From contig JAIHAN010000006.1 of the NCBI GenBank assembly GCA_020054815.1, positions 1 through 39,449 of the forward strand: 39,449 bases of DNA, given 5' to 3'. A program made the translations under genes and the position numbers. This document shows, in pieces, positions 1 through 39,449 of the stretch. The notes beneath the pieces are model-generated. The model was given only the letters and a program-made list of their open reading frames with translations. It had not been told where the DNA came from and did no database searches. The DNA is from Peptococcaceae bacterium. GTDB taxonomy: Bacteria > Bacillota > Peptococcia > DRI-13. The first letter of the stretch is position 1; the number at the start of each line of letters is the position of its first letter.

Positions 1-488
1 CCATACTGCAGGTAGGTAATCCATTTGAGCGCGATATAATTCATCATCAAGGTAATAATGGTCTCGTTGGTACCCCACTGGGCCTTCAAAAAGGCAGGGA
101 TAAGGGCCCACAACCCCCCGCCGATGATACCGGCCAGGGCCATTAAGGTTAATAAGACCGGCTGGGAAAGCTCAGGGTTTTTCAGCGCTACAAAACTGGC
201 AAAGAAAGCACCCATGGCAATCTGACCTTCGCCCCCGATATTCCAGAACTGCATCCGAAAGGCAATGGCAATACCCAGGGAGGTTATGATTAAGGGAACG
301 GCCTTAATGACCGTTTCTCTGACACGGTAAGCCGTACCAAAGGCACCCTTGAGCATGGCTTTATATACCAGAAGAGGCTCCAGATTTAGAGCCAGGATAA
401 GCAGGCTTGAGGTTAAAAGGGCCAGGATGATAGCCGCGAGCCTGATGGTAAGGCTTTCCAGCTTGGTGACTTCGCTTCTTTTGATCAT
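1..488 (-). CDS. BMP-family nucleoside ABC transporter permease, partial
   Basis: This is the N-terminal ~162 residues of an inner-membrane permease of the YufP/RbsC-like class; the gene runs off the left edge. The reading frame opens MIKRSEVTKLESLTI and is followed by hydrophobic segments and the family-typical FRMQFWNIGGEGQI stretch at about residues 80-93, then a GTNETI loop. The ATG lies one base beyond the stop codon of the upstream ATPase gene, so the two are probably translationally coupled. A GGAGGG ribosome binding site lies inside the end of the ATPase gene. With the upstream lipoprotein and ATPase it should form a nucleoside importer. A second permease gene would be expected just outside the window. 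Confidence 0.9.
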   Translation of the reverse strand, partial: MIKRSEVTKLESLTIRLAAIILALLTSSLLILALNLEPLLVYKAMLKGAFGTAYRVRETVIKAVPLIITSLGIAIAFRMQFWNIGGEGQIAMGAFFASFVALKNPELSQPVLLTLMALAGIIGGGLWALIPAFLKAQWGTNETIITLMMNYIALKWITYLQY

Positions 489-489
489 T

Positions 490-2013
490 CTAAACAACTT
501 CGGCACCCTCCAGTTTCCCGTTTCTTTCTCCCAACATCAATAACCCGAGTCTTTCCTTAGTGGTCTTGGCGGCATCCAGTATACCGGTGATTTCTCCCCG
601 GGACAAAACCATAATCCGATCACAGAGTTCCAAAAGCACGTCCAAATCTTCACCAATGAATAAAATGGCTACTCCTTTTTTCTTTTCCTCGTTGAGCAAA
701 TCATAGATAGTATGGCTGGCGTTAATATCCAAACCCCGAATTGGATATGCGGTAATCAAAAGGGTAGGATTGGAATCCAGTTCCCGGCCTAATAAGACTT
801 TTTGAATATTGCCCCCTGATAATTGTCTAATGGGATGATCGATACCCGGGGTTTGAATATCCAGTTTTTTGATAATTTCTTTGGCCTTTTCCACCGCGGG
901 TTTTCTGTCAATAAAGATACCTTTTTGGTTCTGGTACTGCTTCAAGATAAGATTATCCACCATGTCCATAGAGGCCACCAGTCCCATGCCCAGACGGTCT
1001 TCGGGAATAAAACTCATGCTGATCCCTTTGGTAATTATCTCCCGGGGTGTCTTACCCACCAGGTTATCCCCCTCAAAGAGTATCTCCCCGCTTTTCACAG
1101 GGTAAAGCCCGGCTATGGCTTCACAGAGTTCCCGCTGGCCGCTGCCGGCAATGCCGGCCACACCCAGTATTTCCCCGGCGAAAAGGTCAAAATTAAGTCC
1201 CCTTAAGACCTCCACGCCTTCTTCGTTAAGAACTCTCAGGTCTTTAACCTCCAGGACCTTCCTGCCTTTTTCCGTCTCAAGCCTTTTGATCCTTAAGTCC
1301 ACGGGACGGCCCACCATTAACTCCGTTAATTCTTGAGCGCTGGTGGCCCCTTTCTCAACGGTTTTTACCGTCTCCCCTTTACGCAGAACCGTTATTCTGT
1401 CGGCTATGGCCATGACTTCATTTAATTTATGGGTAATAAAGATGACGGCACAGCCCTCATCTTTCATTTTTCGCATGATGGCAAACAACTTTTCTGTTTC
1501 CTGGGGTGTTAAGACAGCTGTAGGTTCGTCCAGGATAAGAATATTGGCACCCCGATAGAGAACTTTAAGAATTTCCAGGGTCTGTTTTTCTCCCACAGAC
1601 ATCTCGTAAACTTTTTTCTCGGGATCTATGTCCAGTTCATACTTGGCTGCCAGTTCTTTAATCCTGGCCGTAAGACCCTTCTCATTTAAAAAGAGGCCTA
1701 TCCTCTGGCCTAAAATAATATTTTCCTTAGCCGTGAAAACTTCCACCAGTTTAAAGTGCTGGTGAATCATGCCGATACCGGCAGCGATAGAGTCCCGGGG
1801 AGAAGAAAATCTCACTTCTTTCCCGCGAATAAAAATAGAACCGCTGTCGGGGGTATAAATCCCCGACAGCATGTTGACAAGGGTGCTTTTACCGGCGCCG
1901 TTCTCGCCCAGGAGAGCATGAATTTCGCCGAATTTCACCTCTAAGTTCACATTATTATTGGCCACGACTCTACCGAAGGTTTTGGTAATCCCTTCCATAG
2001 ATATATAGGACAT
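490..2013 (-). CDS. BMP-family nucleoside ABC transporter, duplicated ATP-binding protein (YufO-like)
   Basis: This is a 507-residue ATPase with two fused ABC domains, the usual length for the YufO/RbsA class. The first domain is intact: Walker A GENGAGKST (36-44), signature MSVGEKQ (138-144) and Walker B ILILDEPTA (158-166). The second domain has a degenerate P-loop, GIAGSGQRE (about 287-295), a good signature LSGGNIQ (about 398-404), and TAYPIRGLD where a DEPTRGLD-type Walker B would be. That degeneration is normal for nucleoside and sugar importers, in which one site hydrolyses ATP. The gene lies 19 bases after the lipoprotein gene. It should energise purine-nucleoside uptake at the cytoplasmic face of the membrane. 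Confidence 0.93.
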   Translation of the reverse strand: MSYISMEGITKTFGRVVANNNVNLEVKFGEIHALLGENGAGKSTLVNMLSGIYTPDSGSIFIRGKEVRFSSPRDSIAAGIGMIHQHFKLVEVFTAKENIILGQRIGLFLNEKGLTARIKELAAKYELDIDPEKKVYEMSVGEKQTLEILKVLYRGANILILDEPTAVLTPQETEKLFAIMRKMKDEGCAVIFITHKLNEVMAIADRITVLRKGETVKTVEKGATSAQELTELMVGRPVDLRIKRLETEKGRKVLEVKDLRVLNEEGVEVLRGLNFDLFAGEILGVAGIAGSGQRELCEAIAGLYPVKSGEILFEGDNLVGKTPREIITKGISMSFIPEDRLGMGLVASMDMVDNLILKQYQNQKGIFIDRKPAVEKAKEIIKKLDIQTPGIDHPIRQLSGGNIQKVLLGRELDSNPTLLITAYPIRGLDINASHTIYDLLNEEKKKGVAILFIGEDLDVLLELCDRIMVLSRGEITGILDAAKTTKERLGLLMLGERNGKLEGAEVV

Positions 2014-2032
2014 CTTTACATTCCTCGCCTGT

Positions 2033-3151
2033 CTATTTTACTTTACCTTTAACACCTTCTACGAACCAGTCGAAAGAGAGCATTTCCTGGTCAGTCATAG
2101 TTTTTCCGGCAGGAACCTTTACAGCCCCGCTCTGATCCTTAATAGGACCTGCAAATACATGAAGTTTCCCGGAGAGGATATCTGCTTTAGCTTTTTCAAC
2201 AGCTTCTTTAGCACCTTTGGGGGCGTTGTCTGTAAGGGGTGCCAGGTCAACAATGCCATCTTTCATGCCTTCCCAGTAGCTGGTGGGCTTCCAGGTACCA
2301 TCCATGATGGCTTTTACCTGAGCTACATAGTAGGGACCCCAGTTCCACACGGGAGCAGTCATATAAGCCTTGGGAGCCTTATCTTTCATATCAGTATTGT
2401 AGCCGATAGACCACTTGCCTGCTTCTTCAGCCGCCTGCTGAGGACCTGCTGTATCCTGGTGCTGGGCTATAACGTCAGCGCCTTCAGCTAAGAGGGCTTT
2501 GGCGGCTTCTTTTTCTTTAGCGGGGTCATACCAGGTATTGGTCCATTTTACACTTACTACAGCCTTGGGATTAACGGAGCGAACACCCAGGGTAAAGGCG
2601 TTAATGCCCCTCACAACCTCGGGAATATTAAAGGCAGCTACATAGCCAATTTGATTGGTTTTTGTTTTTAAACCGGCTACGATACCGGAGAGATATCTTG
2701 CCTCATACATTCTGCCGAAATAGTTGCCCATGTTATCTGTCATTTTGTAGCCGGAGCAGTGTAGAAACTTAACGTTGGGATGATTCTTAGAGACTTTTTC
2801 CATGTAGTCCATAAAACCAAAGCTGGTGCCGATAATCACATTGGCGCCCTGGTCGATCATATCATTGATTACTTTCTCTACTTCAGGTCCTTCAGGCACG
2901 GATTCTTTGTAAATAGTCTTTACTTTTAATTTTTCTTCCAGATATTTTCTGCCTTCGTTATGGGCATATGTCCAGCCGCCGTCACCAATAGGTCCTACGT
3001 AGATAAAACCCACTTTGATTTCGGGTTTCTTTTCAGGTGCCGGAGCCGGAGCAGGAGCCGGTGCAGGCGCCGGCTTGCTTTGGCCGCAGCCGGTGAGTAC
3101 TACCGCCATAATCATGACGATAACCAAGAGTAAACTAAGTGTCTTTTTCAT
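2033..3151 (-). CDS. BMP-family substrate-binding lipoprotein (Med/PnrA-like)
   Basis: This is a 372-residue secreted lipoprotein with a lysine-led hydrophobic signal and a lipobox LTGC, so Cys22 would be lipidated. A low-complexity Pro-Ala linker (about residues 27-40) separates the anchor from the periplasmic-binding-protein fold, which begins KPEIKVGFIYVGPIGDGGW. GPIGDGGW and the later DMIDQGANVIIGTSFG are typical of the BMP/PnrA family, which binds purine nucleosides. The start has a strong GAGGAGGAG ribosome binding site. The gene follows xpt after 95 bases with no convincing terminator, so it probably shares the guanine-riboswitch transcript. Its exact ligand (guanosine, inosine or another nucleoside) is an inference from context. 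Confidence 0.92.
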   Translation of the reverse strand: MKKTLSLLLVIVMIMAVVLTGCGQSKPAPAPAPAPAPAPEKKPEIKVGFIYVGPIGDGGWTYAHNEGRKYLEEKLKVKTIYKESVPEGPEVEKVINDMIDQGANVIIGTSFGFMDYMEKVSKNHPNVKFLHCSGYKMTDNMGNYFGRMYEARYLSGIVAGLKTKTNQIGYVAAFNIPEVVRGINAFTLGVRSVNPKAVVSVKWTNTWYDPAKEKEAAKALLAEGADVIAQHQDTAGPQQAAEEAGKWSIGYNTDMKDKAPKAYMTAPVWNWGPYYVAQVKAIMDGTWKPTSYWEGMKDGIVDLAPLTDNAPKGAKEAVEKAKADILSGKLHVFAGPIKDQSGAVKVPAGKTMTDQEMLSFDWFVEGVKGKVK

Positions 3152-3246
3152 GCTTTCTCCTCCTCAATATTTTTTAATATTTCAACCGGTAAGCCTATGT
3201 ACCTACCGAGAATACCCTACCGATGGGGAATGCCTATTCTCTTTCC

Positions 3247-3816
3247 TCAAGCAAAGACTATTCCCTCACTGCTCATAGATTCGATAATGACCAGAGATTC
3301 CAGCCGGATGCCCTGTTTTTCCACTACCTCACGGCCCTTTTGAAAACCTTTTTCAATAACAATACCTACACCCGCTACCTGGGCTCCCGCTTGCTGTACA
3401 ATATGGATTAAACCGGCCATCGCTTTACCGTTGGCCAGGAAATCATCAATAATGAGAATTTTGTCCGTGGGATGAAGGAATTCCCTGGCCACCCTAATCT
3501 TGTACAGCTTGTCCCTGGTATAGGAATAAACCTCGCTCTGGTAAGTTTCCTGGTCCATATTACTGGATTCATATTTCTTGGCAAAGAGAACGGGCACTTT
3601 AAAATACTGGGCAGTAATACAGGCAATGCCAATACCTGAAGCTTCCAGCGTGAGGATCTTGCTTACTTCTACATCTTGAAAGCGCGCCTTAAACTCTTTC
3701 CCTATTTCATTAAAGAGGGCTACATCCATCTGGTGGTTGAGAAAACTGTCTACTTTAAGGATACGGCCGTCTATGATTTTGCCGCACTCTAAGATTTTCC
3801 TTTTTAACAACTCCAT
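3247..3816 (-). CDS. xpt: Xanthine phosphoribosyltransferase
   Basis: This cytoplasmic purine-salvage enzyme converts xanthine and PRPP to XMP and pyrophosphate. The 189-residue length is usual for Firmicute Xpt. The PRPP-binding loop is clear, ILIIDDFLANGKAM at about 120-133, and the N-terminal KVDSFLNHQMD and LEASGIGIA segments match the family. The gene is preceded by a guanine-class riboswitch aptamer and a terminator hairpin, the same arrangement as the classic xpt-pbuX leader. Here the downstream partner is a BMP-type nucleoside ABC importer instead of the PbuX permease, so salvage enzyme and importer are probably co-regulated. Confidence 0.96.
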   Translation of the reverse strand: MELLKRKILECGKIIDGRILKVDSFLNHQMDVALFNEIGKEFKARFQDVEVSKILTLEASGIGIACITAQYFKVPVLFAKKYESSNMDQETYQSEVYSYTRDKLYKIRVAREFLHPTDKILIIDDFLANGKAMAGLIHIVQQAGAQVAGVGIVIEKGFQKGREVVEKQGIRLESLVIIESMSSEGIVFA

Positions 3817-3843
3817 TGTTGGCTTTCCTTTCTACGAATAAAT

Positions 3844-3883
3844 GAAAAACTCCCGGGATTGTAATTACCAATCCGGGAGTTTA
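3844..3883 (-). terminator. Riboswitch-controlled intrinsic terminator of xpt
   Basis: On the minus strand AAACTCCCGG-ATTG pairs with CAAT-(C)-CCGGGAGTTT, a 14-bp stem with one bulged C and a seven-base loop, followed at once by a short U tract (GTTTTTC). It lies between the guanine aptamer and the xpt start, the expected place for the expression platform. In such riboswitches ligand binding favours this hairpin and turns the operon off. Confidence 0.9.
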
Positions 3884-3947
3884 TAAGTCAGACTTGCCTC
3901 TTAACAAGCAATACTTACCATAAGGTACAGCAAACCCACGTATAAAC

Positions 3948-4018
3948 AACCCGTAGTCAGGCAATTTACGGTCGCCTGGTAGAAACATTTAGACCATATT
4001 ACTAAACGTATACAGGTT
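3948..4018 (-). promoter_or_regulatory. Guanine-class purine riboswitch aptamer
   Basis: The minus-strand sequence has all parts of the purine aptamer. P1 is AACCTGT (4018-4012) paired with ACGGGTT (3954-3948). P2 carries the TAATATGG loop, the core reads GTTTCTACC, and P3 carries the CCGTAAA loop. The J3/1 segment reads GACTACG, so the specificity position equivalent to base 74 is C, which reads guanine or hypoxanthine rather than adenine. It lies about 130 bases upstream of xpt and is followed by an intrinsic terminator. Confidence 0.95.
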
Positions 4019-4069
4019 CTACGAACTATATTGGTTTTTATTGGGTATAATGTTCGTCTATTTACTTTA

Positions 4070-4098
4070 ATCTTATCTCAGCTTTCGGAAAAAATCAA
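4070..4098 (-). promoter_or_regulatory. Sigma-A promoter of the riboswitch-xpt-transporter operon
   Basis: On the minus strand TTGATT (4098-4093) is separated by 17 bases from TAAGAT (4075-4070), about 50 bases upstream of the aptamer. Between promoter and aptamer, ACGAAC (4021-4026) and GTTCGT (4052-4057) can pair, which may be an upstream leader hairpin. Confidence 0.65.
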
Positions 4099-4149
4099 GC
4101 TTATCTTACTTAATTGGCAATCATTTAGCAGAGGTTTCGGCAAGCTGGT

Positions 4150-5025
4150 TTACATGGACTCCATCATCCCCAAACCGCGGAATCTGTGACGCGGCAGTGT
4201 CATAGCATAATCAATCTCGCGCAAGATTTTCTCTTTTTCCTGGGGCAACTGTCCGCTGACGTCCCAGAAATTCAAGTAATGGTCGCTGGCCAGAAAGCTT
4301 TCAACATTTAGATTTTCTACCAGCAATCTGATTTCCTTTAGGGCATCATGGGGTTCCAGCAGCTTTAACTCCCCGGCACAGTACTTTTCGGCCAGGATAG
4401 AACCCTGAGTGGGGACAAATGTTCGCAGCCTGATAAAATCCGGGTTGATGGCATTAAGCACCCGGGCGCTCTCCAGGGCGTGCTCCTTAGTCCATTTATA
4501 CCCACCCAGACCTACCATGATGTACTCACTTAATTCGATCCCGGCCTGGCGGACTTTTAACCCCGCCCTGATTTGCTGCTCTGCCGATGTCCCTTTTTTT
4601 ATTTCCTCCAGCAAGGGATCATAGCCGGTTTCCATTCCCGTATGAATGCGGGCTAATCCCGCCTCCCGCAAAGTCCTCATTTCAGCTTCAGTCTTTTTGT
4701 CGATATACTGGGATGAGCCGTAGGTGGTAACCCGCTCCAGGCGGGGGAAAACCTTATAGGCATAGGCAATTATTTCTGCCAGCTGGTCCGTTTTCATCAG
4801 GATGGAGTTGCCGTCAGCCAAAAAGAGAGACCTTATTCCCTCGCCATAGTATTTTTTCCCTTCGTCCAGATCTTCTTTTAATTCTTGCACGCTTCTGATC
4901 CTGAACCTTTTCTCCTTGTATAAATTGCAGAAGGTACATTTATTATGAGGACAGCCGATGGTGGCCTGCAAAATAAAACTATACGCTTCACTGGGCGGCC
5001 GGTAGACCATGCCTTCGTATCTCAT
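4150..5025 (-). CDS. Radical SAM family protein of unknown substrate
   Basis: This 291-residue cytoplasmic protein has a radical SAM core. The cluster-binding cysteines lie at residues 25, 30 and 33 (GCPHNKCTFCNLYK), giving C-x4-C-x2-C instead of the textbook C-x3-C-x2-C. Downstream are segments typical of the COG1032-type fold: LFLADGNSILM, RIHTGMETGYDPLLEEIKKG and EYIMVGLGGY. The protein ends soon after the barrel, so there is no obvious auxiliary-cluster, TRAM or B12-binding domain. The ATG start has an AAGGGGTGA ribosome binding site. The gene is flanked by a decayed ABC permease and the xpt riboswitch, so the neighbours give no clue to function. Confidence 0.85.
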   Translation of the reverse strand: MRYEGMVYRPPSEAYSFILQATIGCPHNKCTFCNLYKEKRFRIRSVQELKEDLDEGKKYYGEGIRSLFLADGNSILMKTDQLAEIIAYAYKVFPRLERVTTYGSSQYIDKKTEAEMRTLREAGLARIHTGMETGYDPLLEEIKKGTSAEQQIRAGLKVRQAGIELSEYIMVGLGGYKWTKEHALESARVLNAINPDFIRLRTFVPTQGSILAEKYCAGELKLLEPHDALKEIRLLVENLNVESFLASDHYLNFWDVSGQLPQEKEKILREIDYAMTLPRHRFRGLGMMESM

Positions 5026-5040
5026 TGCTTTTCACCCCTT

Positions 5041-5060
5041 ATAAAACTTTACAGTTTTAT
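5041..5060. repeat. Perfect 8-bp inverted repeat upstream of the radical SAM gene
   Basis: ATAAAACT and AGTTTTAT are exact inverted arms around a TTAC loop. The repeat lies 15 bases before the radical SAM start codon and just beyond the decayed permease. It could be a small operator or a weak hairpin; nothing in the sequence decides which. Confidence 0.4.
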
Positions 5061-5074
5061 CCTAACTTATCATC

Positions 5075-5512
5075 TCACGAAATGGCAATACTTACGAAGG
5101 CAGCCATAACCACCCTACCCTGAACAGTCCAGAACAAAGGACCATAGTTGACCTGGTTACCCAATAAAATATAGGCGGAAAGGAAAGATAGAGCAAAGGA
5201 CAAACCCACAGCAAAAAAACCTTTTCCCAGGAAATATTCCCTGATACTTAAAGGAGTCACCGCATATGCCCTTAAGACCCGGCTCTCCTTTTCTTCTATG
5301 GTTGTAAAGCCAACCACCAATCCCGCAATCAACACCATACCCAGGACAATAAAGGCGGCCAAATAGGCACGGGCAGGAGAGACACGAACACCCAGGTTCT
5401 CTATTTTAATATCAACCAGAGGTTTACCGTGGGCCAGATAATCTAGCAACCCCTGTCATCATTGCATTGATCAAGCTGATTGTCAAGGTGATATACGTTT
5501 TTCTATTTAAAA
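5075..5512 (-). pseudogene. Decayed ABC-2 type transporter permease fragment
   Basis: The open part (5449-5075) gives about 124 residues. It includes hydrophobic segments (AYLAAFIVLGMVLIAGLVVG and FAVGLSFALSFLSAYILLG) and the pattern TIEEKESRVLRAYAVTPLSIREYFLGK, typical of drug- or antibiotic-export ABC-2 permeases. Such proteins are normally 240-400 residues. The frame has no good start, only TTG after an in-frame TGA. The preceding stretch continues the protein in another frame (TYITLTISLINAMMTGV), indicating a frameshift near 5450. A REP-like palindrome abuts the 5' end, and no partner ATPase gene is present. I read this as a remnant. Confidence 0.7.
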
Positions 5513-5513
5513 T

Positions 5514-5542
5514 GCGACACTGGGGACGGTTCTTTCTGTCGC
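5514..5542. repeat. REP-like palindrome (GCGACA...TGTCGC)
   Basis: GCGACA (5514-5519) and TGTCGC (5537-5542) are exact inverted arms around a CTGGGGACGGTTCTTTC core. From memory, similar GGGGACGGTTCT palindromes are scattered in clostridial genomes and associated with RAYT-type (Y1) transposases. No transposase is present here. The element directly adjoins the truncated ABC permease. Confidence 0.5.
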
Positions 5543-5544
5543 AC

Positions 5545-5767
5545 ACCAAGTACCATTTTACTCATACCTCATTGTCATAATAATTTTGAATTAGCCTCCC
5601 GGATTTATGTTAGGCTTATTATTATTAAATAAAAAATTCCTCTTCGCATTAATTAGCGAACGGGGAACACAGAATCGCGGGCAAAAGTTACTACTACTGG
5701 TCTCATGTTTTTACCATGTTTCAACGGCAAAAAACCAAAACCCCTCAACCCTTGCCATTATTAACTT
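5545..5767. other. Gene-free stretch downstream of selC
   Basis: I see no credible gene here. The stretch is AT-rich and holds a small hairpin at 5643-5660 (TTCGC and GCGAA arms). It separates the selenocysteine tRNA from the decayed permease and probably contains debris from the same decay. Confidence 0.5.
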
Positions 5768-5864
5768 TGGCGGGAGCGTGTAGGAATCGAACCCACCCAG
5801 CGGAGGAGCGCTCCGCCACACTGGTTTTGAAGACCAGGCGCACCACCAGGCACAATCCGCTCCC
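5768..5864 (-). tRNA. selC: tRNA-Sec, anticodon UCA
   Basis: The 97-base gene reads UGA as selenocysteine. The anticodon loop is CTTCAAA, anticodon TCA, on a CTGGT/ACCAG stem. It has a long variable arm with a 6-bp stem (GCGGAG/CTCCGC), an extended acceptor stem (GGGAGCG paired with CGCTCCC), a T arm GTGGG-TTCGATT-CCTAC, and an encoded G-CCA end. The eighth acceptor pair would be G-A, a mismatch. It lies 60 bases downstream of selB, its dedicated elongation factor. The size, long variable arm and UCA anticodon exclude an ordinary serine tRNA or suppressor. Confidence 0.96.
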
Positions 5865-5924
5865 TTTATGTTCTTATTATAACTTAAGACAAGGAAACCA
5901 GTCAAAGTCACAGGCCCGGTAATA

Positions 5925-7841
5925 TTAGGGCCTTCTTTCCATTAATTTTCGTATTTCACCCAGACGTATGGTGAATTTATTTTTGTCCAGGTATTCCAGG
6001 AAGGGCACGGCTATTTTGCGGGTTGTTCCCAAAAGGTCCCGGGCCTGCGCCACCGTTAGCGCTTCATGTTCGTTAAACCAGGTCCTGAGCTTATGTTTAC
6101 CTTCATTGACCAGGTCAGTTAAAAGATACAGGTCTTCGGTGAGGGGTGTGAGGATCCCCGTCCGCAACATGTACGGTAAAACCTGGCTGGCCAGTTTTTC
6201 TTCCAGGTGTAATTCTGTTTTGACCTGTTCCCAGCCGGGAATCTGCCAGAGGCAGTCCCGGTAAAACTTCTCAACTTCGCAAATTTTTGAGGCCAACAAC
6301 CCCTCTAAACGGGGAGTATACCCCGGAGGAGCCAGGTATTGCCCCTCATGTAATACCAACTTCTTATGCTGAACCCAATAATTTACCAGGATATTAAAAT
6401 CTTTCTGGGATAAATCCGCCGACAGTTTGGCTCGCAAGATCTCTTTATTCATACCCTGTTCTAAGGGGTTTTCCCTCAGATACTTCTTGATCTCCCCTGC
6501 TGCTCTTTCCTCCAATAGAGCAAGGACTTGGGAACTAATATAAACACTGTCTTTATCGCTTAATGCCACCAGGGCCCCTTTTTCCACCAGGCCTTGCATG
6601 ATGAGTTGTGCCGTCTCGTTCCTCGTGGCAAGATATATGGCAACTTCCTCCAAAGAAGTGGGAGTTTTACGTTTCTGCAGGAAGCTTTGGGCGAGTGCCG
6701 CAGGATCACCGGATGCTTTCAGGGTCAGCTCTTCCAGTAAGTTTTTTTCCGAGCGCTTGTGTTTATGGGCGTGGGGCTCCAGAATCCTCCCCCCGCCAAT
6801 GGTATAAAGGGGTGAGTAACTCCGCAGCACATAATTGTCACCCCGCATTACTACCACCGGTTCCTCTAGGACAATCTGGAGAAACCCCTTTTCTCCCGGC
6901 TGCAATTCTTCCCGCCCCAATAGGATAACACGCCCCAAAGCTTCTTTGGTGCCCTGGTAAAAACGTATTCTGGTCATGTTCTTTAAACTCCAGGGGGCGC
7001 TTTTTAAAAGGTGACAGGATACATCGATGCGGTTAGTGGGCTTGAACCACCACGGCTCGGTCAGGACATCTCCCCGCTCCAGGTCTTTGGCATCAACACC
7101 GGCCAGGTTTACAGCCACCCTCTGCCCTGCCACGGCTTTGTCCATGTGCTGGTTATGTACCTCGAGATTTCTGATACGCACCTTTAGCCCTTTGCTTGCT
7201 ACCTCCAGGTTATCCCCTACTGTGATTTCACCGTTAAAAAGCGTGCCTGTAACCACTGTCCCAAAGCCCTGTACCGTAAATACCCTGTCCACAGGCAGGC
7301 GGGCTATTCCTGCTTTCTCCCGGGTTGGGCAGGAGGCACTAATTTCTGCCAGGAGACGGATAAGTTTCTCAAGACCTTGTCCTGTATGGGCTGAAACCCT
7401 GACTACCGGTGAACGGCGAAAAGGTGTTTCTTTTAATAATTCCCATATCTCTTCCTCTACCAGATCCAACAACTCAGGTTCGGCCAGGTCAATTTTAGTA
7501 ATAACCACAATGAGCCTTTTTACTTCTAACAGACTGATAATATCAAGATGCTCCCGGGTCTGGGGCATAACACCCTCATCCCCGGCTATCACCAGCATGG
7601 CTATATCAATACCGGCAGCGCCCGCCAGCATATTTTTGATAAAGCGCTCATGTCCCGGCACATCCACAATGGCCACCCTCTGCCCGTCGGGCAGGGTAAG
7701 ATGGGCAAAACCCAACTCTATGGTAATACCCCGCAGTTTCTCCTCTTTCAGCCGGTCCGTATCAATGCCCGTTAAGGCCCGGACCAGTGTGGTTTTACCG
7801 TGGTCGATATGCCCCGCAGTACCGATGATGACGTTTGCCAA
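5925..7841 (-). CDS. selB: Selenocysteine-specific translation elongation factor SelB
   Basis: SelB carries Sec-tRNA to the ribosome at UGA codons marked by a SECIS hairpin. The 638-residue protein has an EF-Tu-like GTPase domain with G1 GHIDHGKT (10-17), G3 DVPGHE (60-65) and G4 TKID (about 115-118). Beta-barrel domains follow, and the C-terminal half is long and helical, as expected for the winged-helix SECIS-binding repeats. The gene is 4 bases after the YkvI-like gene and directly upstream of selC. selA and selD are not in this window. A hairpin, AGGCCC (5912-5917) with GGGCCT (5928-5933), overlaps the stop codon but lacks a U tract. Confidence 0.96.
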
Positions 7842-7845
7842 GAAG

Positions 7846-8907
7846 TTACCTCCTTTTGCCCGTTATTTTACGCCAGGATAACCCCCGGTATATAATGGCT
7901 GCCAAAAGTACCAACCCCAGATAGCCCAGTAAAGGATAAACTATACCGACCACATTGGCGAAACGCCAGCCGATAAAAGGAATAGTTGGAAGCAGTATTA
8001 AGAAAGCCGTAATATATCTGGGATATGGGAAGATGGTCCTCAAGCGCTGGAGAAGACCGTATCCATCACATAGAGCCGTAGTAAGAAGAGCAAACCACAG
8101 GGCCAGGGAATAAACCCAGCCTGCGGCGGGATGCAAACGGCTGGCCAGTATTAACATGGGTATATCCTGATCGGCTATGATCCCTCCCGCCAGGGAAAGA
8201 GCCAGACTCATTACTCCGGCCATAATTCCCAGACCAAGCCCGCCCAGGATCACACCCTTTGTTCCGCCCGCCGAAGCGGTATGCCCCAGGGAGGATAAAA
8301 TCACTACGCCTGTAACAAGATTATACGCTACATATAACAAAGTTGCCAGTAACCAGTTATCGCCTACCAGGTTAACACCTGACCTGAGAGCTTCCACCTC
8401 CAGACCGGAACGACTGATGTAAACACCGGAAACACCCAGGCCCATCAGGATTAACCCAGGTATGAGAGCTGTATTGAGCCAGAGTATTCCCTCCGCACCC
8501 ATCAGCAGGGCAATATAGACAATTACCGCCGTGAGGGTAAAACCTCCCCATAAGGGCCACCCATAAAGTTCTCTGAAGAGACTGCCGCTGGCCACCAGCA
8601 TCACCGCTAAGCCCAGGCACAAATAAAGACCCAGGATAATATCAACCCAGAAGGATATTTTCTTGCCGAAGAGATAGGTGAGATAATGATGATAGTCCTG
8701 CATCCTTTCCCGAACCACTGTTTTCAGGATTAACCAGCCCAGGAAAGCAAACATTAAGCCTGCGAATAAAGTTCCGGCTAAGCCCTGTACTCCAAACACG
8801 ACAAAAAACTTTAACAACTCTTGCCCCGAAGCAAACCCCGCCCCCACAATGGCCCCCATATAGGTAAAAGCGATCTGCCAGGTCAAATCCTGCCGGTTTA
8901 TGTGCAT
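7846..8907 (-). CDS. YkvI-family membrane protein
   Basis: This is a 353-residue polytopic membrane protein with about ten hydrophobic segments. Its N-terminal pattern [26 protein letters not shown] is the hallmark of the YkvI family, distantly related to APC/LeuT-fold transporters (the GAGFASGQE loop breaks the first helix). The substrate is unknown. It is transcribed towards selB and ends 4 bases before it, so the two may be co-transcribed, though no functional link is evident. It diverges from yyaC across a 138-base gap. Confidence 0.8.
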
Positions 8908-8988
8908 AAACTCCTCCGCTCTTTGGGCATTTATTAATATCTATGTACCGGCAGGTCAGTTTATCCACTAGATTATTAAGAGACTCCT

Positions 8989-9017
8989 GCATAAAACTCC
9001 CTATTTTACCCATACTA
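8989..9017 (+). promoter_or_regulatory. Forespore (sigma-F/G type) promoter of yyaC
   Basis: GCATA (8989-8993), a 17-base spacer and CATACTA (9011-9017) match the sigma-G consensus (gHATR and CATWMTA), which overlaps the sigma-F consensus. It lies 28 bases before the yyaC start codon, which suits expression inside the forespore. Confidence 0.7.
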
Positions 9018-9045
9018 CCATAGACCAACTTCCCGGAGGTGGTTT

Positions 9046-9669
9046 ATGGTAAACCTATCCCAGTTCTTTAAGAAAAGCCCTGCTCCTTCCGAGAGAGAGG
9101 GAAGCCTGAGGGTACACATGGAGGAACCGCTGGCTGTCACAAAACTCTCGGATTTCCTGGCCCGTTTTTTAGAAGAGGGCAATTTTTTAAATAATAAACC
9201 TGTTATTTTTTGTATAGGAACCGACCGTTCCACGGGTGATAGTTTAGGCCCGCTCACAGGGATGCGCCTGGCCACCCTTTTGAGAGGCAGCAGTATACCT
9301 GTGTATGGAACCCTTGATGAACCTGTTCACGCCACTAACCTGCAAGAGTATGTAAATTTGATTGAAAAAAAATGGTCCGGTCATCCCGTTATTGCTATAG
9401 ACGCTTGTTTAGGCCTGGCGGCTAATGTAGGAACCATTTTAGCGGATGATAAGCCCCTTAGGCCGGGAGCCGGTGTTCATAAGGCTTTACCGGAAGTGGG
9501 TAATATCAGTTTTTCCGGTATTGTCAATGTAGGTGGTTTTATGGAATTTCAAGTCTTGCAGAACACACGCCTCAGTCTTGTCTATAAGATGTCCCATGTG
9601 ATTGCCAATAGTATTTTTCTGGGCTTACGCAAAAATGAATTCCCGGGTAGACAGCTTCAGGCCAAATAA
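9046..9669 (+). CDS. yyaC: YyaC-family putative sporulation protein (HyaD/GPR-like fold)
   Basis: The 207-residue protein has the YyaC signature FCIGTDRSTGDSLGP (about 55-69), then DEPVHATNL and VIAIDACLG. The family is related in fold to the spore protease GPR and hydrogenase maturation proteases and is restricted to sporulating Firmicutes; its substrate is not established. The ATG has a GGAGGTG ribosome binding site six bases upstream. A forespore-type promoter lies at 8989-9017. It is the only clear gene left of oriC on the plus strand, so it is transcribed against the replication fork, as tolerable for a gene silent in growing cells. Confidence 0.88.
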   Translation: MVNLSQFFKKSPAPSEREGSLRVHMEEPLAVTKLSDFLARFLEEGNFLNNKPVIFCIGTDRSTGDSLGPLTGMRLATLLRGSSIPVYGTLDEPVHATNLQEYVNLIEKKWSGHPVIAIDACLGLAANVGTILADDKPLRPGAGVHKALPEVGNISFSGIVNVGGFMEFQVLQNTRLSLVYKMSHVIANSIFLGLRKNEFPGRQLQAK

Positions 9670-9671
9670 AC

Positions 9672-9693
9672 GAGGGCACGCAAATGTGCCCTC
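9672..9693. terminator. Bidirectional terminator between yyaC and ykuS
   Basis: GAGGGCAC and GTGCCCTC are exact 8-bp arms around a six-base loop, followed on the plus strand by TCATTTT. It sits between the convergent yyaC and ykuS stop codons, so it can end both transcripts. Confidence 0.75.
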
Positions 9694-9698
9694 TCATT

Positions 9699-9956
9699 TT
9701 AATGCAATCTTTCCTTTGCAATGCGTACAACCTCTTCCGCCGTCAATCCTGCCGCGCTGATGACAGAAGCCTTGGTGTCTGTATCCTGTATGCCCATGAG
9801 GTTATCATTCATCCCACTTACCACAATCATTGAAGCATTGCGAAAGTCTCCCTGGTTTCCTTGCTGGTCCATGGCCACCGTTGTAAAGCCTGCCTGTTCC
9901 AAAGCCTGTTTTATCTGGGTTAGTCCGCCTTCTACGGCAATTGTTTTATTTTGCAA
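9699..9956 (-). CDS. YkuS family (UPF0180) small protein
   Basis: This is an 85-residue soluble protein of unknown function. The pattern IAVEGGLTQIKQALEQAGF at the N-terminus and VVSGMNDNLMGIQDTDTKASVISAAG in the middle is characteristic of the YkuS/UPF0180 family found in spore-forming Firmicutes. I chose TTG at 9956 as the start, because GGAGG lies eight bases upstream and family members begin just before IAVEGGL. A GTG at 9965 would fall inside the ribosome binding site. It is a single-gene unit converging on yyaC. Confidence 0.8.
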   Translation of the reverse strand: MQNKTIAVEGGLTQIKQALEQAGFTTVAMDQQGNQGDFRNASMIVVSGMNDNLMGIQDTDTKASVISAAGLTAEEVVRIAKERLH

Positions 9957-10045
9957 GATCTTCACCTCCGTAAATTTCTCACGTCTTATTATTCGTGAAG
10001 TGAGGAATTGTTATACTCCGGAGGCACCATAATCTCCGTGTAAAC

Positions 10046-10087
10046 TAAAAGCCCTTTCTAGTAAGGGGTTTACTAGATAAGGGCTTC
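10046..10087 (-). terminator. Terminator of the M23 peptidase-bactofilin operon
   Basis: AAGCCCTTATCTAGTAA pairs with TTACTAGAAAGGGCTT on the minus strand, with one mismatch or bulge, and ends TTTTAG. It lies right after the bactofilin stop codon. Confidence 0.75.
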
Positions 10088-10091
10088 TTTA

Positions 10092-10487
10092 CTATTTTGC
10101 CGCGGTATCCTTAGAAACATTTTTTTCTTCCTCTTTTTCCATGAGGCAATTGCCTTTAAATACCGCTCCTTCTTCGATAATTAAGTTTTTGACCTTCATA
10201 TCACCAAAAACTTTGCCTGAGGGGGAAAGGTCTACTTTACCCGAAGCCACGATATTTCCCTTTAAGTATCCTCCCACCAGAACATTACGCCCTTCTACAT
10301 GGGCCTCCACACGTCCACTTTCGCCTATTACCAGGTCACCTTTCGTTTTGATTTCCCCCTGAAAGGAACCGTCGATGCGCACGGTACCGGTAGCTGTAAT
10401 CACACCCTGAAAATGTGTGTCTTTACCGATCAAGGTATCAACTTTTTCAAAATTGGCAGGTGTTTCTACAGGCTTTTTCCCAAACAT
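10092..10487 (-). CDS. Bactofilin (polymer-forming cytoskeletal protein)
   Basis: The roughly 131-residue product is a single bactofilin domain (DUF583) with repeats of a right-handed beta-helix (DTHFQGVITATGTVRIDGS, GEIKTKGDLVIGESGRVEA, GNIVASGKVDLSPSGKVFG) flanked by short polar tails. Bactofilins polymerise without nucleotide and often scaffold cell-wall enzymes. An ATG at 10505 overlaps the stop of the upstream M23 peptidase (TAATG), but the ATG at 10487 has AGGAG nine bases upstream and gives the family-typical MFGKK start, so I chose it. The pairing with an M23 peptidase suggests it localises that peptidase, perhaps during sporulation or cell shaping. Confidence 0.88.
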   Translation of the reverse strand: MFGKKPVETPANFEKVDTLIGKDTHFQGVITATGTVRIDGSFQGEIKTKGDLVIGESGRVEAHVEGRNVLVGGYLKGNIVASGKVDLSPSGKVFGDMKVKNLIIEEGAVFKGNCLMEKEEEKNVSKDTAAK

Positions 10488-10504
10488 CTTCTCACTCTCC
10501 TGCA

Positions 10505-11644
10505 TTAATGCTTTAATTCGTTCAGTGGATTAATCCATTTACCATTCTTGGCCACACCGAAATGGAGATGGGGACCGGTACTCCGGCCTGTACTTCCCAG
10601 GCGGGCGATAATCTGGCCTTTCTTCACCTTATCCCCTTCCTTCACCAGGAGGGAAGAATTGTGGGCGTACTGGGTAACATAGCCATAGCCGTGGGAGATT
10701 AAGATGTTTTTACCCCAGCCGGCTTTCCATCCTGCAAAAGTGACGACCCCGTCTGCCGCAGCTCTAATGGGTGTACCGTAAGGTCCGGCCAGGTCTATGC
10801 CCGGGTGAAACTCACTGCCGCGGTGGGAGTAGGGATTCTTCCGCCAGCCAAAGGGGGAGGTCAAACGCCCCATCATAGGCCAGGCCGTGGGACGGGCATT
10901 TTCATAGGCCAGTTGTTTCTCTACATCATTTTTAAGTTTATCGATATTTTCCGCCTGCTGGGTGAGGAGGGCGTCCATTAGGGCCAACTGCTCTTTCAGT
11001 TCTTCCAGGGTATCCATTTCCCCTTCAAGAGCAGGCAGCTCCATGACTTCTTGCTGTTCTGAAACCTGTTGGTCATTGGCGGAAACCAAGCCGGTGTCGG
11101 CAGGTTCTTCCGCTATATAAGGAATCATGGCGTTTTGTGGCAGCTGTATCTGATTTGTCCCGGGGCCACCCAGCCCCATGGTCATAAACTGGTAACGGCC
11201 AAAGCTTCTTGAACTCTCCAGTACTCTAACGGCCTTCTCTTCTCTCACACCTTTGGTCAGGCCCACTTTGGCCCTAATTTCAGAGTCCAGCTTAATTAAA
11301 GCCTGGAGTTTCTGGGCCATATCGCCCGTAATCCCTTTTAACTCCTTGATTTCCTTGGCCTGAGCCATATTAATTTGTTTTAGCTCCTCATTCTCCCTGG
11401 CCACATAGTTAAGATAAAAGTATCCCGTGACAAAATACCCTACAATTAAAACACATGTGGCACTGATGGCGACACAACATTTGACAAGCCACATGGGAAC
11501 GTTATAGCTCTTAACAGCTGTTCCGTGGGTATTAGGGATAATCATCATTGTCAGGGAAGAGGGCTTTTTCTTTTTTTCTTTTGTTTTCTTTCTCTTAAGA
11601 CGCCCTACTTTCTCAAGTAATGCGGCGATGTAAAACTTTAGCAT
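10505..11644 (-). CDS. M23 family metallopeptidase, membrane-anchored
   Basis: This is a murein endopeptidase of about 379 residues. A very basic cytoplasmic tail (KRKKTKEKKKK) is followed by one membrane segment (about MWLVKCCVAISATCVLIVGYF), a coiled-coil-prone external region, and a C-terminal LytM domain. Zinc-ligand motifs are present: HPGID (H-x3-D) and HLHFG (HxH). The ATG at 11644 was chosen because GGGAGG lies 11 bases upstream; a longer frame from TTG at 11719 has no such support. The stop overlaps or abuts bactofilin translation. The architecture resembles SpoIIQ-type and DipM-type peptidases working with a scaffold, but a specific role is inference. Confidence 0.87.
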   Translation of the reverse strand: MLKFYIAALLEKVGRLKRKKTKEKKKKPSSLTMMIIPNTHGTAVKSYNVPMWLVKCCVAISATCVLIVGYFVTGYFYLNYVARENEELKQINMAQAKEIKELKGITGDMAQKLQALIKLDSEIRAKVGLTKGVREEKAVRVLESSRSFGRYQFMTMGLGGPGTNQIQLPQNAMIPYIAEEPADTGLVSANDQQVSEQQEVMELPALEGEMDTLEELKEQLALMDALLTQQAENIDKLKNDVEKQLAYENARPTAWPMMGRLTSPFGWRKNPYSHRGSEFHPGIDLAGPYGTPIRAAADGVVTFAGWKAGWGKNILISHGYGYVTQYAHNSSLLVKEGDKVKKGQIIARLGSTGRSTGPHLHFGVAKNGKWINPLNELKH

Positions 11645-11770
11645 CTGCCAACCTGCCTCCCGGGATGAAGTAGTTCCAGAATCGGGCAGTAATATCAGTA
11701 GGTTTATTCGACATTCCAATCATAAATCCTTCCCCAGAATGGACAGTTTTACTCTAATTTTATTTTATTA

Positions 11771-12274
11771 CTACTTTTCACCTCTGGCTGCTTTGGCAAT
11801 GGCTTCTTCTTCTTCCTGGGAAAGCTGGTATGACGACTTTCCACCCTTGACGGGTTTGGCATAAGTACGGGCATCATCACGCCCATAGATACTGCTGATA
11901 ACAACACCGTTCCCCTGGCTGTTTAAAAGGGCGATGGCATAGCTTAAATCTCCCCCCATATCCCGGAAGGCATTGAAACGAACGATGCCCACTTTTTGTA
12001 CACTGTTTTTGGCCATGGTTTCTACTGTACTCAACCTGTCTTCCTGGATATCCAGTTTAAAAAGAACCTGCTCCAGGGTTTTAGCATTATTCCACATTAA
12101 TTCCTCAAGATTTTTTCCTTCTACTCCCCGCATCAGGGTTTTATACTGTTTGGCCAATTTGTTAAGCCGGATAATAACCAGCAAAAAAATAATTAAACCC
12201 AGGGCAAAAGCACCTAACAATCCAAGGACTATCAGTGAATAATTCTGGGATACCCAGTTGAGCAGTGCCTCCAA
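11771..12274 (-). CDS. DUF4446 family protein
   Basis: This is a 167-residue protein with one N-terminal membrane segment (LIVLGLLGAFALGLIIFLLVI), a helical stretch, and a soluble domain reading VGIVRFNAFRDMGGDLSYAIALLNSQGNGVVISSIYGRD. That pattern is diagnostic of DUF4446, often found near parB in Clostridia. Function is unknown. The TTG start has GGAGG about 12 bases upstream, slightly far. It lies 47 bases after the PLP enzyme gene and is probably co-transcribed with it. Confidence 0.85.
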   Translation of the reverse strand: MEALLNWVSQNYSLIVLGLLGAFALGLIIFLLVIIRLNKLAKQYKTLMRGVEGKNLEELMWNNAKTLEQVLFKLDIQEDRLSTVETMAKNSVQKVGIVRFNAFRDMGGDLSYAIALLNSQGNGVVISSIYGRDDARTYAKPVKGGKSSYQLSQEEEEAIAKAARGEK

Positions 12275-12321
12275 AACAACTCATCCTCCTCAAATATCTC
12301 TCATCTAATTACTTAAATCTT

Positions 12322-13419
12322 TTATTGTACCAGACCCCGTGCTGCTACCGGCCATTTGTCATAAACAGAACCGTTTTTCATTACTATAACTTCATTGGCT
12401 AAATTAACGGCTGTACAGGCATGATTAGGGATAATGCACAGTTTTTCTCCCAGCTCCGGCAGGGGACCTTCCCCGGTAACCTTAATAATGCCATGTTCCT
12501 CGGAAAGTCTCTCCAGGAGTAAATGGGGATATCCCAGGATAATACCAAAACCCTGTACCACCGACATGCCATGGGCCCCTTTATCCAGGGCAAGAGTCTT
12601 GCTCCCCGCATCAATGACCAGCCTGTCTTTTGCCGGCCTGCTAATCACTGTAGAAACCACCTGCAAAGCGCATTGTTCTGCTTTGGCCACACCTAAACCC
12701 ACCTGAATGGCATCATAAAAAACGTAATTACCGGGCCTTATTTCGGTCACTCCCGGCACCTGGAGATTGTAAAGTGCCGTTGGTGTGGAGCCTACGGAGA
12801 CTTCCAGTTCTTTGATACCATTATGCTCCAGAAGCTTGGCCAGTTCTGCCATTTGCCGTCCTTCCTCAAGGCCAATATCCGGTATTCTCTCAGGACTGGA
12901 GCCATAGGCATGTCCCGCATGTGTCATCAAGCCAACGACCTCCAGATGAGGAAGTTGCTGCAGTTCTTTCACAAAATCTACCACATGGGGGCCTGGGATG
13001 AGCCCACAGCGGTGTAAGCCCGTATCTATTTCAATCATCACGGGCAGCAGTATATTCCTTGTCCCTGCCCACGCACTTAACTCTGCAGCATTTATTTGGT
13101 TATCGACAGCCACCGTAATCCTCGCCTTTTGTGCCAGGTCCAGAAGGCGAAGGATTTTTTCTTTCCCTACAATCTGGTAAGCCACTAAGATGTCTTTGAT
13201 TCCCGCCTCAATCATCACTTCCGCTTCCCCTAAGGTAGCCACAGTAACACCTACGGCTCCGGCCTCCATTTGACGAAGGGCAATCTGGGGCATTTTATGG
13301 GCCTTGATATGGGGACGCAATTTCACGCCTTTTTCTTTAGCTCTCCGGGCCATGGTTTGAATATTGTTTTCCAAAATTTCAAGGTTCACACTAAGATATG
13401 GTGTTAACAAACCGCTCAT
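12322..13419 (-). CDS. D-threonine aldolase / D-serine dehydratase-like PLP enzyme
   Basis: This is a 365-residue fold-type III PLP enzyme of the alanine-racemase-like D-TA family. The cofactor lysine is expected in RPHIKAHK (residues 35-42, Lys39). The barrel continues with IEIDTGLHRCGL and GLMTHAGHAYG, and the C-terminal IPNHACTAVNL supplies the His-x-Cys metal site known from D-serine dehydratase and D-threonine aldolase. It should act on a D-hydroxy amino acid using PLP and a divalent metal; the true substrate cannot be read from sequence. It follows the DUF554 gene by 17 bases. It is not a classical alanine racemase, which lacks this C-terminal metal motif. Confidence 0.85.
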   Translation of the reverse strand: MSGLLTPYLSVNLEILENNIQTMARRAKEKGVKLRPHIKAHKMPQIALRQMEAGAVGVTVATLGEAEVMIEAGIKDILVAYQIVGKEKILRLLDLAQKARITVAVDNQINAAELSAWAGTRNILLPVMIEIDTGLHRCGLIPGPHVVDFVKELQQLPHLEVVGLMTHAGHAYGSSPERIPDIGLEEGRQMAELAKLLEHNGIKELEVSVGSTPTALYNLQVPGVTEIRPGNYVFYDAIQVGLGVAKAEQCALQVVSTVISRPAKDRLVIDAGSKTLALDKGAHGMSVVQGFGIILGYPHLLLERLSEEHGIIKVTGEGPLPELGEKLCIIPNHACTAVNLANEVIVMKNGSVYDKWPVAARGLVQ

Positions 13420-13436
13420 AACTATCCCCTTTACAT

Positions 13437-14135
13437 CTAAACTAACCCTGGAAAAAACCTGGCCACCATACTGGTAAGGATCACCACTACCAGCACTGCC
13501 GGTAAAAGATTGGCTACCTTAATCTGCTTTATCCCCAAAACATTAAGACCGATGGCTACGATGAGAATTCCCCCCGTAGCTGTTAGCTCTGCGATAATGG
13601 CCTCGGTTAATAAAGCTTTTACGGCTCCAGCCAGCAGGGTGATACTTCCCTGGTAGACAAAAACGGGCAAAGCGGAAAAAACCACCCCCAGGCCCATGGT
13701 GGAAGAAAAAATAATGGCCGAAATCCCGTCCAGGGCAGACTTTACATAGAGAACCTTATGCTGGCCAGTGAGCCCGCTCTCAATGGGCCCCATAATGGCC
13801 ATAGCCCCTACACAGTAAATCAGGCTGGCGGAAACAAAGCCCCGCACAAACTCACCTTCCCGGGAGCCAATCATGGCCTGGAGTCTTTGCCCTAAGGCCT
13901 CCAGGAAACGGTCTATATCCAGCCACTCACCAATGATAGCCCCTATAACCAGGCTGAGTATGACGAGCAGCTCGTTATTAGTTTTAAAGGCCATCTTCAT
14001 TCCTATCAAAAGAACGGATAAGCCCAGTCCTTGCATAATAATGTCCTTGTACCGCTCTTGTATTCCCGTGCGTAGAAACAACCCTACGACCGCTCCTGCA
14101 ATGATAGCTGCAGCATTAACGATAGTCCCTGTCAT
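13437..14135 (-). CDS. DUF554 family membrane protein (YdfK-like)
   Basis: This is a 232-residue polytopic protein starting MTGTIVNAAAIIAGAVVGLFL, with GAIIGEWLDID and GPIESGLTGQHKVLYVKSALDG motifs typical of DUF554 (YdfK/YqgA). About seven hydrophobic segments are visible and function is unknown. A TATAAT on the minus strand (14176-14171) without a clear -35 suggests its own promoter, placing it at the head of a unit with the PLP enzyme and DUF4446 genes. Confidence 0.87.
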   Translation of the reverse strand: MTGTIVNAAAIIAGAVVGLFLRTGIQERYKDIIMQGLGLSVLLIGMKMAFKTNNELLVILSLVIGAIIGEWLDIDRFLEALGQRLQAMIGSREGEFVRGFVSASLIYCVGAMAIMGPIESGLTGQHKVLYVKSALDGISAIIFSSTMGLGVVFSALPVFVYQGSITLLAGAVKALLTEAIIAELTATGGILIVAIGLNVLGIKQIKVANLLPAVLVVVILTSMVARFFPGLV

Positions 14136-14253
14136 CTTTACCCCTATCTCCTCAATATATATTTCACTTTATTATAACTTACGAACCATTGCCGTGAACA
14201 GAGTCCCGGACAGCTTTATTAAATCTAGCTCACCCAATTTTGTGCAAATTAAA

Positions 14254-14270
14254 AGGCCCCGTTAGGGCCT
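14254..14270 (-). terminator. Intrinsic terminator after the orphan membrane ORF
   Basis: AGGCCC and GGGCCT are inverted arms on the minus strand, followed by TTTTAATTT. The hairpin overlaps the stop codon of the small frame at 14445-14269. Confidence 0.65.
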
Positions 14271-14445
14271 AAATGATTTTCCCGGGACGGGGTATGTAAC
14301 CACGTAATAGTAAATATGTTGCCATGGTAATATGAGTGGCCAGAGCTAAAAGAAACGTTAAAAAGGGATTCCAGCGTAAATCCACCCAATATCCGTAATA
14401 CTTGAGAATAAGGTTGGCAACTGTCGTGGACAGGGCAAATATCAC
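14269..14445 (-). CDS. Possible 58-residue membrane protein or gene remnant
   Basis: From GTG at 14445 the frame encodes a hydrophobic product with two membrane-like segments, including ALSTTVANLILKYYGYWVD and FLTFLLALATHITMATYLL, then a basic tail, RGYIPRPGK. Composition looks like real membrane protein, and a terminator overlaps the stop. However, no good ribosome binding site precedes the GTG, a stop codon lies directly upstream, and the 5' flank reads as hydrophobic protein in another frame. A truncated and frameshifted C-terminus of a longer membrane protein is as likely as a small gene. I do not recognise the family. Confidence 0.35.
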   Translation of the reverse strand: MIFALSTTVANLILKYYGYWVDLRWNPFLTFLLALATHITMATYLLLRGYIPRPGKII

Positions 14446-14510
14446 TTATATCTATTAGCTTTGGCAGTTTAATGGCAATTATGCGGCAAAGCTTTAAAAA
14501 GAACCCTAAA

Positions 14511-14544
14511 AATACGAAACCGCAAGGTATTCCCTTGCAGTTTC
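14511..14544 (-). terminator. Terminator of the hnd hydrogenase operon
   Basis: GAAACTGCAAGG pairs with CCTTGCGGTTTC (12 bp, one G-U) around a five-base loop on the minus strand, followed by GTATTTTTAG. It lies 11 bases after the hydA stop. Confidence 0.88.
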
Positions 14545-14554
14545 TTCATACATT

Positions 14555-16369
14555 TTATTCTTTTTCCTCACAGCAGGCAGCTTCTTTTTCACTATAGCAC
14601 TCTTCTTGAGCCACAAGCGCCACATATTTGGGTCTTTCAGTATAGTGTGTATGGAGGAGATGGTGAGATTTATGGCTGAGGGGTTTACCCAGATATTCTT
14701 CGTAGAGAGCCTTCACGGCAGGGTTGTCGTGGGATTTTCTTAAGGGCATTTCCCTATCTTCCTGGTAAATGGCACGAGCCCGTAAAACACGATAATCCTC
14801 GCTAAGTTTCATCCGCTCGGGACCACTCACGATAGGCTGCCCGCCACCGCCCACACAACCGCCGGGACAGGCCATGATTTCAATAAAGTGGTAGTCTGCT
14901 TCCCCGGCTTTTACTTTTTCTAATAGTTTACGGGCGTTATTTAAACCATGGGCTACGGCAACTTTCACTGTACCTAAAGGAGGAATCTCGATACTGGCTT
15001 CTTTAATCCCCTCTATCCCCCGTACAGCTACAAAGTCGACTTTTTCCAAAGTTTGTCCGGTAACAAACTCATAGACGGTTCTTAAGGCTGCTTCCATGAC
15101 GCCGCCGGTAGCACCGAAAATTAGACCTGCACCGGTTGTTATGCCCATAGGCAAATCATACTCTTCTTCAGGTAAAGACCTAAAGTCAATGCCTGCCTCC
15201 TTAATCATATCTGCCAATTCACGGGTAGTAAGCACTGCATCTACATCAGGGAAACCGCTGTCCTGCAGTTCCGGACGACCGCATTCAAACTTTTTCGCTG
15301 TACAGGGCATGACGGAAACAGAGAAGATCTTGGCCGGATCAATGCCGCTCTTTTCAGCATAGTAGGTTTTGGCCAGAGCCCCGAACATCTGCTGGGGCGA
15401 CTTAGCCGTAGAGAGATTAGCCAGGAATTCCGGGTAATGGTGTTCACAATACTTAACCCAGCCGGGGCTGCAGGAGGTAATCAAGGGCAGCTTGCCGCCT
15501 TCTTTAACACGTTCTAGTAATTCACTGCCCTCTTCCAGGATGGTTAGGTCAGCGGTAAAATCGGTGTCAAAAACCTTGTCAAAGCCCAAACGTCTCAAAG
15601 CTGCCACCATCTTTTTGGTTACGGATGTACCTACAGGATAACCAAATTCCTCTCCAAGAGCTACCCTGACAGCAGGGGCCGTTTGCACAACCACATGCTT
15701 ATCCGGGTCATTGAGGGCTTCCCATACTCTCTGTATATGGTCTTTTTCCCGCAGTGCGCCTACTGGACATACATTAATACACTGCCCGCAGAAAGTACAG
15801 TTGACTTCATTGAGGGTCCTGTGGAAAGGCGGCGCCACCAAGCTTTCAAAACCTCTCTCCGTTAAACCCAATACCCCCACACCCTGTACCTGATTACAAA
15901 CAGCGACACAGCGACGGCAAAGGATACACTTGTCTGGAATTCTTTCAATAGATGGTGAGGAGAGGTCAGGTTCAAAAGCGGTGTTGGCACCTGTAAAGCG
16001 AATATCCTTAATACCCAGCTTCTTGGCCAGGGCCTGGAGTTCACAATTTGTGCTCCTGTTACAGGTTAAACATTCCATGGGGTGATTGGAGAGAATTAAC
16101 TCTACCACAGCCTTTCTGGCTTCTCTGATGGCCGGTGTATTGGTTTTTACTTCCATTCCTTCAGCGACGGGATAAACACAGGATGCCTGTAAGCCCCTGG
16201 TCCCCTTTATCTCTACCAGGCAGACACGACAAGCACCGATTTTATTGATTTCTTTTAAATAACAGAGAGTAGGTATATCTATCCCGGCTTGTAGTGCGGC
16301 TTCAAGCACTGTGGTACCTGCAGGAACCCGCACTACTTGGCCGTCGATTGTTAAGGTTACCATTTCCAT
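14555..16369 (-). CDS. hndD: NAD-linked [FeFe] hydrogenase catalytic subunit HndD/HydA
   Basis: This 604-residue subunit makes or oxidises H2 at the H-cluster. Domains in order: 2Fe-2S plant-type ferredoxin (Cys36, 47, 50, 64); His-Cys3 4Fe-4S (His96, Cys100, 103, 109); two 4Fe-4S (Cys148-158 and 191-201); then the H domain with motifs TSCSPGW (about 298-304), MPCTAKK (about 354-360) and CPGGCVGGGGQP (about 501-512). The architecture matches the catalytic subunits of multimeric bifurcating hydrogenases. It is the last gene of the operon. The C-terminus ends in a Cys- and Glu-rich tail (ECYSEKEAACCEEKE) that I would not expect from the core fold. The maturases HydE, HydF and HydG are not in the window. 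Confidence 0.95.
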   Translation of the reverse strand: MEMVTLTIDGQVVRVPAGTTVLEAALQAGIDIPTLCYLKEINKIGACRVCLVEIKGTRGLQASCVYPVAEGMEVKTNTPAIREARKAVVELILSNHPMECLTCNRSTNCELQALAKKLGIKDIRFTGANTAFEPDLSSPSIERIPDKCILCRRCVAVCNQVQGVGVLGLTERGFESLVAPPFHRTLNEVNCTFCGQCINVCPVGALREKDHIQRVWEALNDPDKHVVVQTAPAVRVALGEEFGYPVGTSVTKKMVAALRRLGFDKVFDTDFTADLTILEEGSELLERVKEGGKLPLITSCSPGWVKYCEHHYPEFLANLSTAKSPQQMFGALAKTYYAEKSGIDPAKIFSVSVMPCTAKKFECGRPELQDSGFPDVDAVLTTRELADMIKEAGIDFRSLPEEEYDLPMGITTGAGLIFGATGGVMEAALRTVYEFVTGQTLEKVDFVAVRGIEGIKEASIEIPPLGTVKVAVAHGLNNARKLLEKVKAGEADYHFIEIMACPGGCVGGGGQPIVSGPERMKLSEDYRVLRARAIYQEDREMPLRKSHDNPAVKALYEEYLGKPLSHKSHHLLHTHYTERPKYVALVAQEECYSEKEAACCEEKE

Positions 16370-16407
16370 AAATAGTCACACTCCTCGACTCTATTTGGTA
16401 TGGGCCT

Positions 16408-18201
16408 CTACTCTTTGATAACGGCCGCAAATTTACATTTTTCTAAACAGGCACCACACTTAATACACTTTTCCACATCAATAACATAAGGCTCTTTAAC
16501 CTTACCACTTATCGCGTTGGTGGGACAGTTCCGCGCACACAGACCGCAGCCACGGCATTTTTCGGCCAGGATCTTATAAGTTAAGAGGGCTTGACAAACC
16601 CCGGCGGGACACTTCTTGTCGTAGATGTGGGCTTCGTATTCGTGACGGAAATAGCGCAGAGTGCTTAATACCGGGTTAGGAGCAGTCTGACCCAGACCGC
16701 ACAGGGAAGCATTCTTAATGGTCTTGGCTAAGGTCTCCAGGTTTGTTAAGTCTTCAGGAGTTCCCTTACCTTCAGTTATCCTGGTGAGGATTTCCAGCAT
16801 GCGTTTGGTCCCGATACGACAGGGAGGACACTTGCCGCAGGATTCATCCTGGGTAAATTCCAGGAAGAAGCGGGCAATGTCTACCATACAGTTGTCTTCG
16901 TCCATGACAATGAGCCCGCCTGAACCCATCATGGAACCAATAGCCGTCAGGTTATCATAGTCTATTTCAATATCAAGAAGCTCGGCTGGGATACAACCGC
17001 CGGAAGGGCCTCCTGTTTGGGCTGCCTTAAACTTCTTGCCCTTAGGTATTCCGCCGCCGATATCATAAATAATAGTTCTTAGTGTGGTACCCATAGGAAC
17101 TTCAATAAGTCCCGTGTTATTGATTTTTCCGGCAAGGGCAAATACTTTGGTGCCTTTACTCTTCTCCGTACCCATGGAAGCAAACCATTCCCAACCGTTG
17201 CGTATAATTGGCGGTACGTTAGCAAAAGTCTCTACGTTATTAATAATGGTTGGTTTACCCCAGAGACCGGCCACAGCAGGGAAAGGTGGTCTTGGCCTGG
17301 GTTCGCCTCTCCGTCCTTCAATGGAGGTTAAGAGTGCTGTCTCCTCACCGCAGACAAAAGCCCCGGCGCCTAAACGAATATCAATATCAAAGTCAAAGCC
17401 TTTACTAAAGATGTTCTTTCCTAAAAGACCCAGTTCACGGGCTTGTTTGATGGCAGTCTGTAAACGTTCTACAGCAATAGGATACTCCGCCCGCACATAA
17501 ATGTATCCCTGGTTGGCACCGATGGCATAACCGGCGATGGCCATAGCCTCCAGAACAGCATGGGGGTCACCTTCCAGCACACTCCTGTCCATAAAAGCAC
17601 CGGGATCCCCTTCGTCAGCATTGCAGACCACATATTTCTGGTCCCCTTGGGATTTGCTGGCAAATTCCCACTTAACGCCGGTGGGGAAACCGCCGCCTCC
17701 CCGGCCTCTCAGGCCTGATTTCTTAATGACGTCAATAACTTCTTGGGGGGTCATCTCATGAAGTACCCTGGCCAAGGCAAAATAGCCATCCCGGGCAATA
17801 TACTCCTCGATAACCTCAGGGTTAATATGGCCGCAGTTAGCCAGGGCCACCCTTTTCTGATGTCTGAAGAACTCAATATTATCGAATTCCAGTGTCCTGG
17901 TTTCCTTGTCAGGTTCATGGTATAAAAGCCGCTGTACTGGACGCCCTTTAATAAAATGTTCTTCAACGATTTCATTAACATCCTGGGGTTTGACCTGGCA
18001 GTAAAAAGTTCCCTCCGGATAAACCACCATAATTGGACCCAAATTACAAAAGCCGAAACAGCCTGTTTCTACAACTTTAATTTCTTTATCTAAACCTTTT
18101 TCTGCTAATTGTTTAAGAAGTTCCCTTCTTACCAGCTGACTGTCCGAAGAAGTACACCCAGTACCGGCACAAACCAGTACGTGGGAACGATAAAATTCCA
18201 T
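16408..18201 (-). CDS. hndC: NADH-binding flavoprotein subunit HndC/NuoF-like
   Basis: This 597-residue subunit passes electrons between NAD(H), FMN and Fe-S clusters. An N-terminal thioredoxin-like 2Fe-2S domain (Cys11, 16, 48, 52) is followed by the NuoF core with the FMN/NADH loop [10 protein letters not shown] (about 167-176), the N3-type 4Fe-4S motif SCGKCPPCR (about 455-463) with a later Cys (about 502), and a C-terminal double 4Fe-4S ferredoxin ([11 protein letters not shown] and [11 protein letters not shown]). The extra N- and C-terminal clusters distinguish it from complex I NuoF and match HydB/HndC. A strong AAGGAGGAG ribosome binding site precedes the start. Electron bifurcation is inferred from this composition. 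Confidence 0.94.
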
Positions 18202-18233
18202 GAAAACTCCTCCTTATCCTACGCCTGACCGGC

Positions 18234-18599
18234 CTATTCTTCCAGATTCACTAACCATTCGGTAACCGGCTGGTTATTGACAATATGCTGCACAATAATT
18301 TTTTTCACATTCTCCGGGGTCACCTTCCCGTACATATAGGGGTTTTTCCCGGGGACTGTAATAGTGACAATAGGCTCCTTATGGCAGAGTCCAGGGCATC
18401 CTGTCTGAGTCACATGGATATTAGCAAGGCCACGGGTGTTAAGTTCCTCGATCACCGCATTGAGAACCTCCCGGGCACCGTTGGAGATACCACAGGTTCC
18501 CATAGCAACGGTAATTGTAGGCGCTCCCGTATTTTCACGAACTGAAATCGTCTTTTCCGCCTTTTCCTTAATGGCTTTTAATTCCTCCAAAGACCGCAT
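18234..18599 (-). CDS. hndB: 2Fe-2S ferredoxin-like subunit HndB
   Basis: This is a 121-residue thioredoxin-like 2Fe-2S protein. GTCGISNGA (Cys36) and TGCPGLCHKEP (Cys68, Cys72) are the recognisable cluster segments. Only three cysteines are evident, and the position where a fourth is often found reads Gly-Ala; from memory HndB of Desulfovibrio shows the same GTCGI-x-GA pattern. It sits between hndA and hndC. Its role is probably intermediate electron transfer inside the complex. Confidence 0.85.
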   Translation of the reverse strand: MRSLEELKAIKEKAEKTISVRENTGAPTITVAMGTCGISNGAREVLNAVIEELNTRGLANIHVTQTGCPGLCHKEPIVTITVPGKNPYMYGKVTPENVKKIIVQHIVNNQPVTEWLVNLEE

Positions 18600-18614
18600 T
18601 CAGGCGTCCCCCTT

Positions 18615-19115
18615 TCACTTATCCTCAGCATATTTTTTAACTATATCGGCTACGTCTTGAGCCGTAAGCCGGCCGTGTACATTATCATTAACGGTCAACA
18701 CGGGTGCCAAACCACAGGCACCCAGACACCGGCATGCTTCCAAAGTAAACATTCCATCTTCTGTGGTTTCGCCCACTTTAATTTTTAACTGCTTTTCGAA
18801 TTCCGCCAGAATATCACCGGCGCCTTTTACATAACAGGCCGTACCCAGGCAAACGCTGATTTTGTACTTACCTTTGGGTACAGTAGAAAAAAGGGTATAA
18901 AAACTTACTACACCATAAACTTCACTAAGAGGGATACCCAGCTTTTCCGCAATGTAGGCCTGAACATTTTCGGGTAGATAACCCAGGGCCTGCTGGGTTT
19001 GGTGCAATACAGGAATCAAAGATCCCGCCTGACCTTTGTACTTCTCAACAATCTGGTCAATGATGGTGTAAATTCCTGGTTCATTGCCTGCATTGCACTG
19101 GCATTGACAACTCAT
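18615..19115 (-). CDS. hndA: NuoE-like 2Fe-2S subunit HndA
   Basis: This 166-residue subunit is the first gene of the operon. Four ligands of a NuoE-type 2Fe-2S cluster are visible: Cys89 and Cys94 (CLGTACYVKG), then Cys130 and Cys134 (CLGAC). The helical front part with LIPVLHQTQQALGYLP and VYGVVSFYTLFS is typical of the family. The N-terminus is Cys-rich (MSCQCQC), possibly adventitious. The ribosome binding site is AAGGAGG. Promoter elements lie at 19261-19232, giving a leader of about 110 bases. Confidence 0.93.
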   Translation of the reverse strand: MSCQCQCNAGNEPGIYTIIDQIVEKYKGQAGSLIPVLHQTQQALGYLPENVQAYIAEKLGIPLSEVYGVVSFYTLFSTVPKGKYKISVCLGTACYVKGAGDILAEFEKQLKIKVGETTEDGMFTLEACRCLGACGLAPVLTVNDNVHGRLTAQDVADIVKKYAEDK

Positions 19116-19231
19116 TGTACATTCCTCCTTACTAAATCATTTATAATATTAGGAAAATATGTGATAGTCTTCACTTTTACAATCAACTAATTAGCCCTTT
19201 TGCAAGGGCGATATATTGGTATGGCGGTACA

Positions 19232-19261
19232 ATTTTATCTCATTTTATTAAATATTGTCAA
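19232..19261 (-). promoter_or_regulatory. Sigma-A promoter of the hnd operon
   Basis: TTGACA (19261-19256) and TAAAAT (19237-19232) are separated by 18 bases on the minus strand. The leader then carries a hairpin, GCCCTT and AAGGGC at 19194-19209. Further down, TGTGA-N6-TCAC at 19160-19174 partly resembles a Rex (NADH/NAD) operator, but the outer bases of the consensus are missing. Confidence 0.65.
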
Positions 19262-19270
19262 TTGTACTAA

Positions 19271-19292
19271 AGTACTAGTGCCTTCTAGTACT
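19271..19292. promoter_or_regulatory. Operator-like inverted repeat upstream of the hnd promoter
   Basis: AGTACTAG and CTAGTACT are exact 8-bp arms around a six-base spacer, ending 10 bases upstream of the -35 hexamer. The position suits a dimeric regulator. I do not recognise the consensus. Confidence 0.4.
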
Positions 19293-19326
19293 ATTAGTGA
19301 TTTGTGAAACATCCTTGCAATTTCAT

Positions 19327-19342
19327 TGTTCCACGTGAAACA
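19327..19342. promoter_or_regulatory. parS: parS-like ParB-binding site, one mismatch
   Basis: TGTTCCACGTGAAACA differs from the parS consensus TGTTTCACGTGAAACA at one base. It lies in the parB-hndA gap, about 65 bases upstream of the hnd -35 element. Confidence 0.75.
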
Positions 19343-19529
19343 AATATTTCCTTCTTTTCATGTTCTAGGTTTCACAATTTTATTCCCTAGGTATCTCTAT
19401 CATACCACGTTTCCTGCAGCACCCCAAGCCGGAAAATAATGTAGATTATGAGTTTTTAGATTATTAGCTGTAATTAATATCATTTCTCTTTTCAACTTTT
19501 TTATTTATAAGGGTCGTATATGGGTCTTA

Positions 19530-19545
19530 AGTGATATTTATCACT
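19530..19545. repeat. Perfect 7-bp inverted repeat beside the parS palindrome
   Basis: AGTGATA and TATCACT are exact arms around TT, four bases from the left end of the 48-bp palindrome. Apart from the parS sites and the promoter elements, the rest of the gap 19116-19657 shows nothing else that I can name. Confidence 0.35.
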
Positions 19546-19549
19546 AATA

Positions 19550-19597
19550 TAATATTAATAGGGAATGTTTCACGTGAAACATTCCCTATTAATATTA
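19550..19597. promoter_or_regulatory. parS: Consensus parS in a 48-bp perfect palindrome after parB
   Basis: The 16-bp consensus parS, TGTTTCACGTGAAACA, lies at 19566-19581. The dyad continues without a mismatch through ATTCCCTATTAATATTA on each side to 24 bases per arm. It lies 60 bases past the parB stop. As RNA it would form a very stable hairpin that could protect or end the parAB transcript, though no clean U tract follows. Confidence 0.95.
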
Positions 19598-19657
19598 ACA
19601 CAAAAAGGTGATTTTACTCTCGAGATGTTAGAAACCGGGTGTGGGAGGACCCAAAAA

Positions 19658-20536
19658 TTAAATATTTTCTCCTTGCAGTACCAGGGCTACAATTCTTTCG
19701 AGATCGTCGGTACTATAGTAATCAATTTCTATTTTTCCTCTTTCCCCCTGGTCCTTAATTTTAACTTTGGTACCAAAAAGACTCCTTAATTTGGCCTCAA
19801 TATCCAGCATAATGGGGGAAAGCTTGTTGTCTTTCTCGATTTTTTCTTCTTTTGCCTTTTTGTTTTCCTCTTCTACGGCCCGCCTGACCAGACTCTCTGT
19901 TTCCCGTACGGACAGATTTTTATCACATACTTCCTGGGCAATGGCTATTTGCAGTTCCTCGCCGTTAAGAGCCAGCAAGGGACGAGCATGTCCCACCGTC
20001 AACTGTCCCGCAGATAATTTGTCCAGAATAGGATCGGGCAGGTTAAGGAGTCTTACCATATTAGCAATAAAAGACCTGCTTTTGGAGATCTTCTGTGAAA
20101 CTTGCTCCTGGGTAAGTTTGAATTCTTCCATGAGGCGTTTATAAGCCACCGCTTCTTCCACAGGATTAAGATCTTGCCTCTGTATATTTTCCACCAGGGC
20201 TATTTCCATCATCTGTCCATCGCTGAATTCCTTAACTACAGCAGGTATCTTCACCAGACCTAAACGCTGGCAAGCCCTTAATCTTCTTTCCCCTACTACC
20301 AGTTCGTATTTTCCTGGACCCACAGGCCTCACTACCACAGGCTGTACTACACCGTGTTCCTTAATGGACTCCGCCAGTTCATTTAATTTTTCTTCATCAA
20401 ATCTTCTCCGGGGTTGAAAAGAGTTAGGCCTGATCTTATGTATTTCAATCTCCATTACAGGTTCATCAGAAGATACCAATTCAGGTGAACTGGGTATAAG
20501 GGCTGAAAGTCCTTTTCCCAAACCTTTTTTATTCAC
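19658..20536 (-). CDS. parB: Chromosome partitioning protein ParB (Spo0J)
   Basis: ParB is a CTP-dependent DNA clamp that loads at parS and recruits SMC to the origin. The 292-residue length is typical. The N-terminal MNKKGLGKGLSALIP is the classic ParA-interacting peptide. The nucleotide-binding segments VVGERRLRAC and ENIQRQDLNPVEEA are followed by the parS-reading helix-turn-helix (LTQEQVSQKISKSRSFIAN), and the C-terminal part is the dimer domain. The GTG start lies inside the end of parA (8-base overlap), with AAGAGGTGA as ribosome binding site. Three parS-type sites are within 2.3 kb. Confidence 0.97.
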   Translation of the reverse strand: MNKKGLGKGLSALIPSSPELVSSDEPVMEIEIHKIRPNSFQPRRRFDEEKLNELAESIKEHGVVQPVVVRPVGPGKYELVVGERRLRACQRLGLVKIPAVVKEFSDGQMMEIALVENIQRQDLNPVEEAVAYKRLMEEFKLTQEQVSQKISKSRSFIANMVRLLNLPDPILDKLSAGQLTVGHARPLLALNGEELQIAIAQEVCDKNLSVRETESLVRRAVEEENKKAKEEKIEKDNKLSPIMLDIEAKLRSLFGTKVKIKDQGERGKIEIDYYSTDDLERIVALVLQGENI

Positions 20537-21290
20537 GTTCGATCACCTCTTTCGCAAGCTCTTGGTACTGTTCAGCTCCTTTGGACTTGGGATCATAAAG
20601 AATAATAGGCATGCCGTGGCTGGGCGCCTCACTGAGACGTACATTTCGCGGGATAATAGAACTAAACATTTTTAGTTCCGGGCGGGCTTTAACCTCATCT
20701 ACCACCTGTATGGACAAATTTGTACGGGCGTCAAACATGGTTAAAACTGTTCCCTCAATTTTCAATTCTGGATTTAGGTGTTTTTTTACCAAAATGATGG
20801 TATTCATTAACTGGCTTAAACCTTCCAGAGCATAATACTCACACTGAATGGGAATAAGCACACTGTCAGCCGCTGTCATGGCATTAAGCGTCAATAAACC
20901 CAGAGAGGGGGGACAATCAATGATAATAAATTCATAATCATCTTTGATAGGGGCAATAGCTTTTTTTAGTTTCATTTCCCTGGAGATGGCGGAAACCAAC
21001 TCCACTTCAGCGCCTGCCAGCTGTATGGTAGCCGGTGCGACAAAAAGATTATCTACCTGAGTTGAGAGAATGATGCTCTTCATTGGCATGCCATTAATAA
21101 GACAATCATAAATACAACGGCCCGTGCTGGTCTTGTTGATACCCAGTCCACTAGTGGCATTACCCTGGGGGTCAACATCGATGATAAGCACTTTTTTGCC
21201 TAATGAAGCAAGACAAGCACCAAGGTTGATGGCTGTAGTTGTTTTAGCCACACCACCTTTTTGATTGGCAATAACAAGAACCTTACCCAT
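20529..21290 (-). CDS. parA: Chromosome partitioning ATPase ParA (Soj)
   Basis: This is a 253-residue Walker-type ATPase with the deviant P-loop KGGVAKTT (11-18), the VDPQGNATSGLG switch, and IIDCPPSLGLL as Walker B region. It works with ParB in origin segregation and, in Bacillus, also acts on DnaA. ATG start with AGAGGTG ribosome binding site. Its upstream region (21291-21842) is unusual: it holds a possible small gene or structured RNA, a LexA-like operator on a TATAAT promoter, and a hairpin repeat element. This gene is probably transcribed from that promoter unless a closer one exists. Confidence 0.97.
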   Translation of the reverse strand: MGKVLVIANQKGGVAKTTTAINLGACLASLGKKVLIIDVDPQGNATSGLGINKTSTGRCIYDCLINGMPMKSIILSTQVDNLFVAPATIQLAGAEVELVSAISREMKLKKAIAPIKDDYEFIIIDCPPSLGLLTLNAMTAADSVLIPIQCEYYALEGLSQLMNTIILVKKHLNPELKIEGTVLTMFDARTNLSIQVVDEVKARPELKMFSSIIPRNVRLSEAPSHGMPIILYDPKSKGAEQYQELAKEVIERE

Positions 21291-21401
21291 TTCGTCACCT
21301 CTTGTTTTCTATTACAGTTCATATTTCCACATATCTTTTTGTCTTCCTTCTTAGTTATATTTATTTTTGCAAATGAGGGAACAGCTTGTTCATACCAAAT
21401 G

Positions 21402-21467
21402 TTACTGTCTCTTTAAAGGGACGTATTTAGCTCCAGTTGGGAGCAACCCCCTCTTAAAGGTTATCAT
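21402..21467 (-). CDS. Possible 21-residue small protein, or structured RNA, upstream of parA
   Basis: ATG at 21467, with a GAAGGG ribosome binding site eight or so bases upstream, opens a 21-codon basic frame containing KRGLLPTGAKYVPLKRQ. It starts about 30 bases downstream of the expected start point of the LexA-boxed promoter. The same DNA can fold: ten pairs between 21411-21420 and 21449-21459 enclose a GCTCC/GGAGC hairpin (21430-21444). So it may be a leader peptide, a small SOS-type protein, or an RNA element controlling parA. I do not recognise it. Just downstream is GAAC-N5-GTTC at 21379-21391, similar to the operator. Confidence 0.35.
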   Translation of the reverse strand: MITFKRGLLPTGAKYVPLKRQ

Positions 21468-21504
21468 CTTACCCTTCTCTTTTTTAATCAATATAACACA
21501 TATT

Positions 21505-21524
21505 ATTATAGGAACAAGTGTTCT
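21505..21524 (-). promoter_or_regulatory. Promoter with LexA/DinR-type SOS box ahead of parA
   Basis: GGAACAAGTGTTCT (21511-21524) matches 12 of 14 positions of the Gram-positive LexA box CGAACRNRYGTTYC. It directly abuts TATAAT on the minus strand (21510-21505), and TTGTGA about 19 bases further upstream could be a weak -35. A repressor here would block transcription towards the small frame and parA-parB. Confidence 0.55.
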
Positions 21525-21547
21525 GTTTATCACAACAAAATCAACAA

Positions 21548-21768
21548 GTCGCTACCCGTTACCCGATCCCCGCTACGTTTTAAATGTTAACTGCAAACTA
21601 AGTTCCGATTTCCGACTGCCGACATCTGAGTAACGATTATCAACCGCCAATATCCGACTACCGACTCCGATAGTAATAGCAAATACTCCAAAGATAATAC
21701 ACATAAATCGGATATCGGAAAACGGATATCGGATGTCGGGAAGGAGGTGGCGGAAAGCGGGAAGCGTC
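21548..21768. repeat. Hairpin repeat element, copy A
   Basis: The element begins GTCGCTACCCG and ends CGGGAAGCGTC, imperfect terminal inverted repeats shared with copy B at 25541-25629. The interior is rich in CCGAYT-type words on the left and their complements (CGGATATCGGA) on the right, so the whole segment can fold. It has no coding frame. It lies in the noc-parA gap and looks like a small non-autonomous mobile or REP-type element. Confidence 0.6.
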
Positions 21769-21802
21769 CAGTAATTAATTAGACAGTAGTACAAAAGAAA
21801 GA

Positions 21803-21832
21803 GGGTAAATGTTTCACGTGAAACATTTACCC
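21803..21832. promoter_or_regulatory. parS: Consensus parS in a 30-bp perfect palindrome after noc
   Basis: Consensus parS TGTTTCACGTGAAACA lies at 21810-21825 and is extended symmetrically by GGGTAAA/TTTACCC. It begins 10 bases past the noc stop, and on the minus strand is followed by TCTTTCTTTTG, so it also looks like an intrinsic terminator for noc. Confidence 0.95.
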
Positions 21833-21842
21833 CGCGGTTCCT

Positions 21843-22694
21843 TTAATTTTTTATTTTAGGAATTTGAATAACCACTTCAATGTAGTCTTCATGGTTTTTT
21901 TCGGTCATTTTGGCGGCAAGACCCGCTTCTTGGATGGTGGTGACTGCCGTACGTATAGTGTTGAGATAAATCCGCATATCCTTAAAGATACGGACAATTT
22001 TTTGTCCTCTTTCCGTGTTTGTGTTGGCTATATTCTTATCTTCAAGAATTTTTTCCACTAAAGCATCGGTTTCCCTTACATTCAGTTCTTTCTCATATAT
22101 TTCTTTTAAGGCTGCCAGCTGTGTAGCGGCATCAGGGAGTTTCAGCAAGGCCCGGGCATGCCTTTCAGTAATCACTTCTGTAGAGATATTCTTTCTTACC
22201 ATCTCGGGAAGCTTCAATAATCTCAATTTGTTGGCAATGGTGGACTGGCTCTTGCCGACTCTTTTAGCTATTTCTTCCTGAGTGAGACCGAAATCCTGTA
22301 TTAACCGGTGATAACCTTCGGCTTCTTCAAAAAAGTTGAGGTCTTCTCTTTGAAGATTTTCAATTAATGCCATTTCGGCAATTTCCCGGTCGCTTAAGTC
22401 CCGGATAATAGCAGGGATGGTTTTCTTACCGATACTTTGGGAAGCGCGCAGACGTCTTTCCCCGGCCACCAATTCATAATGGTTGTCCACACGCCGGACA
22501 ATAATGGGCTGAATCACACCGTATTCCTTAATGGACTTGGCCAGATCTTCTAACTGGACTGGATCAAAAATTTTGCGGGGTTGAAAGGGATTGGCCTTTA
22601 TACTGGAAATACTGATCTCCCGCACCTGATCATTTTTTTCTTCTATATGATTACTATTAATTCCGAGAAGTTTTGTAAGAGATTCTCTCACCAC
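21843..22694 (-). CDS. noc: Nucleoid occlusion protein Noc
   Basis: This 283-residue ParB paralogue is a CTP-dependent clamp that blocks division over the nucleoid. It shares the ParB core (LVAGERRLRAS, ENLQREDLNFFEEA, the helix-turn-helix LTQEEIAKRVGKSQSTIAN). It is assigned to Noc by its place after rsmG, by the C-terminal pattern NTIRTAVTTIQEAG then DYIEVVIQIPK, and by the N-terminus MVRESLTKLLGI, which could be the amphipathic membrane-targeting helix. GTG start with AAAGGGGG ribosome binding site. Whether it binds its own sites or parS cannot be told; no Bacillus-type Noc site is seen. Confidence 0.9.
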   Translation of the reverse strand: MVRESLTKLLGINSNHIEEKNDQVREISISSIKANPFQPRKIFDPVQLEDLAKSIKEYGVIQPIIVRRVDNHYELVAGERRLRASQSIGKKTIPAIIRDLSDREIAEMALIENLQREDLNFFEEAEGYHRLIQDFGLTQEEIAKRVGKSQSTIANKLRLLKLPEMVRKNISTEVITERHARALLKLPDAATQLAALKEIYEKELNVRETDALVEKILEDKNIANTNTERGQKIVRIFKDMRIYLNTIRTAVTTIQEAGLAAKMTEKNHEDYIEVVIQIPKIKN

Positions 22695-22789
22695 AAGAAC
22701 TACCCCCTTTCCTCCTATATCTATGATATTCGGCTTATTTGTTAAATCTCCTGCTGGTATTTACTTTTTTTTCCATAATATCAAAAGTA

Positions 22790-22846
22790 TCTTTCCAGAT
22801 CTTTTTAAAAAGGTATCCGCCTCCGGGATCAGGACGCCTGGAAAGA
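22790..22846. repeat. Long-loop inverted repeat in the noc-rsmG gap
   Basis: TCTTTCCAG and CTGGAAAGA are exact 9-bp arms 39 bases apart. Between them are a perfect 12-bp palindrome CTTTTTAAAAAG (22801-22812) and a GCCTCC/GGACGC hairpin with one mismatch. It may end the mnmG-rsmG transcript. Confidence 0.4.
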
Positions 22847-22874
22847 TTCTAGTCTGTACAGTTGTGAGCCTTAT

Positions 22875-23591
22875 TTATTCGAGAGGTTTTTTCGCCGGTA
22901 TTCCCGGCCGTCTGGGAAACCGGCCAGGGGTAGGTGCAGTCTTTTGGATAACGATAATGAGCCTTTTACTTTCCTGCTTTGGTAAAACAAAGTCCTTCAT
23001 CTCGTAAAGATTGCCGCCTAATTCTTGAATGGCCTTTTTTGCTCCTTTATATTCCTCAAGTCCCTCCGGACCTTTATAGGCAAGAAATTTGCCACCTGGT
23101 TTCACAAAGGGCAGGCAGTATTCGCTCAGAACAGATAATTTAGCCACTGCCCTGGAAACCACATAATCAAACTTTTCCCTGTATTCTTTGTTTTGCCCCA
23201 TTTCCTCTGCGCGGCCATGAACAGCCTGTGTTCCCGTAAGCTGTAATTTTTGTATAAGATGATCTAAAAAACCAATGCGTTTTTGCAAAGAATCTACCAG
23301 GGTAACTTGCAAATCTGGGTTCATAATCTTCAGGGGTATGCCGGGAAATCCTGCTCCCGTACCCAAATCAAGAAGCCTGCTTTGGGATTGCCATCCGGTA
23401 ATCTTCATCCCTAACAAGGAATCATAAAAGTGTTTAATGATGATCTCCTCTTCTTCTTCGATGGCGGTGAGGTTAAACTTTTGGTTCCACTCTCGTAATT
23501 CCTCCTGGAAAACCGCAAATTTCTCCAGTTGTTCTGCTGTGGGGTAAATTTCACTTTTCTCTAGGAGTTCTTTTAAGAAATCTTTTTTCAC
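22875..23591 (-). CDS. rsmG: 16S rRNA (guanine527-N7)-methyltransferase RsmG
   Basis: This 238-residue SAM-dependent enzyme methylates G527 of 16S rRNA. The SAM site [17 protein letters not shown] (about 69-85) and [10 protein letters not shown] are diagnostic of RsmG/GidB. The GTG start overlaps the mnmG stop by four bases (GTGA), so the two are translationally coupled. The C-terminus has a short basic, proline-rich extension ([15 protein letters not shown]). Confidence 0.96.
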
Positions 23592-25480
23592 GCATCAATC
23601 CCCCCCTGTCGTCTGCGCTGCTCCAGATAAATCAAAAGAACAGAAACATCGGCAGGAGATACGCCCGATATGCGTGAAGCCTGGCCTACGGAAGTTGGCC
23701 TGATACTGGCAAGTTTTTGTTTGGCCTCATTGGATAAGCCCTGAATCCCATAATAATCTAAGTCAGGCGGTATCACACGGTTTTCCAGTTTTTCGAAACG
23801 CTCGACCTGGGACATTTGCTTGGCAATATATCCTTCATATTTAATTTGAATATCAATCTGTTCTTTGATATCCTCGGGCAGTTCAGCAGCCAGACCAACG
23901 TTGATTAAATCCTGGTAAGTAATTTCCGTCCTCTTTAATAAATCATAAAGATAAATTCCTTGCCTTAGGGGCGTACTGTCCCTTTCCTCCAGTAATTTTG
24001 CTAATTCCTGGTGACTGGGCGTAACAATGGTTTCCTTTAAACGTTTCATTTCTGCTTCCAGCTGTTCTTTCTTTTGTTTAAACCTGGCATAGCGCTCCGC
24101 CGTTACCAGTCCTACCTCCCATCCTTTCTCGGTCAAACGCAGGTCCGCATTATCCTGCCGCAGGATCAGGCGGTATTCGGCCCGGGATGTCAGCATTCTA
24201 TAGGGCTCATTGGTCCCTTTTGTCACCAGGTCGTCAACGAGAACACCAATATAAGCATCAGAACGTTTCAAAATTAAGGGAGATCTTCCTTTTACCTTAA
24301 GAGCAGCGTTGATACCGGCCATCAATCCCTGAGCCGCGGCTTCTTCATAACCGGAGGTACCGTTTATTTGACCGGCACAAAAGAGCCCGCTAATGTGCTT
24401 CATCTCCAGGGACAATCCCAGCTGGGTAGGAACTACATAATCATACTCAATGGCATAGCCTGTCCGCATCATTTCCACATTTTCCATACCTTTAATCGTT
24501 CTCAAAAATTGCATCTGAACTTCTTCCGGCAAACTTGAGGACATACCCTGTACATATATTTCATAGGTACCTATACCTTCAGGTTCTAAAAACAGTTGAT
24601 GCCGTTCCTTATCGGCAAATCTCACTACTTTGTCTTCGATAGAAGGACAGTAGCGCGGTCCTGTCCCCTCAATCACTCCGCTGAAGAGGGGTGACCTGTG
24701 CAGGTTATTTCTGATCACGGTATGGGTATTTTCATTGGTATAAGCCAGGTAGCAGGGAATGTTATGACCTGTGCCTCTTTCCGTCAAGAAGGAAAAATAA
24801 TGTTCCTTCTCATCACCCGGTTGAACAAGCATCTGGCTAAAATCGATGCTCCGCCTGTCAACCCGGGCTGGAGTACCCGTTTTGAAGCGGCCTAATTCTA
24901 TACCTAATTCCCGGAGATTCTGGGAAAGATTCATGGCGGCGTGCTGATTATTGGGTCCTCCCCAGTAACTCACTTCTCCTACAATAATTTTTCCCCGGAG
25001 GTAAGTGCCGGTGCAAAGAATAACCGCAGGGGACCGGAAAATGGCACCGGTATTCGTCTCAATCCCTTCTACCCTTTTATCGTCACTAACCAGTATTCTC
25101 TCTACCAATAACTGCTTTACATCTAAATTGTCCTGACCCTGCAATATATAAATCATTCTCCGTTGATAGGCGTATTTATCAGCCTGGGCCCTCAGAGCAT
25201 GGACAGCCGGCCCTTTTCCAGTATTTAACATCCTAATTTGAATATAGGTTGCATCAATATTTCTTCCCATTTCTCCCCCCAGGGCATCAATTTCCCTGAC
25301 CAGATGCCCTTTGGCAGGTCCGCCTATGGAAGGATTACAGGGCATAAGGGCGATATTATCCATGTTTAGGGTAACAAGCAAGGTCTTACAGCCCATGCGG
25401 GCGGCGGCCAGGGCAGCCTCGCAGCCGGCATGACCTGCACCTACAACGATACAATCATAACTTCCAGCCTCGTAAGTCAT
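23588..25480 (-). CDS. mnmG: tRNA uridine-5-carboxymethylaminomethyl modification enzyme MnmG
   Basis: MnmG uses FAD, with MnmE, to modify U34 of several tRNAs. The 630-residue length is usual. The FAD dinucleotide-binding motif [19 protein letters not shown] is near residues 12-30. [12 protein letters not shown] and [11 protein letters not shown], plus the C-terminal helical domain ([21 protein letters not shown]), are family signatures. It is coupled to rsmG. A repeat element and a gap of about 190 bases separate it from mnmE, so it may have its own promoter. Confidence 0.97.
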
Positions 25481-25540
25481 ACTTCTTAGACCTCCATCTT
25501 GATGAAAACATTATCTTGACCTCGTGAACCGTAAACAGTG

Positions 25541-25629
25541 GTCGCTACCCGCTTCCCGTTCCCCGCTACCCGAAAATAAAGCTTAAGATAAAAAATTCGG
25601 GTGTGGGGAAGCGGGAAACGGGAAGCGTC
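25541..25629. repeat. Hairpin repeat element, copy B
   Basis: Arms 25543-25574 and 25596-25627 pair at 25 of 32 positions around an AT-rich 21-base loop. The ends GTCGCTACCCG and CGGGAAGCGTC match copy A at 21548-21768. It lies between the mnmE stop and the mnmG start and may act as a terminator in the minus direction. Confidence 0.65.
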
Positions 25630-25633
25630 ATTC

Positions 25634-25672
25634 ACTACCAACTATCAACTACCAACTATCAACTACCAACTA
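25634..25672. repeat. 14-bp tandem repeat ACTACCAACTATCA, 2.8 copies
   Basis: Two full copies and an 11-base partial copy run without mismatch right up to the mnmE stop codon. It adjoins hairpin element B and may be part of the same mobile unit or slippage beside it. It has no spacers, so it is not a CRISPR array. Confidence 0.85.
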
Positions 25673-25674
25673 AC

Positions 25675-27054
25675 CTATTTTCCCAGACAAAATTGAGAAA
25701 AGATTTGATCGATAATATCCTCTTCCAGTGTTTCCCCTGTTATTTCCCCAAGATGCTCCCATGAACTACGCAAGTCGATAGAAATAAAATCAGAAGGGAG
25801 ATTATCTTCTACACCCCGGTGTGCACTCTCCAAAGCTCTTTTAGCTCTTTCTAAAGCTTCTTTATGTCTTACATTATTTAAAAGAATTTTATCCGATAAG
25901 TTAAAACCATTTTCGAAGAAAACACTTTTAATTTTTTCTTCCAGCTCTTTTAAACCAATTTCCTCTTTGGCCGAAACAAAGTGTACCCTGTAGGGGGCTA
26001 CCCTTTCTTTGATTTTTTCTTCACTTAACTCTTCTTTTAATAGGTCAATTTTATTGGCCAAAACTATGATCTTATCAGTAGGATACCGCCGGATAAAAGC
26101 TTCATCATCTTCTGTGATACCATGAACAATATCTAAGACATAGAGTATAAGATCAGCTTCTTCTACGGCTTCCCTGGTTTTCTCCATACCTATTTTTTCT
26201 ACTATATCCTCAGTTTCCCGGATTCCGGCTGTATCCATCAAAACCAAGGGTATCCCGCCTAGATTGTAATATTCCTCGATCACATCCCGGGTAGTTCCCG
26301 GAATATCGGTGACAATGGCCCTTTTTGCTTTCAAGAGGGCATTTAACAGGCTGGATTTTCCCACATTTGGCCTACCGATTAGCACTGTCTTTAAACCCTC
26401 GCGCAGGATACGTCCACTGCGAAAGGTTTGTAGGAGATCATGAATGCCATCTGCAATTTGAGAGATACGCAAGCCTAATTCTCCAGGGGTTAAACGCGTG
26501 AAATCTTCCTCGGGAAAATCGATATCAGCCTCTAAATAAGCCATTATTTCTAAGATCTGTTTACGGTATTCTTTAATGATGTTAGAAAGGCCGCCCTGCA
26601 GATTACTAACAGCCGCCTGAGCCCCTTCCTCCGTCATGGCGTTGATCATGTCCATAATGGCTTCAGCCTGAGAGAGGTCAAGCCTCCCGTTTAAAAATGC
26701 CCTTTTAGAAAACTCGCCGGGTTCAGCCAGCCTGGCTCCTGCTCTTATTACCAGTTCAAGCACTTTTCGTAAGATAATCATGCCACCATGGCATTGTAAC
26801 TCCACTACGTTTTCTCCCGTGAAACTATGGGGTCCCCACATCACCAGGGCCAGGGCTTCGTCCACAACCTTACCCTCTTCATCGACAACATGTCCATAAG
26901 TAATCGTATAGGTTTTCTTGTCTTTTAAGCTTCTTCCTTTTTTACTTCTAAAGACTTTATCGGCAATTTCGCCTGCTTCACTGCCTGAAATTCTGATAAT
27001 ACCAACACTGGCGGCTCCCATGGCCGTTGTGACGGCAGCAATGGTATCGTTCAT
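25675..27054 (-). CDS. mnmE: tRNA modification GTPase MnmE
   Basis: MnmE is the GTPase partner of MnmG in U34 modification. At about 459 residues it has the N-terminal folate-binding-type domain, a Ras-like G domain inserted in a helical domain (G1 GRPNVGKSS, DTAGIRETED, and NKID), and the C-terminal CLGK with the catalytic cysteine. ATG at 27054 is ten bases after GAGGTG; a TTG one codon upstream is an equally good start. A promoter lies at 27109-27081. The jag terminator upstream separates it from the rpmH-jag operon. Confidence 0.96.
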   Translation of the reverse strand: MNDTIAAVTTAMGAASVGIIRISGSEAGEIADKVFRSKKGRSLKDKKTYTITYGHVVDEEGKVVDEALALVMWGPHSFTGENVVELQCHGGMIILRKVLELVIRAGARLAEPGEFSKRAFLNGRLDLSQAEAIMDMINAMTEEGAQAAVSNLQGGLSNIIKEYRKQILEIMAYLEADIDFPEEDFTRLTPGELGLRISQIADGIHDLLQTFRSGRILREGLKTVLIGRPNVGKSSLLNALLKAKRAIVTDIPGTTRDVIEEYYNLGGIPLVLMDTAGIRETEDIVEKIGMEKTREAVEEADLILYVLDIVHGITEDDEAFIRRYPTDKIIVLANKIDLLKEELSEEKIKERVAPYRVHFVSAKEEIGLKELEEKIKSVFFENGFNLSDKILLNNVRHKEALERAKRALESAHRGVEDNLPSDFISIDLRSSWEHLGEITGETLEEDIIDQIFSQFCLGK

Positions 27055-27080
27055 CAACTTTGGTCACCTCTTTACACACC

Positions 27081-27109
27081 ACTATACCTTAATTTCTAGT
27101 ATTGTCCAA
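27081..27109 (-). promoter_or_regulatory. Sigma-A promoter of mnmE
   Basis: TTGGAC (27109-27104) and TATAGT (27086-27081) are 17 bases apart on the minus strand, 27 bases before the mnmE start. Confidence 0.7.
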
Positions 27110-27144
27110 TCAATTCCCGCATAATATTTCTTACTGTCTTATTA

Positions 27145-27180
27145 TAAAAAAACCAGCCTGGTTTTGCTGTTACCAGGCTG
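27145..27180 (-). terminator. Terminator of the rpmH-jag operon
   Basis: CAGCCTGGT pairs exactly with ACCAGGCTG on the minus strand and is followed by a run of seven U. It lies about 20 bases after the jag stop. Confidence 0.93.
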
Positions 27181-27200
27181 ATGTGGAACCATGCTTACCT

Positions 27201-27824
27201 TTATTTACGTAATGCGATAACCACCTTACGGAATGGTTCTTCTCCCTCACTATAGGTTTGCACCCTCTTATCGTTCTGCAGCGCTGTATGAATAATCCTG
27301 CGTTCTTGCGGATTCATGGGTTCTAAGACCACGCGATAACCCGTTCTTTTTACTCTTTCAGCCAGCCTTGCCGCCAGGTTAACAAGCGTGTCTTCTCTCC
27401 GTTTACGGTACCCTTCAGCATCAAGGATAATCTTTTTGCGCTCAGCAAGATTATGCTTGTTGGCTACCAGGTTTCCCAGGTATTGTAAGGCATCGAGGGT
27501 CTCTCCCCTGCGCCCGATGAGAATACCCAGATTATTTCCGATTAAAGTCATTTTGATAAAATCTTCTTCCTCGCTCACGAAAATTTCCGATTTGACTCCC
27601 ATTTGGGCTGTTACTTCTTCATAGAATTTTTTTACCGCTTTAATGGGATCGGGTTTTTCGGTGACCCTGACACGGGCATTTTTGCTGCCAAAAAGACCAA
27701 ATATCCCTTTGTTAGGCTCTTCTAAGATTTCTATTTCTACTTCATCTTTTTTGAGTTTTAATTCTGCTAAAGCCTGACTAACGGCTTCCTCGACAGTACG
27801 GCCGGTTTTCTCCAAAATTCTCAT
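27201..27824 (-). CDS. jag: RNA-binding protein Jag/KhpB
   Basis: This 207-residue RNA-binding protein has the N-terminal Jag domain (EKTGRTVEEAVSQALAEL, GIFGLFGSKNARVRV), a KH domain with IGRRGETLDALQYL, and a C-terminal R3H domain (ERRIIHTALQNDKRVQTYSEG). The start overlaps the yidC stop by four bases (ATGA). The conserved yidC-jag pairing suggests a role linking RNA binding to envelope or division control. Confidence 0.95.
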   Translation of the reverse strand: MRILEKTGRTVEEAVSQALAELKLKKDEVEIEILEEPNKGIFGLFGSKNARVRVTEKPDPIKAVKKFYEEVTAQMGVKSEIFVSEEEDFIKMTLIGNNLGILIGRRGETLDALQYLGNLVANKHNLAERKKIILDAEGYRKRREDTLVNLAARLAERVKRTGYRVVLEPMNPQERRIIHTALQNDKRVQTYSEGEEPFRKVVIALRK

Positions 27825-28498
27825 TTACCACCAACTTCCCCCTTTTGCATTGCCGGTTGACGATTAATGTACAACTGCTGTAAGGCCCCAAAAATACTGA
27901 AGAAAGTCCAGTATATACCCAACCCAGCTGGGAAATTCAAACTGATATAACCGATAAAGAGCGGCATGAAGTAAAGCATCATCTTTTGTGTTTGTTCGGC
28001 GGCAGGATTATCGCCACTTGCGGGTGTAGTGACTTTGGACTGGAGATAAGTTGTCAGGGCCACCAGGACCGGAATGATATAGTAAGGATCCGGGTCTTTT
28101 AAATGGGGTACCCACAAAAATTTAGCGGCGGCGGGATCCACATAAACAAAATCCCTCAAAGCCTGGAACAGGGCAATTAAAATAGGCATTTGTACCAGCA
28201 AAGGAAGACAGCCAGACATAGGGTTAACCTTATTTTCTTTGTAAAGCTCCATAATGGCCTGGTTGGCTTTTTCCGGGTTTTTCTTATATTTTTCCTGCAG
28301 TTCTTTTACCTTAGGCTGAATATCCTGCATTTTTTTCATAGAATGCATTTGTTTATAACTAAGGGGATATAAGACGATTTTAATGACCAGTGTCAAAAAG
28401 ATAATAGCCAGTCCATAACTGGGAATACCCAAGGCTTTCGTTATACCATAAAAGAAACTGAGCATTGCAGCGATACCATTAACTAAAGCTTGCCACAA
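27821..28498 (-). CDS. yidC: Membrane protein insertase YidC (SpoIIIJ/Oxa1 family)
   Basis: The 225-residue Gram-positive-type YidC has about five membrane segments. The positively charged hydrophilic-groove residue appears as Lys (FLTLVIKIVLYPLS) where Arg is more usual. MSGCLPLLVQMPILIALFQ and GYISLNFPAGLGIYW are conserved core segments. No lipobox is seen at the N-terminus. The TTG start at 28498 uses a modest AGGA ribosome binding site that lies at the foot of a strong hairpin (28506-28534), while an excellent AAGGAGGTG lies 40 bases upstream. Translation may therefore be regulated. Confidence 0.93.
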   Translation of the reverse strand: MWQALVNGIAAMLSFFYGITKALGIPSYGLAIIFLTLVIKIVLYPLSYKQMHSMKKMQDIQPKVKELQEKYKKNPEKANQAIMELYKENKVNPMSGCLPLLVQMPILIALFQALRDFVYVDPAAAKFLWVPHLKDPDPYYIIPVLVALTTYLQSKVTTPASGDNPAAEQTQKMMLYFMPLFIGYISLNFPAGLGIYWTFFSIFGALQQLYINRQPAMQKGEVGGK

Positions 28499-28504
28499 AA
28501 TTTT

Positions 28505-28545
28505 TCCTGTTACAAAGAATTCTTTGTAAACAGGTTCACCTCCTT
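28505..28545 (-). promoter_or_regulatory. Hairpin over the yidC ribosome binding site with possible mini-ORF
   Basis: CCTGTT(T)ACAAAG pairs with CTTTGTAACAGG around AATT, 12 pairs with one bulged T (28506-28534). The 3' arm includes most of the yidC AGGA site. Upstream, AAGGAGGTG (28545-28537) serves no annotated gene; five bases after its GGAGG core a CTG begins an eight-codon frame (CTG to TAA, 28533-28510) whose stop lies in the 3' arm. Translation of it would open the hairpin. The hairpin is certain; the mini-ORF is inference. Confidence 0.5.
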
Positions 28546-28548
28546 ACC

Positions 28549-28758
28549 TTACTTTACCGGATCGTAGCCTCCCGGATGAAAAGGATGACACTTAAGAATA
28601 CGTTTCAGGGCGAGCCAGCTGCCTTTCCATGGTCCATATCGACTCACGGCCTCCAGGGCATATTGAGAACAGGTAGGGTAAAAACGACAGCTTGCTCCTT
28701 TAAGGGGCGAAAAAAACCGTTGATAAAAGCGAATCATGATTAACAAGATTTCTTTCAT
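28549..28758 (-). CDS. yidD: Membrane protein insertion efficiency factor YidD
   Basis: This 69-residue protein has the invariant YidD core [25 protein letters not shown] and [18 protein letters not shown]. It probably assists YidC and lies at the inner face of the membrane via its amphipathic N-terminus. The ATG lies two bases after the rnpA stop. It occupies its conserved place between rnpA and yidC. Confidence 0.96.
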
Positions 28759-28760
28759 CC

Positions 28761-29117
28761 TTATTCATCCTTTTTTAATAAATGGGCCCTTTGTAAAAGA
28801 ACTACCATATTTTTTTCAACATCGCGAAAAGAAATTCCTTTTATTTTAGGACGTGCAACAAAAATAATATCGAAGGGTACCTTTAGCTCATGGAGATGAA
28901 GCTTAGCCGCCTCTCTCAGCCTTCTTTTTATCTTATTTCTCTCCACGGCTTTTCCAATTTTTTTAGAAACGGAAAAACCTAGGCGCGACTCTTTATTTTC
29001 CGGGCGTTTAAAGGAATAAAGCACAAGATAGCTATTAGCCAAAGACTTTCCCTGATGATAGGTCTTTTTAAAATCTCCCTTTTTCTTGAGGCGAAATTTA
29101 TGAGGCAGCAATTGCAT
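28761..29117 (-). CDS. rnpA: Ribonuclease P protein component
   Basis: RnpA binds RNase P RNA and helps mature tRNA 5' ends. The product is a basic protein of about 118 residues with [18 protein letters not shown] near the start and the signature [18 protein letters not shown] at 29117 gives the family-typical N-terminus but has AGGGGG right against it; a GTG at 29147 in the same frame has no ribosome binding site and lies immediately downstream of a TATAAT-like sequence. The start is therefore uncertain. The neighbours are rpmH and yidD. Confidence 0.93.
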
Positions 29118-29215
29118 CCCCCTATTGATCTCAGGTAATTCTATCACCTATGAGGATTATACCCATTTTTAGCCATAGTATAAAGAACATATAAAAAACT
29201 TCTTAATAAAGAAAA

Positions 29216-29232
29216 CTTGGCTTGGTGCCAAG
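29216..29232 (-). terminator. Terminator hairpin between rpmH and rnpA
   Basis: CTTGGC and GCCAAG are inverted arms around a five-base loop on the minus strand, followed by GTTTTC. It would end or attenuate the rpmH transcript before rnpA. Confidence 0.65.
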
Positions 29233-29258
29233 CTTTTACCATAAACCTATTTTGATAA

Positions 29259-29279
29259 AAGGCCACATTATGCGGCCTT
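29259..29279 (-). terminator. Hairpin at the rpmH stop codon
   Basis: AAGGCCGCA pairs with TGTGGCCTT (nine pairs, one G-U) around TAA on the minus strand, followed by TTATC. It overlaps the rpmH stop and, with the next hairpin, probably reduces read-through so that L34 is made in excess of RnpA. Confidence 0.65.
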
Positions 29280-29412
29280 ATGCTGACAATCTTTTTCTTC
29301 CTTTTAAACGTCTCCGCTTTAAAACGTTTCTTCCACCTTGACTTCTCATTCTTGATAAGAAACCATGAACTCTTTTATGTTTACGGTTCTTGGGCTGATA
29401 AGTCCTTTTCAC
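29278..29412 (-). CDS. rpmH: 50S ribosomal protein L34 (bL34)
   Basis: The 44-residue, very basic product begins [19 protein letters not shown] and ends with [13 protein letters not shown], a clear bL34. The start is GTG with GGGGAGG upstream. It is the first gene of the leftward operon and is preceded by a promoter with both consensus hexamers at 29492-29464. Confidence 0.97.
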
Positions 29413-29463
29413 TATCAACACCTCCCCTTGAAATACTCGAAAACTGCGTAGAGATACAGAAAA

Positions 29464-29492
29464 ATTATAAAGCAGTACTTAAGAGATGTCAA
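29464..29492 (-). promoter_or_regulatory. Perfect-consensus sigma-A promoter of rpmH
   Basis: TTGACA (29492-29487), 17 bases and TATAAT (29469-29464) on the minus strand match the consensus at every hexamer position. This fits a ribosomal protein gene. The promoter ends 18 bases from the first DnaA box. Confidence 0.93.
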
Positions 29493-29509
29493 GAAAATGA
29501 TAGAGGCTT

Positions 29510-29645
29510 TGTGGATATAACTTATGCACATATGTGCTTTTGTTCTATTTGTGGATAGAAAGTTTTGTGGATAAAGCTTAATGTGGATAAAATTTATGAA
29601 AATATAACTTGTTGGCAAAGTACAAATATCCCAGGTTGTGGATAA
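29510..29645. other. oriC: oriC left DnaA-box cluster
   Basis: DnaA-box matches (TTATCCACA or complement) lie at 29510-29518 (TGTGGATAT), 29522-29530 (TTATGCACA), 29550-29558 (TGTGGATAG), and exact TGTGGATAA at 29566-29574, 29582-29590 and 29637-29645. All but the second share one orientation. They are followed by an AT-rich stretch (29646-29700) that could be the unwinding element. Confidence 0.9.
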
Positions 29646-29681
29646 ATTGACCTTTTACCTGTTAATAAACTTATTTACTTG

Positions 29682-29710
29682 TTGATAACTTTACGTATTT
29701 TTGGTATGAT
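29682..29710 (+). promoter_or_regulatory. Likely sigma-A promoter of dnaA
   Basis: TTGATA, 17 bases, TATGAT. The start of transcription would be about 250 bases upstream of dnaA, giving a long leader that crosses DnaA boxes (29741-29773) and a terminator-like hairpin (29820-29849). Confidence 0.65.
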
Positions 29711-29740
29711 GATGTCAATGAAAGGAAATTTCCTAACAAA

Positions 29741-29773
29741 CTATCCACATCTTGTGGATAAACCTGTGTATAA
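29741..29773. other. oriC: DnaA-box cluster in the dnaA leader
   Basis: CTATCCACA (29741-29749), exact TGTGGATAA (29753-29761) and TGTGTATAA (29765-29773) form a tight cluster, the first facing the other two. The position just downstream of the dnaA promoter suits both origin function and DnaA autoregulation. Confidence 0.85.
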
Positions 29774-29819
29774 CTTGTTATTTATTGAAAGTTTAATTTA
29801 TAGTACATATAAAAATGAC

Positions 29820-29849
29820 AGAACCCAGTTAGGCTGGATTCTTTTTTTT
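29820..29849 (+). terminator. Intrinsic terminator in the dnaA leader
   Basis: AGAA-C-CCAG pairs with CTGG-A-TTCT around TTAGG, and the hairpin ends in a run of eight T. It points towards dnaA and lies about 117 bases before its start codon, so it either ends a short origin transcript or attenuates dnaA. Confidence 0.75.
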
Positions 29850-29921
29850 GCACCCGGGCACAAGTCTCGCGACGTCGCTTGTGCTCCTAGTCTCGCTATG
29901 CACCGCAGGCATAAGTGCAAC
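29850..29921. repeat. GC-rich nested palindromes between terminator and dnaA
   Basis: GCACAAG (29858-29864) and CTTGTGC (29878-29884) flank a perfect GCGACGTCGC palindrome (29869-29878). The segment is clearly more GC-rich than the surrounding origin DNA and has no gene. It may be a small insertion or a structured part of the dnaA leader. Confidence 0.6.
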
Positions 29922-29966
29922 TAATGCTTTAAATTATTATGGTTGGCGAAGTGGAGAGGATTCTTA

Positions 29967-31322
29967 ATGTTAAAAAACCAGAACACAGAAATATGGCAAG
30001 CAATTTTGTCGCAGTTAGAAAAAGAATTGTCCAGACCTAGTTTTGAAACTTGGCTGAAATCAACCCATTTAATCTCTCTAGAGGACAACCATTTAATGAT
30101 AGGTGTGCCTAACGAGTTTGCCAAAGATTGGCTGGAAAACCGCTATTATTCCCTTATCAAAAGCAAGGCGGAAAATGTACTAAACAGAGAGGTCAAATTA
30201 AGTTTTGTTATTCCAGGCCAGGAACATGAAATAAAAGGAAAACTGGAAAAACACCGGCCAGCCATGAAATCTTCTTTTCAGCTTGATGATTTCAGTGGTA
30301 TGACGCTTAATCCCAAATATACTTTTGATACCTTTGTGGTGGGTAACAGTAACCGGTTCGCCCATGCTGCCTCTTTGGCTGTAGCTGAAGCCATCGCCAA
30401 AGCTTATAACCCTTTGTTTATTTACGGGGGCGTAGGTCTGGGAAAAACCCACTTAATGCATGCCATTGGCCATTACGCCCTGGAACACCATAAAAACTCG
30501 CGGGTCATGTACGTATCTTCAGAGAAGTTTACCAATGAACTCATTAACGCCATCCGTGACGATAAAACTGTGGATTTCCGCAATAAATACAGAAACATCG
30601 ATGTATTGCTGGTCGATGATATCCAGTTCTTAGCCGGTAAAGAAAGAACCCAGGAAGAGTTTTTCCATACCTTCAATGCCCTGCATGAAGCCAATAAACA
30701 GATTATTCTTTCCAGTGACCGTCCACCCAAAGATATTCCCACTTTGGAGGACAGGCTCAGATCCCGTTTCGAATGGGGTTTAATCACCGATATCCAACCA
30801 CCTGATTTAGAAACCAGGATTGCTATCCTGCGTAAAAAATCGGAAATAGAAAACCTTGATGTACCTAATGAAGTCATGGTCTACATAGCCAATAAAATAC
30901 AGTCAAACATCCGTGAATTAGAAGGGGCTTTAATCAGGGTGATCGCTTATTCTTCCTTAAGCAACCGCGAGATTACCATGGAGCTCTGCATGGATGCTTT
31001 AAAAGATATTATTACTGATTCCCGTCCTAAATTGATTACTGCCGGCCTCATCCAGAGTAAAGTTTCGGAGTTTTTTGGTTTAAGGATGGATGAATTTAAA
31101 GCTAAGAAACGGACAAGAAACGTGGCCTTCCCCAGACAGGTGGCCATGTACCTTTGCAGGGAACTGACGGATATGTCTTTACCTAAAATAGGTGAAGAAT
31201 TTGGCGGGCGCGATCATACAACCGTCATCCATGCCCATGAGAAAATATCCGCCGACATCAAAAAAGACCCTCAACTGGAAGTAACCATCAAAACCATTAT
31301 TGAAAAAATCCAAAATGGTTAG
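29967..31322 (+). CDS. dnaA: Chromosomal replication initiator protein DnaA
   Basis: DnaA binds the DnaA boxes and opens the origin. The 451-residue protein has domain I ([25 protein letters not shown]), a short linker, the AAA+ domain with Walker [10 protein letters not shown] and Walker [10 protein letters not shown], and the C-terminal DNA-binding signature [14 protein letters not shown] at 29967 has GGAGAGGA six bases upstream; an in-frame TTG at 29943 lies before that site and is unlikely. DnaA boxes flank the gene on both sides. Confidence 0.97.
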
Positions 31323-31324
31323 TA

Positions 31325-31487
31325 TGTGGATATTTTAACTGATAAAATGTTATTAACATGTGGATAAATCTTATACCCCTTTTTTATTTGATGAATTGTG
31401 GACAGGCAGGTTAACTTGTCCACATTTTATTCAGTCCAAAAAACTCAAGGATAAAAGGGCTCTTTCGAGGCTTTCCACATATCCACA
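31325..31487. other. oriC: oriC right DnaA-box cluster between dnaA and dnaN
   Basis: Box matches: TGTGGATAT (31325-31333), exact TGTGGATAA (31359-31367), TGTGGACAG (31397-31405) with facing TTGTCCACA (31416-31424), CTTTCCACA (31471-31479) and ATATCCACA (31479-31487). With the cluster left of dnaA this makes a bipartite origin like that of Bacillus. Confidence 0.85.
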
Positions 31488-31549
31488 TCTCTTACTACTA
31501 TTACTACGATTTAAACAAATTACTATTATATGCTGGGGGAGGCAGTTTT

Positions 31550-32653
31550 ATGAAAATAACAGCTACAAAAGAAAATCTTTTGTTTGGTGTTCAGGCCGTC
31601 CAAAAAGCAGTAAGTTCAAAAAATACCCTGCCTATTCTTACAGGTATTAAAATAGCAGCCCAGGGAAACTTACTGCATTTTACGGCCACTGATTTAGAAA
31701 TGGGCATTCAGTGCTATGTACCAGCTGATATCATTTATGAAGGAACTATTATTGTACCGGCCCGTCATTTTTCGGAAATAGTCCGGAGACTGCCGAATTG
31801 TGCCATTACCCTGGAATTGAATACTAATCTTGAAGTTACGATCAAATATGAAAACTCCGAACTCACTTTAAAAACCTTACCCCCCGATGATTTTCCCGCC
31901 CTGCCTAACATCAAAGGAAACTACGAAATATCCGTTCAGGCTTCACTCTTACGCCAAATGATCAGGCAGACTGTCTTTGCGGCGAGTAATGACGAAGCCC
32001 GTCCTTTGTTTACAGGAATATTATGCGAAGTAAACGAGAATAAATTAAGAATGATAGCTACTGATACCCATCGTTTGGCCTTAAGAGAAGGTATTCCTCA
32101 AAGCAGTTCGGGGGATAATTTTAGTTTTATCGTTCCCGGAAAAATCATGTCTGAACTGGCCCGTCTTGTTGTCGATGAAGATGAACCATGTTTTATTTCC
32201 GTAACGAAAAACCAGGTATCTTTTATATCTGCCAATATTCGTTTAATGTGCAGACTTTTGGAAGGACAGTTTCCTAACTACCGCCAGGTTATACCTACCC
32301 AGTTTAGATCCAAAATGCGCTGCAAGACGAAACTGCTGCAGGAATCCCTGGAAAGAATCTCTTTGTTTTCCATGCAAAACGATAACAGCAATACCATAAA
32401 TATTAAGATTGACGAAATGTCGATGGTGATTTCTTCAAGGTCTGAGCTGGGACAGGGTTATGAACAAATCGCTGTGGAACTGGAAGGAGAACCTGTTAAT
32501 ATTTCCTTTAATGCCCGTTATCTCATCGATGTCTTAAAAAACGTGGAGGCGGAAATAGTTACTATTGAGTTTACCGGTCCCTTAAGTCCGGGAATTGTGA
32601 GACCTGCCGACAGTGATAATTTTCTTTATTTGATTTTGCCTGTCAGGTCATAG
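31550..32653 (+). CDS. dnaN: DNA polymerase III subunit beta (sliding clamp)
   Basis: This 367-residue protein forms the dimeric clamp that tethers the replicative polymerase. It starts MKITATKENLLFGVQAVQKA and ends LYLILPVRS, the typical clamp C-terminus, with TDTHRLALREG in the middle domain. ATG start with GGGGAGG ribosome binding site. recF follows after 16 bases, without the small S4-domain gene yaaA that separates them in Bacillus. Confidence 0.97.
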   Translation: MKITATKENLLFGVQAVQKAVSSKNTLPILTGIKIAAQGNLLHFTATDLEMGIQCYVPADIIYEGTIIVPARHFSEIVRRLPNCAITLELNTNLEVTIKYENSELTLKTLPPDDFPALPNIKGNYEISVQASLLRQMIRQTVFAASNDEARPLFTGILCEVNENKLRMIATDTHRLALREGIPQSSSGDNFSFIVPGKIMSELARLVVDEDEPCFISVTKNQVSFISANIRLMCRLLEGQFPNYRQVIPTQFRSKMRCKTKLLQESLERISLFSMQNDNSNTINIKIDEMSMVISSRSELGQGYEQIAVELEGEPVNISFNARYLIDVLKNVEAEIVTIEFTGPLSPGIVRPADSDNFLYLILPVRS

Positions 32654-32669
32654 TGGGAGGGGCAGCTCC

Positions 32670-33800
32670 TTGTATTTAGAGAGATTGGGTCTCACCAATT
32701 ATCGCAACTATGAAACATTAAACGAGGATTTCTCGGCCCAGTTAAATATTCTTATCGGCCCTAACGCTCAGGGTAAAACTAATTTATTGGAAGCCGTTTA
32801 CTACCTGGCCACAGGTAAGACTTATCGTCCTGCCCGTGATCTCCAGTTAATTCGCTGGAATCATCAGGCCTTTTCTATTCAGGGAAAAGTTAGAAATAAA
32901 CAGGGCTATGTAACCTTGGAAGTTCTTTATAAAACCGGTGAACAAAACAGCAAGGAAATCAAAGTGAACGGCCTAAAAATTTATAAGACTTCGGAGCTTT
33001 TAGGTAATTTGACAGCCGTTTTGTTTGCACCGGAAGATCTTAATATTATCAAAGGTTCTCCCCTGGAAAGAAGAAAAATTTTAGACAATGATATTTCTCA
33101 GGTAAGCCCGGGCTATTTTCTCAAATTACAGCAGTATAACAGGGTTTTGAACCAGAGAAATTATTTATTAAAAAAAATACGTGAACGTGGTAAAGGCTTT
33201 GATGAACTGGAAATATGGAATGAACAATTTCTAGAACTCAGTGAAAGCATTATTTTAAAAAGAATCAATGTCTTGGAAAAATTGTCACCCTTAACCCGTT
33301 TGATGCAGCGAAAACTCACAAATGGCCAGGAAAACCTGGAAATTCGCTATCTCTTTTCCAGGCGGAAAGAACTCAAATTAACCCATGATTTAAAAAAGGT
33401 ATTACTGGAGGAATTAGAAAAGTACCGGGGGGAAGAAATAAAAAAAGGAATATCTTTATGGGGACCTCACCGTGATGATTTATTAATCTCATTAAATGGC
33501 AACGATTTGAAAGTTTATGGTTCCCAGGGACAGCATAGAACAGCTGTTTTGGCTTTGAAACTCTCGGAACTGGAGTTTTTTAAAGCAGAATCCGGTGAAT
33601 TTCCTGTCCTCCTCCTGGATGATGTGCTTTCCGAGTTGGACCAGGAGAGAAGAGGTTTTTTACTTAATATCATTAAAGAAAAAAAAATACAGTGTTTTAT
33701 TACCACCACTGAAGACATAGCATTGGGAAATGACAGGATAACCATACAAAAATTTCTAACCCAGCAGGGTACGTTAACAAAATGTAAAGGAGGAAAGTGA
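32670..33800 (+). CDS. recF: DNA replication and repair protein RecF
   Basis: This 376-residue SMC-like ATPase helps load RecA at gaps. It has Walker A GPNAQGKTN (about 30-38), the signature-containing segment VYGSQGQHRTAVLALKLSE and Walker B FPVLLLDDVLSELD. TTG start (TTG TAT TTA) with GGGAGGGG ribosome binding site. The start of remB abuts its stop codon, so the two are coupled. Confidence 0.96.
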   Translation: MYLERLGLTNYRNYETLNEDFSAQLNILIGPNAQGKTNLLEAVYYLATGKTYRPARDLQLIRWNHQAFSIQGKVRNKQGYVTLEVLYKTGEQNSKEIKVNGLKIYKTSELLGNLTAVLFAPEDLNIIKGSPLERRKILDNDISQVSPGYFLKLQQYNRVLNQRNYLLKKIRERGKGFDELEIWNEQFLELSESIILKRINVLEKLSPLTRLMQRKLTNGQENLEIRYLFSRRKELKLTHDLKKVLLEELEKYRGEEIKKGISLWGPHRDDLLISLNGNDLKVYGSQGQHRTAVLALKLSELEFFKAESGEFPVLLLDDVLSELDQERRGFLLNIIKEKKIQCFITTTEDIALGNDRITIQKFLTQQGTLTKCKGGK

Positions 33801-34073
33801 GTGTTTCTACATTTGGGCGGGGATACTTCTGTTTACCTAAGAGAAGTAGTAGGGATTTTTGATCTTGATTCCACAAAAGAAAGTTCAGCCACCAAGGAGT
33901 TTTTGGAAATTGCCAAGGATGAAGGACTAATCTGCGTGGTTGGTACAGAGGATAAAATTAAAAGTTTTATCATTACCAAGGAAAAGGTATATTACTCTCC
34001 GATTTCTTCTATAACTTTACAAAAGCGGGCTTTAAATATGCTAGATCTCGAAGACGAAATAGAGGAACAATAA
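33801..34073 (+). CDS. remB: Extracellular matrix regulator RemB (YaaB, DUF370)
   Basis: This 90-residue protein has FLHLGGDTSVYLREVVGIFDLD and the later SPISSITLQKRA typical of RemB/YaaB. The family is related to RemA, a DNA-binding regulator of biofilm genes; RemB function is less clear. GTG start directly after the recF stop, with AGGAGG upstream. It lies in its usual place between recF and gyrB and is closed by a terminator. Confidence 0.92.
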   Translation: MFLHLGGDTSVYLREVVGIFDLDSTKESSATKEFLEIAKDEGLICVVGTEDKIKSFIITKEKVYYSPISSITLQKRALNMLDLEDEIEEQ

Positions 34074-34100
34074 AAACTTGGCGCAAGCCAAGTTTTTATT
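34072..34100 (+). terminator. Terminator of the dnaN-recF-remB operon
   Basis: AAAAACTTGGC pairs exactly with GCCAAGTTTTT around GCAA, then TATTT. It overlaps the remB stop codon. Confidence 0.92.
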
Positions 34101-34123
34101 TAACTTCCAGTTAATGTAATTTC

Positions 34124-34153
34124 TTGTGAGGATATACAATAATTTGTTATAAT
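34124..34153 (+). promoter_or_regulatory. Sigma-A promoter of gyrB
   Basis: TTGTGA, 18 bases, TATAAT, about 38 bases before the gyrB start. Confidence 0.65.
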
Positions 34154-34172
34154 TAACCTTTAGAAAGTCTGA

Positions 34173-36086
<1,914 letters not shown>

Positions 36087-36100
36087 TGTATGGTTTAAGA

Positions 36101-36137
36101 AAAAACCCCAGACTTTTAAAAAAGCCTGGGGTTTTAA
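36101..36137 (+). terminator. Terminator of gyrB
   Basis: AAAACCCCAG pairs with CTGGGGTTTT and is followed by AATT. Confidence 0.92.
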
Positions 36138-36253
36138 TTATCCGGACGGGTTTTTACATAAAACTACCCTGGAAAACGATTTCATATTGACCTAATCTTT
36201 CGTAAATCGACAGGATAATATGGAATATTACAAATTTAGTTAATTTACACTTA

Positions 36254-36282
36254 TTGCCAGGCTTGTCTAACTCATGTAGAAT
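36254..36282 (+). promoter_or_regulatory. Sigma-A promoter of the receiver gene
   Basis: TTGCCA (36254-36259), 17 bases, TAGAAT (36277-36282). The expected transcript would begin near 36289, 46 bases before the TTG start. Confidence 0.7.
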
Positions 36283-36334
36283 ACATCAGTGGAAGACATT
36301 TTACTTACTCTTAACCTCCAGGAGGATGGTCGTT

Positions 36335-36688
36335 TTGCGTATTGCCGTCATTGATGATGAAAAGGGAATCCTGCTCTCTATCAGTTTGTTCTTGGAATTA
36401 GAAGGACATATACCTATTACTTTCTCTTCTCCCGTTGAGGCCTTAAAATCTATTAACGGGAAAGATGTGGATTTAATCATTTTAGATATGCGTATGCCGG
36501 AGATGAGCGGCGAAAGAGTGGCTAATTTATTGAAAGCCAATCCCGCGACGAGGAATATTCCTTTGATTTTATTTTCTGCCCATGAAAGTTTAAACGAAGT
36601 GGCGGAAAGAGTAGGTGCCCAGGGAATCCTGGAAAAACCTTTTCAATTTGAAAAACTCAATGATCTGATCAACAATTTTGTGCAATAA
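36335..36688 (+). CDS. Stand-alone response regulator receiver protein
   Basis: The 117-residue protein is a single CheY/Spo0F-like receiver domain with no output domain. The acidic pair is in VIDDEKG, the phospho-acceptor Asp in LIILDMRMPEMSG, the switch Ser in ILFSAHE, and the conserved Lys in ILEKPF. TTG at 36335 has AGGAGG eight bases upstream; a longer frame would start inside the promoter, so I rejected it. No histidine kinase is nearby. Its own promoter and terminator make it a monocistronic insert between gyrB and gyrA. Its partner is unknown; a phosphorelay (Spo0F-like) role is possible. Confidence 0.85.
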   Translation: MRIAVIDDEKGILLSISLFLELEGHIPITFSSPVEALKSINGKDVDLIILDMRMPEMSGERVANLLKANPATRNIPLILFSAHESLNEVAERVGAQGILEKPFQFEKLNDLINNFVQ

Positions 36689-36692
36689 ATGA

Positions 36693-36713
36693 CCCCCTTT
36701 AACAACAAGGGGG
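36693..36713 (+). terminator. Terminator after the receiver gene
   Basis: CCCCCTT and AAGGGGG arms around a seven-base loop, followed by ATTATTAC. The T tract is weak. Confidence 0.6.
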
Positions 36714-36795
36714 ATTATTACTTATTCCGCAAAATGTTTACATTGTTTACTAAAAAAGCTATACTACAACTGGAAATGTCTAATATTAGGTGAAA

Positions 36796-36849
36796 TGGTA
36801 TAATAAGAAATTAGTAAATTAAAAATGACTAGCTTAATCAAAGCTAGTC
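36796..36849 (+). promoter_or_regulatory. Extended -10 promoter and leader hairpin of gyrA
   Basis: TGGTATAAT (36796-36804) is an extended -10 element with no good -35. About 23 bases further, GACTAGCTT (36827-36835) and AAGCTAGTC (36841-36849) form a perfect 9-bp hairpin in the leader without a U tract. Extended -10 promoters with weak -35 are common for supercoiling-sensitive genes, but that link here is inference. Confidence 0.6.
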
Positions 36850-36918
36850 TCACTATTTACTGAGGGTTTTATTCTTTAGTTTTGTATCCTAGATTTTTAA
36901 TAAAAAGTAGGTGAAAAA

Positions 36919-39354
36919 ATGGAAGCATATACTGATGGTAAAATTGTACCGATTAGACTGGAAGAAGAAATGAAGAAATCGTATATTGACTATGCCATGA
37001 GCGTTATTATAGGACGTGCGCTGCCTGATGTAAGGGATGGACTGAAACCGGTGCACAGGCGTATTCTTTACGCTATGCATGAGTCAGGCATGTCCCATGA
37101 CAAGCCCCATAAAAAATCAGCCCGTGTCGTGGGGGACGTGCTGGGACGTTATCATCCCCACGGTGATACCGCGGTTTATGACGCTATGGTCCGTTTAGCC
37201 CAGGATTTTTCCACTCGCTATCCTTTGATTGACGGTCACGGCAACTTTGGTTCAATCGACGGTGATTCGGCGGCAGCCATGCGTTACACAGAAGTGCGTA
37301 TGGCCAAAATTGCCATGGAACTTTTAAGGGATATTGAAAAGGAGACAGTAAATTTTGTTCCCAACTATGATGATTCCTTAGAGGAACCTGCTGTCCTTCC
37401 CTCCCGTTTTCCTAACCTGTTGGTCAACGGGTCTTCCGGAATTGCTGTAGGTATGGCTACCAATATACCTCCTCACAACCTGGTAGAGGTGATTAACGGT
37501 GTGGTGGCCCTCATTGATAAACCTGATATTACTCCCAAAGAATTAATGAGTACGGTAAAAGGCCCTGATTTCCCCACGGGGGGAATTATCATGGGCCGGG
37601 ACGGCATTAAACAAGCCTACGAGACAGGGAGAGGTTCCATTAAAGTACGTGGTGTGTCCCGCATTGAAAAAATGAATAACGGCAAAATGCGCATCCTGAT
37701 CACAGAACTACCCTATCTGGTGAACAAGGCCCGCCTGATCGAAAAAATTGCAGAACTGGTCAGGGATAAGAAGATTGACGGGATCACCGATCTTAGGGAC
37801 GAATCGGACCGTACAGGTATGCGCATTGTCATCGAGCTGCGGCGTGATGTGAACCCACAGATTATTCTTAATCAGCTGTATAAACAAACCCAGTTGGAAG
37901 ACAATTTTGGCGTGATTATGCTGGCTTTGGTGGACGGGGAACCCCGGGTACTCAATCTTAAAGAGATGCTTTTCTATTACCTGGAGCACCAAAAGGATGT
38001 CATTGTCCGCCGGACCCGTTATGATTTAAGAAAAGCAGAAGAACGCCTGCATATCGTCGAAGGTTTAAAAATTGCTTTAGACCATATCGACGAAGTGGTG
38101 CGTATTATCCGCCAGTCCCGTGATGAGCAAAAAGCAAAAATTAACTTGATGGAGCGTTTTGCCCTCTCGGAAAAGCAGGCCCAGGCCATTGTAGACATGC
38201 GTCTGGGGAAACTCTCCGGCTTGGAAAGGGAAAAACTGGAGGAAGAATACCGGGAGCTGGTCAAAAAAATTGCTTATTTGAGAAGTATCCTGGCTGACGA
38301 GAAACTGGTATTAAAAGTAATTAAAGAAGAAATTACAGCCATTCGTGACAAATATGGCGATGAACGCCGTACCCAGATTAGTGCCCACGATGAACACCTG
38401 GAGGTAGAAGACCTCATTGCCGAAGAGGATGTAGTAATTGCTATCACTCATGGCGGTTATATTAAACGGCAGCCTATTACCGCCTACCGTAATCAGAAAC
38501 GGGGAGGCAGGGGCATTTCGGCCATCACTACCAGGGAAGAAGACTTTGTGGAGCATTTGTTTATTACCACTACCCACCATTACCTGCTCTTTTTCACCAA
38601 TAAGGGTAAGGTCTACCGTTTAAAAGTCTATGAAATACCGGAAGCCAGCCGCCAGGCTAAAGGTACGGCCGTCGTTAACCTTTTGTTTATTTCCGGGGAT
38701 GAGAAAATTACCGCAGTCATTCCTGTCCGTGACTTTTCAGAGGGTCAGTATCTGGTTACTGCGACCCGGCAAGGGATTGTGAAAAAGACAAGCCTTACGG
38801 AATATGACTCTTCCAGAAAAGACGGGATTATTGCCCTTACTTTGGATGAAGATGACGAGCTGATCGGTGTCAAACTGACCAACGGCCGGGATGAAATCAT
38901 CCTCTCAACACGTCAAGGCATGGTGATTCGTTTTGCTGAAGATGATGTGCGCAGCATGGGACGGGTGGCTCGTGGTGTCAAGGGTATTACCCTGGAAAGC
39001 GGCGATGTGGTTGTGGGCATGGAAACCTTTAGAGATGGCGGAAATCTCCTTGTAATTACGGAGCAGGGTTTTGGCAAGAAAACTCCTCTCACCGAGTTCC
39101 GTACCCAGTCCCGCGGAGGGAAAGGCATCATTGGTATGAAAGTGACGCCTCGAAACGGGCTGGTAGCAGGCATCATGATTGCCTCTGAAGGTGATGAAAT
39201 CATGCTGATTACCCTGGACGGCATTATGATTCGGGTCTCCGTAGATGAGATTTCTACTATGGGACGGGCAACCCAGGGTGTCAAGATTATGCGTTTAGGG
39301 GAAAAAGATAAAGTAGTGGCCCTGGCTAGAATTGCCGGAAAAGACGAAGAATAG
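36919..39354 (+). CDS. gyrA: DNA gyrase subunit A
   Basis: GyrA cuts and rejoins DNA in the gyrase heterotetramer. The complete 811-residue protein has the winged-helix domain with the active-site Tyr in [10 protein letters not shown], the tower and coiled coil, and a C-terminal beta-pinwheel that begins at the GyrA box (QKRGGRG). The quinolone-determining segment reads [13 protein letters not shown], so Thr occupies the usual Ser83 position. ATG start with AGGTGA upstream. It is transcribed separately from gyrB. Confidence 0.97.
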
Positions 39355-39394
39355 CATGAAAAAATACCTTAGGGAAAAAATAAGGACAAGTTTA

Positions 39395-39449
39395 TTGTCA
39401 TTTTCTTTTACATGGTATAAGATAAAGTGAGGAAAAAGTGAGAATAATT
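39395..39449 (+). other. Possible promoter and start of a gene running off the right edge
   Basis: TTGTCA is followed at 15-17 bases by TATAAG or TAAGAT, then TGAGGAA and GTG at 39438. Only four codons fit in the window, so neither the gene nor the start can be confirmed. Confidence 0.25.

Follow-up and report, generated by a model that had tools for sequence, protein, structure and literature searches.

Long palindromic arms at parS sites as candidate composites of a centromere site and an RNA 3'-end hairpin in Bacillota

Why parS, commonly regarded as a site that acts purely as DNA and described as a bare 16 bp, should form the centre of much longer perfect palindromes is the question raised by the parAB locus in the stretch of 39,449 nucleotides analyzed here (the window).

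The parS sites of the window and their expected ligand

The mnmG, rsmG, noc, parA, and parB genes lie on the minus strand of the window. parB (spo0J; 19658-20536) encodes a protein with ParB_N, HTH_ParB, and ParB_C domains, parA (soj) occupies 20529-21290, and noc (21843-22694) encodes a second ParB-like protein. The parS consensus TGTTNCACGTGAAACA is matched exactly at 19566-19581 (TGTTTCACGTGAAACA) and, on the noc side, at 21810-21825. The first core is the centre of a 48-bp perfect palindrome (19550-19597) downstream of parB, and the second of a 30-bp perfect palindrome (21803-21832) directly past the noc stop. These are the only two perfect palindromes with arms longer than 10 nt in the 39.4-kb window, and each contains parS. 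A third parS with one mismatch (TGTTCCACGTGAAACA; 19327-19342) has the core only and lies between parB and a nuoE-like gene. The noc-side palindrome and the one-mismatch site were absent from the original prediction, which concerned the 48-bp palindrome. When up to two mismatches were allowed, the 2.7-Mb genome, in an assembly of 177 contigs that is 81% complete, contained three parS sites only, all within a span of at most 2.5 kb around parAB.

This locus resembles the chromosomal parABS system of the Bacillus subtilis Soj/Spo0J type, with its dispersed parS, in the exact core, in the position of parAB beside rsmG and mnmG, and in the parS-type specificity residues of ParB. It differs from the usual parABS in that each exact parS core is centred within a longer palindrome, of 30 or 48 bp, at a gene 3' end. 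At the positions that determine parS or NBS specificity in ParB and Noc, as defined in PMC7383237, the ParB translation carries R and G of the R173/G201 type (KSRSFIAN..TVGHAR, read by eye), and the Noc translation, aligned with solved Noc chains, carries Q, K, K, and R (GKSQSTIANKLRLLK...ITERHAR). The genome holds 23 NBS-like sites, compared with 1 for a reversed control pattern. The residues of both proteins and the NBS count together indicate that ParB is the expected ligand of both parS palindromes, and Noc would be expected to target NBS sites, not parS. Noc as the default binder of the noc-side palindrome was ruled out on the same grounds. The noc gene with its QKKR set and the NBS-like sites scattered through the genome are those of a Noc/NBS nucleoid occlusion system; the palindromes differ from it in containing parS and not NBS, so Noc is not their expected ligand. 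The few NBS sites that were looked at had no extended arms. We infer that ParB binds long-armed parS sites in vivo.

The two palindromes as predicted RNA hairpins

On the noc side, 17 bp separate the noc stop from the parS core. The palindrome has 15-nt arms with a GC-rich base and is adjoined by a T-rich tail (TCTTTCTTTTGT; 21791-21802, minus strand). Its stem (GGGUAAAUGUUUC/GAAACAUUUACCC) has 14 pairs, 5 of them GC, and a loop of 4, with a predicted folding energy of -17.4 kcal/mol for the hairpin and -20.5 kcal/mol for the element with its flank on the noc strand. Thus, a stable stem with a short loop and a T-rich tract are both present at 21803-21832 in the noc sense, and a terminator scan found the element terminator-like on the minus strand, with a moderate tail score of 3.0. 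Judged by these features, the noc-side element would be the clear case in the window of a parS built into a terminator. The gap between noc and parA also contains degenerate repeats of the TCCGATATCCG / CGGATATCGG type (21570-21740).

The 48-bp palindrome lies 60 bp downstream of the parB stop. About 540 bp separate parB from the nuoE-like gene, and as parB occupies 19658-20536 on the minus strand, the palindrome is in this gap and outside the gene. Its arms (19550-19573 and 19574-19597) of 24 nt each are 100% complementary with a spacer of 0 nt around an exact core, as the original prediction had described. Given the core and the composition of the window, the chance of 16 extra matched pairs per arm is about 2.7e-10. 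The palindrome could form an RNA hairpin on either strand. For the parAB mRNA, in which a hairpin had been claimed, the predicted fold has -29 kcal/mol, a z score of -8.7, 22 pairs, and the loop ACGU. The sequence that follows on the parAB strand (TATTAGTGATAA) has a longest T run of 2, so a T-rich tract directly past the stem is lacking there. The terminator scan did not call the 48-bp element on the parAB strand and found no other terminators in the parB-nuoE gap, and no Rfam families were found at the palindrome. The parB-side element is among the longest by arm length, yet a poor terminator. The adjoining stretch at 19530-19545 (AGTGATATTTATCACT) contains a short dyad whose GTGA-N6-TCAC spacing resembles that of a CRP/FNR-family operator. 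Other features of the window are a purine riboswitch (3934-4035, minus strand), a selenocysteine tRNA (5772-5864, minus strand), and a strong symmetric hairpin at 34069-34100 (AATAAAAACTTGGCGCAAGCCAAGTTTTTATT), which is probably a bidirectional terminator.

Both elements share with intrinsic (Rho-independent) terminators a GC-containing stem, a 4-nt loop, and nearness to a stop codon, and the noc side also shares the T-rich tail. They differ from such terminators in that the upper stem and loop would be a fixed protein-binding site and in that the parB-side copy has no T run.

A sister genome (one other genome of the genus) has a parB that is 98.4% identical in DNA. The noc palindrome is kept there with a 16-nt arm (L085). 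At the parB end (L084), the sister has a bare parS core without long arms and a shorter and different spacer. Lack of arm conservation beyond the core in relatives, which the original prediction had named as evidence against a double role, was thus found at parB and not at noc. The flanks of the parB-end core are partly common to both genomes. In the window, the outer right arm looks copied from the left flank shared with the sister (ATATAATATTA), and the inner left arm from the right flank that both genomes have; in this two-genome comparison without an outgroup, gain and loss of the arms look alike. The parB-nuoE spacer (19350-19657) differs almost completely from that of the sister in length and sequence, and the stretches on either side are 94-98% identical. 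An insertion or mobile origin of this spacer of about 270 bp was rejected, as the only match in its own genome was the spacer itself and plasmids gave none. A phage origin was also rejected because the 26-bp extended core is absent from viral contigs. Genomes of the class matched short pieces of the spacer only, nearly all centred on the palindrome. The spacer was kept as lineage-specific.

Long arms and terminator likeness across Bacillota

The survey of parS sites drew on 80 ParB relatives and on genomes of the class and of the phylum. Most of a second sample was taken from another class, supplemented by some additional sites in phylum genomes that had been sampled before. Before counting, we excluded near-duplicate contexts as well as one genus in which parS is amplified. 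A gene-end site was defined as an exact core lying at most 150 bp from the 3' end of a gene, and left and right flanks taken from different sites served as a flank-swap control (300 shuffles). Gene calls were mechanical, many of the genomes are MAGs, related genomes do not represent independent events, and the thresholds for arm length and terminators were our own choice. At least five extra pairs beyond the core were found in 33/119 gene-end sites, compared with 1.1 expected from flank swapping (largest of the 300 shuffles, 5), and at least seven in 25/119, compared with 0.15 expected. The second sample gave 12/28 sites with at least seven extra pairs, compared with 0.28 expected. Among intergenic sites not close to a gene end, 12/66 were long-armed, and among sites within ORFs, 4/71; both counts exceed their controls, at frequencies below that of gene ends. 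Most parS sites extend little beyond the core, and approximately 60% of the gene-end sites have fewer than three extra pairs. The long-armed share depends on the upstream gene, with 12/23 at noc ends, 5/12 at rsmG ends, and 9/48 at parB ends. Among orthologous rsmG-end sites of one genus, both arms change together (GGCAA/TTGCC to GGACAA/TTGTCC).

Terminator likeness was examined in 121 gene-end sites with a single transcription direction. A sense-strand hairpin with a T tail centred on parS was found in 21/31 long-armed and 2/74 short-armed sites, a contrast that is partly built in, since longer arms lower the folding energy by construction. The antisense strand had terminator form in 14/31 long-armed sites, and sense-only calls outnumbered antisense-only calls by 14 to 4 (p 0.03), a modest excess. 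A separate terminator was present nearby in only 4/31 long-armed sites, compared with 37/74 short-armed sites (Fisher p 0.0004), and this scarcity is the cleanest argument for composites. From +6 to +14, the T content is 52-61% for long-armed sites, compared with 19-38% for short-armed sites, and C is enriched at +3 to +6 in long-armed sites. The strand bias of T content just past the arm was not significant (p 0.59), so this T content was not counted as support. Textbook-like composites are seen after rsmG and noc and also after other genes (L204, AAAAAAAGGCAA-parS-TTGCCTTTTTT; L208, L229, L235, L263, L138, L143, and L068).

Plasmid centromeres downstream of parB-type genes, such as RA3 parS after orf11, likewise lie at the 3' end of a partition operon. 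In RA3, a terminator follows orf11 (PMC7414963); the portions of that paper covered here contain no statement that the terminator hairpin is parS itself. A search for parS with terminator, hairpin, or palindrome, mostly outside subscription journals, found no description of such a composite.

Amplified parS copies were also seen. In one genus of the same class (g28; G035-G042; L113-L129, L181-L199), a genome has up to 69 exact parS cores (G041). One dispersed repeat (TTTGGTTAATAACTA-parS-ATTTTGTTTGYRATGYTCCATCGTCGGGAGACTGTTTGTTGCC...) accounts for 26 of the copies sampled, a pattern that looks like capture and spread of parS by a small repeat. In G590 (family f38; L281-L295), many of the 52 cores belong to another dispersed repeat (TTTTCAGGTTATGTTCGTT-parS) and some form inverted pairs close together, apparently a further spread of parS that was independent of the first. 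G594 has 19 cores. The parAB locus of G041 (L180:1-12501) carries 11 parS in 8 kb, with long arms at 2242, 2486, 8421, and 10012. Two of its copies (2233-2271 and 10003-10041) match at 97% over 39 bp, which suggests that the whole palindrome was duplicated. The site at L180:10012 is inside the reading frame that encodes a copper-type P-ATPase.

Origin and role of the arms

The best explanation of the long arms, with a probability of roughly 0.55, is that parS and a 3'-end hairpin form a composite element. The 16-bp core would be the ParB loading site and the top of an RNA hairpin with the loop ACGU, and GC-containing arms would extend this core to a full stem, giving the upstream gene either an intrinsic terminator or a hairpin that protects its 3' end. 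parS, already a palindrome, is half a hairpin and may have been built repeatedly into the terminators of adjoining genes. RNA polymerase would stop at these elements. Mutation may build the arms first, and selection may then retain those that end transcripts. Such composites look real in Bacillota as far as sequence features can tell. The double role of segregation site and transcript end that had been proposed for 19550-19597 thus fits a recurrent arrangement and suits the noc-side palindrome well, but the parB-side palindrome makes a weak case for it. The hairpin there is the stronger of the two and is followed only by an AU-rich tail, and our best guess is that it acts as a weak terminator or as a 3'-end stabiliser that blocks 3' exonucleases on the parAB mRNA.

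A mutational origin is a serious though rather unlikely alternative. Here, the selected parS core would seed replication hairpins, in which template switching copies one arm to the other, leaving a functionless by-product that was only sometimes co-opted as a terminator later. Template switching has been documented as creating and keeping RNA hairpins in the parts of PMC8794818 covered here. Some long-armed parS sites are unable to be terminators, which keeps this alternative alive. It explains better than the terminator reading the arms away from gene ends and inside ORFs, such as the P-type ATPase site, and the long GC-containing arms without T tails at several sites of one genus (L230-L232), and it agrees with the resemblance of the right outer and left inner arms of the window to flanks shared with the sister. 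It does not predict the T-rich tails, the few separate terminators, or the concentration after noc. In the same DNA, non-parS palindromes of 16 bp or longer extend by at least five pairs less often than parS does (4/50 compared with 58/336), although these numbers are small.

A role at the DNA level, in which a longer dyad, perhaps a cruciform, aids ParB loading, clamp closure, or bridging independently of RNA, appears improbable. Long arms do occur at many parS sites, at gene ends and elsewhere, and AT-rich outer arms like those at the parB side could extrude under supercoiling. However, arm sequences vary between sites, which excludes sequence-specific contact, the published ParB-parS structure contains a 20-bp duplex (PMC7383237), and most parS sites manage with little beyond the core. 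Fold-back chimeras can make palindromes, and the assembly of this genome is fragmented, yet an artefact or chance is very improbable even for this one locus. The probability of the 48-bp arms by chance is about 3e-10, the two sides run into different unique sequence, and similar palindromes occur in many independent genomes, so that neither is left as a general explanation.

The composite reading leads to a wider and more tentative proposal, which falls somewhat short of even odds: centromere sites of Bacillota would have been fused repeatedly with terminators, and the RNA of the upstream operon would end where the ParB clamp loads. If true, segregation would be coupled to transcription, with ParB as a regulated roadblock or with termination shielding the clamps from read-through. 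Should many parS sites double as terminators, gene expression and not only segregation would shape the position, number, and flanks of these sites, and changes of the flanks in parS experiments would also alter transcription. If the arms arise by template switching, parS sites would preserve a natural record of this mutation process, replicated widely among bacteria. The composites would also offer a direct route to asking how ParB clamps and RNA polymerase share 30-50 bp of DNA.
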